Below, in pieces: positions 1 through 62,288 of a stretch of 62,288 nucleotides of DNA; position 1 is the first letter of the stretch, and each line of letters starts with the position of its first letter. The notes below the pieces were generated by a model. The model ran no database searches. It had not been told where the DNA came from and worked only from the letters and a program-made list of their open reading frames with translations. Source of the DNA: Syntrophomonadaceae bacterium (lineage in GTDB: Bacteria; Bacillota; Syntrophomonadia; Syntrophomonadales; Syntrophomonadaceae). The stretch covers positions 1 to 62,288 of the forward strand of contig JAAYCK010000136.1 in NCBI GenBank assembly GCA_012729835.1, read 5' to 3'. A program made the position numbers and the translations under genes.

Positions 1-50
1 AATGACACGTTGGGATTGCTTCGCATATTATTAATGCCATTGTACATATA

Positions 51-82
51 ATCTGTGTCCATCTGTGTTCATCTGTGGCTAA
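51..82 (+). repeat. TCTGTG-type interspersed repeat, copy 1
   Basis: Three successive ATCTGTG units end in GTGGCTAA. A diverged copy lies at 11413-11444 in the opposite orientation and a third family member at 11602-11632. Nothing protein-like is seen in positions 1-129, so this is an intergenic repeat. Confidence 0.7.
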
Positions 83-129
83 TTAAAAAAATCCTTGCTG
101 CACATCATATGTCAACTGTGAAAGCTGAG

Positions 130-522
130 TTATATCGTCTTAATGACCACTGTGCGATTGCGAGGACCATCGAACTCGGCAAAATAAATCCCCTGCCAGG
201 TACCCAGTGCCAACCTCCCGTTTTCCACCGGCACCATGAGCGATGAGCCCAACAAGCTGGCTTTAATGTGAGCATCCGAATTCCCTTCCGCGTGGCGGAA
301 TCCCTGTTCCATTGGCACCAGTCGCCTGAGTCCGGCAATTATATCGGTCCTTACATCGGGGTCGGCATTTTCGTTGATGGTAACACCCGCTGTGGTGTGG
401 GGTACAAATACTAATACCGCTGAGATGTCCATCCTGGAAGACTCCAGTAAGGCCTCCTGAATTATCTTCGTAATATCCAGCATATCCTCCCGGCTGTGGG
501 TCTTGATCTGACGTTTGATCAT
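130..522 (-). CDS. yjbQ: YjbQ/UPF0047 family protein
   Basis: This 130-residue protein has the full usual length of the YjbQ (UPF0047) family, small beta-rich trimeric proteins linked by others to weak thiamine-phosphate synthase activity. The family signatures are visible: HTTAGVTINENADPDV near residues 46-61, GNSDAHIKASLLGSS in the middle, and GTWQGIYFAEFDGPR near the C-terminus, including the conserved His and Glu/Asp residues expected at the metal site. It starts 16 bases after the stop of the MATE gene at 539-1972 on the same strand, so the two are probably cotranscribed. The true cellular role of this family is unsettled, so only the family assignment is secure. Confidence 0.9.
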   Translation of the reverse strand: MIKRQIKTHSREDMLDITKIIQEALLESSRMDISAVLVFVPHTTAGVTINENADPDVRTDIIAGLRRLVPMEQGFRHAEGNSDAHIKASLLGSSLMVPVENGRLALGTWQGIYFAEFDGPRNRTVVIKTI

Positions 523-538
523 TATTTATCCTCCTGTC

Positions 539-1972
539 TTAAGTCTTCCTTTCCGGCGACAGTACCGAAGTAGGCACCTGGTTGGGAACACTTCCTTCGT
601 CGGGGGACTTCCCTCCATCCGACTGTGATCTTAGCCATCTTATCTCCGGCAAGAGGATTAGCAGAGTAATAACGGTAGCCAGCCCGTCAGCAATGGGCGC
701 CGAGATCCAGATCCCGTTGAGCTGCCAGAAGCGGGGCAGGATCATGAGTGCCGGGATCAGTATCACAACCTGCCGCAGCAAGGCCAGTAATAGAGCCAGC
801 CTGCCCTTGCCAATGGCCTGGAACAGGTTGCCGCCGACAATCTGAAAACCCACCACTGGAAACATAAGAATCAAAAGGCGCATACCGTGGGTTCCAATTT
901 CTATTATGCTAGTATCGTTGGTGAAAACCGCCAGCATCTGATGGGGAAACAGTTCTAACAGGGCAAACCCAGCAGTTGTAATAATCGTTGCAGCTATGAT
1001 AGCATCCTTGAGAGTTTCTACGACCCGGTCATAGCGCCGGGCACCGTAGTTGAATCCGATAATAGGTTGTGCTCCCATATTGACCCCGATCACCGGCAGG
1101 ATCAAGAAATTTGCAATAGCTCCGATGACTCCGAATGCTCCGATAGCCGGATCGCCGCCATAATGGGCCAGATTCTGATTAAATAAGCTATTGACTACGC
1201 TGGCGGCCAGTTGCATGGCAAAGGGAGCCATACCGATAGATACTATTCCCCATATCAGATCTGTACGCAGCCGCATATTGGCAAATTTCAACTTCAGAGT
1301 ACTGCGGGGACTCCGAAAATGCATCAGAACGATAACTGCCGAAACGCCCTGTGAAATAACCGTGGCAATTGCGGCTCCCCGAACCCCCCAACCGAAAAGA
1401 AGAATAAAAAAGACATCTAGAACAATGTTGGTACCCGCATTGATCAATACCACATACATGGCCTTTTTGGGGTTACCTTCAGCCCGTATTACGTTAGATA
1501 ACCCGAAACCAGTATACTGAAAGAATGAAGCAAATAGGATTATACCAATGAAATCACGAGCATAAGGAATGATAGCCGGGCTGGCCCCAAACAAGATAAG
1601 CAGAGGATCAAGAAAGTAAAGGAGTAGCCCGCTTACTATCACTGATATGATCAGCACCAACGAAAAAGCCTGCCCCAGTATATGCTCCGCTTCTTCCTTT
1701 TTACCCTGACCCAGCCGAATTGAAACCAGAGCGCCGGTGCCTACTCCCACTAATAATCCAAAGGCCAGTATGATAAATGATATGGGCATAGTAATAGACA
1801 TCCCGGCCAGGGCATCTGCTCCTACCACTTGCCCGACAAAGATGCGGTCGATGATTATGTAGACCGAACTGGCCAGAGTGCCGATTATTGAAGGCAGAGA
1901 AAACTGCCATAATAGTCTGGATACCTTTTCTTCGCCCAGGCGGCGGGTCGCTTCTTCCATCATATCCTCCAA
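539..1972 (-). CDS. MATE family efflux protein
   Basis: A 477-residue polytopic membrane protein with about twelve hydrophobic segments and the two-fold repeat of MATE exporters. The N-terminal block LLWQFSLPSIIGTLASS and the second-lobe block GVNMGAQPIIGFNYGARR are characteristic of the NorM/DinF-like superfamily. Such proteins export cationic drugs or metabolites at the expense of a Na+ or H+ gradient; the substrate cannot be read from sequence. The start codon follows a GGAGGATATG-type ribosome binding site. It is the upstream partner of yjbQ. The C-terminal 30 residues are hydrophilic and rich in Ser and Pro, which is unremarkable for the family. Confidence 0.92.
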   Translation of the reverse strand: MEDMMEEATRRLGEEKVSRLLWQFSLPSIIGTLASSVYIIIDRIFVGQVVGADALAGMSITMPISFIILAFGLLVGVGTGALVSIRLGQGKKEEAEHILGQAFSLVLIISVIVSGLLLYFLDPLLILFGASPAIIPYARDFIGIILFASFFQYTGFGLSNVIRAEGNPKKAMYVVLINAGTNIVLDVFFILLFGWGVRGAAIATVISQGVSAVIVLMHFRSPRSTLKLKFANMRLRTDLIWGIVSIGMAPFAMQLAASVVNSLFNQNLAHYGGDPAIGAFGVIGAIANFLILPVIGVNMGAQPIIGFNYGARRYDRVVETLKDAIIAATIITTAGFALLELFPHQMLAVFTNDTSIIEIGTHGMRLLILMFPVVGFQIVGGNLFQAIGKGRLALLLALLRQVVILIPALMILPRFWQLNGIWISAPIADGLATVITLLILLPEIRWLRSQSDGGKSPDEGSVPNQVPTSVLSPERKT

Positions 1973-2170
1973 GGTTTCTCATGGTCCGTGTAAATAACCC
2001 ATTTATTTTTCAAACCTGTGCATCATTGTACCACAGTTTAGCAATGCGTGACGTTTTGCGCAATTGTATAAACATATTCATTCGGACTGATGGCTGCCGG
2101 ATGTTTTACATATTCCCTCTGCCAGATATATTCTGCCCATATCAGGCTCCGATAAAATGAAACAATAAAA

Positions 2171-2219
2171 ATAAAAGCCAGTCAGGTCAAGGAAATTCAT
2201 CGACCTGACTGGCTTTTAT
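2171..2219 (-). terminator. Strong intrinsic terminator (18-bp perfect stem)
   Basis: Arms 2171-2188 and 2202-2219 are perfectly complementary with a 13-base loop. Read on the minus strand the stem ends with a T-rich arm. It lies downstream of the crotonase/hydrolase pair and of a small minus-strand ORF at 2239-2358. Confidence 0.8.
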
Positions 2220-2238
2220 ATCGTTCTACTATTATCGC

Positions 2239-2358
2239 TTACACCCGGTCTATGTTTTTCAACACAGTGTTTCCCATTGGGACCAGCAAGAAGCCTCGCA
2301 GGGCAACAGCATATAACAGAGCAACGCTGGCAGCCGCTACATGGAGCCCCAGATACAC
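2239..2358 (-). CDS. Possible small hydrophobic protein (39 aa)
   Basis: A short minus-strand frame of 39 codons from a GTG, just after the hydrolase stop codon. It begins VYLGLHVAAASVALLYAV and includes RGFLLVPMGNTVL, giving one apolar helix followed by a positively charged, Gly/Pro-containing tail. It lies between the hydrolase gene and a strong terminator, so it is within the transcript of 3377-4171 and 2379-3359. No convincing ribosome binding site precedes the GTG, and the frame stays open upstream to near the hydrolase stop without an ATG. It may be a real small membrane protein, or a relic. I do not recognise the family. Confidence 0.35.
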   Translation of the reverse strand: MYLGLHVAAASVALLYAVALRGFLLVPMGNTVLKNIDRV

Positions 2359-2378
2359 AAGTTTTCTAACAATGACAA

Positions 2379-3359
2379 TTATCTTGCATTATCTATAATA
2401 AACTCCAGAGTGCGTTTTTCATGCCAGTACTCGTCCTGACCCGGCCGGTCCATGAAGCCAACATGGCCACCCCAACGGGAGACTTCGAGATAGACTTTAT
2501 CGTTGGCCCGAGCTTCCTGGTAGGGGAAACACTCGGGACCCAGAATAGGATCGTCTGCTGCATTCAGGATGAGAACGGGAATCCGTACAGCGGGAAGGAA
2601 CTGGCGGCAGGAACAGCTCTGCCAATAATCGGCGGCATCCCGAAAGCCGCTCACGGGGCCTGTAAAATAATCATCAAAATCCTTCAGGGTGCGGACAGAA
2701 GCGAGATCGACATCCAGAAGTTCAGGATAGATGGTGGCTTTTTGCCTGATCTTATCCAGTAACATCTTGAGAAAACGATGATGATAGAGCCGGTTTTTCA
2801 TACGGTGTAGTTCTACCGAAGAGGAACTTAGATCACAGGGAGCTGAAATGGCCGCTGCTCCTGCGATGTCCGCCGGCAGGTCATTTCCCGCTTCGCCTAC
2901 ATATTTCAAAACCAGATTGGCTCCCAGGCTGAAGCCTATCAGATACATCGAATCATAATCGCAGCTTACGCGAATATGGTCCAGTACAAGCGCCAGATCG
3001 TCAGTGGCTCCGGCATTGTAGAACCTCTTCTCCCGGTTCATTTCACCGCTGCATCCCCGGTAATTATAGGCTACCGCATCTATTCCGCGACGGTTGCAGG
3101 CTTTGGCCATGCCCCGCATATAGGCACGCTCAGCACAACCTTCCAAACCATGACAAATGACGGCCAGGGTCTTGACTCCCCTGACCGCCATTGCATAACT
3201 CCAATCCAGATCGATGAAATCCCTATCAGGTGTAGTTATCCTCTCCCGCTGATAGTCTACCCCCTCTACCTGTCGGAACAGGGTGGGAAAGGTGGTCTGG
3301 ATATGTGCACTCCTGTAGATGAACGGAGGCCGAAAATCTGAAACTAATACCGGCATCAT
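2379..3359 (-). CDS. YheT-type alpha/beta hydrolase
   Basis: A 326-residue alpha/beta-fold hydrolase of the YheT/COG0429 group. The hallmark RSAHIQTTFPTLFR lies at the N-terminus, the nucleophile elbow is GFSLGANLVLKYVGE (Ser within G-F-S-L-G), and the late acidic and His positions are provided by NAADDPILG and WGGHVGF. Members are esterase-like proteins of mostly unknown substrate. It begins 17 bases after the crotonase gene ends, on the same strand, which suggests an operon and perhaps a role in acyl ester or thioester turnover; that link is inference. Length is normal for the family and all three catalytic positions are present. Confidence 0.9.
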   Translation of the reverse strand: MMPVLVSDFRPPFIYRSAHIQTTFPTLFRQVEGVDYQRERITTPDRDFIDLDWSYAMAVRGVKTLAVICHGLEGCAERAYMRGMAKACNRRGIDAVAYNYRGCSGEMNREKRFYNAGATDDLALVLDHIRVSCDYDSMYLIGFSLGANLVLKYVGEAGNDLPADIAGAAAISAPCDLSSSSVELHRMKNRLYHHRFLKMLLDKIRQKATIYPELLDVDLASVRTLKDFDDYFTGPVSGFRDAADYWQSCSCRQFLPAVRIPVLILNAADDPILGPECFPYQEARANDKVYLEVSRWGGHVGFMDRPGQDEYWHEKRTLEFIIDNAR

Positions 3360-3376
3360 CTACCTCCGCCTTCGAA

Positions 3377-4171
3377 CTATTTACCCTGGTAATTGGCCGC
3401 ACGCTTCTCGATAAAAGCCCGCATTCCCTCAACCTGATCCTCGGTACCGTAGCACATGGCCCATCCGTGGGTCTCGATCTGCAATCCCTTGTCCAGGCTG
3501 GTGCTCCAGGCTGCATTCAAGGCCTCCTTGGCCATCCGCAGGGAGAACGGAGGCTTGGTGCAGAGCTTTTTAGCCAGTTCCATGGTGGCATCCTTCAACT
3601 GATCCAGCGGAACCACCTTGTTGACAATGCCCATCTGCAGAGCGGTCTGGGCATCGAACATTTCGCCCAGGAAGACCAGTTCCTTGGCCTTATTGAGTGA
3701 CATGATCTGGGGCAGACGCTGGGTGGCGCCGCCGCCGGGGAAGATGCCTACATTGATTTCCGGCAGGCCAAAAACCGCATTATCGGCGGCTATCCTCAGA
3801 TCATGACCGATAGCGCTCTCCAATCCTCCACCCAGACAGAGCCCAGCTACCATCGCAATAGTGGGAAAGGGCAGGCTGGTCAGCAGATCGCCGTTAATGA
3901 CAACGTGATCGATAAATTCCCGGGCCTCTTTAACACCAAAATTGACAAAATCCTTCAGATCGCCGCCGGCGCTGTAGGCTCGCTCATCCCCGGTCGAAAT
4001 CAGAACCCGTATCTCTGGATCAGTCTTAAGACCATTATAGATTTCGGTTCTTTCCAACATGAAAGGAAGATTGACGGCGTGAAAGGCCTTGGGCCGATTA
4101 TAAGTAATGGTAGCGATCCCGTCTTCTACGGTAAGAATGTGATACTTGTACTCCTTTTCACGATATGACAC
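3377..4171 (-). CDS. Enoyl-CoA hydratase/isomerase (crotonase) family protein
   Basis: A 264-residue crotonase-fold protein, likely hydrating 2-enoyl-CoA or acting as an isomerase in fatty-acid beta-oxidation in the cytoplasm. The oxyanion-hole segments ERAYSAGGDLKDF and GLCLGGGLESAIGHD are present. Both acidic residues used by hydratases are retained: Glu in GGLES and Glu in GLPEINVGIFPGGG. A clear GGGGGAG ribosome binding site precedes the ATG. It is the promoter-proximal gene of an operon with the YheT-type hydrolase. Other beta-oxidation genes (25236-27429, 30986-33604) are dispersed in this window, so this is one part of a scattered lipid pathway. Confidence 0.9.
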   Translation of the reverse strand: MSYREKEYKYHILTVEDGIATITYNRPKAFHAVNLPFMLERTEIYNGLKTDPEIRVLISTGDERAYSAGGDLKDFVNFGVKEAREFIDHVVINGDLLTSLPFPTIAMVAGLCLGGGLESAIGHDLRIAADNAVFGLPEINVGIFPGGGATQRLPQIMSLNKAKELVFLGEMFDAQTALQMGIVNKVVPLDQLKDATMELAKKLCTKPPFSLRMAKEALNAAWSTSLDKGLQIETHGWAMCYGTEDQVEGMRAFIEKRAANYQGK

Positions 4172-4365
4172 AGAACTCCCCCTTAGATGATTTATTTGCT
4201 ATTGATTATATCACAGTGTAATTCCCCAAGGCGTAATAAGTTTGCACTGGTTCTCATTTCCAATCACAATTTCCAATCCTACGCTTTTTCCCTTGAAATA
4301 ATCAGGCCGGCATCATACAATCAGAGTAGATTCGCTATTGCGGTTAAAATGAAGGAGTGATTTAA

Positions 4366-5949
4366 GTGAAACGTTGCATGGTTATAGTACTTTGTGCCGC
4401 TCTTCTGTTGTTGTCTGTTCCCGGCCTGGCCCAGGCCGAGAATAAAGCTAAAACCGATTTTATCAATAACTTCAGTCAATTGATAAGCACCAATCTTAAA
4501 CTACAGCAAAGCATTCTCGATAATCTTGAGACCAACACAGTTGAAATATCAGCAACGATGGATATGTCTGATGTTGAGGCAGTAATGCCAAGTGGCACCA
4601 AAATCTCAGATATGCCGGGCAGCTTGGATATCAAACTTGCTTTTAATCTAAAAAACAGCCGTGCCAACTGCAGCTTCAAAGGAATCCTTGATGATAATAA
4701 GATCGAAGGGCAAATATACCTGACAGACAGCGGGCTTATCGTTACCCGGGATACCATCTTGTCGCTTAATGCCATAAATGCGGATATATTTGATTTGGAT
4801 GATGTCGATAATCTCCCCGAGTATGTCGTCTTTCCTATTGAAAATAGTGATTTCGCCGAATTTAAAGGCGCTTTCAGCGAAGCCTACCAGCAATCTCCTC
4901 AAAAAAATGCTGCGATTGTAGCCTTTATTTGCGAACTTCTTGAAGTGCTGCCTGATTCATGTTATACCTCGACCAATGAAGGTCCTGCTTTATCGTTGAA
5001 GCTTGATACCCTGGCTTCCCAGGAGTTCATAGATAATCTCAAACAGCAAAGTAATGCGCTAGTCGACAGCTTCATGAAAATATCAGGTGATGCCGTAGAC
5101 AAGGAACTGTCAGAAGAGATAGCGGCCGGGATACAAGAAGACCTGCAGGATCTTGACCCGGCAACGGTGAAGGATGCTCTGAAAAAAATGCCCTTTACTA
5201 TCAATGAGTTTAAGCTGATCTGCACTCCAGATAAGACTAAAGCTGTCATTGACCTTGGCTTTAGTTACAGCGGCGAATCGGCAACCTTCTCTCTGCAGAG
5301 TGAAGCTAACAGCAGTGCCACTCAGAGTTCTTCCAAGATGCTTATGACTATCAAGGCCGACACATCAGTATTGGATATGGATGTCAAGGCTGATTACGAT
5401 GAAATCACTTATACCACTTCGACCACGGCAAATCTTAGCCTGTCCGGCACTATTAAGGACGATGAAATGAAGGCCAGCGGCAAAATTAAAGGAACTATAA
5501 AAGCCAACTGGTCAGGCAAAAATTCTATCAGCGTTCCAACCTTAACCTCGGCAAACAGTAAGGTCATTGAGACTAAAAGAAATGAACCCGTGTCAAATCA
5601 AGGTATCGCAGTATTTGTTGACGGCTCGTACCTATCTTTCGATGGTGCCGCCCCCATGAGCGTCAATGGCAGGACCATGGTTCCACTCAGAGATCTGGCT
5701 GAGTACCTGGGATGCACAGTGGAATGGCAGGCTCCAGGGACCATAATAATAAGCGGGTATAAGGGTACGGTTACCATGAGCCTCAATTCCACCAAATACC
5801 TGGAAGGCAGCGTTGAAAAACAAATGGATGTAGCGCCTTTTATCAGTAACGGGCGTACGTATGTCCCGGTAAGATTCATTTCTGAGTACTTTGACTACGA
5901 GGTGGAGTGGGATCCCGAGTATCAGATAGTCGATCTGTACAGTTATTAA
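4366..5949 (+). CDS. Secreted protein with C-terminal copper amine oxidase N-like domain
   Basis: A 527-residue exported protein. It starts at GTG 4366, eight bases after a GGAG site. Residues 1-25 form a Sec signal peptide (MKR, then an apolar core ending GLAQAEN). A long central region (about 30-400) is rich in Ser, Asp, Lys and Thr with beta-strand periodicity and no recognised catalytic motif. Residues about 408-527 hold the copper-amine-oxidase-N/stalk domain (PF07833 type) seen in many clostridial cell-surface proteins: FDGAAPMSVNGRTMVPLRDL and ISNGRTYVPVRFISEYF are its two repeated lobes. It is probably attached to or released at the envelope. It is monocistronic with its own terminator. 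The central region's function is unknown. Confidence 0.85.
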   Translation: MKRCMVIVLCAALLLLSVPGLAQAENKAKTDFINNFSQLISTNLKLQQSILDNLETNTVEISATMDMSDVEAVMPSGTKISDMPGSLDIKLAFNLKNSRANCSFKGILDDNKIEGQIYLTDSGLIVTRDTILSLNAINADIFDLDDVDNLPEYVVFPIENSDFAEFKGAFSEAYQQSPQKNAAIVAFICELLEVLPDSCYTSTNEGPALSLKLDTLASQEFIDNLKQQSNALVDSFMKISGDAVDKELSEEIAAGIQEDLQDLDPATVKDALKKMPFTINEFKLICTPDKTKAVIDLGFSYSGESATFSLQSEANSSATQSSSKMLMTIKADTSVLDMDVKADYDEITYTTSTTANLSLSGTIKDDEMKASGKIKGTIKANWSGKNSISVPTLTSANSKVIETKRNEPVSNQGIAVFVDGSYLSFDGAAPMSVNGRTMVPLRDLAEYLGCTVEWQAPGTIIISGYKGTVTMSLNSTKYLEGSVEKQMDVAPFISNGRTYVPVRFISEYFDYEVEWDPEYQIVDLYSY

Positions 5950-5965
5950 TACTCAATTTGATCTA

Positions 5966-6000
5966 AAGGGGGGAGCGTAATGCTCCCCCCTTGTTCTTCT
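5966..6000 (+). terminator. Intrinsic terminator after the secreted protein gene
   Basis: An 11-bp stem (5966-5976 with 5982-5992, G6/C6 core, loop GTAAT) is followed by a T-rich run. It sits 16 bases after the stop at 5949. Confidence 0.9.
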
Positions 6001-6354
6001 CTGCTCTGCTTATCCTTTCAATTATTCCTTCTTTTTATTGCACTTCTATAAAAATGACATACAATTGTTCAGGCTTTGAGGAATTACTCCGGCGTTGCCA
6101 GGAAAATGGTATCATCAATCCTTACATTGAGCTTAGAACCCGGGCAGAAATGCTTACTTCCATCATGAACGGTATAAATATGGGGTTACAGCTCGGGGCA
6201 AACCTTGATTATGTGCTTTCTCTTCATGCTCCTGGTGACGGCGCTAAGCCTGGGAATCCTTATTGTCTATCGCGACTACCAGGAGGCAAAAAACTGTCTC
6301 GTACACTAGAACCTATTCCTCTCTCCCTGCACAAAGTCTATGAGACCCCTGGTT
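6001..6354. other. Gap with overlapping short open frames, no recognised gene
   Basis: Two plus-strand frames overlap here. One runs through the terminator and is protein-like from the ATG at 6054 (contains FEELLRRCQENGIINPYIEL) but continues into the antisense of the next gene. The other starts at ATG 6211 and ends at 6309 (32 codons) with one apolar helix, LFMLLVTALSLGILIVYR, then a charged tail. Neither has a strong ribosome binding site. They may be fragments of one frameshifted gene or chance frames; I cannot assign either. Confidence 0.3.
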
Positions 6355-6855
6355 CTATTGTTTTGCGAAGGGAGCATCGTCGCCCTCCAGGGTAACTTTA
6401 ATCGCCTCGCCACCAACTATCGTAATCTTAACGGTCCCAGTGGCCTTATCACCAACGATTTTGACACGTGACTCCCCTGGCGCCAGTTCAAGCTCTTGGC
6501 TGCCCTGGCCTGAACCTTCCGCTATCTTGCTAAGCTCTTGATCCGGCGATATAATAACTATTTTAAATCTGCCTTGGTCTATGTCGGAGTCGTATTTGAC
6601 AGTTACCTTTGCCCGCTGAGATGCATCAATGCGGTAGAAAGTGTCATAACCATTAAACGACCCGAACTTAAGGGCCAAATTATGATCAGGTGAATTCTGA
6701 TCATGATAGCGGTATTCATAAGTATCCCACTCTTGGCTGATGGCCATATTATTATCGTAGCTGCTCTTTTCGCCCTTGTCTGTTTCGTAATTGAGAAAGA
6801 AAATGGCGGCTATCGCCAAAACAGCTACAATAATAAAAATTTTCAAAACCCTCAT
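6355..6855 (-). CDS. Hypothetical protein with N-terminal membrane anchor
   Basis: A 166-residue protein that I do not recognise. Residues 1-22 (MRVLKIF then an Ile/Ala-rich core) form a signal anchor or uncleaved signal peptide with no lipobox cysteine. The rest is hydrophilic and beta-rich, with a C-terminal part (ELELAPGESRVKIVGDKA and onward) that reads like a small beta-sandwich, consistent with an extracytoplasmic domain. It is separated from the ABC transporter genes by about 90 bases and transcribed in the same direction, but with no overlap or coupling. The start codon is preceded by a GGGTAGGGAATCA sequence that can serve as ribosome binding site. Confidence 0.75.
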   Translation of the reverse strand: MRVLKIFIIVAVLAIAAIFFLNYETDKGEKSSYDNNMAISQEWDTYEYRYHDQNSPDHNLALKFGSFNGYDTFYRIDASQRAKVTVKYDSDIDQGRFKIVIISPDQELSKIAEGSGQGSQELELAPGESRVKIVGDKATGTVKITIVGGEAIKVTLEGDDAPFAKQ

Positions 6856-6943
6856 TGATTCCCTACCCCCAAAACACCTATCCTCGTTGTGAGTAATATA
6901 CCATCACTGGTGCAATTCGCTTATGGCATGCAGGATGCCAGGC

Positions 6944-7693
6944 TTAACGCCAGTAGCTAATACGGCTCTCGATGAGGTCGATGATAGTGAACAGGCAGAA
7001 GCCCATGAAACTCAAGACCACTATGCCAGCGTACATGTCCAGATAGTTAACCCGCATCCAGGAATCCATAATGAAATAACCCATACCATATTCGGTGCCA
7101 AAGGTTTCCGTGAAGAATAAAATGGATATAGCGGTTCCCAGAGCCAGACGGGTCGCGGTCAGCACCTCAGATGCTGAAGCTGGTATAATGATTTCCCTGA
7201 GCATCTGGATTCTGGTAGCACCCAGGGACTGCAGTGATCGGTATATCTCCTGCGGTATACCCTTTACTGCATCACGGGCTGATATGATGATCTGGAAAAT
7301 TATGATGAGAACAATCATGATCAGCTTGGAGGTCTCCCCCAAACCAAAAATAAGCATCACTACCGGCAGCAGGGCCAGCTTGGGCACCGGGTAGGTGAAG
7401 TAGACCAGCGGCGATAACATCCGGTCGATTCGATCAAAGTATCCCATCAGAAAGCCCAGGGGAACGCCGATCAATAATGAGATTAATATACCGGCACTGA
7501 TACGCACCAGGCTGTACCAGACATGGATCTCCATGCGGCTCATGAATACTTCTATAATGTTATTGAATACAGCCACGGGAGACGGTATTATCGGGAGCTG
7601 TACCAACCAGGCCAAGAGCCACCAGACCAGCAAAACTACCGCCGCGCTGTAAAGCGCCCCCTGCCATTTTTTATTGGGTTGCACCGTTATCAT
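6944..7693 (-). CDS. ABC transporter permease, SsuC/TauC type
   Basis: A 249-residue inner-membrane permease with six predicted helices. The cytoplasmic coupling loop, SLGATRIQMLREIIIPAS at about residues 148-165, matches the EAA loop of the nitrate/sulfonate/taurine family and contacts the ATPase. Its start overlaps the stop of the ATP-binding gene by four bases (ATGA), so translation is coupled. With the ATPase (7690-8430) and the lipoprotein (8435-9400) it makes a complete importer. The substrate cannot be told from the permease; sulfonates, nitrate, bicarbonate and thiamine-pyrimidine analogues are all handled by relatives. Confidence 0.92.
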   Translation of the reverse strand: MITVQPNKKWQGALYSAAVVLLVWWLLAWLVQLPIIPSPVAVFNNIIEVFMSRMEIHVWYSLVRISAGILISLLIGVPLGFLMGYFDRIDRMLSPLVYFTYPVPKLALLPVVMLIFGLGETSKLIMIVLIIIFQIIISARDAVKGIPQEIYRSLQSLGATRIQMLREIIIPASASEVLTATRLALGTAISILFFTETFGTEYGMGYFIMDSWMRVNYLDMYAGIVVLSFMGFCLFTIIDLIESRISYWR

Positions 7694-8430
7694 CCTTTGT
7701 TCAAAATATTGCGCAGACGCACAGACATAGCGTAATACTCGTCACGGAAGCGCAGGTTGTCCAACTGAAAACAGGGATTGTCAACTACCTCCAGAATACG
7801 CCCGGGAGCATCGGACAGCACCACTATCTTTCTGCCCAGGTAAAGCGCTTCGTCAACGCTATGCGTAATAAAAATCGTTGTAACACTATGCTGCTGCCAA
7901 ATATCCAAAAACAGAGCCTGCATCTCTTCCCGGGTAATGGCATCCAGGGCGGAGAAGGGCTCGTCCATCAAGAGCAGGTCCGGCTTCATGATAAATGCGC
8001 GTGCAATAGCCACCCGCTGCTGCTGTCCGCCGGATAGCTCGCGCGGATACCTCTGCAGCAGGTCTTCTATACCCAACTCGTTAAGAATATAGCGACTGTA
8101 GTCATCGAGTCCCGACCGGTCGTGTTTGATGCGTTGACCCAGCATGGTATTTTGATAGACAGTCTTCCAGGGCAGCAACCCATAGTTCTGCAAGATCAAG
8201 CCGATCCGCTGGGTCCGGGGATCAACGCTCCGCCCATTGACCGTCACGTTTCCGTTATAATCCGAGATTATTCCGGACAGGACATACAGCAACGTTGACT
8301 TGCCGCATCCGGAAGGCCCGATAAACGTGTAAATATCACCAGTGGCGATGTCTATATTTATCTTGTCCAGTGCCAGTGTCTCACCCAGGTTGCCCTGATA
8401 TGCCACTGACAGATCCCTGATTGAAATCAC
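7690..8430 (-). CDS. ABC transporter ATP-binding protein, SsuB/TauB type
   Basis: A 246-residue ATPase with all motifs intact: Walker A GPSGCGKST near residue 38, Q-loop in LILQNYGLLPW, signature [15 protein letters not shown], Walker B LLLMDEPFSALD, and the switch His in FITHSVDEALYLG. The short Q-loop region and the VDEAL stretch are typical of the SsuB/TauB/NrtD group that imports small anions or organic acids. It follows the substrate-binding lipoprotein by four bases and overlaps the permease start. Confidence 0.93.
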   Translation of the reverse strand: MISIRDLSVAYQGNLGETLALDKINIDIATGDIYTFIGPSGCGKSTLLYVLSGIISDYNGNVTVNGRSVDPRTQRIGLILQNYGLLPWKTVYQNTMLGQRIKHDRSGLDDYSRYILNELGIEDLLQRYPRELSGGQQQRVAIARAFIMKPDLLLMDEPFSALDAITREEMQALFLDIWQQHSVTTIFITHSVDEALYLGRKIVVLSDAPGRILEVVDNPCFQLDNLRFRDEYYAMSVRLRNILNKG

Positions 8431-8434
8431 CGAA

Positions 8435-9400
8435 TTACCTCAATATAGTACCGTCAACGATATCCTGGTACTTATAATCTCCCTTGATGAGCTCTTTATC
8501 TTTTAACCACTTCACAACATTATCGACTATCTTCTGATCCGGTTTAACGGCCTTTTGATAGTCGGGCAGTTTCAAAGAGTCCTTTACCCCTTCCGGGAAG
8601 CCCTGTGACTGGATAACATAGTCGCTATAGTTTTCGGCCGGCTCCTTATCCAGATAATCAACTGCATTATTATAAGCCCGAAATACCGCCTTAACTTCCT
8701 CGGGGTACTGCCGGATACTATCTGCAGTAAAGGCAATAGCTCCCGGCTTGTTGGCCATAGCGTCACTGCTGTTGAGCACTAAGGCTCCCCCTTCGACTGC
8801 CAGACCAGCCAGGGGCTCAGGCAGGATGGCCGCATCCACCCGACCTCCCTGCAGCATCTCATAGCGAGTGGGCAACGGCGGAATAGTTATTTTCTTGACT
8901 TCTTCCGGTTTCACCCCTCCGGCTATCAACATCTGATCAGCGGTATATTCCATAATGGTGTTGGTAGACAAACCGATAGTGCGTCCCTTGAGCTCCTGAA
9001 TTGTTTTTATACCGGAAGCCTTGCCGGCCATCAGTTCTATGTTGCCGTCGTTCCGAGATATGATACGCATCTTAATCCCGCCTTCATTGGCAAAGACCAC
9101 GGCCAGAACATCGGTGATCATGCCATCCAGCTTGCCGCCCTGCAGAGCGCTGTCCCGATCCTTGGCGCTCTTGAAATTCAATAGCTTTACCTTGACGCCT
9201 TCCTTGGCAAAATATCCGTTTTTTTCGGCAATGATAAAGGGAATAGATTCTACGTCCGGCATTACCCCTATAGTTATTGTTTTTGATGCCGCAGCCGGTT
9301 TCGGCTCATCCTGCGGAGTCTGAGCGGCCTTCTCCCGTCCGCAGCCGACCAGTCCTAGTCCCATAATAGTAATCAACAGAGCAACCAGCAACTTTTTCAT
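8435..9400 (-). CDS. ABC transporter substrate-binding lipoprotein (NMT1/SsuA-like)
   Basis: A lipoprotein of 321 residues when started at the ATG at 9400, which has a GGGGAAGG ribosome binding site; an in-frame start ten codons upstream is less likely because the MKKLLVALL signal begins at 9400. The lipobox is LGLVGC. The mature part carries the periplasmic-binding type II fold of the NMT1/THI5/SsuA group: ITIGVMPDVESIPFIIAE, then GGKLDGMITDVLAV and LKGRTIGLSTNT. It captures the substrate for the permease and ATPase downstream. The order binding protein, ATPase, permease is common in this family. The substrate is not known; the roughly 270-base leader showed no riboswitch I could recognise. 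Confidence 0.88.
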   Translation of the reverse strand: MKKLLVALLITIMGLGLVGCGREKAAQTPQDEPKPAAASKTITIGVMPDVESIPFIIAEKNGYFAKEGVKVKLLNFKSAKDRDSALQGGKLDGMITDVLAVVFANEGGIKMRIISRNDGNIELMAGKASGIKTIQELKGRTIGLSTNTIMEYTADQMLIAGGVKPEEVKKITIPPLPTRYEMLQGGRVDAAILPEPLAGLAVEGGALVLNSSDAMANKPGAIAFTADSIRQYPEEVKAVFRAYNNAVDYLDKEPAENYSDYVIQSQGFPEGVKDSLKLPDYQKAVKPDQKIVDNVVKWLKDKELIKGDYKYQDIVDGTILR

Positions 9401-9662
9401 GTGTATTTTCCTTCCCCTTTCCGTTCGCAATTTTCCGTATTATCTATCTTGGGAAGCACGTATTAGAATCCGCCTTTTAGAAACAAAGACCACTCTAAGC
9501 TACGTGTTTTCAGTAACTTGGACGAACCCCTATGGGATTATGTTAGCATCCTTTAAGATTATACCCCATTGTCATCTCCATAGTTTAACATAAATCCACT
9601 TTATACAAGCCATTGAATATGTTGAAAGCATTCATCAACAATCCATTCTGCTGCGACCAAGT

Positions 9663-9709
9663 AAAAGGCCGAATCCATTCGACATTCCAGGTATACCGAA
9701 GGATTCGGC
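9663..9709 (-). terminator. Intrinsic terminator closing the small-ORF cluster
   Basis: GCCGAATCC (9668-9676) pairs with GGATTCGGC (9701-9709), extended by TTCG/CGAA across a bulge. On the minus strand it is followed by CCTTTTAC. It lies 36 bases after the stop of the 26-aa ORF at 9745-9825, which supports that region being transcribed from the minus strand. Confidence 0.8.
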
Positions 9710-9744
9710 TGCTTATGTGACGTGCTCCCTATTCGTGCTAATGC

Positions 9745-9825
9745 TTATTTCAAGTGAACCGGTTTGACAGGGCGTAGACCCTGCTCAGCCATAAAACAAC
9801 GACCATTAAAGCAAGCTACACTCAT
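9745..9825 (-). CDS. 26-residue peptide ORF with C-x4-C-F motif
   Basis: An ATG-initiated frame of 26 codons with an AGGGGG site seven bases upstream. The peptide begins MSVACFNGRCFMAEQG and ends with a basic VKPVHLK tail. Two cysteines are spaced C-x4-C and the second is followed by Phe. A terminator follows directly. The frame at 10165-10227 starts similarly (VRCHDKTCFILE), aligning V-x-C-x4-C-F-x2-E, which argues that both belong to one peptide family. No known family is recognised. It could be a modified or secreted peptide, a metal-binding microprotein or a regulatory leader. There is no signal peptide. Confidence 0.55.
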   Translation of the reverse strand: MSVACFNGRCFMAEQGLRPVKPVHLK

Positions 9826-9933
9826 CCACCAACCCCCTATTTTGCAGAAAACCTTCTGCTTTCTGATCTACATGCTTCTTCAGCAGTATCAAGCTTGATT
9901 ATCACAGTACCGACGAGTTCCGCCAGATGCTGT

Positions 9934-10113
9934 CTATTTACTGATCTTGGTGCCCAGGGTTATCCGAGGCCATTCTTCTAGAAGATCAGCCAGAAAATCC
10001 GCTGATACTGGACTTACCGAGGATTTGCTTTCCTTGACGGGTTCTTCGATCCCCTCATAATAGGTACCCAAAGTGACTCTTGGCCATGGTTCTTGTTGGT
10101 TTGCTGCCTTCAT
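9934..10113 (-). CDS. 59-residue peptide with duplicated WPR(V/I)TLGT motif
   Basis: A frame of 59 codons from an ATG placed after a GAGGAGG ribosome binding site at good spacing, so translation is likely. The peptide holds two near-identical motifs: EPWPRVTLGT at residues 8-17 and EEWPRITLGT at residues 46-55, separated by an acidic/Ser-rich linker and an amphipathic stretch ADFLADLLEE. There is no cysteine, signal peptide or membrane helix. A short length, an internal motif repeat and a C-terminal motif copy are features of ribosomally made modified-peptide precursors, but no maturase, protease or exporter gene is adjacent. A regulatory or partner-binding linear-motif protein is an equal alternative. 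I do not recognise the family. Confidence 0.65.
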   Translation of the reverse strand: MKAANQQEPWPRVTLGTYYEGIEEPVKESKSSVSPVSADFLADLLEEWPRITLGTKISK

Positions 10114-10164
10114 TTTATATGCCTCCTCTGATGTATGTGCAAAATGAAGGATGAAGCAAGCTCT

Positions 10165-10227
10165 CTATATGGCCGTTGTTATGGCCCGCTCTAGTATGAA
10201 ACAAGTCTTATCATGGCATCTCACCAT
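10165..10227 (-). CDS. Possible 20-residue C-x4-C-F peptide ORF
   Basis: A 20-codon frame starting ATG GTG. Its first part, VRCHDKTCFILER, aligns with the N-terminus of the 26-aa ORF at 9745-9825 (V-x-C-x4-C-F-x2-E). The best Shine-Dalgarno sequence (AGGAGG at about 10253) is about 19 bases from the ATG, which is too far to be convincing. It lies 51 bases upstream of the 59-aa ORF start on the same strand. Support is the motif match alone, so it may be a relic of a duplicated peptide gene. Confidence 0.3.
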   Translation of the reverse strand: MVRCHDKTCFILERAITTAI

Positions 10228-10424
10228 CTCTGCCGGTAGATTCGCACCTCCTGGAGCCGACAAACATTTATCTGTTCCGCTTGCTTGCTTTTAGAATAAT
10301 CCAAAGCCCGGTGACAGTCCAGAAGGAAATAATGCCGTCTGAGTCTATTATGTGTGGAATACTGTAGTGCTAGCCAAATAACGCAGCCGGCTTTTCTGGT
10401 TCAGCATTATACTTGGCTTGGCTA
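10228..10424. other. Leader region of the small-ORF cluster; nothing assigned
   Basis: No open frame of note and no riboswitch class recognised. The minus-strand sequence at about 10240-10280 includes an AGGAGGTGCGAATCTACC stretch with local hairpin potential, and GGCC inverted pairs occur at about 10170-10190. A promoter for the tiny ORFs would have to lie here or further upstream; none is clear. Confidence 0.3.
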
Positions 10425-10553
10425 CGGCATACGCAAACCCACTTGCTGGATAAAGGGATCATCTGCATAAGAGTCTAGATTATTGCGCCAGTCTAAAAAC
10501 TCTTTAAAACTGTAGGGATTATCACGAGTAGGAAATGACCTGGTTCCAGCCCC
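10425..10553 (-). pseudogene. C-terminal relic of an unidentified protein (43 codons)
   Basis: A stop-to-stop minus-strand frame of 43 codons that reads as a well-formed protein C-terminus: DNPYSFKEFLDWRNNLDSYA then DDPFIQQVGLRMP and stop. There is no start codon or ribosome binding site and the frame is closed just upstream, so this is probably the surviving tail of a deleted gene. I could not assign it to a family with confidence. Confidence 0.45.
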
Positions 10554-10669
10554 CTATCAATACATAAGGTATATTATGCCAATATCAGTTTGCCACATTA
10601 TGACGGCGTGTTGCCGGTGCTGAGACAACTCAAGGACTAATGCTAAACAGGACCGGGTATTATACTGGT

Positions 10670-11371
10670 ATGGAAACCTTGATCAGAAAACGACCTTATA
10701 TATTTATACTGACTCTCTTGCTCATACTGATGCCCGCCGGATGTGCGCAAAAAGCGCATGTTCCAGAAGGATTCGTCTATGTTAAGGAAGTTATCCCTTC
10801 CGCTGAACTCGACATTCGTTATTACGGCAGTAATAATTTTACCGGCAGGCCGGTTGCCGGATACCGGGCACCAACTGCCATCCTTTCGCTCCAGGCTGCT
10901 CGAGCCCTGGCAAATGTCAGCAAGGATTTGGAATCTCAGGGCTACGCTATAAAGATATTCGATGCCTACCGGCCGCAAAAGGCAGTAAATGACTTTATCA
11001 CCTGGACCAAAGGAGCGGATGATTCCCGGATAAAATCCAAATTCTATCCCAATATTGACAAGAAAGATCTCTTTATGGCGGGGTATCTGGCAAGCAAATC
11101 GGGGCATTCAAGAGGAAGTACCGTGGATTTAACTCTGATGGATAAAAAGAAAGGCCAAGAACTCGATATGGGCAGCCATTTTGATTATCTCGATCCGGTT
11201 TCCGCTCATGGTAGTCCTATGATCACCGCCCACCAGACTGCCAATCGGGAATTATTGAAAACCACTATGGAAAAGTACGGCTTCAAATCGTATTCCCGAG
11301 AGTGGTGGCATTACACCCTGACCAACGAACCATACCCGGATCGCTACTTCGATTTCGATGTTGACGAGTAG
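10670..11371 (+). CDS. D-Ala-D-Ala dipeptidase-like lipoprotein (VanX/DdpX, M15D)
   Basis: A zinc dipeptidase of the VanX/DdpX type, predicted to be membrane-anchored outside the cell. Started at 10670 it has 233 residues with a signal peptide ending LMPAGC (lipobox); an in-frame ATG at 10640 would add ten residues. The family motifs are complete: IFDAYRPQKAV (the Arg that stabilises the transition state), SGHSRGSTVDLT (zinc His and Asp), and REWWHYTL (catalytic Glu and zinc His). VanX hydrolyses D-Ala-D-Ala in glycopeptide resistance, but no vanH/vanA genes are nearby and the protein is exported, so peptidoglycan peptide salvage is more likely. It stands alone, convergent with the amino acid transporter. 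Confidence 0.9.
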   Translation: METLIRKRPYIFILTLLLILMPAGCAQKAHVPEGFVYVKEVIPSAELDIRYYGSNNFTGRPVAGYRAPTAILSLQAARALANVSKDLESQGYAIKIFDAYRPQKAVNDFITWTKGADDSRIKSKFYPNIDKKDLFMAGYLASKSGHSRGSTVDLTLMDKKKGQELDMGSHFDYLDPVSAHGSPMITAHQTANRELLKTTMEKYGFKSYSREWWHYTLTNEPYPDRYFDFDVDE

Positions 11372-11412
11372 GAGGCCCAATTGTCGCCGCAGGGGAATTC
11401 ACACAGATATTA

Positions 11413-11444
11413 TTAGCCACAGATTCACACGGATGGACACAGAT
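11413..11444 (-). repeat. TCTGTG-type interspersed repeat, copy 2
   Basis: The reverse complement matches positions 51-82 with only a few substitutions (ATCTGTGTCCATC..GTGGCTAA). It is in the gap after the VanX-like gene. Confidence 0.7.
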
Positions 11445-11515
11445 TATTATGTAACATGGCATTCATATTCTTGTCGTTTCCCTCCAGTAAAGACATTTAA
11501 AATATTATGGCGGGG

Positions 11516-11546
11516 GAAGATTGCTTCTTTGCGTTCGCAGTGACAC
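11516..11546 (+). repeat. Decayed copy of the GATTGCCGCG...CAATGAC repeat
   Basis: GAAGATTGCTTCTTTGCG followed by TTCGCAGTGACA resembles the better conserved copies at 43145-43183, 43240-43272 and 44825-44856, keeping both ends but losing the central palindrome. Confidence 0.4.
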
Positions 11547-11601
11547 TTAGGATTTCTGCGTACAGTAACTACGAAAGTTGAATTTGTAAACCATCAAATC
11601 T

Positions 11602-11685
11602 AAATCTGTGTAATCTGTGCTAATCTGTGGCTATTTCAAAGAATCTGCGTTAATGCAGTGTTGTTACGCGAACCGTGTCCATCTG
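11602..11685 (+). repeat. TCTGTG-type interspersed repeat, copy 3 (diverged array)
   Basis: AATCTGTG units repeat three times up to GTGGCTA at 11632, followed by weaker matches (GAATCTGCGTTAATGCAG, CGTGTCCATCTGTTG). No gene is seen from 11372 to 11702; the gap is filled by these repeats. Confidence 0.6.
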
Positions 11686-11702
11686 TTGTCAGATCGAGTC
11701 CT

Positions 11703-12470
11703 TTACCAGGCGCTGAGCACTGTGCCCAGAAAGCTTTTGGTGCGCTCCTGTTGTGGATTGGTAAGGACCTCTTCCGGGCTTCCCTGTTCGACGATCAGAC
11801 CGTCGTCCATAAAGATCACCCGATCACTGACCTCGCGGGCGAACCCGATCTCATGGGTCACCACGATCATGGTACGGCGTTCCAGGGCCAGGTCGTGAAT
11901 GACGCGCAATACTTCACCGGTCAACTCAGGATCCAGCGCAGAGGTGGGCTCGTCAAAGCATAATATATCTGGATTCATTGCCAAGGCCCGGGCTATGGCT
12001 ACCCTTTGCTGCTGTCCACCCGACAATTCAAAAGGATAATTATCTGCTTTGTGAGAAAGGCCGACCTTTTCCAGGAGCTGGCGGGCTACTGTCTCTGCTT
12101 CCCCCTGGTCGACCTGCTGTACGAGCGTGGGAGCCAGAGTCAGGTTCTGTATGACCGACTTGTGGGGAAAGAGATTAAAGTTCTGAAAAACCATGCCCAT
12201 CTTGCGCCGCAGCCGGGCTACGTCTTTCTCATCAACATAGCGGGCTCGGCCATGAGCATCGTTTTCAGCCATGACCTCACCTTCGATCTCGATAAAACCC
12301 TTATCGATCTTTTCCAAGCGATTAAGGCAGCGCAGAAATGTACTCTTACCGGAACCCGATGGCCCAATTATGGATATGACCTCACCTTTATTTACCTGCA
12401 GGGAAACACCCTTCAGGACCTCCAGATGGTCAAAGCGTTTATGGATATCCAGTGCCTGCAGCATGTACAT
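11703..12470 (-). CDS. Polar amino acid ABC transporter ATP-binding protein (GlnQ-like), system A
   Basis: A 255-residue ATPase of the polar amino acid uptake family. Walker A is GPSGSGKST, the Q-loop lies in [13 protein letters not shown], the signature is [15 protein letters not shown], Walker B is [15 protein letters not shown], and the switch His is in [11 protein letters not shown]. The ALDPEL and EIGFARE stretches are typical of GlnQ/HisP/ArtP proteins. It ends a three-gene unit with binding protein (13201-14034) and permease (12483-13124). The start may be at the second or third codon (MYML), which makes little difference. Confidence 0.93.
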
Positions 12471-12482
12471 CTTGCCTCGCTC

Positions 12483-13124
12483 CTAACGGTAGTAATCGAA
12501 ACGTGATTCCAGCCATTTGAAGAATTGCTGTACCACGGCGGTCATCAGAAGATAAAAAGCAGCCGCCATAATAAATCCGGCAAAGGTACCGTCACGCATG
12601 ACCGCGGTCTTGGCCACCCGGAGCAGTTCTGCTATGGCCAGCACATAGATGAGGGCAGAATCCTTGACCAGGTTGATAACTTCATTGCCAATAGGAGGCA
12701 GGACTCGTTTATAGACCTGAGGCAGTATTATCTTGCTCATGGTTTGACGCCGGCTGAGACCCAATACTTCAGCGGCCTCATACTGTCCCTGGTCGATGGA
12801 CTGGATACCCGAGCGAAATATTTCGGCCAGATAAGCGGAGTAGTTAAGCACGAAGGCCAGCAAAGCTGCCGAAAACCTCTCCATGCGCAGGCCGACTGTC
12901 ATCAAGCCGAAATAGATGAAAAGCAACTGTAGCAGCAGGGGGGTTCCCCGAAACAGCCAAACGTAGAACTCCATGAACCAGGCCAGCGGTTTTATGGGAG
13001 ATAGACGGGCGATACCCATCAGAATCCCTATCGGCATAGCCAGCACCAGGGTCATGAAGAACAGCTGCAGCGTTACAGTCCAGCCCTTGAGCATAGGCGG
13101 CAAGAGCATGGTTACATAGTCCAT
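12483..13124 (-). CDS. Polar amino acid ABC transporter permease, system A
   Basis: A 213-residue permease with five predicted helices, the usual size for the HisMQ/GlnP family. Diagnostic stretches are FRGTPLLLQLLFIYFGL, SAYLAEIFRSGIQSIDQGQY and EAAEVLGLSRRQTMSKIILP, the last being the EAA coupling loop. It lies 12 bases before the ATPase gene and 76 bases after the binding-protein gene, with a hairpin in between. A single permease gene implies a homodimeric channel. Confidence 0.93.
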   Translation of the reverse strand: MDYVTMLLPPMLKGWTVTLQLFFMTLVLAMPIGILMGIARLSPIKPLAWFMEFYVWLFRGTPLLLQLLFIYFGLMTVGLRMERFSAALLAFVLNYSAYLAEIFRSGIQSIDQGQYEAAEVLGLSRRQTMSKIILPQVYKRVLPPIGNEVINLVKDSALIYVLAIAELLRVAKTAVMRDGTFAGFIMAAAFYLLMTAVVQQFFKWLESRFDYYR

Positions 13125-13155
13125 AGATATCCCCTTTGCACGACAAACAACAGGG

Positions 13156-13186
13156 AAACAGGCTAACTTCTTAAGTTAGCCTGTTT
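13156..13186 (-). promoter_or_regulatory. Intercistronic hairpin between binding protein and permease
   Basis: A 14-bp perfect inverted repeat (13156-13169 with 13173-13186, three-base loop) lies 15 bases after the binding-protein stop. It lacks a strong T-tract on the minus strand. Such hairpins commonly stabilise or partly terminate the transcript so that binding protein exceeds membrane components. Confidence 0.65.
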
Positions 13187-13200
13187 CAGTGTATACTAGA

Positions 13201-14034
13201 TTATTTCTTGATAATATCTTCCCCGAACCACTTGACAGATATTTTGCCGGCCGTACCGTCAGCTTTCATTTCATCTAAGACCTGATCCATCTTTTCCTGG
13301 AAAGCCTTATCGGTCATGCGGAAACCAACTCCAAAGTCTTCTACCCCGAAATTATCGCTAAGGATCTTGTAATCACCCGGGTGTTTGCCGATATAATAGC
13401 GGCCTACCACTTCATCAACAACTACCGCTTGCACTCCGCCGCCTTTTAGGTCGCGCAGAGCCAGGTCATTGCTCTCAAATTCCAGCAGGTTGTTCTTTAC
13501 TGCTTCATAGGTGGTCTCATCTGCCATAACCGCTTCTATCGCGCTGCTGTCAGCCTGGATTCCGATCTTCTTGCCAGCTAGATCGGCTTTGCCATTAATA
13601 GCTGAATCCGGCGTCACCACGATGATCTGACGATCAGATATATAGGGACTGGAAAACAGCATCTGTTTCTTGCGTTCCTCGGTGATGCTCAGTCCATTCC
13701 AAATCACATCTATGTTGCCGCCATTGAGTTCTTCAACCTTGGTCTCCCAGACGATGGGCTGGAACTCTACTTTTACACCCAGACGCTTGGCCACTTCGTT
13801 GGCCAGGTCAATATCAAATCCGACGACGTTGTTCTTCTCGTCCCGGAAACCCATGGGCGGAAACGCATCATCCAGACCGAGAGTAAAGGAACCCTTTTCC
13901 TTGATATCGTTCCATGAATTATCATTCGTGGTTTGGGGTTCGTTTGGAGTGCCCGCCTTGTCGGAACTGCAACCGCCGATCAAGAGTCCCAGGGCCAGAC
14001 ATACTACGAGGATTACCGCTAATTTCCTTTTCAA
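13201..14034 (-). CDS. Amino acid ABC transporter substrate-binding lipoprotein, system A
   Basis: A 277-residue lipoprotein with signal peptide and lipobox LLIGGC at residue 22. The mature domain is a type II solute-binding protein (SBP_bac_3): GSFTLGLDDAFPPMGFRDE, then VGFDIDLANEVAKRLGV and WNGLSITEERKKQMLFSSPY. These segments line the amino acid cleft in HisJ/GlnH-type proteins, but the exact ligand cannot be predicted. A GAGGTCGTTG-type ribosome binding site precedes the start. It is the first gene of system A and is about 90 bases downstream of the ATPase gene of the second transporter. Confidence 0.92.
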   Translation of the reverse strand: MKRKLAVILVVCLALGLLIGGCSSDKAGTPNEPQTTNDNSWNDIKEKGSFTLGLDDAFPPMGFRDEKNNVVGFDIDLANEVAKRLGVKVEFQPIVWETKVEELNGGNIDVIWNGLSITEERKKQMLFSSPYISDRQIIVVTPDSAINGKADLAGKKIGIQADSSAIEAVMADETTYEAVKNNLLEFESNDLALRDLKGGGVQAVVVDEVVGRYYIGKHPGDYKILSDNFGVEDFGVGFRMTDKAFQEKMDQVLDEMKADGTAGKISVKWFGEDIIKK

Positions 14035-14123
14035 TACAACGACCTCCTTTATGTAAAATAACTCAAGATACCTTAATTCTAGATTAGTAAAATTAATAAG
14101 TAAATCAGATAACAGCGAGCTGA

Positions 14124-14861
14124 TCAGTCTTCCAGTACCCGTTTGAGAAATTCGCGGGTACGTTCATTGCTGGGATTATTAAATATCACCTCAGGTACAT
14201 CATCCTCGACGATGACACCGGCATCCATAAAGACTACCCGGTTGGACACATCGCGGGCAAAGCCCATTTCATGGGTGACCACCAGCATGGTCAGTCCACT
14301 CCGGGCCAGGCTTTTCATGACCTTTAATACCTCACCCACCAGTTCAGGATCCAGTGCGCTGGTGGGCTCGTCAAAGAGCAGGGCTTCCGGTTCCATGGAT
14401 AAGGCCCGGGCAATGGCCACTCGCTGCTTTTGCCCGCCGGAGATCTGATTGGGTTTGGCATTGATGAATTGTGACATGCCTACCTGCTCCAGATATTGCA
14501 TAGCGGTCTTCTCAGCCGATGCCTTGTCCTTTTTCAAAACCTTGACCTGTCCCACCACGCAGTTCTGCAGTACCGTCAGGTTGCTGAACAGGTTAAACTG
14601 CTGGAACACCATGCCCAGTTTGGTGCGGTAGCTGGCATTGGTCATATCGTGTTCCAGGATGTTCTGACCATGGTACAGGATCTCCCCGCTGGTCGGATAT
14701 TCCAGCAGGTTCAGACAACGCAGCAGAGTCGATTTCCCGGATCCGCTGGCTCCGATGATGCAAACCACCTCGCCTTTGCTGACCGAGAAATTTATGTCTT
14801 TCAATACCTCGTTGCTGCCAAAACTTTTCCGCAGATGTCTGATTTCAATAATCTTGTCCAT
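14124..14861 (-). CDS. Polar amino acid ABC transporter ATP-binding protein, system B
   Basis: A 245-residue GlnQ-type ATPase with Walker [11 protein letters not shown]-loop in [13 protein letters not shown], signature [15 protein letters not shown], Walker [15 protein letters not shown] and switch His in [11 protein letters not shown]. It resembles the system A ATPase but is clearly divergent, so the two importers are separate systems, not a very recent tandem copy. It lies three bases after the permease gene stop (14865), so they are in one operon. Confidence 0.93.
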
Positions 14862-14864
14862 AGT

Positions 14865-15644
14865 CTACTCCCTGTTCACGATGCGAAATTCGGCTTCCGG
14901 TACCGTCTGCGAACCATGGATGGTAAAAACGGACGGACCGTCGATCTTTATTTCAATCAACCTCAGAATACGAGTGACGGTAAAAGTCATAATGAAATAG
15001 ATCACGCAGATGATGAAAAACACTTCAAAAAACCGGTAGTTGGTTCCCGCCGCTGATTTACCCATGAAAAAGAGTTCCGATACCGATATAACGCTCAGAA
15101 CCGATGTATCCTTAATATTGATAACAAACTCATTGCTGGTAGCAGGCAGGATGTTGCGCACCGCCTGAGGGAGCACGATGTTGGTCATGGTCTGCCAGTG
15201 AGTCATTCCGATGGAATGAGCGGCCTCGAACTGCCCACGATCGACTGAAATTATGCCGCCCCGGACGATCTCTGCCATATAGGCGCCGGTATTTATCGAA
15301 ACGATAAAAATACCGGCCCACAAAGCTGACATATGGATGCCAAACATTATGGCTGCCCCGTAAAAGACCACCATGGCTTGAACCATCATGGGTGTCCCGC
15401 GGAATATTTCTATATAGCACAGCAGCAGAAAATTTAGCAGCTTGTAGCTTACCCGGGTGATAGCGCCGGTATTGTGATCCATCGGGATCGTCCGGATAAC
15501 TCCGATGATCAACCCGATCACGAAGCCGATGACCGTACCGCTGAGAGAAATCAGCAGGGTAACGCCGGCACCATATAAAAACAGGCTCCCGTACTCTTCA
15601 ATAAAATAAATGATCCATGCTAATGAAGAACTATCCGCAGTCAT
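14865..15644 (-). CDS. Polar amino acid ABC transporter permease, system B
   Basis: A 259-residue HisM/GlnP-type permease, longer than the system A permease because of an N-terminal extension and a C-terminal tail of about 20 residues (DGPSVFTIHG). Family stretches include EIFRGTPMMVQAMVVFYGA, GAYMAEIVRGGIISVDRGQF and AHSIGMTHWQTMTNIVLPQA. It sits between the binding-protein gene (15673-16518) and the ATPase gene in a compact operon. Confidence 0.92.
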   Translation of the reverse strand: MTADSSSLAWIIYFIEEYGSLFLYGAGVTLLISLSGTVIGFVIGLIIGVIRTIPMDHNTGAITRVSYKLLNFLLLCYIEIFRGTPMMVQAMVVFYGAAIMFGIHMSALWAGIFIVSINTGAYMAEIVRGGIISVDRGQFEAAHSIGMTHWQTMTNIVLPQAVRNILPATSNEFVINIKDTSVLSVISVSELFFMGKSAAGTNYRFFEVFFIICVIYFIMTFTVTRILRLIEIKIDGPSVFTIHGSQTVPEAEFRIVNRE

Positions 15645-15672
15645 AATTGGCTACGCTCCCGTCATGCCCCCG

Positions 15673-16518
15673 CTATTTACCAGCAGAAGGCTGATTTTTG
15701 ATGGCGGTATCCATCATGGCTTTTCGATCAGCTTCGGATATCCCGGCCAGGATCTCATTTATCTGGGCCTGATCCGGGTTGCCTTTTTTCATGCCAACTG
15801 CTATGGCCACATCATCATCAGAGGCCTGGAATCCCTGTCCAGCAACAAATTCCACCATAGCAAACTTGGGATTAGCAGTGGAGGCAGAAACCCCTTCCGG
15901 CCGCTCCGATACATATCCGTCAATTATGCCGGACTCCAGGGCAACCCGCATGGCTGCGAAATCATCCATGGCGGTTTGCTTCTTGACGCCCTTGATCTGA
16001 TCGATAACGGTGTAATGGAAGGTATCGAGCTGAGCAGTAACCTTAGCCCCAGAAAAATCCTGGATACTCTTGGCCTTTTCATAGGTTGATCCCTTTTTGA
16101 CCACCATGACCAAGTCCGATTTGTAATAATTATCCGTAAAATCAATGGTCTTCTTGCGTTCGGCCGTCGGTGACATACCGGCAATAATCGCATCTATGGT
16201 TCCCGATTGTACCGCCGGGGTAAGACCGGCCCAGGAAGTCTTGACGATAACCAGTTCACGATCCAGACCATCGGCTATCTTTTTGGCGATCTCCACATCA
16301 TAGCCTCCGGCAAATTCCTTGCTACCGGAAATAGCTACTGCCCCGTTGCTGTCATCAGTCTGAGTCCAGTTAAAGGGCGCATAGGCGCATTCAAGTCCAA
16401 CTTTGAATTCCTTTTTAACTGTCTCTTTGGGTTCGGTCTTTTTGCTGCAGCCAGCCGCTCCCAGCATCAAGCTGAAGGCCAGGATCCCGCACAAAACCAG
16501 TGTCAACGAACGCTTCAT
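15673..16518 (-). CDS. Amino acid ABC transporter substrate-binding lipoprotein, system B
   Basis: A lipoprotein of 281 residues from the ATG at 16518, which has a GGAGGGATGAAGG ribosome binding site; a start 13 codons upstream would put extra charged residues before the signal peptide. The lipobox is MLGAAGC. Binding-fold stretches are FKVGLECAYAPFNWTQTDD, GYDVEIAKKIADGLDREL and IIAGMSPTAERKKTIDFTD. The ECAYAPFNW segment is frequent in proteins binding basic or polar amino acids, but ligand assignment is not possible here. First gene of system B. Confidence 0.9.
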   Translation of the reverse strand: MKRSLTLVLCGILAFSLMLGAAGCSKKTEPKETVKKEFKVGLECAYAPFNWTQTDDSNGAVAISGSKEFAGGYDVEIAKKIADGLDRELVIVKTSWAGLTPAVQSGTIDAIIAGMSPTAERKKTIDFTDNYYKSDLVMVVKKGSTYEKAKSIQDFSGAKVTAQLDTFHYTVIDQIKGVKKQTAMDDFAAMRVALESGIIDGYVSERPEGVSASTANPKFAMVEFVAGQGFQASDDDVAIAVGMKKGNPDQAQINEILAGISEADRKAMMDTAIKNQPSAGK

Positions 16519-16728
16519 TCCTTCATCCCTCCAATTAATTTTATTCCCGCGTGGCATATTGCTATAATCCGTTCAACAATAAGGCATGCCGGGAATATCA
16601 ATAAAAAAGTATTCAATGTATATATTTCGATGTATTGTTGGTTTTCCCTGCTTATCTTAAGTTCAAATTCGACAGTCATATATGGACGTTAATGGATTAT
16701 ATTAGAATTAGAGCGCTTTCTCGTGGCA

Positions 16729-17628
16729 TCAGGAAGGTGATGAAGAGCGCCATTGGGAAACCAGCATCCCGGAAAGCATCAGCAGGCACCCGGTGATTTC
16801 CTGTAGCCCCATCCGTTCTCCCAACAGTAGATATCCGCCCAGCACCCCGAAGACAGCTTCCATGCTGAGAATGATGGCAGCGTGGGCTGGTGAGGCAAAT
16901 TTCTGCCCGATTACCTGCAGGGTATAGGCAATGCCCACTGAGCAAAACCCGCCATAGAGTATGGGCAGAGCGGCCTGCTGCAGACTGGCCCAGGTAATTG
17001 TTTCGTTAAATACGGCTACGGTCAAGCCCAGCAGTGCACAGGTCAGAAATTGAATGCAGGATAGCCTGACCGCACTGAGCCGTTTAAAATAGCCGATAAC
17101 ATGGATATGTACCGCCCAGAAGAAAGCGCCGATCAGGACCAGCAGGTCACCCAACTGCAGGGAAGATGATTCCCTGATGCAGAGAAAATACAGACCGATC
17201 AAGCCCAGCATGCAGCCCATCCAGGTGGCAATACCTATCCGCTGTTTTAAAAACAGCCCCAAAATCGGCACGAGCACCAAATATAATCCGGTAATAAAGG
17301 CGGCCTTGCCCGCTGTAGTGTAGAGCAAACCCAACTGCTGCAGGGAAACCGCGATAAAGAGCACAGTACCGGTCAGGATGCCGGGCAGCAGAGTCTCCTG
17401 GAAAGATGAAGGCTGGTCATATCCACCGACCCGACCAAAATAGAAAATCAATGGCAGCAAGGACAGACCACCCAGGAGGAAGCGTACTCCATTATAGGTG
17501 AAGGGGCCTACATAGTCCATCCCCACCCGCTGGGCAACAAAAGCAAAGCCCCAGATGGCAGCCGCCAGCAACATGAGTAGGTTGCCATATATATGCGCCT
17601 TTTCGGAATTCAATCTGTGAAATCGCAT
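16729..17628 (-). CDS. EamA/DMT family transporter
   Basis: A membrane protein of 299 residues when started at ATG 17628 (MRFHRLNSEK), with ten predicted helices in two EamA repeats: LLMLLAAAIWGFAFVAQRVG in the first and LGDLLVLIGAFFWAVHIHVI in the second. Members export amino acids, nucleotides or drugs or are of unknown substrate. An in-frame extension to 17709 exists, but it overlaps the relic of a GHKL ATPase gene and lacks membrane-protein character, so the internal start is preferred. The nearest genes are unrelated. Confidence 0.85.
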   Translation of the reverse strand: MRFHRLNSEKAHIYGNLLMLLAAAIWGFAFVAQRVGMDYVGPFTYNGVRFLLGGLSLLPLIFYFGRVGGYDQPSSFQETLLPGILTGTVLFIAVSLQQLGLLYTTAGKAAFITGLYLVLVPILGLFLKQRIGIATWMGCMLGLIGLYFLCIRESSSLQLGDLLVLIGAFFWAVHIHVIGYFKRLSAVRLSCIQFLTCALLGLTVAVFNETITWASLQQAALPILYGGFCSVGIAYTLQVIGQKFASPAHAAIILSMEAVFGVLGGYLLLGERMGLQEITGCLLMLSGMLVSQWRSSSPS

Positions 17629-17698
17629 GCCTCGACTCATTCTTACACAGTTCGCCACGGCAATCATATGTCCTGCTCGTTCGTTTAAGAACAAGAGT

Positions 17699-17860
17699 CC
17701 CAACCCCATCGTCTATTACCCAGAAAGCAATTTCAAATACATTGCATTTAACCCCAATACCCAGTTTTGTTGCTTCAGCATGTTCAATAACATTATTCAC
17801 CATCTCGCCAATACCATAATGACAAATATCATTAACATTTTGAGCTAATTGGGGCAACAA
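17699..17860 (-). pseudogene. Relic of a GHKL (HATPase) domain
   Basis: About 54 codons read as the N-terminal half of a histidine-kinase-like ATPase: ICHYGIGEMVNNVIEHAEA holds the N-box (E-x3-N) and FWVIDDGVG holds the G1 box (D-x-G-x-G). After GVGTLVLK the frame loses similarity and runs into the EamA start region. The rest of the domain is missing. This is best read as a decayed anti-sigma or kinase-like gene, partly overwritten or deleted. Confidence 0.6.
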
Positions 17861-17930
17861 AGGTTTAAGGTTGATTTAATCCTCCCAATTGTCATATATT
17901 TTAGACTATTTTAGTCAAATAAGCCCATAA

Positions 17931-18069
17931 GATGAAAGTTCCTGTTTTGCAGATCTCCGGCTGGCAAGTCCCGAGATCGATATGTACACCCAAGTCATCC
18001 ATCATAAGGATAAATGGTTGTCTCCGGCTCTGACCGCCCTGTTGGATATCACTGGTGAATACTTCTAGA
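17931..18069 (+). pseudogene. C-terminal relic of a LysR-type regulator
   Basis: A 45-codon frame preceded by a stop and ended by TAG, with SPEIDMYTQVIHHKDKWLSP followed by ALTALLDI. This matches the usual end of LysR-family effector domains (a basic HK-KWLSP-A-x-x-F/L stretch). No DNA-binding domain is present anywhere nearby, so the gene has been deleted apart from its tail. Confidence 0.6.
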
Positions 18070-18157
18070 AGCCAGGGCCGGTGCCACTTCTAATCCCTAC
18101 ACACTTTCACTTAAATAAAAATTTCAGGTTGCACTACGACATTTATATCTAAATATC

Positions 18158-18262
18158 ATGATCAATATCGACCCTTATTGCGTCGGCGAGTTGTTCCTAA
18201 ATAAAGAAGTAGCCGACCTGGATGCCTATATTGCCTACGAGATACTTATGAATATTGAGTAA
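18158..18262 (+). other. Short open frame of unknown status (34 aa)
   Basis: ATG-initiated frame with NIDPYCVGELFLNKEVADLD and an acidic/Tyr-rich C-terminus. It reads like a protein tail, but there is no ribosome binding site and no family is recognised. With the LysR and GHKL fragments on its left it may be another relic in a deletion-prone gap. Confidence 0.3.
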
Positions 18263-18382
18263 CAAAATAAATAGTTTTCTATCCCCGCTATTACTATAAA
18301 AAATCTCGGATAAAATTGCTTTTAGACGGCCCGATGGTTATGCTTGCAGTATAAGGTCAAGATATGATGGGGGGTAAATAAT

Positions 18383-19387
18383 ATGCAATTCCGATCATTG
18401 GGAGGTTCCGGGCTCAAGGTCAGCAGCCTGTGCATGGGCACTATGACCTTTGGCAACCAGGCAGATAAGAAGACCTCTTGGGCCATGTTGGACCGTGCTT
18501 GGGAAGCCGGTATAAACTTCATCGATACCGCAGACGGTTATCCCTTGGGCGGCAGCTTCGAACAACTGGGTTCCACCGAAGAGTTCATCGGCGAGTGGCT
18601 GATCGGCAAGCGGGATAAATTTGTGTTAGCCACCAAGTGCTTCATGCCCATGGGGCCTAATGTAAATGAGCGTGGCCTAAGCCGCAAACACATAATAGAG
18701 GCCGCCGAGCATAGTTTGCGGCGTTTAAAAACTGACTACCTGGACCTATACCAGGCTCATCAATTCGATCCCGACACACCCATAGAAGAAACCCTGCGCG
18801 CCTTTGACGATCTGGTTCGGCAGGGTAAAGTACGCTACATCGGGGTCTCCAACTGGAAGGCCTGGCAGGTGATGAAGGCTCAGGGTATTGCAGACAAAAA
18901 GAACTACAGTAACATTGTAAGCGTTCAGCCCCGCTACAACCTGCTGTTTCGTTTGATCGAAGAAGAATTGGTCCCCCTTTGCGACAGTGAGGGTATCGGT
19001 ATAATAAGTTACAATCCCTTGGCCGGCGGTATGCTGACCGGGCGCTACCAACCTGGTCAATCCGTGGAGGAACACTCTCGCTTCACGTTGGGTGGGGTTT
19101 ATCAGGCCGGCGCTCTTTACCAACATCGTTACTGGCAGGAGCCAGTTTTTTCAGCTGTGGAAAGGTATCGCGCCTGGTGCCGGGAAAATGCCTATGATAT
19201 GGCTACTACCGCAGTACGCTGGACTATGCATCAAGCCGCGGTAAGTTCAGTTATAATCGGGGCCAGCCGTCCTGAGCAGATGGAAGTTAGTCTGGCAGCT
19301 GCTGACATGCCTCCACTGGGGCAAGAGGCGCTTGATTGGCTGAATGAGCTGTGGTTTTCCTTGCCTCGACGCCAGGATAACTATTAA
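18383..19387 (+). CDS. Aldo/keto reductase
   Basis: A 334-residue NAD(P)H-dependent oxidoreductase of the aldo/keto reductase superfamily (YajO/Tas-like). The catalytic tetrad is visible: Asp and Tyr in FIDTADGYPLGG, Lys in FVLATKCF and His in YQAHQFD. The C-terminal cofactor-binding segment VSSVIIGASRPEQMEVSL is also typical. A GGGGGG site precedes the ATG by eight bases. It is monocistronic with a terminator directly after it. The substrate is unknown. Confidence 0.92.
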   Translation: MQFRSLGGSGLKVSSLCMGTMTFGNQADKKTSWAMLDRAWEAGINFIDTADGYPLGGSFEQLGSTEEFIGEWLIGKRDKFVLATKCFMPMGPNVNERGLSRKHIIEAAEHSLRRLKTDYLDLYQAHQFDPDTPIEETLRAFDDLVRQGKVRYIGVSNWKAWQVMKAQGIADKKNYSNIVSVQPRYNLLFRLIEEELVPLCDSEGIGIISYNPLAGGMLTGRYQPGQSVEEHSRFTLGGVYQAGALYQHRYWQEPVFSAVERYRAWCRENAYDMATTAVRWTMHQAAVSSVIIGASRPEQMEVSLAAADMPPLGQEALDWLNELWFSLPRRQDNY

Positions 19388-19401
19388 AGAATCCCACGCG
19401 T

Positions 19402-19436
19402 AAGCCCGCCGGTTCTTGCACCAGGCGGGCTTTTGA
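19402..19436 (+). terminator. Intrinsic terminator after aldo/keto reductase
   Basis: AAGCCCGCC (19402-19410) pairs with GGCGGGCTT (19424-19432) and is followed by TT. Confidence 0.85.
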
Positions 19437-19462
19437 AAACAGCTATTCACCAAATATAGTTC

Positions 19463-19876
19463 TTAAGCCTGTAATTCTTCTTCTTCCTCGGCCGATCTCT
19501 GAACAGTTGCAAATTTACCCTGCAGGGGTTCTTCCTCTTCGGGGCTCTTGCATTGAGCCGCCTGGAACTTGCCTTGCAGCGGTTCCTCTTCCTCCGGGCT
19601 CTGGCGTTGTACCGTATGGAATTTGCCCTGCAACGGCTCCTCTTCCTCCGGACTAGTAGTCCGCTGAACCGGCTGCCGACTGAGCAGTTGGGTTACCGCT
19701 TGGTTGCCCAGTGTCTTTTGCAGCTGGGCAATGTTCCCGCTGGTAAGAGCACTGGGGTTGATAGCCGCCAGTTGAGCTGCCTGACCCACATTACCTTGCT
19801 GTTGTATCTGGGTTTTGCTTCTTGGGGCAGAGTCTTTTTTCAGTAGCCCGTCCCGGTTTGAAAATACTTGTTCCAA
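19463..19876 (-). CDS. Orphan repeat protein resembling the N-terminus of DUF4157/eCIS-associated proteins
   Basis: A 137-residue acidic, low-complexity protein. Residues about 45-72 hold GNIAQLQKTLGNQAVTQLLS, the 'LGNQAV' segment that precedes DUF4157 putative metallopeptidase domains in proteins associated with extracellular contractile injection systems and similar polymorphic proteins. Three tandem 18-residue units follow (SPEEEEPLQGKF plus a variable Q/R-rich part), and the protein ends with a fourth, degenerate EEEEELQA. The DUF4157 domain with its HExxH-like motif is missing: the gene stops directly after the repeats. No injection-system genes are in the window. It may be a truncated cargo gene or a stand-alone linker/adaptor. 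The start region lacks a clear ribosome binding site. Confidence 0.65.
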   Translation of the reverse strand: MEQVFSNRDGLLKKDSAPRSKTQIQQQGNVGQAAQLAAINPSALTSGNIAQLQKTLGNQAVTQLLSRQPVQRTTSPEEEEPLQGKFHTVQRQSPEEEEPLQGKFQAAQCKSPEEEEPLQGKFATVQRSAEEEEELQA

Positions 19877-20021
19877 GCTATCACGCCCTTACCATTAATC
19901 ACATTTTGATGTCAGCCGCTAATAACTATTTCCTTTGACACCTTAATATACCTAATTATTTGCACAACTTTAATTTTTGTCAACCTGCGCCTGGGATACA
20001 CCGTGCAGCGGACAAGTTGCT

Positions 20022-21107
20022 TCAGGATCGGTTCATCTTCATAAACGCTTCCAGACGGCCTTTTTCCATAAGAACCGCCCCCATCAATTCGCGCCCGCTG
20101 GCAGGAGTAGAAAGCGCATCCTCCCGTCTGCTCATCTGCAGAGCATCACTGGGGCAGACCGACACACACAGGCCACAGCCAATACAACGTTCCGCCTCTA
20201 CAGAAACCACCTCGCCAGCTTCAACTATGGCTTCTACCGGACAGCGGTCGTCCAAACAGGCCATACAGCCTATGCACTCTTCCAGCTGGTATTCTACGAT
20301 AAAGCCAGAACGGGCGAAGGCATGGGGATTCTTTAATCGGGTCAGCCCCCGCAAAATAGTGCAGCAACAGGAACAACAATTGCACACTACCGCGAATTCA
20401 TCCTGCGAGTTGTTGCAGGTATGGACCAAACCGGCCTCCTCCGCCTTATCCAGCACTGCCAAGGCTTCCTCAGCCGTAATATGGCGGGCTCGTCCGCGCT
20501 CCACCAGATACTCGGCATTACCTCCAAAAGCCAGGCATACTTCGATGGGTTTCTCACAATTTCTCATACTGACACGGCAGGCACAATCGGCCAGGGCTAT
20601 ATAGCGGGCACGTTCGATCATATTAGAAACTGATTCATAAGGAAGGATCTCGGTGGTCAGGGTCAGGCTCCGGCGCACTGGTATAACACGCATTTGCGGA
20701 GTTGGTGATCCAGCAAATTCGTTGCCCAGAGCCTCTTCGTGATACTTGTGCCATAGTTGCCCTAATTGATCCCGCAATGCGATATCCTTTATCCGCATAA
20801 AAGGGAACTCATATAGTCCGGGGATAGTGGGCAGCAGACTGTAGCGGGGGTTCCCCATCTTATCCTTTTTTGCATATACCAGAGCCCGGTCAGCCATTCC
20901 CTCCAGAGCGATATAGATTGTCTCGGCCGGCATTGATATTTTTTCTGCCAGGAAATCCAGGGAGGCCAGCGCAAAAGTTAACTCGGCCGCAATCGCAGCA
21001 TCCTCCTCAGTGAATAATATCCGGAGAATCTGGTCAAAGGTCTCGGTAGCCGGTGCACCCGCCGGATGCAAGCTCAGTTTTTGCTGTAAACGCTGATAAT
21101 GGTTCAT
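20022..21107 (-). CDS. 4Fe-4S dicluster protein with N-terminal winged-helix-like domain
   Basis: A 361-residue cytoplasmic protein, started at the ATG at 21107 after GGGAGGGA. The N-terminal 90 residues look like a winged helix (TFALASLDFLAEKISMPAET). The middle has cysteine clusters ADCACRVSMRNC and VVCNCCSCCC. The C-terminal part is a bacterial two-[4Fe-4S] ferredoxin domain with CIGCMACLDDRCP and CIGCGLCVSVCP. Similar proteins accompany CO-dehydrogenase, benzoyl-CoA or reductive pathways as electron carriers, but no partner enzyme is next to it. It is downstream of an MBL-fold gene in what looks like an operon, divergent from a MarR regulator. Confidence 0.85.
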   Translation of the reverse strand: MNHYQRLQQKLSLHPAGAPATETFDQILRILFTEEDAAIAAELTFALASLDFLAEKISMPAETIYIALEGMADRALVYAKKDKMGNPRYSLLPTIPGLYEFPFMRIKDIALRDQLGQLWHKYHEEALGNEFAGSPTPQMRVIPVRRSLTLTTEILPYESVSNMIERARYIALADCACRVSMRNCEKPIEVCLAFGGNAEYLVERGRARHITAEEALAVLDKAEEAGLVHTCNNSQDEFAVVCNCCSCCCTILRGLTRLKNPHAFARSGFIVEYQLEECIGCMACLDDRCPVEAIVEAGEVVSVEAERCIGCGLCVSVCPSDALQMSRREDALSTPASGRELMGAVLMEKGRLEAFMKMNRS

Positions 21108-21141
21108 GGTACTTCCCTCCCGCATGTTATCAATCTCGTTT

Positions 21142-21216
21142 TTAACCTTTTACTATGCCTTCCCGGGCATTCAGGAGCAGTTGGGTCACTTCACCGTAAT
21201 CGTAGCGTATTATCAT
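21142..21216 (-). CDS. Possible 24-residue ORF between the MBL and ferredoxin genes
   Basis: ATG-initiated frame starting seven bases after AAAGGATG, reading MIIRYDYGEVTQLLLNAREG. It ends 35 bases before the ferredoxin start. It could be a small coupling ORF or chance; no homologue is recognised. Confidence 0.3.
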   Translation of the reverse strand: MIIRYDYGEVTQLLLNAREGIVKG

Positions 21217-21231
21217 AACCAACATCCTTTC

Positions 21232-22143
21232 TCAGAGAGACAGTTTTGCGGTGCCAAGGTTTTTAGCGGGATACCAGGTGTCCCCGTCATGACCGGCATA
21301 ACCCTGCTCCTCCAGGAAGCGCAGGTGATTTAGAACCATCATCAGCTCATAAGCCCAGAATATGGTTTCGGGTCGAGGCAGACGGCGGTAGATGGGAAGT
21401 TCTCTGGCAATCTCCTCAATTGTACTGCGGCCATTATAGAGCAATGCCGCCACCCGACGCTGGCGCTCTAGTACCGTCGCGCGGTAGGCCATCAGTCGTT
21501 GTCCCTCAGGATCACGTATGAAGGGGGTCCCGTGTCCGCTGATGTAGTATTCCGCCCCGATGGCTGCCAGTCGATCCAGGGAGTTGAGCTGGTCCGCTAC
21601 TGATGAATGCACCATACCATACCAGGGGCCAAACTCGGAAAACTCTATATCACTGGTAAATACGAAGCCTTGCTCCGGAAAAAAGAAGCAGCAATGACCG
21701 GCACAGTGTCCCGGCATATGCAGGACCTGAAAGGTAATATTACCAGTGCATATCTCCTGACCGTCCTCCATTTCTTCAAAGGATTCTATTGGACGGTAAC
21801 ACATGGCCTGCAGGAAGATCTCTGACCATTCCGGGCTAAGCAAGGAATCGAAGTTGAATTCCTTCAGATAGCCCTTGGCGGATTCTACAATGGATCGGTC
21901 AGCCGGATGCATGAGAACTCTGGCTTCTGGGAAGGCATGGGTATACCGGCAGTGGTCGCCATGACCATGTGAATTGATAATGAGTTGCGGTGGAGACTTT
22001 ATTAACACTTGCAGCTCGCTCTCATCAAACCCGGTTTCAATTAAACAGCGTAGGTCATCTTCCAGCAGCAGACAATTGCAATTGGCATAATGAAAACCTG
22101 GAAATTGGATAAGCTGTATCCCACGATCGATTTGATGTCTCAT
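21232..22143 (-). CDS. MBL-fold metallo-hydrolase
   Basis: A 303-residue metallo-beta-lactamase-fold enzyme. The zinc motif is HGHGDHC at about residue 58, further ligands are in HMPGHCAGH and FTSDIEFSEFG, and the last His is in YISGHGTPF. A C-terminal helical domain of about 90 residues (ELPIYRRLPRPETIFWAYE) resembles those of thioesterase-like or glyoxalase-II-like members. Substrate unknown. It is divergent from the MarR gene at 22323 and probably heads an operon with the ferredoxin gene; MarR control is plausible but not shown. Confidence 0.88.
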   Translation of the reverse strand: MRHQIDRGIQLIQFPGFHYANCNCLLLEDDLRCLIETGFDESELQVLIKSPPQLIINSHGHGDHCRYTHAFPEARVLMHPADRSIVESAKGYLKEFNFDSLLSPEWSEIFLQAMCYRPIESFEEMEDGQEICTGNITFQVLHMPGHCAGHCCFFFPEQGFVFTSDIEFSEFGPWYGMVHSSVADQLNSLDRLAAIGAEYYISGHGTPFIRDPEGQRLMAYRATVLERQRRVAALLYNGRSTIEEIARELPIYRRLPRPETIFWAYELMMVLNHLRFLEEQGYAGHDGDTWYPAKNLGTAKLSL

Positions 22144-22322
22144 TTACTCTTCCCCCTCCTTAGCTCTTGCCAGGGATCTATGATCCTTAAACTTGATCGG
22201 TACTAACATTATATTTAGCAGATGATTACCGCAATAACGTATTTCTCGATTGGAGATATATTAATAATAATATTTTCCCATCCTCTTGACAATACTCCCT
22301 GCTTCCTGGAACATTAAGAAAA

Positions 22323-22790
22323 ATGTTCGAAAGAAGGACGTCTAGTAGGATGGAAGACTTTGCACAGTTCATTCCCTATCGGATGAAAATGGTGATGAAA
22401 GGTTTTGAAAAACAAGGAACGGATTACACCGCGCGTTACAACCTATCCATGGGGCAATCATATATACTCATAGCGTTGATTGAAGAGGATGGTTCCCCCC
22501 TGACCCGGGTAGGACAGCGAGCCAATCTGGAAAGTTCCACTATCACCAACATGGTCGATCGCATGGAGAGAGACGGGCTGGTCGAACGCCGTCCATCCCG
22601 GCTAGATCGTAGGACCATTCTGCTATATATCACCGACAAGGGTCGTGAAATCGGGAAAATAATATACGATGAAGCCTGCCAGCACAACGCTGCTATTGAG
22701 GCATCTCTGGGTGAATACCGGGAAGCCTGGTTTGAGATCGTCAAGCGGATGGAAAAATTCATTGCCGATGGCTATCAACCAAGCAAATGA
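22323..22790 (+). CDS. MarR family transcriptional regulator
   Basis: A 155-residue winged-helix regulator. The wHTH is evident: SPLTRVGQRANLESSTITNM is helix-turn-helix and RRPSRLDRRTILLYITDKG is the wing with the conserved D-x-R. An alternative start at 22350 (MEDFAQF) would remove nine residues and is consistent with the TTGACA box at 22286-22291, but neither start has a strong ribosome binding site. It is divergent from the MBL/ferredoxin operon, the usual layout for a MarR repressor of its neighbour. Confidence 0.9.
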   Translation: MFERRTSSRMEDFAQFIPYRMKMVMKGFEKQGTDYTARYNLSMGQSYILIALIEEDGSPLTRVGQRANLESSTITNMVDRMERDGLVERRPSRLDRRTILLYITDKGREIGKIIYDEACQHNAAIEASLGEYREAWFEIVKRMEKFIADGYQPSK

Positions 22791-22825
22791 TTAATTAACG
22801 GTATGGGAAAGAACTATAAAAGGTA

Positions 22826-22858
22826 CCGCCCGGCATTTATTTCCGGGCGCTTGCTTCT
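22826..22858 (+). terminator. Intrinsic terminator after marR
   Basis: CGCCCGG (22827-22833) pairs with CCGGGCG (22843-22849), followed by CTTGCTTCTT. Confidence 0.7.
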
Positions 22859-22945
22859 TACGCACTTAGTGCAGGTATATAATAATATTACCAGACTCAC
22901 ACAATGGGAACATTCCTGATTATGTTATGTTAGGAGGAAGAAGTG

Positions 22946-23374
22946 ATGTATAAGCGAGTCTTAATCGCATTGGACGGATCAGCTCCATCATTCCGCGCAG
23001 TAAGTGCTGCTGCCAAAATGTCCGCTTCCATAGAAGAGATTACCCTGATCAATGTCGTCACTATCCAACATGTCTTTTCCGCTGATGGTCAAAGTGTAGA
23101 ATTCTTTCCTTCCGAGTATTATCAGGAACTGATGCAGAATGCCCATGAAGTGCTGGACAAGGCCGAGGCAATGCTGGATAAACACCCCCGGGTCACCAAG
23201 ATAGTCGAATCCGGCCCTCCGGCTGAAATAATTCTGCAGCTAGCCGATAAGGACCATTATGACCTCATCATCGTGGGCAGCCGTGGTCTGAATACCCTTG
23301 AGCGATTGTTCTTGGGGAGTGTAGGTCACAAAGTTGTCTCCCTGGCAAACTGTCCGGTGATGTTGGTAAAATAA
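22946..23374 (+). CDS. Universal stress protein (UspA family)
   Basis: A 142-residue UspA-fold protein. The start is ATG 22946, eight bases after GGAGG; an overlapping GTG at 22943 is also in frame. The N-terminal strand RVLIALDGSAPSFRAV and the C-terminal ATP-binding motif G-x2-G-x9-G-S in VGSRGLNTLERLFLGSVGH are both intact, so it is of the ATP-binding type. It lies 19 bases before an MBL-fold gene and is probably cotranscribed with it. Such proteins respond to starvation or redox stress. Confidence 0.92.
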   Translation: MYKRVLIALDGSAPSFRAVSAAAKMSASIEEITLINVVTIQHVFSADGQSVEFFPSEYYQELMQNAHEVLDKAEAMLDKHPRVTKIVESGPPAEIILQLADKDHYDLIIVGSRGLNTLERLFLGSVGHKVVSLANCPVMLVK

Positions 23375-23393
23375 TTATCCGGAGACTCCTTAA

Positions 23394-24305
23394 ATGATGA
23401 TCAGTGAACTAGGCCATATACGAGATAATCTTTATATCCTGGGACACATAGAGTGTCCTGTATACCTGCTCGACGGACCGGAACCAGTGATATTCGATGC
23501 CGGATTGAGCTGCCTGGGCAGCTTATATGCTGAAGCCATCCGCTCCGTCCTGCATGACCGGCAGCCGTCAGCGCTACTTCTCAGCCATGTTCATTGGGAC
23601 CATTGCGGTTCGGCTGCCTACCTGAAACAAGCCTTTCCCGCTATGAAAATTGGCGCGTCAAAAGCGTCGGCTAAAATCCTTAGAAGACCAAATGCCATAG
23701 CTCTTATCCAGAGCCTGAATGAAAACTTTGCCGCAGCCATGCGCTCTCTCCCCGGCATTGAGACCTCATTATTGATAGATGAGCCCTTTTGCCCATTTGA
23801 GATCGACCTGGAACTGGTAGACGGAATGATATATAACGTACCCGAGGGAACGACCATAGAGATGCTGGCAACTCCCGGTCACACCCAGGACCACTTCAGC
23901 TTCTGGCTGCCTGAAGAAAAGGTCCTGCTGGCTGGAGAAGCTGCCGGAGTGTACTATGGGCCGGGGCTAGTGTCTACTGAATTTGTCTCCGATTATGAAT
24001 CGTATTTATCTTCTCTGCATCGTCTGGCCGCCTTGCCGGCTGAAACCTTCTGTCAGGGCCATTACGGGTATCTGGTTGCCCCGGAGATCCCGGCCTTTTT
24101 TGAACAATCCATCAACAGCACCACCAGCTTTAAAAGCAGAGTGCTGGAACTCCTAGCCGAGGAATCCGGTTCCATCGACCAGGTCGCCCTGCGGATAAAG
24201 CAAGAACGCTATGATACCATCCCTGGTGCAAAACAACCAGAACCCGCCTATCTTTTGAACCTCAAGGCCCAGATAAAACACCTGGCCGCCAAATCAAGAC
24301 CGTAA
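23394..24305 (+). CDS. MBL-fold metallo-hydrolase (paralogue of 43352-44260)
   Basis: A 303-residue metallo-beta-lactamase-fold protein. Zinc ligands are in LLSHVHWDHCGS, ATPGHTQDHFSF and AGEAAG, with the final His in FCQGHYGYL. It is clearly paralogous to the protein at 43352-44260: both share LDG/FDG-EPVIFDAG, LSHVHWDHCGSAA and the TEFVSDY segment, and their lengths agree within a residue. The C-terminal helical segment ends with a repeated ...EPAYLLNL motif. Substrate unknown. It is coupled with UspA upstream. Confidence 0.88.
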   Translation: MMISELGHIRDNLYILGHIECPVYLLDGPEPVIFDAGLSCLGSLYAEAIRSVLHDRQPSALLLSHVHWDHCGSAAYLKQAFPAMKIGASKASAKILRRPNAIALIQSLNENFAAAMRSLPGIETSLLIDEPFCPFEIDLELVDGMIYNVPEGTTIEMLATPGHTQDHFSFWLPEEKVLLAGEAAGVYYGPGLVSTEFVSDYESYLSSLHRLAALPAETFCQGHYGYLVAPEIPAFFEQSINSTTSFKSRVLELLAEESGSIDQVALRIKQERYDTIPGAKQPEPAYLLNLKAQIKHLAAKSRP

Positions 24306-24589
24306 ACCCGGTTATCTAGCTCAAAGGCACACAAGTCTCTCCCACACTCTCCCCCTAGCCCTGACAACAGACTGGTAATATTAATGTAAGCAAAAGGATA
24401 ATAGTGGGTATAGTGGAATCATTGCGCCAGAGATAATGCCAAATTACTTAATTGACAAATAGTACATTATTAGATACCCTATAGCAAAGATATGTCTGAA
24501 TATTCTAAATCATCCGTCGAGCTGGTGAATAGAAATTGCGGTCATGAAGCCAATGGTTTCATAATATAAATTTCTGAGGAGGTAGATTT

Positions 24590-25018
24590 ATGACTGAAGC
24601 AAACATGGCTCCCCAAGCTCCGGCTCCCGATGAGGCTATGCAGGCCTTGCTGGCCAAAATTGCCAAAATCCAAAAGATTCTGGGGGTTTTGACTTGCGGC
24701 CAGGCTCTCATGGGACTGCTGGTACTGGTTGCTCCGATTATTCCATCGCTCGTTGGATCACCTGAACTTGGCTTTGGCCTATTTATGCTGGCCCCCTTCT
24801 ATTTTGGGCTTGCCTATGCGGCCAACTTCGCCAAAAAGGATCTTACTTTTGCCAAGGTGGCTTTCCGCAACACTGCCATTTCCGAACTAGGTCTATTCAT
24901 AGCTTCCATTTATGCATACCTGAGCACAGGTTCACTTATTGTCGGTATTGTCGCCGCAGCTGCTATCGTATTTGGCGGATTAGCTGGGATAGTAATCTAT
25001 CAGGCCAGCAAAGGCTAA
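24590..25018 (+). CDS. Hypothetical four-helix membrane protein
   Basis: A 142-residue protein with a hydrophilic, Ala/Pro-rich N-terminus (residues 1-30) and about four transmembrane helices, starting at ILGVLTCGQALMGLLVLVAP. A GGAGG site seven bases upstream supports the start. It is monocistronic with a terminator. No family is recognised. Spacing of the helices and Gly/Ala content resemble small DUF-type membrane proteins of Clostridia. Confidence 0.75.
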   Translation: MTEANMAPQAPAPDEAMQALLAKIAKIQKILGVLTCGQALMGLLVLVAPIIPSLVGSPELGFGLFMLAPFYFGLAYAANFAKKDLTFAKVAFRNTAISELGLFIASIYAYLSTGSLIVGIVAAAAIVFGGLAGIVIYQASKG

Positions 25019-25060
25019 AAAGTACCGAGATGGCATGAATAAAGAGCAAGGCAACCAAAC

Positions 25061-25110
25061 AGCCTGCCAATTGAAGCGTATTTACATACGTTGATTGAGC
25101 AGGCTTTTTG
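25061..25110 (+). terminator. Intrinsic terminator after the membrane protein gene
   Basis: AGCCTGC (25061-25067) pairs with GCAGGCT (25098-25104), with an inner interrupted stem (CAAT..GCGTA/TACGT..ATTG) and a TTTTTG tail. Confidence 0.8.
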
Positions 25111-25183
25111 CGTGAACGGAGTTATTCATAAAAATAAGCCGCCTTCTTTTCGCGAGAGTATTGCAGGTTTTGTTTTTCAATAT

Positions 25184-25213
25184 AAAACCCAGACCACCTA
25201 AATGATCTGGGTT
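25184..25213 (-). terminator. Intrinsic terminator of the acyl-CoA ligase gene
   Basis: AACCCAGA/TCTGGGTT stem with TTTTAT on the minus strand, 23 bases after the ligase stop. One of several terminators sharing a CCCAGA..TCTGGG core. Confidence 0.75.
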
Positions 25214-25235
25214 AATATGCGGAATTATCTGTCAC

Positions 25236-26870
25236 CTATATCTCTATTTGTGTCGCTACGATATGGTCAGCTCCGTACTTTTCCCGTAAGCGCGGCTTTT
25301 CGATCTTGCCGGTCGGGTTACGGGGTACTGAATCAAAAATGATTTTGCGCGGGCGTTTGTAACGTGGCATAGCGTTACAAAAGGCACTGATCTCCTCTTC
25401 CGTACATTCCACACCCGGCTTCAGTTCTATGATGGCAGCCGCTATCTCACCGACGCGCCGGTCAGGCAGACCGATGACTGCCACGTCCTTGATGGCATCA
25501 TGGGAACGGAGAAAGTCTTCCACCTGTACCGGGTAGATATTCTCGCCGCCGCTGATAATTACATCTTTCTTGCGGTCAACCAGGTAGACAAAGCCATCCT
25601 CATCCATGCGGGCCATATCCCCGGTAAAAAGCCAACCATCCTTGAGCACTGCTTCGGTAGCTTCAGGATCATTGTAGTAGCACTTCATCAAGCCCGGTCC
25701 CGAAACCGTCAGTTCCCCGACCTGTCCCTGCTCAACTGGAACACCGTTTTCATCGGTGATCCTGATCTGCCACTTATGACCCGGCACTCCGATAGCGCCG
25801 ACCTTGTGTATATTCTCGACACCGAGATGTACGCAGCCCGGGCCGATGGACTCACTTAAGCCATAGTTCGTATCATAATCGTGATGGGGAAAATACTTTT
25901 TCCAGCGACGGATCAAGCTGGGCGGGACCGGCTGGGCTCCGATATGCATCAGACGCCACTGGGCCAGGTCGTAATCCTCCAGGTTGATGGACCCGCTCTC
26001 GATAGCGTCTAGAATGTCCTGGGCCCAAGGGACCAGCAGCCATACGATAGTGATCTTCTCCTCAGATACGGTTTTGATTATCCATTCCGGCCTTACCCCG
26101 CGCAAGAGGACGGCCTTGCTGCCAGCCATCAGGCTGCCGAACCAGTGCATCTTGGCGCCGGTATGATAAAGCGGCGGGATGCAAAGGAAATTGTCATCCA
26201 GGGTTTGGCGGTGGTGTTCATATTCCGTATAAACTGCCGACATCAAACTGCTGTGGGTATGCAGGATAGCCTTGGGTCGGCCGGTAGTACCCGAAGAGAA
26301 ATATATCACGGCATCATCACCCTCGAAAATCTCCACTCTGGGGTCTTCCGAGGAGCAGTTGGCCGTCAGACGGTCATAGTTTTCCGCAAAACTGGGTCGG
26401 TCCTCCCCCGCAAAGAGGAGCATTTTGACCTGCGGTATCTTATCGTAGATACTCTCCACTCGACCGATAAATTCGGGGCCGAAAATCAAAACACTGGCCT
26501 CGGACAGATCCAGGCAGTACTTGATCTCGTCTTCCGTGTAGCGGAAGTTAAGGGGTACGGCCAGGGCACCGGCCTTCAATATCCCAAAGTAAATGGGGAG
26601 CCATTCCAGGCAGTTCATTAACAGGATGGCTACTTTATCGCCCCTTTTGATTCCCCTTTTGATTAAAAGATTGGCCATCCGGTTGGCTTTTTCATCGAAA
26701 ACCCGCCAGGTCATATCCCGCCGATACTCACCTGCCGGGTTGTTTTCCACCAGTTCATACTCTTTCCAGATAACATTGTGACTATCCTGAAGGTCCAGGT
26801 TGATTTCAGTCAGGCATATTTCCGATCCATACAACTCAGCATTTCGCGACAGCAATTCAGTGATTATCAT
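25236..26870 (-). CDS. Acyl-CoA ligase (AMP-forming)
   Basis: A 544-residue ANL-superfamily enzyme that activates a carboxylic acid to its CoA thioester through an acyl-adenylate. The ATG at 26870 lies eight bases after GGGAGG. Motifs: phosphate loop YFSSGTTGRPKAI, A5-type YGLSESIG, A7 LFTGDMARMDEDG, A8 hinge DRKKDVIISGGENIYP, and the catalytic Lys in RNPTGKIEKPRLR. The size and motif details fit the medium/long-chain fatty acid or benzoate-like ligases; the chain length is not predictable. It is followed (minus strand, 3') by a terminator and preceded by no cotranscribed gene. It would supply substrate for the acyl-CoA dehydrogenase and crotonase encoded elsewhere in the window. Confidence 0.92.
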   Translation of the reverse strand: MIITELLSRNAELYGSEICLTEINLDLQDSHNVIWKEYELVENNPAGEYRRDMTWRVFDEKANRMANLLIKRGIKRGDKVAILLMNCLEWLPIYFGILKAGALAVPLNFRYTEDEIKYCLDLSEASVLIFGPEFIGRVESIYDKIPQVKMLLFAGEDRPSFAENYDRLTANCSSEDPRVEIFEGDDAVIYFSSGTTGRPKAILHTHSSLMSAVYTEYEHHRQTLDDNFLCIPPLYHTGAKMHWFGSLMAGSKAVLLRGVRPEWIIKTVSEEKITIVWLLVPWAQDILDAIESGSINLEDYDLAQWRLMHIGAQPVPPSLIRRWKKYFPHHDYDTNYGLSESIGPGCVHLGVENIHKVGAIGVPGHKWQIRITDENGVPVEQGQVGELTVSGPGLMKCYYNDPEATEAVLKDGWLFTGDMARMDEDGFVYLVDRKKDVIISGGENIYPVQVEDFLRSHDAIKDVAVIGLPDRRVGEIAAAIIELKPGVECTEEEISAFCNAMPRYKRPRKIIFDSVPRNPTGKIEKPRLREKYGADHIVATQIEI

Positions 26871-27009
26871 TGCCAAATCCTCCCGTTCTACGTGTGCACC
26901 CTATTAGATAATACTAACCATCCTACATCACGCCTAAAAACTATTATAGAATTATCAATTCATTGAATCAATAGATTTCGGCAGGTACTCCGCTTATCAG
27001 TATATAAAA

Positions 27010-27429
27010 CTACTCGGCTGTCGGAAGAACCACATCCTTAGCCGTGATAAACATAATATAGGAGCAAAAGCAAAGCAGGGTTTCTTCCTCATCATATATT
27101 CTTACTTCGCAGCTTCCTATCTGCCGACTACGGTGTACCGCTGTAGCAACCGCCCTAATTTTTCCCTTTTTAGCGGGTTTCACATAGTTGATGTTAGCAT
27201 TAAGAGTCACAACCAATTTTCCGAAGGATATAATAGATACCCCGGCGGTAATGTCAGCCAGGGTCGATAGGGCTCCCCCGTGCAGGGTACCCATAAAATT
27301 TTGATGGTTCGGTTCATAATCAAATTCGGCTTCGGCATACCCCTTCTCCATCTTCAGTATCTTCATGCCGTTGTTCATACTGAACACATCATTTTGATTA
27401 AAGTGCTCCCGAAAGCGCTCATAATCCAT
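27010..27429 (-). CDS. PaaI-type hotdog thioesterase
   Basis: A 139-residue hotdog-fold protein. The family segment GTLHGGALSTLADITAGVS holds the Gly-Gly turn and the Asp used for catalysis in PaaI-like acyl-CoA thioesterases. It likely hydrolyses acyl- or aryl-CoA esters. It lies 140 bases upstream of the acyl-CoA ligase start on the same strand and so may be cotranscribed with it; the functional pairing of ligase and thioesterase makes sense but is inference. Confidence 0.88.
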   Translation of the reverse strand: MDYERFREHFNQNDVFSMNNGMKILKMEKGYAEAEFDYEPNHQNFMGTLHGGALSTLADITAGVSIISFGKLVVTLNANINYVKPAKKGKIRAVATAVHRSRQIGSCEVRIYDEEETLLCFCSYIMFITAKDVVLPTAE

Positions 27430-27568
27430 AATTTATACTCCTCCAGCAGTAAGCAGGGAAACAAACCCTTAGCTCCCTTAAATATTTATTCTTGTGAATA
27501 AACTTCTTTACGACTTGAAAATATCCTTCCATAAAATAACTGATCCGTAATAAGAGATAACAAAACAA

Positions 27569-27595
27569 AACCCCGGTGCTCTAAAGCTCGGGGTT
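27569..27595 (-). terminator. Intrinsic terminator of the 86-aa membrane protein gene
   Basis: AACCCC/GGGGTT stem extended by GAGC/GCTC-type pairing with one mismatch; minus strand continues TTTGTTTTG. Confidence 0.7.
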
Positions 27596-27624
27596 GGTTC
27601 ACTATACTTATGCTCTTGGTTGGT

Positions 27625-27885
27625 TTATAACCCCCAGAAGTGGATTCCTTTCTCGTGCATGATAAACCAGGCAATTACCAGCCATCCAGCCATTGCTACT
27701 ATACCAAAAATATTATCTGACCAAGTTAGCACTGATCGCCTGACTATGATGTAAGTCACCATAACGATCGTATAGAATCCAATAAGGCCGAGCGAGATAT
27801 AGAACAGGCTGGGCCACCCGAATTTCAGCCATCCCAGGATAAAGGCGGCTATCAATATGCTGATTTCGATTATTGCAGTTCGCAT
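27625..27885 (-). CDS. Hypothetical small membrane protein (86 aa)
   Basis: An 86-residue protein with three predicted helices, from the ATG at 27885 that follows GGGAGGTGTTGGC. It reads MRTAIIEISILIAAFILGW and ends HEKGIHFWGL. I do not recognise it. It is monocistronic with its own terminator, divergent from cysK. Confidence 0.7.
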   Translation of the reverse strand: MRTAIIEISILIAAFILGWLKFGWPSLFYISLGLIGFYTIVMVTYIIVRRSVLTWSDNIFGIVAMAGWLVIAWFIMHEKGIHFWGL

Positions 27886-28161
27886 GCCAACACCTCCCAG
27901 AAGGTTATTCAATGTCCATCGAACTATTTCCTTTATTTTTCTCGATTCCTTCCCTTTGATTCATTGACTCAAGCGAGTTCAGAGGATCAATATCCAGAAT
28001 CGAGGCTAATCTGTAGGATCGAACAATAAGTAAGAACTATATTTCAAATTAATCTGAATGAAGGGGTGACCAGGCATGTTTTTTCTGATATACATTTCCT
28101 CATTTTTATTGTGAATGATAATATATATAATAGTGTCGACTAAACGGGAGGACGAATTAAT

Positions 28162-29058
28162 ATGTACGACAATATCATAGATGCCATCGGCCATACTCCG
28201 CTGGTCAGAATAAATAAACTCAACCCCAAACCGCATATCCCGCTATATGCGAAGCTGGAGGGTTTTAACCCCACCGGGAGCATCAAGGACCGGATCGCCA
28301 TCAAAATGGTAGAACAGGCGGAGGAAAACGGTACATTAACCCCTGGAAAGACCATTATAGAACCCACTTCGGGCAATACCGGTATTGGTCTGGCCATGAT
28401 AGGTGCTATAAAAGGCTATCCAGTTGAGATAGTAATGAGTGAGGCAGTCTCCATCGAACGTCGCAAAATGATCGAAGCCTTTGGAGGAAAATGTGTCTTG
28501 ACCGACCCCTCTCTGGGTACGGATGGTGCCATTCAGAGAGCGCGCGAGCTGGTCAGTACCTACCCCGATAAATACTTTATGCCCAATCAATTTTCCAATG
28601 AATATAACAAACTGGCCCATTATTTGACTACCGCCAATGAAATCTGGGAAGATACCGAAGGTCAGGTGACTCATTTCGTTTCCGCCCTGGGTACCTCAGG
28701 AACTATCATGGGCGTAGGTATGGGTCTTAAAGCGAAGAATCCGGCTATACAGATTGTGGAGGCGCATCCCGTTCTGGGTCATTACATTCAAGGACTGAAG
28801 AACATGCAGGAGGCCATCGTTCCAGAAATCTATGATCCTACCCAGATCGACCACCGGATCATGATCGAATCCGAGGCCGCATTCGCTATGGCCCGAAAGA
28901 TCGTAGCCCAGGAAGGCATCCTGGTGGGCATGAGCAGCGGAGCAGCCATGCTGGCGGCTGTGGAATGCATCAAGGAACTGGAAGAAGGCTTCGTAGTCGT
29001 AGTATTGGCCGATCGGGGAGAAAAGTATTTGAGTACCAATCTGTTTGATATGCCATGA
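28162..29058 (+). CDS. cysK: Cysteine synthase (O-acetylserine sulfhydrylase)
   Basis: A 298-residue fold-type II PLP enzyme that makes L-cysteine from O-acetylserine and sulfide. The PLP lysine is in NPTGSIKDRIA, the substrate-binding loop is TSGNTGIGLAM, and the phosphate-binding glycines are in ALGTSGTIMGVG. A GGGAGG site precedes the ATG. Length matches CysK rather than cystathionine beta-synthase. There is no recognisable T-box or S-box in the 276-base leader, and it is monocistronic with a strong terminator. Confidence 0.93.
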   Translation: MYDNIIDAIGHTPLVRINKLNPKPHIPLYAKLEGFNPTGSIKDRIAIKMVEQAEENGTLTPGKTIIEPTSGNTGIGLAMIGAIKGYPVEIVMSEAVSIERRKMIEAFGGKCVLTDPSLGTDGAIQRARELVSTYPDKYFMPNQFSNEYNKLAHYLTTANEIWEDTEGQVTHFVSALGTSGTIMGVGMGLKAKNPAIQIVEAHPVLGHYIQGLKNMQEAIVPEIYDPTQIDHRIMIESEAAFAMARKIVAQEGILVGMSSGAAMLAAVECIKELEEGFVVVVLADRGEKYLSTNLFDMP

Positions 29059-29096
29059 GATAAGTAGGATGGTCATTCATATTTCTGAAATAACGT

Positions 29097-29135
29097 AAAA
29101 CCCAGACCCATTATTGTCTGGGTTTTGTCTTTTTA
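29097..29135 (+). terminator. Intrinsic terminator after cysK
   Basis: AAAACCCAGAC (29097-29107) pairs with GTCTGGGTTTT (29116-29126), then GTCTTTTT. Shares the CCCAGAC core with other terminators in the window. Confidence 0.88.
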
Positions 29136-29233
29136 AACCACCAAGCAAGGTATAGGGAATCAATTTTTTCTCCCCTGGCACATACAAAAAGATTTAGAAT
29201 ACATATATGAATTCTTGTTTGAAGGATGTTTGT

Positions 29234-29911
29234 ATGAGAAAGATCATGGTTTTTGCTCCCCATCCCGATGATGATGTAATAGGATGCGGCGGCAGTATTG
29301 CCAAACATACCAGCCAGGGTCACGAGGTGATCACCGTTTTCATGACATCCGGCGAGGCCGGGAGCCTTTGCTGTTCCTGCTCGGAATTGGCTGCATTGCG
29401 CGAAAATGAAGCCCGTCAGGCGTCAGAGGTATTAGGGGTCAAAGCGACCATCTTCCTGGGTAACCCGGATGGCTTTCTGGAATATGGCCGCGATAATTTG
29501 ATGAGAATAATGATCCTTCTTCGTTCGGAAAAGCCTGATATGGTTTATCTTCCTCACGCTCTGGACGGCAATGAGGACCACCGGGTAACGCACAAACTAG
29601 TTTTAGATGCCTGCCGCCGCGCTGCTGGTCCCTGGTTTCAGGAATGCCCGGGGGGTCCCTGGGAAGTAAAAACCATACTGGCTTATGAGGTCTGGACCCC
29701 GCTGCATGAGCTCTCCTATATTGAAGACATCACAATCTATATGGAGCAAAAGCTTGAAGCTCTGCGTTTACATTCCTCCCAGCTTGCCGATATCCGGTAT
29801 GACGAGGCTATTGAGGGGCTCAATCACTATCGGGGGATTTTGAGCGCTAAAGGACAGTATTGCGAATGTTTCCAGCTACTTAAGGCTGAGTCCGGTTCCC
29901 TTAACGCCTGA
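29234..29911 (+). CDS. PIG-L family deacetylase
   Basis: A 225-residue zinc deacetylase of the PIG-L/LmbE family, acting on N-acetylated sugars. The ATG at 29234 follows GAAGGA by seven bases; a start nine codons upstream is weaker. Zinc ligands and base are in VFAPHPDDDVIGCGG, and the later His is in LDGNEDHRVTHK. It is followed after 62 bases by a glycosyltransferase gene, a pairing like MshA/MshB or BshA/BshB in thiol cofactor synthesis (bacillithiol, mycothiol). That match is suggestive only, since such pairs also serve cell-surface glycoconjugates. Confidence 0.9.
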   Translation: MRKIMVFAPHPDDDVIGCGGSIAKHTSQGHEVITVFMTSGEAGSLCCSCSELAALRENEARQASEVLGVKATIFLGNPDGFLEYGRDNLMRIMILLRSEKPDMVYLPHALDGNEDHRVTHKLVLDACRRAAGPWFQECPGGPWEVKTILAYEVWTPLHELSYIEDITIYMEQKLEALRLHSSQLADIRYDEAIEGLNHYRGILSAKGQYCECFQLLKAESGSLNA

Positions 29912-29973
29912 GGCGGTTGTCTTGGGTTCATTATTTAAGAACAGCTATGATTTTAGTAAACAGGGGTATCAAA

Positions 29974-31011
29974 ATGGCCCGTATTCTAATGGTTACACCA
30001 CTTTTGAAAAGCCAGCGCGGCAACAGCATCACGGCTGCCCGATTGTTCAATGGTCTTAGCAGCAAGGGCTATGCTATAGATCTGCTAAGCATGGACGAGC
30101 CGGATTGGCAACTGCAGCTTGACCGTTATTGCCATACAAACTCCTATGACATGGTCCATGGCTTCCATGCCCTGCAGTTTTCTCGGGTCGCCCATCATCC
30201 AGCTATTAAAGATTTACCCCTGCTGTTGACCACCACCGGTACTGACATAAACTACGATCTGACCGGGCCCCATAAAGAACCAACCCTGCAGACCTTGTTA
30301 AAGGCCAGCTGGGTAGTGGTTTTTAATGAAGACCTGGGCCAACATATAAGCGATACCGATAACCGCCTTCAGTCCAGACTGACGGTCATACCCCAGGGGG
30401 TGGACCTACCCACGAGACCGCCGGCTTCACGACAACAGTATGGCTTATCTGAAACAGATGTCGTATTCATCATCCCAAGTGGCCTAAGACCAGTAAAGAA
30501 TCTGGATCTAGCCCTGGATGGCCTGGATATTGCTCAACGCAGCCATCCCTCTCTATCTCTGCTCATCCTGGGTGCAGCCATAGATAGCGCATATAGCGAC
30601 CATATCAAATCAAGGCTGAATCAACTGCCCTGGGCTCATTATCTGGACGAGATACCCCATGATGAAATTGGGGGCATCATGCAGATGGCCGATATAGTAC
30701 TCAATACCTCTCTGGCGGAGGGACAACCCCAGGGGGCTCTTGAAGCCATGAGCCTGGGTAAACCCTGCATCCTGACCGCTGTCCCCGGTAACCTGGGGAT
30801 TATTGAAAATGGGATCGATGGTTACTATATCAACTCTGCCCGTGAACTGGCCTCCGCTGCCATGCAACTCATCACAGCGCCATCACTGCGAACTGCTATG
30901 GGAAGCGCCGCCCGCCAACTGGTTATTGAGTGTTATTCAGCGGAAAAAGAGCTTGCTGCCTATGCCCAGCTGTATGAAGAATTGATCAGTCTTCAAAATA
31001 CTCCCGGGTAA
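29974..31011 (+). CDS. Glycosyltransferase family 4 (GT-B)
   Basis: A 345-residue GT-B glycosyltransferase from the ATG at 29974 (AGGGG site upstream). The N-terminal domain includes the Gly-containing loop QRGNSITAARLFNGL; the C-terminal domain carries the E-x7-E nucleotide-sugar motif in AEGQPQGALEAMSLGKPCI. Coding runs 26 bases into the 3' end of the convergent acyl-CoA dehydrogenase gene. It is the likely partner of the PIG-L deacetylase upstream. Acceptor and sugar donor are not predictable. Confidence 0.88.
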   Translation: MARILMVTPLLKSQRGNSITAARLFNGLSSKGYAIDLLSMDEPDWQLQLDRYCHTNSYDMVHGFHALQFSRVAHHPAIKDLPLLLTTTGTDINYDLTGPHKEPTLQTLLKASWVVVFNEDLGQHISDTDNRLQSRLTVIPQGVDLPTRPPASRQQYGLSETDVVFIIPSGLRPVKNLDLALDGLDIAQRSHPSLSLLILGAAIDSAYSDHIKSRLNQLPWAHYLDEIPHDEIGGIMQMADIVLNTSLAEGQPQGALEAMSLGKPCILTAVPGNLGIIENGIDGYYINSARELASAAMQLITAPSLRTAMGSAARQLVIECYSAEKELAAYAQLYEELISLQNTPG

Positions 31012-32785
31012 TTTCAACGGTTACTTTGTCATCAGAAAGCAGTCGGATCGCCAGACTATGAATCTTGATCAGCTCATAGTCAAAGAAATACCGGCCAGCA
31101 AAGATTTTCCCCTGGTAAAACGCCTGGTCCCGATCAGTTGCCGGCTCTTTTAATGACTTTATTGAAACAGTCATCAATTTCAGCCACTGCCAGGCAATCG
31201 CGATCTGGCTCATAAATTCCAGATACAGCACCGCATCGGCTAAGAAGGCTTCATTACTGATTTTGGACTTCTTGGCCAGCAGCTCGGCAGTCACATCTTT
31301 CATCAACCCAATTGCGCTTTCCAGCGAACTCACCTGTTTTTCCAGCTCGGCAAAGGTTTTAGCCTCTATCATGGTTTTTTCTATTTCTTGAATATACAGT
31401 TCAAAGGCTTTGCCCTGTTTCATGCTTACTTTGCGGCCCAGGATATCCTGCCCCTGGATACCGGTTGTACCCTCGTGGATCGGATCGATGCGAATGTCCC
31501 GATAGTATTGTTCAACCGGAAAATCTCCGCAGAATCCGTAGCCGCCATGTATCTGAATTGCCGCACTGGTGGCCAGAATACCCATTTCCGACGGATAGGT
31601 CTTCAGAATCGGAATCAAGAAGTCCACCAGCATTTCATTTTCTTCCACGTTTTCCCCGACCGTTATCAGGTCCTGATACACGGAAAGTTGGATCCCCAGA
31701 GCCAGCGCCCCTTCCATTACCGACTTTTGTAAAAGGAGCATCCGTTTGATATCAGCGTGTTCGATCAGTTCCACCATTGGGGTGGCGGGGTCTTTCTGGT
31801 CGGGCTTCCTGCCCTGTTTTCTCTGCTGAGCATATTCCAGAGCGGCATAGTAAGCACCGGATATTTTACTGATTGCACCGATGCCCACGTTGATCCTCTC
31901 TTCATTCATCATCTTGAACATCTGCGCCAGACCTTTGCCTTCTTGGCCCACCAGCCAGCCGCGGCAGTCTTTCGCCTCGCCCATAGTGAGCTGACAGATC
32001 GGAGACCCCCGGTAGCCCAGCTTATGTTCTATCCCGCCGCATTGGACATCATTGTATTCCAGGTCGCCTTTTGCATTGATGCGGTATTCGGGAACCACAA
32101 ATAGTGAAATACCCGGAACCCCAGCCGGGCCGTCTTTTAACCGGGCAATCATCAGGTGGACGACATTGTCCACCACGTCACTGTTGCCGGCCGATATGAA
32201 TATCTTCTGGCCTTTTATAAGGTAATACCCCTGATCGGTCGGTTCCGCGATAGTAGTAAGGTCACCCAGCGAACTCCCCACATCAGGTTCAGTTAGTGCC
32301 ATGGTCCCCTGCCATTTCCCGGAATACATCTTCTCCAGATAGGTATCCTTCATTTCCTGGCTGCCAAATTGGTAAATGAGATTAGCGGCACCGCCGGTCA
32401 GCATGGGATAGACTTGCATGGAGTAGTTGGCCGCACCGAATAGAAAAGAAGCTAGCACCTTGATCGTCAAAGGCAATTGCTGTCCCCCGACAGCATAAGG
32501 CTTTTCCGCTTGGATCCACCCGCCTTCACCCATTTCTTTAAGGTATGGTACTATGGCTTTATGGACATGTACCTTGCCGTTCTCCCAATAGGGCGGATTG
32601 ACATCCATGTCTTTAAAGAAAGGAAACATCATTTCCTCACTGATTTTTTGGGCAGTATCCAGAACCATTTTAAAGGTCTCTTCATCATGATCTGCAAAAT
32701 ACGGAAAACGATTGAGTGATGCTACCTCGAACACTTCATTCATTAAAAAATCAATATTCCTTCTGCTAGCAAACCTATCAGCCAT
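30986..32785 (-). CDS. Acyl-CoA dehydrogenase (long form)
   Basis: A 599-residue flavoprotein, about 200 residues longer than classical acyl-CoA dehydrogenases, matching the long form with a C-terminal extension (AidB/Acd-like, DUF1974-type groups) common in fatty-acid-degrading anaerobes. FAD and substrate segments are MALTEPDVGSSLGDLTT and KIFISAGNSD. The catalytic Glu and following motif are in RIDPIHEGTTGIQGQDI. It oxidises acyl-CoA to enoyl-CoA and passes electrons to ETF or a similar carrier; no etf genes are in the window. An SDR gene lies 39 bases upstream on the same strand. The 3' end overlaps the convergent glycosyltransferase gene. Confidence 0.93.
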   Translation of the reverse strand: MADRFASRRNIDFLMNEVFEVASLNRFPYFADHDEETFKMVLDTAQKISEEMMFPFFKDMDVNPPYWENGKVHVHKAIVPYLKEMGEGGWIQAEKPYAVGGQQLPLTIKVLASFLFGAANYSMQVYPMLTGGAANLIYQFGSQEMKDTYLEKMYSGKWQGTMALTEPDVGSSLGDLTTIAEPTDQGYYLIKGQKIFISAGNSDVVDNVVHLMIARLKDGPAGVPGISLFVVPEYRINAKGDLEYNDVQCGGIEHKLGYRGSPICQLTMGEAKDCRGWLVGQEGKGLAQMFKMMNEERINVGIGAISKISGAYYAALEYAQQRKQGRKPDQKDPATPMVELIEHADIKRMLLLQKSVMEGALALGIQLSVYQDLITVGENVEENEMLVDFLIPILKTYPSEMGILATSAAIQIHGGYGFCGDFPVEQYYRDIRIDPIHEGTTGIQGQDILGRKVSMKQGKAFELYIQEIEKTMIEAKTFAELEKQVSSLESAIGLMKDVTAELLAKKSKISNEAFLADAVLYLEFMSQIAIAWQWLKLMTVSIKSLKEPATDRDQAFYQGKIFAGRYFFDYELIKIHSLAIRLLSDDKVTVEITREYFED

Positions 32786-32824
32786 TCTATAACCCCCCGC
32801 AACTATAATAAAGTAACCTGCATT

Positions 32825-33604
32825 TTATTGCGCTACCCAGCCTCCGTCAATACTCAGGATCACCCCGGTGCAATATGATGCCCCGGGAGAAGCTAAAAAC
32901 AGCGTGGCAGCCTTCAATTCATCATCTCCGCCAAAGCGTCTTAAGGGAATATTGGCCAGCATCAGCTCTTCGCTTTTGTCCATTACCCCCGCCGTCATTT
33001 TGGTAGGAAACCATCCCGGCGCCAGGGCGTTTACCGTAATATTGTACTTGGCCCATTTTATCGCCAGATCCCGGGTCAAGCCGGCAACAGCGGCTTTACT
33101 GGCTTGATAAGCCACTGCATCCATTATATCCGGGTCAGCCCCGACAAAGGCCGCCAGAGAAGCCAGATTAATGATACGACCATAGTTTTGCCCGGCCATG
33201 ATTTGACCGGCTTTCTGTGCCATCATCCACGAACCGGTCAGGTTGGTATCAATGACCTTTTTCCAGGCTTCTATGGGATATTCCAGCGACGGTGCGCCCC
33301 AACTGGCTCCTGAATTATTAACAAGAATATCCACCCGGGAAAACTCCTGCATTACCAGCTTATAAAGGTCTTCTACATCAGACGGCTCTTTCACATCGCA
33401 TTTGGCTGCTATAACCTTAATGCCGAGTTTACTTTCCATATCATGGGCTGCTTCCTGGCACCGTTCGAGATTCCTAGCCGCCAATACCAGATCAGCCCCG
33501 GCCTCCCCCAAGGCGTAGGCCATTTGCACCCCGATTCCTGCTGCGCCGCCGGTCACGATAGCCACCTGTCCTGACAAATCGAATAGTTCCTTATTGGATC
33601 TCAT
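32825..33604 (-). CDS. SDR family oxidoreductase
   Basis: A 259-residue classical short-chain dehydrogenase. Motifs: TGGAAGIGVQMA (cofactor Rossmann), NNSGAS, catalytic Ser in RIINLASLAAF and Y-x3-K in AYQASKAAVAGL. It resembles 3-oxoacyl-ACP/gluconate 5-dehydrogenase-like enzymes and may act as a 3-hydroxyacyl-CoA dehydrogenase given the acyl-CoA dehydrogenase gene downstream in the same operon; that is inference. It starts with ATG shortly after a GAAGGTCG site. Confidence 0.9.
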   Translation of the reverse strand: MRSNKELFDLSGQVAIVTGGAAGIGVQMAYALGEAGADLVLAARNLERCQEAAHDMESKLGIKVIAAKCDVKEPSDVEDLYKLVMQEFSRVDILVNNSGASWGAPSLEYPIEAWKKVIDTNLTGSWMMAQKAGQIMAGQNYGRIINLASLAAFVGADPDIMDAVAYQASKAAVAGLTRDLAIKWAKYNITVNALAPGWFPTKMTAGVMDKSEELMLANIPLRRFGGDDELKAATLFLASPGASYCTGVILSIDGGWVAQ

Positions 33605-33885
33605 AAACGATCGACCTTCTTTCCGTTCATAATCGAGTGATCCGAATTTTATTTAAGTATAAATTATACGTAAAGCAAATATCAATATCTTTAATATATG
33701 TTAGAGCAAATAATTTCTGGTTTTAGATAGTCTATATTTCAAATGAAAGGCAAGTATATCCTTTTAGCCGGATAATCGTCTATTATTTATAGAAGGGCAC
33801 TATATTGGTTATATACTATTAATATAGAAGATTCCTGCCAGCAATTCCGTAAAAAAGTGCGGGTGCTGCTAAGGAGGTGACAGGC

Positions 33886-34092
33886 TTGTTACTCATCTAT
33901 ACCAAAACCGGCTGCCCTTACTGCGAGGCAGCTAAGAAGCATTATAATGCCGAGGGGATACCGTTCGAGGAGGTAAATCTATCGATCCACCCGGAAAGAA
34001 TCCCGGAAATGAAACAACTCGCAAAAAACAACCGGGTTCCAGTCATCGTGGACAATGGAAATGTTACCGTCGGGTTCAATGGATCCGGCTGA
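33886..34092 (+). CDS. Glutaredoxin-like protein
   Basis: A 68-residue thioredoxin-fold protein with the redox motif TGCPYC near its N-terminus and the cis-Pro loop in NRVPVIVDNGNVT. The TTG at 33886 is preferred because AAGGAGG lies seven bases upstream; the GTG at 33877 overlaps that site. It is like the NrdH/UXX-type or GrxC group, a reductant of disulfides or a scaffold for a selenium or Fe-S protein. Monocistronic, between a regulator-free leader and the PflX-like gene. Confidence 0.85.
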   Translation: MLLIYTKTGCPYCEAAKKHYNAEGIPFEEVNLSIHPERIPEMKQLAKNNRVPVIVDNGNVTVGFNGSG

Positions 34093-34322
34093 GGGGTGTA
34101 GAGGCCGTCTGTATGAAGGCAGCATTATTCACAGTCAGAGAATAACAGCTTATCCTCATGATGAAGCTTATCATGACGCAAACCCCCGGGCCTGGATACA
34201 GTCCCGGGGTTAACTATGCACGGACAAAGCAAAAAGGGGGCGTGTAGGCTTTCTATTCAAGCCGGATAGCTATATTATTGAACTAACTAAGACTTGCCTC
34301 AGACATCTTAAGGAGAACAACC

Positions 34323-35264
34323 GTGTTAACCTTCAGCGAATGCAATCTATGCCCCCGGGAGTGCGGGATCGATCGCAACATCCAGCCCGGATTCTGCCAG
34401 GGCACCTGCCGGTGCAAACTGGCCCGGGCTGCCCTGCACTTCTGGGAGGAACCCTGTATCAGCGGTTCGCGGGGAAGTGGGACCGTGTTTTTCAGCGGGT
34501 GCAACCTGCGCTGCTGTTATTGCCAGAATCACCAGATCAGCAGCGAGGGCCGGGGGCAGGAAGTGTCCACCGCACGTTTGGCCCAAATATTTCTGGAGCT
34601 GCAGCAAAAGGGTGCACACAATATTAATCTGGTAACACCCACTCCATATCTGCCCCATATACTCCAAGCACTTGATGCGGTCAAAGGCCAGCTTTATATA
34701 CCGGTGATCTATAATTCCAGCGGTTATGAAAAGTTAGCAACCATTAAAGAACTGAACGGCTACGTTGATGTCTATTTGCCCGATTTCAAGTACCTCGACA
34801 ACCAACTGGCTCGCAAATACTCTAATGTCGATGACTATTTTGAAGTGGCCACCGCTGCTATCCAGGAAATGACCTGCCAAACTGGTGAACTCCAATTCGA
34901 TGAAGACGGCATTATCCAAAAGGGTGTAATCATTCGCCATCTGGTACTCCCCGGGGGATGGCGTGATTCCCTGGCCATCCTGAACTGGATTAAAAATAAC
35001 CTGCCATTGGACAGTATTTGGCTTAGTCTTATGAGCCAATATACTCCAACTTTTCATGTTCATAAATATCCAGAAATAAATCGCAGGATCACTTCATGGG
35101 AATATGAAACGGTGGTGACGGAAGCCCGGCGCCTGGGTCTGGTCAATGGTTATATTCAGGAACGAAGCAGCGCCAGTAAGGAATACACTCCTCCCTTCAA
35201 TATGGAAGGAATAGAAAGTAATACGATAGTCATTAGCAACCGGGGTCAAGAAATGAACCGGTAA
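34323..35264 (+). CDS. Radical SAM protein, PflX/COG1313-like
   Basis: A 313-residue radical SAM protein starting at GTG 34323 after AAGGAG. The cluster motif is C-x3-C-x2-C in FSGCNLRCCYCQNHQIS. An N-terminal cysteine cluster, CNLCPRECG, and a second, GFCQGTC, match the uncharacterised PflX group related to pyruvate formate-lyase activating enzymes. PflX proteins are found widely in anaerobes with no proven substrate. It is 31 bases upstream of an AraC-GyrI gene on the same strand and may be cotranscribed with it. Confidence 0.88.
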   Translation: MLTFSECNLCPRECGIDRNIQPGFCQGTCRCKLARAALHFWEEPCISGSRGSGTVFFSGCNLRCCYCQNHQISSEGRGQEVSTARLAQIFLELQQKGAHNINLVTPTPYLPHILQALDAVKGQLYIPVIYNSSGYEKLATIKELNGYVDVYLPDFKYLDNQLARKYSNVDDYFEVATAAIQEMTCQTGELQFDEDGIIQKGVIIRHLVLPGGWRDSLAILNWIKNNLPLDSIWLSLMSQYTPTFHVHKYPEINRRITSWEYETVVTEARRLGLVNGYIQERSSASKEYTPPFNMEGIESNTIVISNRGQEMNR

Positions 35265-35295
35265 GATAGTTATCCTGTAAGCAAGAGGTGAAGAC

Positions 35296-36204
35296 GTGGA
35301 ACGCTGGGAGACCATAAAAGCGGTAGAACGCATGCAGGAGTATATCGACGCAAACATCCATGCGCCGATCACCTTGAGCGCACTGGCGGCTGCCGCCGGA
35401 TACTCCCCGTGGCATGCGGCCAGAATGTTCAAAGAAGTCACCGACAAAGCTCCCTTTGAATATATCCGTGCTTTGCGCCTGTCCCAAGCAGCCATCATGC
35501 TCCGAAATGAAAAATCCAGAGTGATCGATGTGGCCTTTGATTTCGTTTTCAATTCACATGAGGGCTTTACCAGGGCTTTTAGCAAACAATTCGGGGTTTC
35601 TCCGAAAAAGTTCAGTAAAGAATCCGCTTCCGTTCACTTGTTTATGCCCGAGCGTGTCCGTGACTATTACCTCAATTTACAGAGAGGGGAAATAAAAATG
35701 CCCAACACTAATACAAAGACCGTATTCGTGCAGGTAGTGGAAAGACCGGCCAGAAAAGTCATCATCAAAAGAGGAGTCAAGGCCACCCATTACTTTGAGT
35801 ACTGTGAAGAAGTAGGCTGTGATGTCTGGGAGGTCCTCAGCGGTATTAAAGACGCGTTATATGAGCCCATCGGCATGTGGCTACCGCAAAACATGATCAA
35901 AAATAGCACTTCCGAGTACGTTCAGGGCGTTGAAATGGCTGCTGACTATAATGGTCCATTGCCGGACGGCTACGATATCATGGATCTTCCGCCCTGCCAA
36001 ATGATGGTATTCCAGGGCGAGCCCTTCGATGACGAAAAATATGACGAAGCCATCGAAGACTTATGGGAAACCATGAAACACTACGACCCCCAGCTTTATG
36101 GATTCGAATGGGCGGATGGCGAGGGTCCCCGCTTCCAACTGGCACCGATGGGATACCGCGGATATATCGAAGCCAGACCGGTTCGGCAGATCAATAAAGC
36201 ATAA
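35296..36204 (+). CDS. AraC family regulator with GyrI-like effector domain
   Basis: A 302-residue regulator. Residues 1-115 carry two AraC-type helix-turn-helices: ITLSALAAAAGYSPWHAARM and the second around RVIDVAFDFVFNSHEGFTRA. Residues about 130-302 form a SHS2-type GyrI-like ligand-binding domain (FVQVVERPARKVIIKRG). This is the Rob/BmrR layout that senses small amphipathic molecules and activates efflux or stress genes. The start is GTG after AGAGGTGAAG. Targets are not evident from neighbours. A strong terminator follows. Confidence 0.9.
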   Translation: MERWETIKAVERMQEYIDANIHAPITLSALAAAAGYSPWHAARMFKEVTDKAPFEYIRALRLSQAAIMLRNEKSRVIDVAFDFVFNSHEGFTRAFSKQFGVSPKKFSKESASVHLFMPERVRDYYLNLQRGEIKMPNTNTKTVFVQVVERPARKVIIKRGVKATHYFEYCEEVGCDVWEVLSGIKDALYEPIGMWLPQNMIKNSTSEYVQGVEMAADYNGPLPDGYDIMDLPPCQMMVFQGEPFDDEKYDEAIEDLWETMKHYDPQLYGFEWADGEGPRFQLAPMGYRGYIEARPVRQINKA

Positions 36205-36240
36205 GCGGCTCAGGGGAGGGACCCTGGCCTTCATCGATCA

Positions 36241-36278
36241 AACGGCCCAGGTCATCTCCATGATCTGGGCCGTTTTTT
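36241..36278 (+). terminator. Intrinsic terminator after the AraC-GyrI gene
   Basis: AACGGCCCAGGTCA (36241-36254) pairs with TGATCTGGGCCGTT (36261-36274), with one G-U, then a T-run. Shares the CCCAG..CTGGG core. Confidence 0.9.
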
Positions 36279-36298
36279 GGTGGAGGCGAACAATATAA

Positions 36299-37882
36299 TT
36301 ATAAGAATCGCTCGGTGATTTTTTGCCGGGCTTTTTTGGTCTGCCAGCATCCTTCTGGCTGTTCGATTGCCTTTAATGACTTCTGCTGTTGAGAAAGATA
36401 TTGCTTAAGTTCACCCCGCAACACCTTATCATCGCTTTCATCATAGAGCTTCATAGCAGTATCCACACCTGCAGCACCTGACCGGTACAGTATCTCAACA
36501 TCAAAGCCCTGCAGAGTCCCGGCCAGATAACGGTCAGCATTATAATTGGCAACAAATCCATCCGTATTAGCCAGGCAGAGCAGGCACAGCATAACTACAC
36601 CCAGGCCCACCGCCAATCGTGCAATTGAAAATGACCATTTTTGCAGAGCAGCCACGCTAATGCATATCACGGCCAGAAACACCATGAACACACATGGCAG
36701 CAGCCTGCGCATCGACAATCCATAGGCTCCGATATACATGATCATTTTGCTTAAGGCAGTAGCAATAAGTATTAAAGTTAGCATCGCCAGCAATGAATTG
36801 AGAACCTTGAGCACTATGTTTGCCCTGTTCTGATTTTTGCCAAAAACATTGGCGGCTGTCAGTACGATCAGATTGATGGCTGCTATGCGGCATAACTCAA
36901 AGAATCCGCTGCGGGCATATTCGGAATACACTTGCCAACCCGCTGGTCGCTGACCCATAAAGGCTGAGAAAAAATAGGGCAGCTGACTTCCGATAAACAA
37001 TACATATAAACTACATAACAACCCCAGCAGGGTATAGACGGTGGCCGTGGGCAGAATCTGCATACCTGAAAGGAACTTTTGCGTGCTGTCTTCTTTGAAG
37101 GTATCACAACCCCTCTTATGGGCACTGCCAGCCACCAGACCAAAGAGGTAGGCCCCAATAGGAATAGCCAGTATGCCATATACTATGGTTTCCCCTAGCG
37201 CCCATCCGTTAAGGAATTCTGTGGCGCCATTGGCTATCCGGGAAAAGCCGCCGCTGTCAGCCTTCATCAGGAGCGGCAAAACTACTGCCATCACTATGAG
37301 AGTCAGGCCCAGCCCCAGGAGGATAGCTATGAATTGCCGGCTTTCGGCCTGTCGATTGCGACTGAGAAAAGCCAGGCTTTTAAACTGACACCCTATGTTT
37401 CTAAATGGAATAACCAATAATGAATTAATAAAGTCCAGGCTGATCAGGTTGCTGGTTTTGCCTAGGATCTGCAGGCCAGTCGAACATGTTATCCAATATA
37501 CTGCGCCGCAGAATAATAAGATACCCGGCCAGGCACCCAGTCCGTTATTAGTCCAAAGCGAGAAGCTGATCCCGGTGAGTATAACGATGGCCAGCCAAAA
37601 CCAGCCCTCTCTAGTCATATGCACCCCTTTTTTCGAAAAGTATATGGCAACAGCCGCGCAATAACCCAGGGTGAATAAGCTTACCCCCCAACCCTGCCAG
37701 GAAAAAAAGACCCAGTGCGCAAAACAAAATCCCAATACATAAGCCAACAGAGCAAAAATGCCATCCTGGCGATCAGGTTCAAATGCTTCCATGACTCCAG
37801 TCTTTTTTACCTGGGAGATGCCGATCTTAAGTGGTTCTGATTGCAAATCAGCACCGTGATCATCAAAAGAATTCTCGTTCAT
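36299..37882 (-). CDS. Polytopic membrane protein, DUF4153/DUF4173-like
   Basis: A 527-residue membrane protein from the ATG at 37882 (GGGAGGGG site). It has about twelve predicted helices with long hydrophobic blocks (LLAYVLGFCFAHWVFF, VLLGLLCSLYVLFI) and a C-terminal hydrophilic part of about 100 residues. The pattern fits DUF4153/DUF4173 proteins, which in Firmicutes often sit behind a small HTH regulator and a DUF2975 membrane protein as here. Function unknown. Confidence 0.8.
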   Translation of the reverse strand: MNENSFDDHGADLQSEPLKIGISQVKKTGVMEAFEPDRQDGIFALLAYVLGFCFAHWVFFSWQGWGVSLFTLGYCAAVAIYFSKKGVHMTREGWFWLAIVILTGISFSLWTNNGLGAWPGILLFCGAVYWITCSTGLQILGKTSNLISLDFINSLLVIPFRNIGCQFKSLAFLSRNRQAESRQFIAILLGLGLTLIVMAVVLPLLMKADSGGFSRIANGATEFLNGWALGETIVYGILAIPIGAYLFGLVAGSAHKRGCDTFKEDSTQKFLSGMQILPTATVYTLLGLLCSLYVLFIGSQLPYFFSAFMGQRPAGWQVYSEYARSGFFELCRIAAINLIVLTAANVFGKNQNRANIVLKVLNSLLAMLTLILIATALSKMIMYIGAYGLSMRRLLPCVFMVFLAVICISVAALQKWSFSIARLAVGLGVVMLCLLCLANTDGFVANYNADRYLAGTLQGFDVEILYRSGAAGVDTAMKLYDESDDKVLRGELKQYLSQQQKSLKAIEQPEGCWQTKKARQKITERFL

Positions 37883-37899
37883 AGGTTCCCCTCCCAAAC

Positions 37900-38109
37900 T
37901 TATTCCTCTTCCCGGTATTCCAATATGTCTCCCGGCTGGCATTCCAACGCCTTACATATAGCCTCCATGGTCGAGAAGCGTATCGCCTTGGCCTTGCCGG
38001 TCTTCAGAATGGAGAGATTGGCCTGGCTGATCCCGATTTTTTCAGCCAGCTCGCCAGAGGACATCTTTCTTTTGGCCATCATTACATCCAAATTCACTAC
38101 GATTGGCAT
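37900..38109 (-). CDS. Small HTH regulator (YozG-like)
   Basis: A 69-residue XRE-type helix-turn-helix protein consisting of little but the DNA-binding domain (MSSGELAEKIGISQANLSIL), ending LECQPGDILEYREEE. This is the size of YozG/COG3655 proteins that regulate an adjacent membrane protein. It lies 17 bases before the DUF4153-like gene and 17 bases after the DUF2975 gene, so all three are one operon. Confidence 0.92.
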   Translation of the reverse strand: MPIVVNLDVMMAKRKMSSGELAEKIGISQANLSILKTGKAKAIRFSTMEAICKALECQPGDILEYREEE

Positions 38110-38126
38110 GCCGTTTCTCTCCCTTT

Positions 38127-38573
38127 CTATACGGTGTAATCTGACTCATCTTTCAACGCTACTGCCTGCGCCACTACGTTTTTAACGACTCGCACGATCA
38201 AACCCATAAAGGCAGCAGCTACGAATACAAATAACCAGGCCAGATAATAGAAGCCAGAAACAGCAGCTACCCCGGCGCCTGCAAAACAACACCAGGAGAT
38301 CCGTCTCAGGCATTCCACATTTTCTGTAATGAAGACTTGCCCGGCCTCAATACGGCGCAGGAGCTGCAAAAGATTGTGGAGCAGATATGCAGCAGGAATC
38401 GCCCCAATATATATGGTAGCCATAAAGAGCGACTCAGCACCTTGCATAGTCTGCGAGAAACTAACAAACCAAGCGGTCAGCCAGGGGGCAACCACCACCG
38501 TGCCCATCAGTAAACCCATAAAAACTAATACGCAGAATTTGCTTAAACCAATAGATCTCTTACCACTCCACAT
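38127..38573 (-). CDS. DUF2975 membrane protein
   Basis: A 148-residue protein with four predicted helices, DUF2975 type: the N-terminal helix LSKFCVLVFMGLLMGTVVV, then a loop and a pair of C-terminal helices with the segment VRVVKNVVAQAVALKDE. The ATG at 38573 lies ten bases after GGAGG. It is first of the three-gene DUF2975/HTH/DUF4153-like operon. Confidence 0.85.
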   Translation of the reverse strand: MWSGKRSIGLSKFCVLVFMGLLMGTVVVAPWLTAWFVSFSQTMQGAESLFMATIYIGAIPAAYLLHNLLQLLRRIEAGQVFITENVECLRRISWCCFAGAGVAAVSGFYYLAWLFVFVAAAFMGLIVRVVKNVVAQAVALKDESDYTV

Positions 38574-38740
38574 CAATACTCATCCTCCTTGGTTTGGTAA
38601 ATACCCTGATGATAATTGAATTATAACAAAACAATTTATTGTTGCGCAATACTATTTTATTGTTTATCGATAATTATTTTTTTGTTAAGCAATGTTTCGC
38701 TAGCGCTTCAGATTTCCCTTAAAAAATTCAGCCATAGTGA

Positions 38741-38768
38741 TTGACAAGATACCATCAAGTATTATATG
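38741..38768 (+). promoter_or_regulatory. Promoter of the T-box/2-oxoacid oxidoreductase operon
   Basis: TTGACA at 38741-38746 and TATATG at 38763-38768 with a 16-base spacer. A start near 38776 would give a leader beginning just before the T-box Stem I. Confidence 0.6.
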
Positions 38769-38802
38769 TTTACTAAGAAGAAACCTTTTTTATTTTTAAT
38801 AC

Positions 38803-39050
38803 TTCAAAGGCATTGACGGAGAGAGTACGTTTCAGCCAAACGTTTCAGCGAGCCGGGGACGGTGCAAGCCCGGTACCAGTAATCTGAATCGGAAAATCAC
38901 TCCTGAGCTGCGGACCGAACGAGAGATCAAGTAGGCTCCGACGGTTTTCCCCCGTCACCGGGAACGCATATGATGGTATGTCGTATAATGGGTGGTATAG
39001 CGAAGTCTATCAGGCTTTCGTCCCTTTACGGGACGAAAGCCTTTGTGCTT
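38803..39050 (+). promoter_or_regulatory. T-box riboswitch, AUC (Ile) specifier
   Basis: All T-box landmarks are in order: AGAGAGTA near 38819, GGTGCAAGCCCGGT at 38861-38874, GAAAATCACTCCTGAGC (specifier loop; codon ATC at 38896-38898, aligned by the conserved purine and CTCCTGAGC that follow), AGTAGGCTCCGACGG and CCGTCACCGGGAAC (Stem III), and the T-box bulge GGGTGGTATAGCG. UGGU at 38993-38996 fits tRNA with an A discriminator base, as in tRNA-Ile. A 13-bp terminator stem follows at 39012-39042. Uncharged tRNA-Ile should therefore turn the operon on. Confidence 0.93.
39012..39050 (+). terminator. T-box-controlled terminator
   Basis: AGGCTTTCGTCCC (39012-39024) pairs with GGGACGAAAGCCT (39030-39042), then TTGTGCTTTT. 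Its 5' arm would compete with the T-box antiterminator. Confidence 0.9.
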
Positions 39051-39080
39051 TTAGATCAAAAAAACTGGGAGGACGAAGCA

Positions 39081-39665
39081 ATGGCAAGCAATGACATGGT
39101 AGAGATCCGCTGGCACGGCCGAGGCGGACAGGGCGCCAAGATGGCCTGCATGCTGCTGGCGGATGTGGCCGGTTTACAGGGAAAATTCGTACAGGGATTC
39201 CCGGAATACGGACCGGAACGTATGGGAGCACCTATCACAGCTTTTAACCGCATCAGCGAAAAACGTTGCAACATCCATTCCTTTATTTATGAACCAGACT
39301 ATGTTGCCGTGGTGGATGAAACCTTGCTGGACAGTATCGACGTTACTGCCGGCCTGAAAGCAGATGGCAGCATCATCATCAACACGCCAGTTGCTCCCGA
39401 GGAGATGCGTCCCCGGCTGCGGGGATGGACCGGCAAGATCTGTACCATAGACGCCCGCCGCATTTCGGAAGAGATCCTGGGCAGCAACCGCCCCAATACC
39501 CCGATGCTGGCCGCCGTGGTCAAGGTCTCCGGCGTTCTGGAAACTGAGCGTTTTTTAACAGATATCGAAGAATCTTTCAAGCATAAATTCGCCAATAAGC
39601 CCCAGCTGATCGAGGGCAACATGACCACACTTAAAAAATCCATTGAGGAGGTGCAGGTGGGATGA
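39081..39665 (+). CDS. 2-Oxoacid:ferredoxin oxidoreductase, gamma subunit
   Basis: A 194-residue gamma subunit (PorG/VorC type). The start is ATG 39081 after GGGAGG; the frame is open into the T-box leader but those codons are regulatory. The hallmark HGRGGQGAKMACMLLAD is at the N-terminus. Together with delta, alpha and beta it oxidises pyruvate or a branched-chain 2-oxoacid to an acyl-CoA with ferredoxin, or the reverse carboxylation. Its stop overlaps the next start by four bases. Confidence 0.92.
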   Translation: MASNDMVEIRWHGRGGQGAKMACMLLADVAGLQGKFVQGFPEYGPERMGAPITAFNRISEKRCNIHSFIYEPDYVAVVDETLLDSIDVTAGLKADGSIIINTPVAPEEMRPRLRGWTGKICTIDARRISEEILGSNRPNTPMLAAVVKVSGVLETERFLTDIEESFKHKFANKPQLIEGNMTTLKKSIEEVQVG

Positions 39666-39970
39666 TCCATGCGAAGGATATCAACGAACGTACCCCCTGG
39701 CAGGAACTGACCCCCGGCGGGGAGATCTACGAACCAGGCACCGCCAGGCTGTTCAATACCGGAACCTGGCGGACCGACACCCCGGTTTTTCACGAGGAAG
39801 CCTGCAAGCACTGCATGCTGTGCATTCCCTTCTGCCCGGACAGTGCTATTCCAGTCAAGGACGGAAAACGATTGGACTTCGATTATATGCATTGCAAGGG
39901 CTGTGGCATCTGTAAGGAAGTATGTCCCTTCCCGGCAATCACCATGGTATCAGGAGGTGAAGCCAGATGA
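39662..39970 (+). CDS. 2-Oxoacid:ferredoxin oxidoreductase, delta (ferredoxin) subunit
   Basis: A 102-residue bacterial-type ferredoxin subunit with two [4Fe-4S] sites, CKHCMLCIPFCPDSAIP and CKGCGICKEVCPFPAI. The N-terminal 40 residues (WQELTPGGEIYEPGTARLFN) are the usual docking extension of PorD/VorD. Overlaps gamma and alpha genes by four bases each (ATGA). Confidence 0.93.
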   Translation: MIHAKDINERTPWQELTPGGEIYEPGTARLFNTGTWRTDTPVFHEEACKHCMLCIPFCPDSAIPVKDGKRLDFDYMHCKGCGICKEVCPFPAITMVSGGEAR

Positions 39971-41151
39971 GCGGACCCCTTTCCGGCAATGAAGCAGTAG
40001 CTTACGCCATGAAACAGATAAATCCTGATGTGATGGGTGCGTTCCCGATCACTCCCTCCACCGAGATCCCCGAGTACTTCGCCCAGTTTGTAGCTGATGG
40101 CGAGGTGAATACGGAATATGTAGTGGTTGAGTCGGAACACAGTTCCATGTCGGTGTGTATAGCGGCCCAGGCGGCCGGCGCCCGGGCAGTCTGCGCCACC
40201 TCCTCCTGTGGTCTGGCCCTGATGTACGAGCTATTATACGTGGCGGCCTCCAGCCGTCTGCCGATTACTTTGGCCTGTGTCAACCGCGCCCTATCGGGAC
40301 CCATCAACATAAACCACGATTACTCCGACTCCATGGGAGCACGAGATTCCGGCTGGATTCAAATCTATGCCGAAAACAACCAGGAAGCCTATGATAATTT
40401 CATTATGGCCATGCCCATCGGCGAGACTCCCGAAATACGCCTGCCGGTGATGGCCTGCATGGACGGCTTCATCACCAGTCACGCGGTAGAGAATATCGAC
40501 CTCCTGGAGACCGATGTAGTGCGCGAGTTTGTCGGGGAGTATGACCCGGAACACTATTTGTTGAAAAAAGAAAATCCCCTGGCGGTAGGGCCCTACGATC
40601 TGAGTCCCTTTTACATGGAACATAAGGTTCTGGAAGCAGAAGCCATGAAGGCGGCAAAAGCACGTATACTGGAAGTTGCCGCTGAATTTGAAAAGATCTC
40701 CGGCCGGCACTATGGCTTGTTTGAAGAATATCGGATGGAAGATGCTGAACTGGCTCTGGTCCTGATGGGATCTACAGCCGGAACCGCAAAAGCAGCCGTA
40801 GATAAACTGCGGGAAGACGGTGTAAAAGCTGGTCTGATAAAAGTCAGAGTTTTCCGTCCTTTCCCCGGCGAAGAACTGGCCCGGGCGCTGGCCGCTACCA
40901 AAGCCGTGGCGGTAATGGATAAATCCGAGGGCTTTTCCGCTAACGGCGGTCCCTTGTTTGCCGAGACCCGCAGCGCTTTGTATGATCTGAAAAACCGCCC
41001 CTATCTGATTGATATTGTATACGGCCTGGGCGGTCGGGATATAACGGTCCAGGGATTCGAAACTATATTCGCCCGGCTGGCGCAAATCACCGCGACCGGC
41101 GAGACCGGTCCAGTCTACGTCCACATGGGACAGCGGTCAAAGGAGGATTAG
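39967..41151 (+). CDS. 2-Oxoacid:ferredoxin oxidoreductase, alpha subunit
   Basis: A 394-residue alpha subunit. Signature stretches are GAFPITPSTEIPEYFAQF, VVVESEHSSMSVCIAAQAAG and ATSSCGLALMYELLYVAA, and the C-terminal GSTAGTAKAAVDKLREDG region starts the CoA/transketolase-C-like domain. This subunit carries part of the TPP site, bound at the interface with beta. The catalytic substrate-binding residues do not distinguish pyruvate from 2-oxoisovalerate at this level. Confidence 0.93.
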   Translation: MSGPLSGNEAVAYAMKQINPDVMGAFPITPSTEIPEYFAQFVADGEVNTEYVVVESEHSSMSVCIAAQAAGARAVCATSSCGLALMYELLYVAASSRLPITLACVNRALSGPININHDYSDSMGARDSGWIQIYAENNQEAYDNFIMAMPIGETPEIRLPVMACMDGFITSHAVENIDLLETDVVREFVGEYDPEHYLLKKENPLAVGPYDLSPFYMEHKVLEAEAMKAAKARILEVAAEFEKISGRHYGLFEEYRMEDAELALVLMGSTAGTAKAAVDKLREDGVKAGLIKVRVFRPFPGEELARALAATKAVAVMDKSEGFSANGGPLFAETRSALYDLKNRPYLIDIVYGLGGRDITVQGFETIFARLAQITATGETGPVYVHMGQRSKED

Positions 41152-41152
41152 C

Positions 41153-42091
41153 ATGAGTACAGTATATAATCTGAAACGGGAAGTAGAAAAGCCGGTACGT
41201 TTTACCGGAGGGCATCGTCTCTGTGCCGGCTGCGGCGCCGGGGTGGTGGTGGCCGGGGTCCTGCGCGCCTTGAATACCGAGGACCGGGCGGTAGTGACCA
41301 ATGCTACCAGCTGTCTGGAGGTTTCCACCTTTATGTATCCCTACACTGCCTACATGGACAGCTATATCCATTCGGCCTTTGAGAACTCCGCGGCTACCTG
41401 TTCCGGAGTGGAGGCCGCCTATAATGCTTTGAAGCGCCGCGGCAAGGTAGAAGGCACCGTTAAGTTCATTACCTTTGCCGGTGACGGCGGCACCTATGAT
41501 ATCGGCTTCCAATCCCTGTCCGGAGCTATGGAACGCGGTCATGACATGGTCTATGTCTGCTATGATAACGAAGCCTACATGAATACCGGCATCCAGCGTT
41601 CATCCTCTACCCCGCGTTTTGCCCGCACTACCACCTCGCCGCTAGGTACTGTGGGACGGGGCAAGAGACAGAATAAAAAAGATCTGACCGAGATCATGGT
41701 GGCTCATGGTATACCTTACATCGCTCAAACAGCTCCGATCGATAATTTCCGAGATCTGCACCTCAAGGCGCATAAAGCAATCTATACCGAAGGCCCTTGC
41801 TTTTTGAACGTTCTGTCCCCCTGTCCGCGCGGCTGGGATTATCCCATGGCCAAGCTGGCGGAGATCACCAAGCTGGCAGTGGACACCTGCGTCTGGCCCC
41901 TTTTTGAGGTACAGGAGGGCGTATGGCGTCTGACCTATTCACCCAAGAAGAAGCTGCCGGTGGAAGACTTCCTCCGCGCCCAGGGCAGATTCCGCCATAT
42001 GTTCCAGCAAGGCAATGAATGGATGCTCGAAGCAGCCCAGCAATATGTGGATCAGAAGTGGGATCGCTTGTTGGAGCGCGCTGGTGCCTAA
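41153..42091 (+). CDS. 2-Oxoacid:ferredoxin oxidoreductase, beta subunit
   Basis: A 312-residue beta subunit that binds thiamine pyrophosphate. Segments: GHRLCAGCGAGVVVAG (cysteines of the proximal Fe-S cluster), FAGDGGTYDIGFQSLSGA (TPP/Mg motif G-D-G) and CYDNEAYMNTGIQRS. It begins one base after the alpha stop and completes a gamma-delta-alpha-beta cassette. The Ile T-box in front of the operon suggests a branched-chain substrate (3-methyl-2-oxovalerate, 2-oxoisovalerate), perhaps used to make 2-oxoacids from acyl-CoA; family membership alone would favour a pyruvate-type enzyme equally. Confidence 0.92.
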   Translation: MSTVYNLKREVEKPVRFTGGHRLCAGCGAGVVVAGVLRALNTEDRAVVTNATSCLEVSTFMYPYTAYMDSYIHSAFENSAATCSGVEAAYNALKRRGKVEGTVKFITFAGDGGTYDIGFQSLSGAMERGHDMVYVCYDNEAYMNTGIQRSSSTPRFARTTTSPLGTVGRGKRQNKKDLTEIMVAHGIPYIAQTAPIDNFRDLHLKAHKAIYTEGPCFLNVLSPCPRGWDYPMAKLAEITKLAVDTCVWPLFEVQEGVWRLTYSPKKKLPVEDFLRAQGRFRHMFQQGNEWMLEAAQQYVDQKWDRLLERAGA

Positions 42092-42159
42092 ATGGTCTGT
42101 ATACACGGAATTGATTCGAAAAACGTGGTATGATTACTTTAAATGAGGGGGTTTTGCCG

Positions 42160-43062
42160 ATGACATTGTTTACGAATGAGGTTATCTTGTCCTGGCTCCA
42201 TTATTTTTCCCAGAGCGTTGATATAAACCTGGCAGAACTGAAGATGCTGGACATTACCGGCAGTAACAAGAACCTGATTCCGGCGGTTATGACCAACCGG
42301 GCGGTGCTGGTCTTTACTGACGCCGGACATGCGGACATCTTCTACGATATGTGGAACGCGGAACTGGGTGACTGTGTTATCTGGTATAACGAGGGCTCAG
42401 ATCCCTCTGGAGAGATGAAGCACGACAAGGTTGCCGACATGATCAACCGGGGAATTAACGCTTCTGCCGCTATGTTGATCATGAATCCCCATGCGGCGAC
42501 CAATGCTCAGATAGGCATCGAGAACAGCCGTTTCGCCTGCGGTTCAGTCCATTACGTCTGCCGAGAGGGGCGGGCGGTCATTATGAATAAGCTCAACCTG
42601 GGAGACCGCGACAATATATGTATAATCTCCGGAGAAAGCATCGCGGTGGAGGCCGCTATAGCAGTGGCCGAAGGCGCTGTCATCGCCGTGGAATATGACC
42701 CCCGCGACCGCGATACCATGAAAGAGAATATTGACAAATTCGGCTTGAACAATGTGACCATCGTGGAGTCGCTGGATGATCCCCTGCTGGATTCCTTGCC
42801 GGTGCCAAACCTGGCCTTTATCGTGGGTTCACCGCGCCTTGGCAGTGAGATCAAACGCCTGCGGCTAATGAATCCCGCTATGGACTTCGTGATATATACC
42901 CTGGATTTTGAGATCCTGACCTCGCTCCCCGCATTATTTAAGGAAAACGATCTGGTGCGCACAGAAGTCATCCACCTGGAGGTATCGCGGGTTAACAGCA
43001 AGAACCTGGTGGAACCCTTCCCGGCTCCGTGGATAGTGTCGGCCAAGGTTAAGAGCCAGTAA
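42160..43062 (+). CDS. CbiT-like methyltransferase-fold protein
   Basis: A 300-residue protein that starts at ATG 42160, after GAGGGGG. Its C-terminal half matches the CbiT/class I methyltransferase layout: ICIISGESIAVEAAIAVAEG, then VIAVEYDPRDRDTMKENIDK and FGLNNVTIVESLDDPLLDSL. The SAM-binding D-x-G-x-G-x-G is replaced by ISGESIA, so catalytic methylation is doubtful. The N-terminal half (residues 1-150) resembles neither CbiE nor any domain I can name. The gene is 68 bases downstream of the beta subunit with no terminator between, so it is probably the fifth gene of the T-box operon. Role unknown. Confidence 0.75.
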   Translation: MTLFTNEVILSWLHYFSQSVDINLAELKMLDITGSNKNLIPAVMTNRAVLVFTDAGHADIFYDMWNAELGDCVIWYNEGSDPSGEMKHDKVADMINRGINASAAMLIMNPHAATNAQIGIENSRFACGSVHYVCREGRAVIMNKLNLGDRDNICIISGESIAVEAAIAVAEGAVIAVEYDPRDRDTMKENIDKFGLNNVTIVESLDDPLLDSLPVPNLAFIVGSPRLGSEIKRLRLMNPAMDFVIYTLDFEILTSLPALFKENDLVRTEVIHLEVSRVNSKNLVEPFPAPWIVSAKVKSQ

Positions 43063-43089
43063 TCTAGTTTATAAAACACACTAAATATT

Positions 43090-43126
43090 AATGGCATGTT
43101 TCCTAAAAAGAAGCATGCCATTTTTC
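43090..43126 (+). terminator. Intrinsic terminator of the oxidoreductase operon
   Basis: AATGGCATG (43090-43098) pairs with CATGCCATT (43114-43122), then TTTCATTT. Confidence 0.85.
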
Positions 43127-43144
43127 ATTTAAAAATAAAGACCG

Positions 43145-43183
43145 AGAAGATTGCCGCGTCGCTTCGCTCCTCGCAATGACAAA
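43145..43183 (+). repeat. GATTGCCGCG...CAATGAC interspersed repeat, copy 1
   Basis: GAAGATTGCCGCGTCGCTTC continues to GCTCCTCGCAATGACAAAT. An inverted copy follows at 43240-43272 and another direct copy at 44825-44856. Repeats of this sequence type occur in many bacterial genomes between genes. Confidence 0.8.
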
Positions 43184-43239
43184 TACGAGAGTTCTCAAAG
43201 AAATGACAGGGCAGGGGGCCGGGCGGCAATCCCTTATTG

Positions 43240-43272
43240 TGTCATTGCGAGCGCAGCGCGGCAATCTTCTCC
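43240..43272 (-). repeat. GATTGCCGCG...CAATGAC interspersed repeat, copy 2 (inverted)
   Basis: GTCATTGCGAGCGCAGCGCG followed by GCAATCTTCTCC is the reverse complement of the 43145 copy with small changes. The two flank about 56 bases, giving an element-like inverted pair. Confidence 0.8.
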
Positions 43273-43351
43273 AATTTCCCGCAGCAATGACATGTTAGGG
43301 ATATGGGATCAACCCGGATAATTCGGGCGGAAGTATTAAAGGAAAGCCTGA

Positions 43352-44260
43352 TCACTTCGCTCTCTTCGATGCCAGATGAGCCACTCGATTCCGCAGGTTT
43401 ATTGTATAGGTGGCTTCCGGCTGCTTGATCTCGCTGGTGTAATACTCCTCCTCTTTTATCCTCTGGATTACACGCTCAATGGACCCCGCCTCTTCGTCCA
43501 GCAACTCATCAACTCTGTTTTTGAAGCGAATAGTCTCCTCGATCGATCGTTTGAAAAAATCACTGATCTCTTCTTCGCCAACCAGGCAGACAAAATGCCC
43601 CGGGCAAAAGACCTCCATCGGAAGCAGGGCTAAGCGCTGAATAGAAGCCAGGTATGCATCATAATCCGAGACGAATTCAGTAGAAACCATGGTGGGGCTG
43701 TAGTATAAGCCCGCCGCTTCTCCGGCAATCAATATCTTTTCCTGGGGAAGATAAAAACTATGATGGTCCTGGGTATGGCCGGGAGTGGCCATTACCTGTA
43801 CCGTCGTTCCTGCCCCCAGTTCATAGACCTGACCTTCCTTGATCTCAATGTCCACCTCAAAAGGGCGGAATGGTTCTTTGTCCAGATAAGTCTCCACCCT
43901 GCTATCTTTAGCTATATCAGCGGTGGCCTCATCATTAAGCCGGCGGATCAAGGCCAGGGCGTTGGGGCGTTTCACTATATCTCCCACTGCAGGGGCGGCA
44001 GCGATTTTCATCTCCGGGAATGCATCTTTCAGCATGGCGGCAGAACCGCAGTGGTCCCAGTGGGAATGGGTAAGAAACAAGAAGGATGGCTGGCGGTCAC
44101 CCAGGACATATTTAACGGCTGATACATATACCTTCCCCATACAACTGAATCCGGCGTCAAATATAACAGGTTCCTGGCCATCAAACAGAAATATGGGCAG
44201 CCCCGGGTGCACCAGGTAATGAAGATTTGATTTGATTTGACCGCTCGTCTTGATGACCAT
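43352..44260 (-). CDS. MBL-fold metallo-hydrolase (paralogue of 23394-24305)
   Basis: A 302-residue metallo-beta-lactamase-fold protein with zinc motifs FLTHSHWDHCGSAAML, ATPGHTQDHHSFYLP and FCPGHFVCLVG. It matches the paralogue at 23394-24305 along the whole length. A GGAGGTATTATA site precedes the ATG. Function unknown; the paralogue accompanies a universal stress protein, this copy stands alone between repeats. Confidence 0.88.
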   Translation of the reverse strand: MVIKTSGQIKSNLHYLVHPGLPIFLFDGQEPVIFDAGFSCMGKVYVSAVKYVLGDRQPSFLFLTHSHWDHCGSAAMLKDAFPEMKIAAAPAVGDIVKRPNALALIRRLNDEATADIAKDSRVETYLDKEPFRPFEVDIEIKEGQVYELGAGTTVQVMATPGHTQDHHSFYLPQEKILIAGEAAGLYYSPTMVSTEFVSDYDAYLASIQRLALLPMEVFCPGHFVCLVGEEEISDFFKRSIEETIRFKNRVDELLDEEAGSIERVIQRIKEEEYYTSEIKQPEATYTINLRNRVAHLASKRAK

Positions 44261-44443
44261 TATAATACCTCCAAACCCGCTGCGCTATTAAGCTTCGATA
44301 GATTGACTATGCATCATATTATAATACATAAAATACCTTTAATGCCTTAATAAGCTTTGTTTTAACTAGATTACCTTGGGTTTGCCGTTAGAGAGGGCTT
44401 CTTTCGGTGAGTATAGAGGAAGATTCCGATATTCCTGCAGCAT

Positions 44444-44489
44444 AACAATAACCCAGGCCATTCCCGGTTCCATGGTCTGGGTTATGTTC
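44444..44489 (-). terminator. Terminator downstream of the 39-aa ORF
   Basis: AACATAACCCAGACCAT on the minus strand pairs with the ATGG..CCTGGGTTATTGTT segment. It carries the same CCCAGACCAT core as other terminators here. Confidence 0.75.
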
Positions 44490-44513
44490 ACATGGTAAAG
44501 ACGCTAGTATGCA

Positions 44514-44633
44514 CTACTTCCATTTCTTATAAACTTCGTCCGGAAGGGGCATATAGAAATCGATAGCTTCGCCTGGATTGTCGATCGGATTAATGCCAAT
44601 GGATTTTGATCCTGCTTTTTTTGCATTTGCCAA
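44514..44633 (-). CDS. 39-residue small ORF
   Basis: A 39-codon frame from TTG 44633, seven bases after GAGGAGGTGATATATC, an unusually strong ribosome binding site. The peptide begins ANAKKAGSKSIGINPID, contains NPGEAIDFYMPLPDE and ends VYKKWK. It is followed by its own terminator, so it is a complete transcription unit of one tiny gene. No cysteine, signal peptide or membrane helix. No family is recognised; the many charged and aromatic residues fit a partner-binding microprotein. Confidence 0.6.
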   Translation of the reverse strand: MANAKKAGSKSIGINPIDNPGEAIDFYMPLPDEVYKKWK

Positions 44634-44715
44634 GATATATCACCTCCTCATACGTTAATATTATGTTGCCCGCAATCAATGATTAATCTCACCCATTTTT
44701 TGAAAACTAAAATAT

Positions 44716-44743
44716 AAGGCCCAGACCATTTTCATGATCTGGG
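44716..44743 (-). terminator. Terminator of the GH130 gene
   Basis: GCCCAGACCATTTTCATGAT with CTGGGC forms a self-complementary hairpin; on the minus strand it is followed by CTTATATTTT. It lies downstream of the GH130 gene. Confidence 0.7.
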
Positions 44744-44824
44744 CAGCTTTGCTAAGGCATGTTGTAAGGGAGCAGCAGATAAACCATATAGACTACCGAC
44801 TGTTTAAACGCGACTTAAGCATTA

Positions 44825-44856
44825 GATTGCCGCGTCGCTCCGCTCCTCGCCATGAC
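44825..44856 (+). repeat. GATTGCCGCG...CATGAC interspersed repeat, copy 3
   Basis: GATTGCCGCGTCGCTCCGCT followed by CCTCGCCATGAC, close to the copy at 43145-43183. The gap 44261-44928 holds otherwise only the 39-aa ORF and two terminators. Confidence 0.75.
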
Positions 44857-44928
44857 GCATACGCTCCTCCACAGCCGCATTCATCCCCGCCACTCCTTTT
44901 TCAAAAACCATCTTTCCCGGCTACACAT

Positions 44929-46101
44929 TTAGTTCCTTATTTCTTTCAACGAATATAGATGTTTCCCTGTCAGCGGGTCCAAACGGAAAACATCACACAT
45001 CTCATTTAAGATCTCAACATTGGCCAGGGCAACATTCATAACTGTATCGTTGCCACCATAGTATATGGCTAGCGTATCGTCCTTACCTGGTAATGCACCG
45101 CAGGTGAATACTACATTGGGAACGTGGATATAATCACTCTCTTTTACTAAACAATCACTTGCACTGGGCATCAATATGGGCTTGGCACTGATGCGAATTT
45201 TGCTTGGATCTGTTGGGTCCTCCAGATCATGAAAAACCACGCCCAGGGAATAAGGATGGCCCGCCATAGTTGAACGCACCCCATGAAAGATGTTTAACCA
45301 CCCATAGCGAGTCTTGAGCGGCGGGGCACCTGGCCCAATCTTGGCCTGGAATGCGCTGGGGCCGTGACCGCTTCTCATGATCACATTACCGATTTGCCAT
45401 GGTCCGGTAGGACTCGTTGCGAAACCTGTGCATATTTCTGAAAATGAGCCACCAATATGACCGGAGCCAGCGACTTCCCTTCCCTTGTCATTTGGCCGAA
45501 GCAAGGCTACCCATTTACTATTTCTATCGGGTTCCGGAAATATAACCACATTGCGCATATCCTGTTCGGAGATCGGTCCATAGCGAATAACGGTCTTAAA
45601 ATCCGTAGTTACCGCCATCATAACCACGACTTTATCGGGGATCTGCCTATGGTATGCACTATATGTCAACACATATTGGCCGCTCCCCACGGGATTGACC
45701 CGGACATCTTCCACGCCGCCGGCCTCAGATTCGATAATATAATCGATATCGACGCCTTCAGCATATATATCATGCTCTGTCGCCGGCAATAAGAATGGTC
45801 TGGCGTCTACCCTCCAATGATCCAGGCCATTGTCACTCACTGCTTTACCTATTACGCTGCGGCCATCAGCAATGTGGGAACGAAAAAGCATTATAGTTTG
45901 ACTCATGCCATCCCTGCCTGTCACTTCTGCCATTCCCGCATTGTGGACCGTATATGTAAATAAACGGCTATCGCTGCCCCAGATTTTGTTGACTTCATGG
46001 CAGGTCAATATGGGGTTGCCTGGGTAGCGTAAGACCGGTTCGTTGATGCTTACTATACCCTCGAATCCATTTAACTCAACCTTTGCTTGCGAAAGGCCCA
46101 T
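44929..46101 (-). CDS. GH130 family glycoside phosphorylase/hydrolase
   Basis: A 390-residue five-bladed beta-propeller enzyme of GH130, which phosphorolyses beta-1,4-mannosyl or related beta-mannosides. The start is ATG 46101, six bases after GGAG; an ATG six codons earlier lacks a site. Signature stretches are LDHWRVDARPFL, GGVEDVRVNP (active-site Arg) and RYGWLNIFHGVRST. No mannose uptake gene is nearby. GH130 enzymes in Clostridia process mannan oligosaccharides or cell-surface mannosides. Confidence 0.87.
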   Translation of the reverse strand: MGLSQAKVELNGFEGIVSINEPVLRYPGNPILTCHEVNKIWGSDSRLFTYTVHNAGMAEVTGRDGMSQTIMLFRSHIADGRSVIGKAVSDNGLDHWRVDARPFLLPATEHDIYAEGVDIDYIIESEAGGVEDVRVNPVGSGQYVLTYSAYHRQIPDKVVVMMAVTTDFKTVIRYGPISEQDMRNVVIFPEPDRNSKWVALLRPNDKGREVAGSGHIGGSFSEICTGFATSPTGPWQIGNVIMRSGHGPSAFQAKIGPGAPPLKTRYGWLNIFHGVRSTMAGHPYSLGVVFHDLEDPTDPSKIRISAKPILMPSASDCLVKESDYIHVPNVVFTCGALPGKDDTLAIYYGGNDTVMNVALANVEILNEMCDVFRLDPLTGKHLYSLKEIRN

Positions 46102-46153
46102 TTCATTCTCCTTTGCCATCGGGTTATAATCACTAGATTATGCAGATTCGCTA

Positions 46154-46300
46154 TTACAAATTCCGAACTACGGCTTTAAGCGTGCAGAGACTGATCGGGC
46201 TGTGATCAATTTCAAAGTCATCTATCCCGGCTTGCTGCAACAGGGAGCGATATTTATCGGGAGCCTCGGGACCTAAGCGGCCTTCAACATTGCCTTACCA
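46154..46300 (-). pseudogene. C-terminal relic of an unidentified protein
   Basis: A minus-strand frame without start codon, closed upstream by a stop, that reads NVEGRLGPEAPDKYRSLLQQ then AGIDDFEIDHSPISLCTLKA and ends VVRNL. It looks like the tail of a larger protein deleted upstream of the GH130 gene. The family is not recognised. Confidence 0.45.
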
Positions 46301-46343
46301 AATTCCCTGATTTAGATTATTGGGTTATCCAGTTATAACTCAA

Positions 46344-46832
46344 TTAGACGAAACGATCATCGGATCGTTTTTTCCTTACATCTTCCCGAGAGGCACTCAT
46401 CCATCCGCAGCTGGGATTGTTGGGACAGTCAAATGCCTGGATATATGGCTTGATATCAATCAAAGGAGTTCCATCCAGCATATCAGCCCCGCGTATTTTG
46501 AGACAATTGCCGTTGACTTCCAACAAGCGCACGATCGACATGCCCAGCCGGGACGGTCTTGACGGCGAGCGCGTAGCAAATATCCCTCTTTCAAGTGTAT
46601 CCATGAAAGGTATCACAATCATTTTTGTTTCTGTAACCTTGTGCAAATGATAAATCAGATAAATGTGGCTGAATCCATCCAGATCCCTAAGACCCTCCGC
46701 CAAGGCCTCGTTAATGATCACTTCGCCCTCGAAGGCATCCTCGTCTGCGCCAGCAGGTTGAACAGGCATACCTGCCAATTCCGTGAATTGGGTTCGGATA
46801 ACACCGATATAGTCAGTAGTATAAACACTCAT
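46344..46832 (-). CDS. trmO: TrmO/TsaA family methyltransferase
   Basis: A 162-residue beta-barrel SAM-dependent methyltransferase of the TrmO (TsaA, YaeB) family. The family segments are DYIGVIRTQF, LRDLDGFSHIYLIYHLHK, RGIFATRSPSRPSRLGMS and ADMLDGTPLIDIKPY. TrmO proteins N6-methylate t6A37 in tRNA. It lies 56 bases after a large protein with a second TrmO domain in an operon with an importer and a radical SAM protein, so a tRNA role is uncertain; a small-molecule substrate is as likely. Length is that of the catalytic domain without the C-terminal extension of E. coli TrmO. Confidence 0.88.
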   Translation of the reverse strand: MSVYTTDYIGVIRTQFTELAGMPVQPAGADEDAFEGEVIINEALAEGLRDLDGFSHIYLIYHLHKVTETKMIVIPFMDTLERGIFATRSPSRPSRLGMSIVRLLEVNGNCLKIRGADMLDGTPLIDIKPYIQAFDCPNNPSCGWMSASREDVRKKRSDDRFV

Positions 46833-46888
46833 GTTGCTACCTCCACCAGTTCACCTGATTCTGAATTTAACTTTCGGCTGCGACTGGT

Positions 46889-48979
46889 CTAACCTTTATC
46901 AACAATGGTTTTTTCCAACAATTCTTCATCAGGTAGATTTATTATACCATCACGAGTTAAATTCACATTTTTTAGGGAAATCGTTACTATGCGGCTGCCG
47001 CGCTGCCAGGCTACTGTTTGCCGGTCAGCAGCATGCACAAACTCGAACCTCGCCGGATTAGCCACTCGGGCCCGCGTTAATCCTTGGATCGTATCTGCCA
47101 GGCAGGCGGAACCGGTCACCTTAACCAGCAGGTCAGGCGAATTCAGCTTGCCAAACTCTTCCTCAGCCATCATGGCTATGCGCATAGCCATGAGAAAATC
47201 ATCACATTCCTCCTGATGATGACGTAAGGCTTCGGTATACATCATTTGGTAGATCATTTCTCTTTTCTGCGGCCTGATATAGGGAGCTCTTGGTGAGAAA
47301 ATAATATCCTGTTCAAAATATGGCTTTATGTCCAGCACCGGGGATCCATCAATGGCATCCAGACCTTGAACCTCTATCTTGTTTCCTTCCACCTTCAGGA
47401 TCTTCACCAGCGACAGTCCAAACGGATTCGGCCGCCCTGCGGTCCTGATTCCAAAAACTCCGTAAACAGGTGCTTCAGGATTCACTTTCTTGGGAACGGT
47501 TTCAAGTATTTCCCGGTTTGCTTTATGGAACCAGGTAAGAATCCACAGGTTGGAATGATCTTCAATTCTTCTTAGTCCGCCCATGTATTCCGGGAAGATT
47601 TCAATGGCTGCGGTCTGACCCTGCAGGGACATGCCAAGCACATCACTTTCCGGCGAATGCACGATTCCAATCTGCCGGATGTTAATCTCATTGATTGCGG
47701 CTTTGTCCGTCTGCAAACACGTACAGGCACTTTTTTCCGCCGCTTCTTTACCATGGCATGCTTCTATTTGCTGCGGGCTGCAATCTCCTGGTTTTCCTTT
47801 TAGTTTCCAAGGGTGTTTGCACATGTTTTCTTTTTCAGACATGGACATTGCCTCCTCAGTAATAACTGCCATTACCCCCTGATTGAAAAGATTCCTGGCA
47901 AAACACTCGATGCAAATATCCGCCCCGCTAGTGGTATGCGGAAACATACTTCGGCTGCCGACCGCGGCTCGTTTGATCCCCATATGCGCTCCAATGGTGT
48001 CTGTAGGGATATCTCTGAAATAGCCGGATAACGGGTATGGATTGTTTTCGTCGTCATCTTCATGGTAAGGATGGCCCTGCGGATAAGTCAGGAAGTGGTG
48101 TCTCCCCATATAGAGGGCAAAGAATTGCAGTTCTCCCTGCTCATAGTAGTACCAGCCATGCGAATTCGCGCAGCGCTGGTAAGGCAGCGGGAAATCCTCC
48201 AGGCCTACTCCCTCCACAACAATAATAGCGATTTTTTTATGAGGAAGGTTCTTTTCGATGAGTTCCCGGATATCTGTTATATTGTTCACCGAGCCTAATT
48301 CAGTGGCCACCGGAATGAAATAATTATGGGCTGGTATATTAACTGCTTTTCGGAGCGTGGTGCCGGGCGCCTTGTATGTGTACCCTTCTTTGGCTACCAC
48401 AAAGTACTCCGGCACGCGTTCCGTTTCTTTCGCTTGTCCTTGAAATAAATCCACCAGTTCGTTTTTGCTAACGATCCGTTCCACCTGGGGTAGGCCTTCT
48501 ATGTACTCCAGATCCTTGGGACTCGGATTATGCAAACCAGCGTAGCTGGCCGTCCAATTGCTGGCGATAGCCAATCCATCCAGACGGCTTAGATCAATGT
48601 ATCCTTTGATCGGAACCAATCCCCCTGAACCAACAATTACCGGGGTAAAACCCGATTGGACAACCAGCCGGTCAATCTCATGGAATACCGACTGAATCAC
48701 CTGTTCCCGCTCATCAGCGCTGGTCTCATGAAAGCGGAAAGTGAAGTACGGCAAACCGTAACTGATAAATGCGAACTGGGGCTGGTATTTATCAATCAGT
48801 TCGAGTGCAGTATCTGTCACCCAAGCGTTGGTGGCCATTTCCACATCACCGGGGAAAGGGTGCCGGGCAATGATACCTTTGACCATCTCCACATTGGGAT
48901 GATCGCTCTCCCGTTTTGCGCCAGTCTTCAGATCAAAAACCCTCTGCCATTCACGCGCATCGATGATTGCCAGGCTCAT
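46889..48979 (-). CDS. Three-domain protein: unknown N-terminus, TrmO/TsaA domain, FmdE-like domain
   Basis: A 696-residue protein from ATG 48979 (GAGGGGG site), overlapping the radical SAM stop by ATGA. Residues about 1-400 form a domain I cannot assign; segments such as FAFISYGLPYFTFRF, IIVVEGVGLEDFPLP and the ADICIECFARN cysteine motif suggest an alkaline-phosphatase-like or related fold, at low confidence. A Cys-rich linker (CKHPWKLKGKPGDCSP and CTCLQTDK) leads to a complete TrmO domain at about 450-590: IRQIGIVHSPESDVLGMSL, GVFGIRTAGRPNPFGLSLVK and GLDAIDGSPVLDIKPYF. The last 110 residues resemble FmdE (DFLMAMRIAMMAEEEFG, KVTGSACLADTIQGLT). The fusion is the strongest functional clue: methyl transfer plus an FmdE-like, probably metal-associated, domain in an importer operon. 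Biochemical role unknown. Confidence 0.8.
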   Translation of the reverse strand: MSLAIIDAREWQRVFDLKTGAKRESDHPNVEMVKGIIARHPFPGDVEMATNAWVTDTALELIDKYQPQFAFISYGLPYFTFRFHETSADEREQVIQSVFHEIDRLVVQSGFTPVIVGSGGLVPIKGYIDLSRLDGLAIASNWTASYAGLHNPSPKDLEYIEGLPQVERIVSKNELVDLFQGQAKETERVPEYFVVAKEGYTYKAPGTTLRKAVNIPAHNYFIPVATELGSVNNITDIRELIEKNLPHKKIAIIVVEGVGLEDFPLPYQRCANSHGWYYYEQGELQFFALYMGRHHFLTYPQGHPYHEDDDENNPYPLSGYFRDIPTDTIGAHMGIKRAAVGSRSMFPHTTSGADICIECFARNLFNQGVMAVITEEAMSMSEKENMCKHPWKLKGKPGDCSPQQIEACHGKEAAEKSACTCLQTDKAAINEINIRQIGIVHSPESDVLGMSLQGQTAAIEIFPEYMGGLRRIEDHSNLWILTWFHKANREILETVPKKVNPEAPVYGVFGIRTAGRPNPFGLSLVKILKVEGNKIEVQGLDAIDGSPVLDIKPYFEQDIIFSPRAPYIRPQKREMIYQMMYTEALRHHQEECDDFLMAMRIAMMAEEEFGKLNSPDLLVKVTGSACLADTIQGLTRARVANPARFEFVHAADRQTVAWQRGSRIVTISLKNVNLTRDGIINLPDEELLEKTIVDKG

Positions 48980-49983
48980 AATAAGACCCCCTCTATGTTC
49001 CAGTCGGTTTTGCTGCCAAGGAGACTGATTTCCCGGCCGCAGACCTGGCAATGGTTATCCAGGCAATGGAACCGGGTAAGCCGGTCCCCCCCGCAGCCAA
49101 GGCTCAGTCGTTCAATTACCTCAGCGCCGCAGTCCGGGCAAACGGTATTCACCCAATCAGAACCGACAAAATTGTGGAAATAGACATAATTCAGCTTTTC
49201 TCTCACGAGCATTAATGACTCGTTGATCCGGTCGATACTCGGATATTCACAATCTTTCATTTTGTATTCAGGTAAAAGGCGAAACACATGGAATGGTATG
49301 TCCCGGTCAATCTCAGCCAGAAAACCAGCCATTTCATCCAGTTCGTGATCATTTATGGTCTGTATAACAGGAACGGTTACCTCAATATGGTTAGTACGGG
49401 CCAAGCGCTTGATGTTGCGTAGAATAGGCTGGCCGTCCTTGATCCCGATATACTCCCGATAAAACTCCGCAGCCATGCCTTTTAGGCTGATGTTTATGAA
49501 AGAGAATATGGAAGCGATGATGTCTGATGCCTCTTCAGTCATGTAGGCATTGGTCAGACATCCCATGGACATCCCAGCCTTTTTCGCCGCCTGGCTGACT
49601 TCGATTAGTGACGGCATCGATACGGTCGGCTCGTTAACATTGAAGACAATATTATGACACCTTTGTTTTTGGGCCATGCGCACCAGTTCTTCGGGCGTGA
49701 ATTCGTAATTGCCTTCTTGTTGTTTGGCTGGTTCTTCCTTGGCAATGTAGGAATTTGAGCAATAGCGGCAGTCAAAATTACAGCTGCTGGTGCCAATAAC
49801 CATACTCTTACTGCCTGGGTAGGCATGATAGAAAGGAATTGATTCTATTTTCGAGATGCCGCAGGTACACCAGCGGTTGGGAAACCGCTCTTTAATTACA
49901 CCTTTTTCCTCATAGTACATCTTGCATACGCCATGCTTGTTCTCGTTCAGATCACAACGCCATTCACAATAATTACACCGCAC
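48976..49983 (-). CDS. Radical SAM protein, AmrS/PflA-like
   Basis: A 335-residue radical SAM protein. GTG 49983 is preferred because AGGAGG lies nine bases upstream; an ATG at 50001 overlaps the ATPase gene further. The cluster motif is CNFDCRYCSN (C-x3-C-x2-C). The N-terminal CNYCEWRC and the segment FYHAYPGSKSMVIGTSSC resemble AmrS of the AmmeMemoRadiSam system and PflX-like proteins. A C-terminal Cys-rich part (CPDCGAEV, CLDNHCQVCG) looks like a zinc ribbon or auxiliary cluster. AmrA and AmrB genes are absent. It is coupled by overlaps to the ABC ATPase upstream and the TrmO-FmdE protein downstream. Confidence 0.87.
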   Translation of the reverse strand: MRCNYCEWRCDLNENKHGVCKMYYEEKGVIKERFPNRWCTCGISKIESIPFYHAYPGSKSMVIGTSSCNFDCRYCSNSYIAKEEPAKQQEGNYEFTPEELVRMAQKQRCHNIVFNVNEPTVSMPSLIEVSQAAKKAGMSMGCLTNAYMTEEASDIIASIFSFINISLKGMAAEFYREYIGIKDGQPILRNIKRLARTNHIEVTVPVIQTINDHELDEMAGFLAEIDRDIPFHVFRLLPEYKMKDCEYPSIDRINESLMLVREKLNYVYFHNFVGSDWVNTVCPDCGAEVIERLSLGCGGDRLTRFHCLDNHCQVCGREISLLGSKTDWNIEGVLL

Positions 49984-50803
49984 CCAACAAAGCCTCCTCA
50001 TCTCCTATTTGTGTCTCAGGCGGGCACTTGCCCAAATTGCGCGGAACGATGACCGGCAACCCATCTATAGTACTTTCAATACTAATATTCTCCCCCAGTG
50101 CCTGCCGCAGATTAGTCTCCGTCATCACGCTTGGGGCAGGCCCCTTTACTACGACGCGACCGTGTTTCAGCATCATCACGTCATCACAATAATAGAGTGC
50201 CAGGTTGGGATCGTGCAGAGACACCAGTGCGGTAACGCCGCGCAGTTTAACCACTTTTTTGATGTGCTGCATCATCGCATGCTGGCTGCAGAAGTCCAGA
50301 TGTGCATTGGGTTCATCCAATAGCATTACTGGTGTATTCTGATAAAGTGCCCGGGAAAGCAGCACCATCTGCTGTTGTCCTCCCGAAAGCCTGGTATAGG
50401 CCGCTTTAGATAGAGCACTAATTCCCAACTCGTCCAATACTTTTTGCGCCTGCTTTATTTCCTTACGGCTGGGGGAGGTCCATGCCTTCATCCTGGCCGC
50501 GCTGCCCATTAATACCATGTCTAATACGGAAAAATCAAAAGCTGTAAAACTGCTTTGCGGTACTACACTAATGAGTTGCGCGATCTGCCCCCGGTCTAAA
50601 CCGCTGATCTCCTTCCCCATCACAGTAACCCGACCTCTGTCAGGTGTAATAAGCATATTGATACAATTCATAAGGGTGGTTTTTCCCGAGCCATTATGTC
50701 CTAATAACCCGCATATCCGTCCCTCGCTCACCCGGAGATCAATATTGTGTAAAACCGTCCTCTTACCGTATCCGGCATCAAGGCCACTGACCTCAAGCGT
50801 CAT
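49973..50803 (-). CDS. ABC transporter ATP-binding protein, FecE/BtuD type
   Basis: A 276-residue ATPase of the iron/cobalamin/siderophore importer family: Walker A GHNGSGKTT, Q-loop in VVPQSSFTAFDFSVLD, signature LSGGQQQMVLLSRAL, Walker B VMLLDEPNAHLDFCS and switch His in VSLHDPNLALYY. The DEPNAHLD box is a mild variant of DEPTSALD. It starts within the end of the permease gene and ends within the start of the radical SAM gene, so translation of the whole run is coupled. Confidence 0.92.
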   Translation of the reverse strand: MTLEVSGLDAGYGKRTVLHNIDLRVSEGRICGLLGHNGSGKTTLMNCINMLITPDRGRVTVMGKEISGLDRGQIAQLISVVPQSSFTAFDFSVLDMVLMGSAARMKAWTSPSRKEIKQAQKVLDELGISALSKAAYTRLSGGQQQMVLLSRALYQNTPVMLLDEPNAHLDFCSQHAMMQHIKKVVKLRGVTALVSLHDPNLALYYCDDVMMLKHGRVVVKGPAPSVMTETNLRQALGENISIESTIDGLPVIVPRNLGKCPPETQIGDEEALLGAV

Positions 50804-51815
50804 TTTTAGACACACCGCCTTTTCTGCTTAGTACCAGAAACCCTAAAAATGGCGCGCCGACGATCGACGTGAGAATGCTGATTGGGATCTCCGAAGTAGT
50901 TGCAGTTCGAGCCAATGTATCCATTAAAAGCATAAAGCTCCCCCCCAAAAACACGGAAACCGGAACCAGTCTTTTATGCTCCGTTCCCACCAAATAGCGC
51001 GCAATGTGCGGCATAATAAGACCGACCCATTTGATATCCCCTACCGTAGAGACAGCAGATGCCACAATAAGGGTACTAAGTGTGATGTAAATGATCCGCC
51101 ACTTCCTCACGTTAACTCCCAGGGATAGGATCTGTCTTTCGTCCTGAGTCATGATATTCAATCGCCAGCTAAAGACCGCAAGGAGAAGCGTACCGACAAT
51201 GATAATCGGCAATGTTGCCGCAACCTTAGCCCAGGTACTGGTCTGAAAACTCCCCATAGTCCAGAACATGATCTTGGCCAGCTGATCATAGGGATCAGCC
51301 AGATACTCTAAAAGAGACAACCCGGACTGAGAAAGAGCCCAGACGACGATCCCAGAGATGACCAGGACTGAGGCCGAGGTATCCCGGCTTCGCGCCGCCA
51401 AAAAATAAGTAATGACCACCGCGAGAATACCAAACCCGAAAGCAAATCCCTGGATCCCCAAGCTGGCTTCCGTAAGAAACACAATGCTGAGGGCTGCGCC
51501 GAAAGCCGCTCCCCCTGAAACCCCGAGGATATCCGGACTGGCCAATGGATTGCGAAATATTGCCTGGAAAACCACCCCAGCTACAGAAATTCCCGCTCCC
51601 ACGGCGAAAGCCATAATTACTCTCGGTATCCGAACATTCCAAAACACCATGGACATTTCCCCGGAGGGTGAAGGCAGAAAACCCGTTAATCCTACCCGAT
51701 CCAAGACCATACCGCATATGTCAGGGATTCCAATGGCATATCGTCCCATAGTCAGGGCAGCCACAAGCGAAACGATAAAGACCGATATTAAGATAACCCA
51801 AATGCGTTGCTTCAC
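50793..51815 (-). CDS. ABC transporter permease, FecCD/BtuC type
   Basis: A 340-residue permease with about ten helices, the size of a single FecCD/BtuC/HmuU-type subunit. Family stretches are VRIPRVIMAFAVGAGISVAG, NPLASPDILGVSGGAAFGAA and HIARYLVGTEHKRLVPVSV. It forms the homodimeric channel for a ligand captured by the lipoprotein encoded 40 bases upstream. Cargo classes of relatives include cobalamin, heme, siderophores and other metal chelates. Confidence 0.92.
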   Translation of the reverse strand: MKQRIWVILISVFIVSLVAALTMGRYAIGIPDICGMVLDRVGLTGFLPSPSGEMSMVFWNVRIPRVIMAFAVGAGISVAGVVFQAIFRNPLASPDILGVSGGAAFGAALSIVFLTEASLGIQGFAFGFGILAVVITYFLAARSRDTSASVLVISGIVVWALSQSGLSLLEYLADPYDQLAKIMFWTMGSFQTSTWAKVAATLPIIIVGTLLLAVFSWRLNIMTQDERQILSLGVNVRKWRIIYITLSTLIVASAVSTVGDIKWVGLIMPHIARYLVGTEHKRLVPVSVFLGGSFMLLMDTLARTATTSEIPISILTSIVGAPFLGFLVLSRKGGVSKNDA

Positions 51816-51855
51816 AATCCCCTCCCAGCGTTTTCCGGTTATTTAAGTAAATCAA

Positions 51856-52890
51856 CTATTCGAGTTTTCCGCCCATCTCAGTAAAGGTATGACCGTAGAA
51901 CTTTTTATAAAAATCATCTGCCACCTGGGTCATATTCACATCAGCAAACTTCTCCGGATAGAGGGTTTTGCCCATCCAAACCACGCCTAAAACACAATTT
52001 GGCGCGGGGAAATCCCACCAGCCGATATTCGATGGCATACTGTAGCCCTTTTTATTTTGGATAGCCCGGACAGTTTGAAAATGGGGATTTTTGTAGATCT
52101 GATCCTCGCCATATGTATCCCAGGTAGACCCCAGTATAATTATCTCCGGATTCCACGTCGCGACCTGCTCCGGTGACACTTCAGTCCAAAACCCTTTTAA
52201 GTCTTTGGAAACACTTACTCCGCCAGCCATTTCCATTAGAGCGCTATCCAGCATGTCGCCGCTGGCAACCGTATAGACGCTTTTCGGTCCTGCAAACATA
52301 ACCAGGGGCTTTTTATCTTCGGCAACCTTGCCTACCCGATCATTCACCAATTTCAATAACTTATTGCATTCGGCAATATAGGCTTCTCCCTTATCCTCAC
52401 AACCCAGGACTTTTGAAATCAGCCTGATAGCCTCATAGCTTTCCGCCATGGTTTCACCTTTTACTGCAACAACCTTGATTCCGGCATTTTCAAACCTACC
52501 AATTAAGTCTTTTTCAGTGTAAGCATACACAAATGCCACCTGCGGGTTCAGCGCTATGACACTCTCGATGTTATAATTCATTCCCTGCGAAACCACCGGT
52601 TTTGCAGCATAATCCGGATCAATCGTATCTAAGGCATCCCCCAGCTTCCCCCCAATCGCATGATCCACCAGTTTGTCCCCTTCTCCCAGTGCATAAACCA
52701 CGCCCGGACCGAATAAATGGGTTCCGGTAACCTTGGTTATGTTTTTGGGGACTGTCACTGTCCTGTCCAGTTGATCTTTTACAGTAATCGTCTCTGCAAC
52801 CGGGGCGGCAGTTTGTTTGGCACATCCACTAAGGAGGGCACATATTGTAAGTGTTAAAACCAGCAGCATTGATAAGTGCGTTCTGTTCAT
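51856..52890 (-). CDS. ABC transporter substrate-binding lipoprotein, FepB/BtuF type
   Basis: A 344-residue lipoprotein with lipobox ICALLSGC (residue 23) and a type III (helical backbone) solute-binding fold: TITVKDQLDRTVTVPKNITK, then VIALNPQVAFVYAYTEKDLI and ATWNPEIIILGSTWDTYGED. First gene of a six-gene operon (importer, radical SAM, TrmO-FmdE fusion, TrmO). The KDQLDRTVTVP start is standard for metal-chelate or corrinoid binders. No cobalamin riboswitch is seen in front of it. Confidence 0.92.
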   Translation of the reverse strand: MNRTHLSMLLVLTLTICALLSGCAKQTAAPVAETITVKDQLDRTVTVPKNITKVTGTHLFGPGVVYALGEGDKLVDHAIGGKLGDALDTIDPDYAAKPVVSQGMNYNIESVIALNPQVAFVYAYTEKDLIGRFENAGIKVVAVKGETMAESYEAIRLISKVLGCEDKGEAYIAECNKLLKLVNDRVGKVAEDKKPLVMFAGPKSVYTVASGDMLDSALMEMAGGVSVSKDLKGFWTEVSPEQVATWNPEIIILGSTWDTYGEDQIYKNPHFQTVRAIQNKKGYSMPSNIGWWDFPAPNCVLGVVWMGKTLYPEKFADVNMTQVADDFYKKFYGHTFTEMGGKLE

Positions 52891-53250
52891 TCTCCTAATC
52901 CCTTCTTTCTAAAGTATTGAAACCAGGTAACATGCTGATATATAAACCTGTTATTCATCACCGCCTTATTACACACAATCGCTTTCACAAATTGTTTATT
53001 AATAATACAAAAACCCGGCATAGACTAACCGGGCTCATATACGCAGATGTCAATTCACGAACTACTCTTTATGTAGAGTAACACATAAACATCGAAAGTG
53101 GTAGGTTTTTGTTGCTTTTTGTTTGCTTTGGTTGTCATGTCCGCAATGAATTGTTGATCCTTGTTGGGTTTTGTTCTGCATATGTACACTCGATACACGA
53201 ACAATAACACGAATTTGCCTGTAAAGATGGCCTCTATGTGTAGATTTTGA
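52891..53250. other. Gap between divergent importer operon and ABC-F leader
   Basis: No riboswitch box or long frame was recognised. On the minus strand AGCCCGG/CCGGGTT with TTTTTG at about 53000-53036 forms a terminator-like hairpin, which could attenuate the importer operon or end an unknown upstream transcript. A 39-codon minus-strand frame (starting MQNKTQQGSTIHCGHDNQSK) overlaps that area, has no ribosome binding site and no assignment. ACTCTACATAAAGAGTAG-like palindromes occur at about 53068-53085. Confidence 0.35.
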
Positions 53251-53256
53251 TATAAT
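53248..53256 (+). promoter_or_regulatory. Extended -10 promoter of the ABC-F leader
   Basis: TGATATAAT matches TGn-TATAAT. No good -35 hexamer lies 16-18 bases upstream, as expected for an extended -10 promoter. Transcription from about 53263 would include the leader peptide and attenuator. Confidence 0.55.
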
Positions 53257-53368
53257 GTTTTTAAAGAATTTTGGACTGGAGTTGAAAGGATGCGCTAATT
53301 TTCCTGCTATTCACGACACAGTAAGACAGTGGAATCAGAAATATTATATATGTTTTATTGTGTTCGCC

Positions 53369-53480
53369 CAGGAAAGTTGATGCGTTCTGAAAACACATGG
53401 TTTATTAAATCCATACCGTAATACGGTGCAAACCGCTGTGCTGCCATGAGCTGTAGGAACGAACTTTCCTGCAGTTTTTT
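53369..53480 (+). promoter_or_regulatory. Attenuator in front of the ABC-F gene
   Basis: A terminator (CTGTAGGAA 53451-53459 with TTCCTGCAG 53466-53474, then a T6 run) precedes the ABC-F gene. CAGGAAAGTT at 53369-53378, which includes the leader peptide's ribosome binding site, is complementary over 10 bases to AACTTTCCTG at 53462-53471 within the terminator's 3' arm, so antiterminator and terminator exclude each other. A smaller ACCGT/ACGGT hairpin overlaps the leader stop codon. Confidence 0.78.
53380..53421 (+). CDS. Leader peptide of the ABC-F gene (13 aa)
   Basis: ATG at 53380, four bases after AGGAAAG, encodes MRSENTWFIKSIP and stops. Its translation would interfere with pairing of the ribosome-binding-site strand and alter whether the downstream terminator forms. 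This is the layout of ribosome-mediated attenuation known for antibiotic-resistance ABC-F genes such as vmlR and lmo0919. Confidence 0.65.
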   Translation: MRSENTWFIKSIP

Positions 53481-53506
53481 ATTTTTAGCATAGGAGGAAA
53501 TGCATC

Positions 53507-54985
53507 ATGTCACTCATAAATGTCAACAATCTGACCTTCAGCTACGACGGCGTATTAGATAATATTTTTGAAAATGTCAGCTTTCAGATCGATAGTGACT
53601 GGAGACTTGGTTTTACCGGAAGAAACGGCCGTGGAAAAACCACTTTTCTGAATCTCCTGATGAAGAAATTCGAATATAGCGGCAGCATATCAGCCAGTGT
53701 ATCCTTTGAATACTTTCCTTACCAGGTACATGATGAACTGATGGATACGAGCGAAGTAGTCCATACCATTGCCAGAGGTTATCAGGATTGGCAGCTTATC
53801 AGGGAATTGAATCTGCTGGAAGTGTCAAATGATGTGCTTTACCGTCCGTTTTTTACCCTTTCGAACGGTGAGCAGACCAAGGTGCTGCTGGCCGCTTTAT
53901 TCCTTAAGGAAAATAGGTTTTTGCTTATTGATGAGCCTACCAATCATCTCGATATGCATGGCCGAAGAATCGTAAGCGAATACCTGCGCAGCAAATCTGG
54001 ATTCATACTGGTTTCTCACGACCGGGCATTTCTGGACAATTGCATCGATCACATTCTGTCGATCAATCGGACCAATATTGAGATTCAAAAGGGTAATTTC
54101 TCTTCATGGTGGTACAACAAGCAGCTACAGGACAATCTGGAATTAGCCAGGAATGAAGCATTAAAAAAGGACATTATAAGAATGGAGACTTCCGTCGCAC
54201 GCGTTTCTGATTGGTCCGACCGGGTAGAAAAATCCAAAAAGGGTACGCTCAATTCTGGAATAAAGCCTGACAAGGGCCATATCGGGCATAAATCAGCCAA
54301 AATGATGAAGCGTTCCAAGACCATCGAAAGCAGACTGCTTAATGCTGTTGAAGAAAAATCATCGCTGTTGAAGAATATAGAAACAGCATCATCCTTAAAG
54401 ATTCATCCTTTGAAATACCATACTGATACACTGGTTTCTCTCCAAGAAATCATTATTAGCTATAGTGAACGAACGATCTGTGCAGGGATCAGTTTCGATA
54501 TTCACTCAGGGGACAGAATTGCTCTGTGCGGGAAAAACGGTTCTGGCAAATCCAGTATTGCCAGGCTCATCGTTGGTGAATGCATCCCCTATCAAGGCAT
54601 AATAAAAAAGGGAACCCGACTGAAGATCTCTTATGTCAGTCAGGCAGCTTCAGGACTGGCTGGTAACCTCACTGATTACGCCAAGGATTTTGGCATTGAT
54701 CAAACCCTGTTCAGAACCATACTTCGCAAGCTGGACTTTTCAAGAGATATGTTCGACATGGACATCAAAAATTTCAGCGATGGGCAGAAGAAAAAAGTCA
54801 TGATTGCTCGCAGTCTTTGCGAATCAGCCCATCTGTATATCTGGGATGAGCCACTCAACTATATTGACGTGATATCCAGAATGCAGATCGAGGATCTTCT
54901 GAGATACCATAAGCCGACCCTCCTGTTTATTGAACATGATCAGGCTTTTTGTGATAATATTGCCACCAGAACTATTCTCTTGTAA
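53507..54985 (+). CDS. ABC-F ribosomal protection protein (Lsa/Vga-like)
   Basis: A 492-residue soluble twin-ATPase without membrane helices. NBD1: GRNGRGKTTF, FTLSNGEQTKVLLAAL and LIDEPTNHLD. An interdomain linker of about 80 basic, helical residues (ARVSDWSDRVEKSKKG and onward) is the antibiotic-resistance-determining region that reaches into the peptidyl-transferase centre. NBD2: GKNGSGKSS, NFSDGQKKKVMIARSL and IWDEPLNYID. Such proteins displace lincosamides, streptogramin A and pleuromutilins from stalled ribosomes. A GGAGG site precedes the ATG. Leader peptide and attenuator make antibiotic induction likely. Confidence 0.9.
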   Translation: MSLINVNNLTFSYDGVLDNIFENVSFQIDSDWRLGFTGRNGRGKTTFLNLLMKKFEYSGSISASVSFEYFPYQVHDELMDTSEVVHTIARGYQDWQLIRELNLLEVSNDVLYRPFFTLSNGEQTKVLLAALFLKENRFLLIDEPTNHLDMHGRRIVSEYLRSKSGFILVSHDRAFLDNCIDHILSINRTNIEIQKGNFSSWWYNKQLQDNLELARNEALKKDIIRMETSVARVSDWSDRVEKSKKGTLNSGIKPDKGHIGHKSAKMMKRSKTIESRLLNAVEEKSSLLKNIETASSLKIHPLKYHTDTLVSLQEIIISYSERTICAGISFDIHSGDRIALCGKNGSGKSSIARLIVGECIPYQGIIKKGTRLKISYVSQAASGLAGNLTDYAKDFGIDQTLFRTILRKLDFSRDMFDMDIKNFSDGQKKKVMIARSLCESAHLYIWDEPLNYIDVISRMQIEDLLRYHKPTLLFIEHDQAFCDNIATRTILL

Positions 54986-55069
54986 AGACTGCAGCTAGCG
55001 CTTAAACACATGGTCTGGGCAGCTTGTCAAAGAAGTAGGCAGACCGAGCAAAAGACGGAGGGGTGTAAA

Positions 55070-55624
55070 ATGAAAAACTACCAAAGGCACTATCCCTTGT
55101 TTTCGCTTTGCGGCTTAAATTGCGGGTTATGTCCCATGCACCTAAGTAATCATTGTCCCGGCTGCGGTGGTGGAGAGGGTCATCAGTCATGTGCTATCGT
55201 AAGGTGCAGTCAACAACATGGCGGAGTTGAATACTGCTATATGTGTGATGAATATCCCTGCCAGAAGTATGACGGAGTAACCCTCTTTGATTCATTTATC
55301 ACTCATAAAAACATGCTTAAGGATTTCGAAAGAGTTAAAACCATTGGCCTGGAATCCTATCAAAGTGAACTTAATAGGAAAATAGACATACTTCAGGATC
55401 TACTCAATAATTATAACGATGGCCGGCGAAAAAGCTTTTTCTGCACGGCAGTCAATCTCTTAGAGCTGCAAGATATCGAGAGTGTGATGGTACAAATAGC
55501 CGATGAAGTAAAACCGGATATGCCGCTAAAAGAGAAGTCGGCAACTGCCGTTCGTCTGTTCCAGGCTATTGCAAAAACGCGCAATATTACACTAAAGCTA
55601 AATAAAAAAGCGCGTAAACAATAG
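55070..55624 (+). CDS. DUF3795 family protein
   Basis: A 184-residue cysteine-rich protein starting at ATG 55070 after GGAGGGG. The DUF3795 pattern is present: CGLNCGLCPMHLSNHCPGCGG, then CAIVRC and YCYMCDEYPCQKYDG. Members may bind an Fe-S cluster or zinc; function unknown. The C-terminal helical part (LNRKIDILQDLLNNYNDGRR) extends beyond the cysteine domain. It is 84 bases downstream of the ABC-F gene with no clear terminator between, so it might be cotranscribed. Confidence 0.85.
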   Translation: MKNYQRHYPLFSLCGLNCGLCPMHLSNHCPGCGGGEGHQSCAIVRCSQQHGGVEYCYMCDEYPCQKYDGVTLFDSFITHKNMLKDFERVKTIGLESYQSELNRKIDILQDLLNNYNDGRRKSFFCTAVNLLELQDIESVMVQIADEVKPDMPLKEKSATAVRLFQAIAKTRNITLKLNKKARKQ

Positions 55625-55804
55625 ATTTACATGATTGTCCACTATAAGCCCTAACGGACCTTAGGATATGAAGGTGTACCCTCCCAGCATGGCTTGCGAA
55701 GGTCCTTGTAAACTGGCCAGGAAACGCAAAAGCCACTCCTCCAAAGAAAGAGCGACTTTATTACTGCCTGGCCGGGCAAAACTATAACCATTTGCCGCCA
55801 TCTC

Positions 55805-56962
55805 TCAACGGTAAAAGCGACTGATAAATCCGGCTACAGGGTTGTCATTTTTTATATCAACGGCCTTATATAAACACAGCTCGTGGCAGCACATACACTC
55901 GATGCAGGAAGTATAATCAATAATTTTAGTTTCTTTGTTTATAGCCTCAACCGGACAGCTATCCACACAGACATTGCAATTCTTGCATGCTTTGGCATTG
56001 ATTCTGGGTCTAGACTTGAAAAAATCGATCACCTTTACCAGAGTTTTATGGTTAGTATTTTTGTATAGTTTGTCACTTCTAAACTTTTTAGGCACCCTAA
56101 AACCCTTAAGGCGTGGAGGAACGGAATAATCTCCAGCAAGCTCAATTCTATCTAAACTGGACTCGCCTAATTCTCTTTCCCGAGCGCTGACCAGAATGGG
56201 GATATCGTCAATGTTCATACCGATCATAGCCGAGGCCACGGTGTCTAATGCCAGAGGATCGGTGCTGAAAAGGATTTTACCTGACGGGTATACTCCACCT
56301 GCGGTGGGTCCTTCGCCCTGCATGGCAGTAATTCCATCCATAATATTGAGTCCAACTTTTACTGACTGATGAATATCTACAATCATATGTCCCAGGTCTT
56401 TTTGATTAGGAGCCAGCCGGTGATACTGGGCTTTTCTGAGTCCAGGTATGCAGCCAAACAGGTTCTTCACGGCACCGGTATAAATTCCCGCCGAATGGGT
56501 TTTCAATTTGGGAAAGTTAATCACAAAGTCTGCCTCAAACATAGGCTTGGCCAGATACATTTTATCAATATACCCGGATTGCGGATTTACCTCAACCACA
56601 CCTTCTTTATCGAAATTCTTAATTAATGCACCCTCTTCAAGCGCTACCTCTGTTAATCCAGAAACAACAAAACCTCGGGCAGTAGGAGCAACACCACCGA
56701 TGGCTCCGCCTGAACTATCCCCGATCCATACTGTACACCCTCGGCTCTTTAAGATTTGGGTCAAGGCCCGAATAAATTCTTTATGGGTAACGGCGGCAGT
56801 ATCAGATGATTTAGGACCGATTAGGTTTACCTTCAATAGCACGGTCATACCTGGTGATACGAACCTATCCCAACCACCGAGAAGTTCCATACCCTCTGCG
56901 ATTTTCTCTTTTATTAAATCAAGACGATATTCAGAACAGTCTTTAATAATCACCTGGACCAT
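55805..56962 (-). CDS. DUF362 domain protein with C-terminal ferredoxin
   Basis: A 385-residue protein. Residues 1-300 form the DUF362 domain: LLKVNLIGPKSSDTAAVTHK, VINFPKLKTHSAGIYTGAVK and TDPLALDTVASAMIGM. The last 80 residues are a two-[4Fe-4S] ferredoxin: CKNCNVCVDSCPVEAI and CIECMCCHELC. The combination is common in anaerobes and probably transfers electrons to an unidentified partner. It is monocistronic. Confidence 0.9.
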   Translation of the reverse strand: MVQVIIKDCSEYRLDLIKEKIAEGMELLGGWDRFVSPGMTVLLKVNLIGPKSSDTAAVTHKEFIRALTQILKSRGCTVWIGDSSGGAIGGVAPTARGFVVSGLTEVALEEGALIKNFDKEGVVEVNPQSGYIDKMYLAKPMFEADFVINFPKLKTHSAGIYTGAVKNLFGCIPGLRKAQYHRLAPNQKDLGHMIVDIHQSVKVGLNIMDGITAMQGEGPTAGGVYPSGKILFSTDPLALDTVASAMIGMNIDDIPILVSARERELGESSLDRIELAGDYSVPPRLKGFRVPKKFRSDKLYKNTNHKTLVKVIDFFKSRPRINAKACKNCNVCVDSCPVEAINKETKIIDYTSCIECMCCHELCLYKAVDIKNDNPVAGFISRFYR

Positions 56963-57133
56963 TAATAAAAATCTCCTTCAAATGTCTTACTGCAATCAGC
57001 TGGTGCTATTCATAATATGCCCAGGATGGCGGCTAAATTTATTCAATAACTAATTTTTTCAATGTTCTTATATTCTGTTCTGAAAGATTCCTCGAAGAAA
57101 CAGCGTCAAGGCCGAAGCGAAGCCGAGTGCCTT

Positions 57134-57877
57134 TCATTTCTCCGCTACTACGATAAGCCTCCATGATTTTTCTTTGTCATAGGCTTTCATATCAAAACCG
57201 CCAAAAATATGTATGTTAGAGAAACCCGCCTCAGACAAAAGCCGTCTGTAATCATCATCGAGAATAATTTTCAAGTGGACGCTATAGATTATCATGTCAT
57301 CCTGTTTATTGTTGTGATAAATATCCAGGTAATTGTATGTTTGAAACCCGTCGCACACATCTCGCACAGATACGCGTGAAAAGTTTTTATTGTTTTCGAC
57401 GAGCTCAAAACGAAATCGATCCTGTAAAGTTATATGAGTAGTTCCCTGGGTCATAACCAGTATTCCCCTCTCGTTAAGGCGACTTCGCATAGACTTGAAT
57501 GCTGTGATAATATCTTCTTGTGTATGCAAATGGGCAATAGACTGCCTCATGCAAAATACAGCATCAAAGCTTTCACTCCATGCCGATTCCAAATAGCGGA
57601 AATCAGCTGCTTTCAATCTAATGTCCACGCCGTAGCGGGAAAGGTTTTTCTTGCATACAGTGAGCATGGCTTCCGAATAGTCACTGCCACAGGCATTAAT
57701 CCCTTGTTCTGCGAGGAAGTATAGGTGGGGACCTGTCCCGCAGGCGCAATCCAGCGCACTTTTAATGCTATATTTAGCGATCATCTTCTTTAAAAATTGC
57801 TTTTCACTTTCATATATCTCGGCCATTGATCCGAATTTATCATAGGTTTGTGCCCATTCGGCATATTCATCTTTCAA
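57134..57877 (-). CDS. Class I SAM-dependent methyltransferase
   Basis: A 247-residue Rossmann-fold methyltransferase. SAM motif I is ALDCACGTGPHLYFLAEQG, motif II acidic is GSDYSEAMLTVCKKN and motif IV area is FDAVFCMRQSIAHLHTQEDI. The N-terminal EYAEWAQTYDKFGSMAEIY is typical of small-molecule methyltransferases. Substrate unknown; no operon partner. Confidence 0.9.
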   Translation of the reverse strand: MKDEYAEWAQTYDKFGSMAEIYESEKQFLKKMIAKYSIKSALDCACGTGPHLYFLAEQGINACGSDYSEAMLTVCKKNLSRYGVDIRLKAADFRYLESAWSESFDAVFCMRQSIAHLHTQEDIITAFKSMRSRLNERGILVMTQGTTHITLQDRFRFELVENNKNFSRVSVRDVCDGFQTYNYLDIYHNNKQDDMIIYSVHLKIILDDDYRRLLSEAGFSNIHIFGGFDMKAYDKEKSWRLIVVAEK

Positions 57878-58107
57878 CTCTTTATAACCTCTTCTCCAAT
57901 ACTTTTCGCTGCTTTAGTTTATTTGACCAGGATGATTAGTGTTCCTGATTATATAAGTGAATGATAACTGCTCGGCCCGCTCTGGAAAAAACAGCCCCTA
58001 TTTCCAATAGAAATAACCCGGTTATTGTGACCGGGATTCATTTTTTTGCATAGCTTACAGCAGTAGCGAATAGTCTATGTATTTTTTAAATGAAAGGGGT
58101 CTGCATT

Positions 58108-58476
58108 ATGGCCGGTACAAATCCACTTAACTTTGTAAGATCGGTACCTCGTAATGGCGCTACAGGTGTATCAAGAAATCCAAGGATACAGCTGGTTTTC
58201 ACTCTCAATGTGGTAGACGATTCTGTATGGATCAATAATAAAAATCAAATCAGGCTTTTTCGCGGCAACACCAGGATTGGTATCAATGTAATCCGCTCAT
58301 CTGATAGGGCTTTACGCCGCAATATTTTTGTAAGTCCGACAAATACTCTTAGTCCTTTGACCGATTACCGTTTGGTAATACTCCCCGGTTTAACCGCCAG
58401 AAATGGTATGCAGCTAGGAGAAACCGTTACCATCAGATTCAGAACTACCAGCTCCGGTTCGATACCAGAAGAATAA
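58108..58476 (+). CDS. Ig-like (Big_5-type) domain protein
   Basis: A 122-residue protein that is almost entirely one Big_5-like beta-sandwich: PRNGATGVSRNPRIQLVFTL at its start and NTLSPLTDYRLVILPGL later. This domain usually occurs in large cell-surface proteins; here it stands alone and has no signal peptide at the preferred start (ATG 58108, eight bases after AAAGGGG). It may be intracellular, exported without a signal, or a detached fragment of a surface protein. A strong terminator follows. Confidence 0.75.
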   Translation: MAGTNPLNFVRSVPRNGATGVSRNPRIQLVFTLNVVDDSVWINNKNQIRLFRGNTRIGINVIRSSDRALRRNIFVSPTNTLSPLTDYRLVILPGLTARNGMQLGETVTIRFRTTSSGSIPEE

Positions 58477-58511
58477 GCAGGCTCTAAGGAGCAGGGGCAG
58501 CTCCGACAGGT

Positions 58512-58569
58512 AAAAGCCCCGACTACTTATGAACTGGGTTCAGTTAATAAGTGGTCGGGGCTTTTTATT
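58512..58569. terminator. Bidirectional terminator between Big_5-like and rubrerythrin-like genes
   Basis: AAAAGCCCCGAC and TACTTAT (58512-58530) pair with ATAAGT and GTCGGGGCTTTT (58546-58565). Both strands have T-runs, so it ends both convergent genes. Confidence 0.88.
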
Positions 58570-58580
58570 CTATTTATATT

Positions 58581-59036
58581 TTACCAAACTTCAGGAAATG
58601 CCATATTCGTATATAGCTCTTCTAGCTTGACCTTATGACCTTGTTCCATTGTAGCCAATTCTTCAAAAATTCTGGCCTGTTCAGGTTCGGAGCTGCTTTG
58701 AGAAAACAGGGAATAAACGTTCATTGCCTCTTCCTCTTTTTTTATCGCTAGTGCAATTGCATCAGCCGGTTTCATATCGATGCTTAAGATTGGTGAATTT
58801 ATGGTGTCTGCGATCTTATAGTCGACTACCTTACTGAATTTTAACGGTTTGGACGGATGATTTAAAAATCCCTCAAGAATAAGTCGATGATTCTTTTCTT
58901 CATTGGCTAATTCTAAAAATATTTGTTTTAAGGAGGGGTCACTGACTTTCTGTGCTGCCGAATTATTGAATTCAAATGCCTCAACTTCATCCTTGATAGC
59001 CAGTTTCATGATTTCTTCATATGATCCGCTGTTCAT
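58581..59036 (-). CDS. Rubrerythrin/ferritin-like protein
   Basis: A 151-residue four-helix ferritin-like protein from ATG 59036 (GAGGAGGG site). Di-iron ligand pattern: EVEAFEFNN in helix 1, ELANEEKNHRLILEGFL (E-x2-H) in helix 2, IKKEEEAMNVYSLFSQ in helix 3 and ELATMEQGHKVKLEELY (E-x2-H) in helix 4. The rubredoxin domain of rubrerythrin is absent. It is likely an oxygen or peroxide scavenging protein in an anaerobe. Confidence 0.87.
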   Translation of the reverse strand: MNSGSYEEIMKLAIKDEVEAFEFNNSAAQKVSDPSLKQIFLELANEEKNHRLILEGFLNHPSKPLKFSKVVDYKIADTINSPILSIDMKPADAIALAIKKEEEAMNVYSLFSQSSSEPEQARIFEELATMEQGHKVKLEELYTNMAFPEVW

Positions 59037-59206
59037 GATGCACCCTCCTCTAAACTGCAATGCGAAAAATCAACGAAAAGCAAGACGAGCCATTGGTACT
59101 TAAGTATTTTCAGTACCTCTCGCTTCTGTTTGTTGAACATATCTTGATCATTTCGACAAAGTTTTATCCAAATTAATAAAGAAAAGGGGCTGGAGCATCT
59201 AGTTTT

Positions 59207-60022
59207 CTATATTTCGATCTTGGGATTAAACGCCAAGTAATATCCAATGGTTACAAGAAAAATGTCTATAATGATCCTTGACATAACATCGATTATAAAG
59301 CCGGAGAACAAGAGGGGCATAAAAGCTAGGAACGTAGCCCAGTTAACCCCAAAAAACAGAATACTAAATCTTAATGCCCCGCGTTTCAGGGACAAAGCAT
59401 TTCCGGGATTCCCTAGCAGAATGCAGGCTACCCCAATACATGCACCCATAAGTAATGTCCATAAACATGTATATAACGGGCTTGTTTGATGTCCCGATTG
59501 GATCATTCCTGTGACATATGCAATATACCGTCCAATAAAAAATACCCCGGTGAATACGCATACAACCAGTATCTTTTGATTACGAGTCAACAGCTTTAAT
59601 TCAAAACCCTTCCTATTTTTCGGCGTAGACAAGCTCAATAGAACACCCATTAAAAAAACAGGTATCGCATCACTAAGCCCAACCACAAATTCGTTGATTA
59701 TTTCATTACCAAAAAGGGCCACTCCCTCCAACATGGCAAACAGCCAAAGCAACGATATTGCAGTTCCGTAACGAAGTCCTTTTGAAAGCCCAACCCCAGG
59801 TATACTAGTTTGTAATCGATAAAACACACAAGCGGCACCTGAGAAGGCAAGTAATGCCCAGAGAGTAGCAATAATTTCTGTTCCGACCAAAGCTGCTAAT
59901 TTGCTGTAGTTTGGGTTTTCTGGCATAGTGCTGTATGCACTTGTTATAGAATGAAGCGCTATATCAATAAGAACACAAATCAATATGATAGCTATTGTTT
60001 TCGGCAACTTCATCTTTTTCAT
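59207..60022 (-). CDS. Hypothetical membrane protein (about 7 helices)
   Basis: A 271-residue polytopic membrane protein with about seven helices; the N-terminus is MKKMKLPKTIAIILICVLID. Motifs do not match a named transporter family that I can see. It is 39 bases downstream of the MarR gene on the same strand and is probably part of the MarR-controlled transcript, which makes it the likely regulated target. Confidence 0.8.
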   Translation of the reverse strand: MKKMKLPKTIAIILICVLIDIALHSITSAYSTMPENPNYSKLAALVGTEIIATLWALLAFSGAACVFYRLQTSIPGVGLSKGLRYGTAISLLWLFAMLEGVALFGNEIINEFVVGLSDAIPVFLMGVLLSLSTPKNRKGFELKLLTRNQKILVVCVFTGVFFIGRYIAYVTGMIQSGHQTSPLYTCLWTLLMGACIGVACILLGNPGNALSLKRGALRFSILFFGVNWATFLAFMPLLFSGFIIDVMSRIIIDIFLVTIGYYLAFNPKIEI

Positions 60023-60061
60023 AATATCTTACTCCCTATACCGCGATCGCTCAGCGCATTG

Positions 60062-60550
60062 TTAACTTTCTCTTACAAACCCGTTTTCAATTTCAGTCAA
60101 ATTTGATAGCATTTTTTCGAGTAGTGCTCTTGTCGTTTCTATGTCATTTTTATCTATTTCTTTAAACATATTTTCTCGAAAAATTGTGCCTTTCGGAGCT
60201 GTTTTTTCCCAAAAGTCATGGCTCTGCTCTGTCAAACTCAATCTGGTGACCCTAGCATCTTTTTTGTCTTTTTCTAGTTTTAATAAACCTTTCTGCTGAA
60301 GTTTTAAAGCTACTTGTTTAACATTTTGATGAGAGCTTCCCATTTCGCTAGCTACCTCTTTCATAGTCGGAGGATAGTCAAACAGACTATGAATAGTCTC
60401 GGATAAAAACCATTGCTTTGTTGTCACATCAAATTCCTTAAATTCTCTCTCTAGCAATGTGTTAATCCTATTTGAGATTATTAGAAGTAAAGCAAAGATC
60501 ATTGGCTCGTCGGGAATTGAATTTGTTTTATCAGGTTTCAGAATAAACAC
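60062..60550 (-). CDS. MarR family transcriptional regulator (autoregulated)
   Basis: A 162-residue winged-helix repressor. The helix-turn-helix is TMKEVASEMGSSHQNVKQVA and the wing is EKDKKDARVTRLSLTE. GTG at 60550 is the likely start; its ribosome binding site is weak. Two abutting palindromes cover its promoter (60586-60625), indicating autorepression. The membrane protein gene downstream is probably coregulated. Confidence 0.9.
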   Translation of the reverse strand: MFILKPDKTNSIPDEPMIFALLLIISNRINTLLEREFKEFDVTTKQWFLSETIHSLFDYPPTMKEVASEMGSSHQNVKQVALKLQQKGLLKLEKDKKDARVTRLSLTEQSHDFWEKTAPKGTIFRENMFKEIDKNDIETTRALLEKMLSNLTEIENGFVRES

Positions 60551-60585
60551 CCGCCTTTATAATATTCAATCAGAGTTCTATCTAT

Positions 60586-60625
60586 ATAGGTAATATATTA
60601 CCTATATAGATAATGCATTACCTAT
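60586..60625. promoter_or_regulatory. Tandem MarR operators
   Basis: Two adjacent 20-bp dyads: ATAGGTAATATATTACCTAT (60586-60605) and ATAGATAATGCATTACCTAT (60606-60625). The first is extended to a perfect 30-bp palindrome at 60581-60610. They overlap the promoter of the MarR gene exactly where a repressor would block polymerase. Confidence 0.85.
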
Positions 60626-60638
60626 ATTTTTTTGTCAA
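60610..60638 (-). promoter_or_regulatory. Promoter of the MarR gene
   Basis: On the minus strand TTGACA (60633-60638) and CATTAT (60610-60615) are separated by 17 bases. Transcription would start near 60603, inside the first operator. Confidence 0.75.
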
Positions 60639-60735
60639 ATCCTTTTTCCATGTTCACTTGAGACTTCACACACCCTGATAGTTAAACCTTATTTAAGGCA
60701 TAATAATTAACAAGATTTTAAAGGAGGGCTCTTAC

Positions 60736-61008
60736 ATGGAAATAAACAATTCTGAGACTTTCGGGGAATGGGACCAATGGAAAGGGACTCTGGCAAAAAC
60801 CGTATCAATAGCGGAAATAGTGGGTCTATCGCAAAAAACTATCGAAAAAATAGCAGTAAAAATTGGTAATATACTATCGGCATCCGTTGACCCGGAAAAC
60901 AGGGAGCAAAGACTGCTGCAGGAGTTATGGAAAGTTGCAGATGATGATGACCGGATGGTTTTATCAAAGCTGATAGTAAAGATGCTGCAGACCGATATGC
61001 CACATTAG
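60736..61008 (+). CDS. DUF3243 family protein (YmfJ-like)
   Basis: A 90-residue protein of the DUF3243 family: FGEWDQWKGTLAKTVSIAE, then LSQKTIEKIAVKIGNILSAS and VDPENREQRLLQELWKVADD. Length and order match Bacillus YmfJ. It is a small helical protein of unknown function. Start ATG 60736 follows AAAGGAGGG. Confidence 0.88.
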   Translation: MEINNSETFGEWDQWKGTLAKTVSIAEIVGLSQKTIEKIAVKIGNILSASVDPENREQRLLQELWKVADDDDRMVLSKLIVKMLQTDMPH

Positions 61009-61110
61009 CATTTATTCCAACTAGCTTTTAATTTTTCAGTCTAGCACAGACTCTATCCGAACAGAACATCATCTATACCACGGCTCCCCAACCTCTCCGA
61101 GCACTAAAAC

Positions 61111-61136
61111 ACAAAAGACCCTTCCGGGTCTTTTGT
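61111..61136 (+). terminator. Intrinsic terminator after the DUF3243 gene
   Basis: ACAAAAGACCC (61111-61121) pairs with GGGTCTTTTGT (61125-61135). T-run is part of the stem. Confidence 0.8.
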
Positions 61137-61189
61137 CGAGTAAAAAACTCGCTGTTGTTCTGGCTACCCTACTATAAAATGATACAAAT

Positions 61190-61240
61190 GCACACCCCTA
61201 GTCAATCTTTCAACGATTTCAGGCTGGGGTGTGTCTTTCA
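61190..61240 (-). terminator. Terminator-like hairpin downstream of the HTH gene
   Basis: CACACCCCTAG pairs with CTGGGGTGTG around a 24-base loop; it lies about 75 bases after the stop of the minus-strand HTH gene. T-richness is modest on both sides. The gap 61009-61313 holds no other feature. Confidence 0.55.
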
Positions 61241-61313
61241 TAATTTTCTATCCCACTCATCTGCAAAATTATTGATTCGGTAAGAAATCAATGCGCCCAT
61301 CATTGATGGTTAA

Positions 61314-61925
61314 TCAATCTCTGCGGTCAGCTTCCCCGCCAGCACGCCAAGTAATGCCATTCTCATTATCGATGGGATCATCATTGCCAATCATTACTTC
61401 TAGATACTGGAGATCAGGTAAACCTTCTCTTCCTCTTGCATCACATTTGAAGTGTTTTGAAATTACTGATGCTATAGCCCTCTCGATTTCCAATTGCAGT
61501 TCTTGGCGCTGCCCACTGGGAAGATTTAAGAACTGGTTCATAGATATATCATGCATGATTAATATGTGTTCAAAGTACTCCTCATATCCGAGCTTCATTT
61601 GTTCACTCTTGAGATATGGATAAGGAAACCTCTCCGCCTTAAGTTGCGACCTTAAGACGGTCCTTGTATATTTATCTTCTATTTTATCTAATCCTCGACC
61701 ATAACCACCAGAAAGATACTCAGGATCAACATTAAGGTATTTCCCTATTCTATCGAGTAAATCAGGGGGCATTTCTCCTTTACTCAAGTATCGTCTTATT
61801 GTCTTTTCAGTTCGTTCTATTTCAGAGATGTCTCCGAGTTTTCTTATACTTGTTTTTCTGAGCATCAACGCTTCTTCGAAGCGTTCACGAATTACAGGGA
61901 TTTTCAGCGTTTCTTTGTTGCCCAT
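61314..61925 (-). CDS. HTH-type repressor-like protein
   Basis: A 203-residue protein. Residues about 10-80 form an XRE/CI-like helix-turn-helix: SIRKLGDISEIERTEKTIRR and then YLNVDPEYLSGGYG. The C-terminal 120 residues are helical and not recognised (no peptidase S24 or ImmA motif). It is divergent from a 61-aa ORF with a GGAGAG site, like a phage or integrative-element lysis/lysogeny switch. Function otherwise unknown. Confidence 0.75.
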   Translation of the reverse strand: MGNKETLKIPVIRERFEEALMLRKTSIRKLGDISEIERTEKTIRRYLSKGEMPPDLLDRIGKYLNVDPEYLSGGYGRGLDKIEDKYTRTVLRSQLKAERFPYPYLKSEQMKLGYEEYFEHILIMHDISMNQFLNLPSGQRQELQLEIERAIASVISKHFKCDARGREGLPDLQYLEVMIGNDDPIDNENGITWRAGGEADRRD

Positions 61926-62021
61926 TGTATCTCTCCCATTCTGCGGACATTAATGGTACAATCATTGTGGATCAAGGGAGATTAAATTGCAAGTGCTATT
62001 AAATCGAGAGGAGAGTTTAAT

Positions 62022-62207
62022 ATGGGAAAGTATAATAAGCCCAAGGGTGGGGGATGGAGCAAGGAAGAAGAAGTATGGCTTAACAGCCTACCCATTCAAG
62101 ACGCTGCCGACCTATTCAGGATGTCGGAAAATGGGCCCGATAACGAAAAAGATGAAGAAACTATAAACGCTAGACTAAAACTGAACCAAGGAGGTGAAAA
62201 ACGCTAG
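62022..62207 (+). CDS. Small ORF, first gene of a possible mobile element operon
   Basis: A 61-residue charged protein, beginning MGKYNKPKGGGWSKEEEVWL with an SPIQDAADLF-like helix. A GGAGAG site lies seven bases upstream. It is divergent from the repressor-like gene. A second AAGGAGG at 62188-62194, near its end, could start a further gene beyond the window edge. No family recognised. Confidence 0.6.
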   Translation: MGKYNKPKGGGWSKEEEVWLNSLPIQDAADLFRMSENGPDNEKDEETINARLKLNQGGEKR

Positions 62208-62288
62208 CGAAAAAGTGGACCACTCTGCCAGACCAATGCCCTATTATTAGGATTGCGAGATTCTAATAAGATGGGGGCAGTAGGAGTG

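Follow-up and report, generated by a model that had tools for sequence, protein, structure and literature searches.

Gene Content of the Locus

The window, a stretch of 62,288 nucleotides from an uncultured, anaerobic Syntrophomonadaceae bacterium, holds six minus-strand genes at 46344-52890, packed as an operon. All six open reading frames lie where an earlier note on this DNA had placed them, and its reading of the first three as lipoprotein, permease and ATPase of the metal-chelate type and of the last as a stand-alone TrmO agrees with the Pfam matches. The features are as follows.

53011..53036, minus strand: terminator-like hairpin (consensus match only; about 120 nt upstream of the first gene)
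51856..52890, minus strand: substrate-binding lipoprotein of a FecBCD-family (type II) importer, MolA-like (Peripla_BP_2, 6e-27; lipobox LLSGC in the translation)
50793..51815, minus strand: FecCD-family permease (FecCD, 6.8e-83, Pfam)
49973..50803, minus strand: ABC ATPase (ABC_tran, 8.8e-30, Pfam)
48976..49983, minus strand: AmrS-like radical SAM protein (Radical_SAM, 5e-19, Pfam)
47846..48979, minus strand: NDOM, residues 1-378 of the 696-aa protein (conservation in relatives)
47693..47842, minus strand: Cys-rich linker (CKHPWKLKGKPGDCSPQQIEACHG...CTC) of the 696-aa protein (a small separate ORF in Desulfosporosinus sp. Tol-M)
47300..47692, minus strand: TrmO domain of the 696-aa protein (TrmO_N, 6e-28, residues 453-556)
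46889..47242, minus strand: FmdE-like domain at the C terminus of the 696-aa protein (Pfam and PDB matches below threshold)
46344..46832, minus strand: stand-alone TrmO-type protein, 162 aa, archaeal-type (TrmO_N, 2e-37)

Judged from sequence and relatives, the ATPase likely starts at ATG 50803, its longest ORF beginning at GTG 50815. The radical SAM protein likely starts at GTG 49983, where homology and the conserved MRCNYCEW begin (the listed ORF begins at 50001). With these likelier starts, the three overlaps described previously hold, at about 11 nt each for permease/ATPase and ATPase/radical SAM and 4 nt (ATGA) for radical SAM/fusion. Gaps of 40 and 56 nt separate the binding protein from the permease and the fusion from the stand-alone TrmO.

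A Composite Protein and Its Radical SAM Partner

The 696-aa protein had been described as a TrmO-FmdE fusion. This holds for its TrmO part and, weakly, for FmdE, but it overlooked a third domain that makes up more than half of the protein and is a conserved partner of the radical SAM protein. For this domain, residues 1-378, we coined the name NDOM. It belongs to no family: it has no Pfam, NCBIfam or PDB match, and a PDB search with a 14-row NDOM profile likewise returned none. Relatives carry NDOM as a separate protein of 360-430 aa, and the domain has invariant D, E, W and S residues. Two AlphaFold2 runs from four sequences reached pLDDT values of 48 and 42, and the top Foldseek matches of the former model, phosphonoacetate hydrolases of the alkaline-phosphatase superfamily, were not significant (E 0.05, TM 0.2). 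The FmdE-like domain scores under the Pfam gathering cut-off (15 vs 22.9 bits, E 0.026, residues 588-641), with the same sub-threshold match in two relatives and a weak PDB match to 2glz (E 0.001), a distant relative. Its HHQEEC and C..D..Q motifs are conserved, and the domain is conserved in A3.

The fusion unites NDOM, a small Cys-rich protein and TrmO-FmdE, and stems from three neighbouring genes, which are separate in Desulfosporosinus sp. Tol-M. It was seen in one genome only, and an assembly or sequencing artefact, in which a base error joined adjacent genes, has to be considered. The closest relative of the window operon (locus L024) has the same parts as three ORFs, and at the NDOM/Cys-rich junction an internal GAGGAGG followed by in-frame ATG codons resembles a gene start. 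However, an artefact would need errors at two junctions, the second of which, at the TrmO boundary, is without an in-frame start; moreover, the frame stays open and both flanks are conserved sequence. We regard an artefact as quite unlikely, and the ATG at 47842, behind GAGGAGG, may be a relic start.

The radical SAM protein had been called AmrS/PflA-like. An AmrS-like character stands, as its best NCBIfam relative is AmmeMemoRadiSam (TIGR04337, AmrS; E 6e-44), but it falls short of the curated cut-off of that model (150.3 vs 220 bits). Its cysteines comprise an N-terminal set, C-terminal pairs and the CxxxCxxC cluster motif (C74-x3-C78-x2-C81), which is invariant across 11 homologues. Matches to viperin (PADLOC) were weak and were taken as superfamily similarity. 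In the same genome, a radical SAM protein of this group carries a fused Peripla_BP_2 lobe; a near relative has a fusion of this kind too, encoded in one gene run with MoeA, DUF364 and FecCD/ATPase genes.

A Conserved Core of Importer, Radical SAM Protein and NDOM

In a sample of 399 genomes taken evenly across the phylum, NDOM occurred in 14, and in every one of them a gene for this radical SAM protein adjoined it. The radical SAM protein itself was found in 15 genomes, the fifteenth match running up to the end of a contig; for the pairing, Fisher P is 6e-25. FecBCD genes were adjacent in 13 of the 14 NDOM genomes. The conserved core is thus importer, radical SAM protein and NDOM, which bears out the earlier claim that the importer and the radical SAM protein belong together. 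The wider co-occurrence that the earlier note proposed to search for held for these two, whereas TrmO-FmdE lies mostly elsewhere. AFOR_N, from a tungsten enzyme family, was tried as a co-occurrence marker and set aside as uninformative, since it is present in 52 of 63 genomes of the class.

Association With Moco/Tuco Riboswitches

The Moco/Tuco riboswitch RF01055 adjoins 19 of 27 NDOM loci overall and 10 of 14 in the even phylum sample. Rough chance probabilities, for related loci that are not fully independent, are about 1e-20 to 1e-19 at typical site density and 3e-12 at that of the densest genome for the former count, and 4e-11 to 4e-7 for the latter. No cobalamin or other metal riboswitch was present at the 27 loci. 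Given that the gene set in related bacteria lies mostly beside Moco/Tuco riboswitches, uptake and processing of molybdate or tungstate is its probable function.

In front of the window operon itself, RF01055 was found neither at the gathering threshold nor at E<=10, and it is likewise missing at L024; the Mo/W link of the window copy is thus one of homology. The window leader folds no better than shuffles (z -0.25) and shares no significant sequence with the leader of L024. Its hairpin at 53011..53036 has no Rfam match and is a possible leader attenuator. Elsewhere the same genome carries 10 RF01055 copies, some of them heading a paralogous FecBCD set and TupABC. Absence of P3 is the proposed mark of the Tuco type, and P3 is missing in 19/19 linked riboswitches; however, 9/10 copies in this genome are also P3-less, so that P3 absence does not discriminate and was ruled out as proof of tungsten.

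Likely Ligand of the Importer

The best PDB relatives of the binding protein are 4hn9, 4ovk and HI_1472/MolA (3psa, 1e-32). The first two score higher but are uncharacterised, the annotation of the top match, 4hn9, reading just iron-complex binding protein. MolA is therefore the closest characterised relative, far ahead of BtuF (1.5e-7) and FhuD-type proteins (5e-8) in the same comparison. MolA binds molybdate and tungstate; among characterised importers MolBCA comes nearest, and it transports its oxyanion uncomplexed (PMC4031551).

The earlier note had suggested that the TrmO fold may methylate an imported or synthesised small molecule of metallophore, corrinoid or pterin type. On a related reading, the cargo of the importer would be a corrinoid, haem, siderophore or Ni/Co chelate, and this ligand would be what the enzymes modify. 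The closest NCBIfam models of the permease and ATPase are indeed of BtuC, haem and F420-0 types, although scores are far under the cut-offs, and some TrmO-FmdE genes adjoin ECF transporters whose S component is ABC_cobalt. The riboswitches of the NDOM loci, exclusively RF01055, and the closer resemblance of the binding protein to MolA than to BtuF both argue against such a ligand, and we consider it improbable; a corrinoid or siderophore reading of the earlier suggestion is not upheld.

TrmO Proteins and Their Substrate

Both TrmO domains score above the TIGR00104 cut-off (114 vs 93 for the stand-alone protein). The stand-alone protein keeps all four AdoMet-contact residues, Q22, R82, D111 and K122 (AF0241 numbering); in the fusion R, D and K are clear, while Q aligns but is unconserved in other TrmO-FmdE proteins. 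The genome has no other TrmO genes. These features would suit ordinary tRNA m6t6A methyltransferases, in which the FmdE-like domain replaces the tRNA-binding C-terminal domain and the operon location is incidental. Consistent with this, TrmO-FmdE is widespread in the family and mostly a separate gene: 48 full-length copies occur in 38 relatives, only three loci having it in or adjoining the NDOM operon. It is a recent addition to the operon, and the fusion alone thus implies no TrmO task in import.

Against a tRNA role, the C-terminal DPRxxY motif is absent from both proteins. The DPRxxY domain is required for activity of E. coli TrmO, as shown for this proteobacterial enzyme, and the same paper suggests that archaeal-type homologues lacking the domain may act on other targets (Source: PMC4132733). 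TrmO-FmdE also lies behind NMT1-type ABC, ECF or FecBCD importers at 8 of 20 sampled loci. In favour of a link to Mo/W supply, at one locus (L038) it follows RF01055, together with a molybdopterin oxidoreductase and XdhC. The earlier tie between TrmO-FmdE and import therefore survives in part, as TrmO/FmdE-type proteins recur near metal/cofactor importers, but seldom with the NDOM operon. On balance, we give the tRNA role somewhat less than an even chance, and a non-tRNA substrate for the DPRxxY-lacking proteins is possible.

A Proposed Role in Molybdate/Tungstate Supply

Taken together, these patterns make it likely that the operon is an acquisition-and-processing locus for molybdate or tungstate, the latter being favoured. 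From them we infer the ligand and every enzymatic step, including the radical SAM, NDOM and TrmO chemistry. On this view, a type II importer of the MolBCA kind, made up of the lipoprotein, permease and ATPase, would bring in the oxyanion, either as such or as a simple complex. The AmrS-like radical SAM protein and its dedicated partner NDOM would act intracellularly, in a step serving Mo/W cofactor supply, with TrmO-FmdE and the stand-alone TrmO as putative AdoMet-dependent accessories that the operon gained in the lineage of the window. Much more tentatively, the radical SAM protein and NDOM might perform a previously undescribed W/Mo maturation or processing step, directly linked to an importer dedicated to the oxyanion; they might, for instance, make a pterin-cofactor variant or a metal carrier, with TrmO-FmdE methylating the same small molecule rather than tRNA.

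Chelates are common cargo of FecBCD importers, and the operon could instead make and recover a small Mo/W metallophore, with the radical SAM protein, NDOM and TrmO as its builders, joined at other loci by DUF364 and a class I methyltransferase, and with FecBCD importing the loaded form. In keeping with this, the core at a Spirochaetia locus (L026) is preceded by DUF4213-DUF364, FmdE and methyltransferase genes, and DUF364 has been proposed to take part in chelating heavy metals, with flavin- or pterin-like compounds (PMC2954201). However, the operon has neither an exporter nor a recognisable scaffold-building enzyme, several genomes have NDOM alone under the riboswitch, and MolBCA imports its oxyanion bare. 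A metallophore thus appears unlikely, and we favour oxyanion uptake and processing.

The Mo/W regulon of anaerobic bacteria thereby gains a group of radical SAM proteins and a domain without a family, which accompanied each other throughout the phylum sample. To our knowledge, how these anaerobes discriminate tungsten from molybdenum and feed it into cofactors is poorly known. If the pair acts in Mo/W supply, it would represent a new enzymatic step linking metal import to the cofactor, one that a defined gene set makes testable, and would suggest a possible substrate for archaeal-type TrmO proteins.

Comparison With Known Systems

MolBCA (HI1470-1472) of Haemophilus influenzae is likewise a FecBCD-family type II importer, and residues 37-335 of the window binding protein align with MolA; in contrast to the window operon, no partner of the radical SAM, NDOM or TrmO kind is mentioned for it in its paper (PMC4031551). 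The Moco/Tuco regulon (PMC2408646) includes a Syntrophomonas wolfei operon with three tandem riboswitch copies, and the text of that paper leaves FecBCD, FmdE and radical SAM unnamed. Most NDOM loci resemble this regulon in adjoining RF01055 together with transporters and cofactor genes, whereas the window copy differs in lacking the riboswitch. DUF4213/DUF364 'putative heavy-metal chelation' proteins accompany FecBCD, FmdE, methyltransferase and MoeA in related loci but are absent from the window operon. With TrmO/YaeB (UPF0066), the window proteins share the beta-barrel domain and AdoMet-contact residues; they differ in the missing DPRxxY domain and in the fusion of one copy to FmdE-like and NDOM parts. 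Our literature search for FmdE combined with TrmO found no paper, although the two-domain FmdE (PF02663) and UPF0066 architecture has been listed previously (PMC2954224); the window protein shares it and adds NDOM and the Cys-rich segment. Finally, AmrS (TIGR04337) has an AMMECR1/MEMO partner, whereas the window radical SAM protein pairs with NDOM instead.

Gene content and layout of the operon

Six minus-strand open reading frames lie at 46344-52890, as the earlier note described. Pfam matches identify a periplasmic binding protein, a FecCD permease, an ABC ATPase, a radical SAM protein, the TrmO domain of a 696-residue fusion and a stand-alone TrmO; the proposed FmdE part of the fusion fell below threshold, giving only a sub-threshold Pfam match and a weak PDB relative (2glz). 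Neighbouring genes overlap or are separated by 40-56 nt, and a single transcript is therefore likely. Homologous proteins indicate that the radical SAM gene starts at GTG 49983 rather than ATG 50001, and with the GTG start the overlap with the ATPase gene persists.

The operon and its upstream flank
46344-52890 (-), six-gene operon
53036-53011 (-), hairpin resembling a terminator, some 120 nt ahead of the operon (consensus match only, without an Rfam family)
53448-53477, terminator-like hairpin preceding the ABC-F-like gene
53507-54985 (+), ABC-F-like protein with duplicated ATPase, divergent from the operon

The hairpin upstream of the operon could be a leader attenuator. The other hairpin and its gene are arranged as in attenuated ABC-F resistance genes.

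A conserved family in a three-part fusion

Residues 1-378 of the 696-residue protein, overlooked in the earlier reading, belong to a conserved protein family of its own (NDOM), for which we found no relative in Pfam, NCBIfam or PDB. NDOM matches occur in 16 of 100 relatives (window's genome not counted, one decayed fragment included), in most cases as a stand-alone protein of 360-430 aa. Desulfosporosinus sp. Tol-M (locus L024) shares the window's gene order, with identities of 75% for NDOM, 77% for the radical SAM protein and 61% for TrmO-FmdE. There, three distinct ORFs encode NDOM, a small Cys-rich protein and TrmO-FmdE; thus, the 696-residue protein is a three-part fusion, seen in the window's genome only. 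The first junction, at the end of NDOM, reads GAGGAGG-CA-ATG-TCC-ATG, which resembles the start of a former gene, and internal initiation may still be possible there. In Desulfosporosinus, the stretch separating NDOM from the Cys-rich ORF contains a degenerate partial repeat of the NDOM 3' end (L024:8379-8514). With a poor NDOM model (residues 1-378 of the protein encoded at 46889-48979), the best Foldseek matches were phosphonoacetate hydrolases of the alkaline-phosphatase superfamily, a non-significant result that serves as a lead only.

NDOM, radical SAM and the Moco/Tuco riboswitch

Across 27 loci with NDOM (the window, L024-L026, L028-L042 and L091-L098, excluding short fragments and L090, a repeat of L025), an adjacent radical SAM gene was found in 19, adjacent FecBCD genes in 18 and a nearby Moco/Tuco riboswitch (RF01055) in 19; a contig edge falls inside the operon in L092 and L095. 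The riboswitch and importer are divergent from NDOM in L039, L040 and L042, and in L098 the riboswitch lies about 6 kb upstream, ahead of a ModABC-like set. In five loci (L032, L033, L034, L036 and L041) NDOM lacks a radical SAM gene and directly follows the riboswitch; its role is therefore tied to the riboswitch even without a neighbouring importer.

In a less biased sample of 399 genomes drawn evenly across the phylum, NDOM was present in 14 and the radical SAM protein (counted at E<1e-100) in 15. The two genes adjoin in all 14 NDOM genomes (Fisher P 6e-25), and in the fifteenth radical SAM genome the gene sits at a contig edge. The importer accompanies NDOM in 13 of these 14 genomes and the riboswitch in ten. 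Under a rough chance model (riboswitch within 7 kb, either side, either strand), P is 8e-20 for 19/27 and 4e-11 for 10/14 at typical site density; with the densest sites observed, the values rise to 3e-12 and 4e-7. All of them overstate the surprise because related loci are not independent.

The radical SAM group has a second branch of about 600 aa. In the window's genome, a 605-aa member (G000:C60:10511-12328; L149:5512-7329) is fused to a Peripla_BP_2 lobe (E 9e-10), in these fusions the C-terminal one of a FecB/MolA-type binding protein, and it adjoins an NMT1-type ABC importer and DUF364. A 592-aa homologue with such a lobe (L150:11756-13534), from a single-contig genome of 2,936,195 bases (G021), neighbours methyltransferases, several binding proteins, DUF4213/DUF364, MoeA and FecCD/ATPase genes, with RF01055 in the region. 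This is independent evidence linking the radical SAM group both to FecBCD-type import and to molybdenum insertion.

TrmO and FmdE

A 2010 paper (PMC2954224) already noted the FmdE + UPF0066 architecture. Two-domain TrmO-FmdE proteins are widespread: 38 of 101 relatives carry them, with 48 full-length copies between them. Only in the window and Desulfosporosinus are they part of the NDOM operon; in L038 the protein belongs to a neighbouring operon (RF01055, molybdopterin oxidoreductase, XdhC, TrmO-FmdE, DUF364). A Spirochaetia locus (L026) reads DUF364, FmdE, methyltransferase, importer, radical SAM, NDOM, and a TrmO gene is encoded there on the other strand. An importer accompanies TrmO-FmdE in 8/20 sampled loci.

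Importers found with TrmO-FmdE
NMT1-type ABC: L129, L130, L132, L140
ECF: L135, L136, L145
FecBCD: L143

In L133 and L134, TrmO-FmdE directly follows a gene resembling adenine deaminase.

Ligand and metal

In PDB, 4hn9 and 4ovk rank first as relatives of the binding protein; the best characterised one comes next, HI_1472 (MolA; E 1e-32), with BtuF at 1.5e-7. MolA, of Haemophilus influenzae MolBCA, binds molybdate and tungstate (PMC4031551). A corrinoid or siderophore is an unlikely ligand; the pterin suggested earlier remains compatible. No RF01055 was found at the window operon; the same genome carries ten copies, one ahead of a paralogous FecBCD set and one ahead of a tungstate-type TupABC set (called by reading translated products). 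Copies without P3 have been linked to the tungsten cofactor (Regulski et al., PMC2408646). P3 is absent from 19/19 NDOM-linked copies and also from 9/10 in the window's genome, which fits tungsten but is not separable from background.

A second and a third FecBCD set occur in this genome. The second (L054, G000:C100) follows a Moco/Tuco riboswitch and is accompanied by a 248-aa protein whose TiaS-like match is sub-threshold; L143 has a similar gene after FecBCD and before TrmO-FmdE. The third set (L063, G000:C110) forms one run with a class I methyltransferase and FmdE, where no Moco riboswitch was found.

Proposed role and comparison with known systems

We consider an operon for Mo/W uptake and processing the most likely reading, and a reasonably probable one. 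Homology and the regulon suggest that molybdate or tungstate would enter through a MolBCA-like type II importer. The radical SAM protein is observed paired with NDOM, and the two may carry out a radical SAM step together; the TrmO domains may transfer methyl groups, to tRNA or to a small molecule. Both window TrmO domains retain the AdoMet-site residues by sequence comparison, but they lack the DPRxxY domain that the E. coli enzyme needs (PMC4132733). The obligate radical SAM-NDOM pair in a Mo/W regulon, and NDOM itself, are absent from the family libraries and literature searched; the importer, the riboswitch and the single domains are of known kinds.
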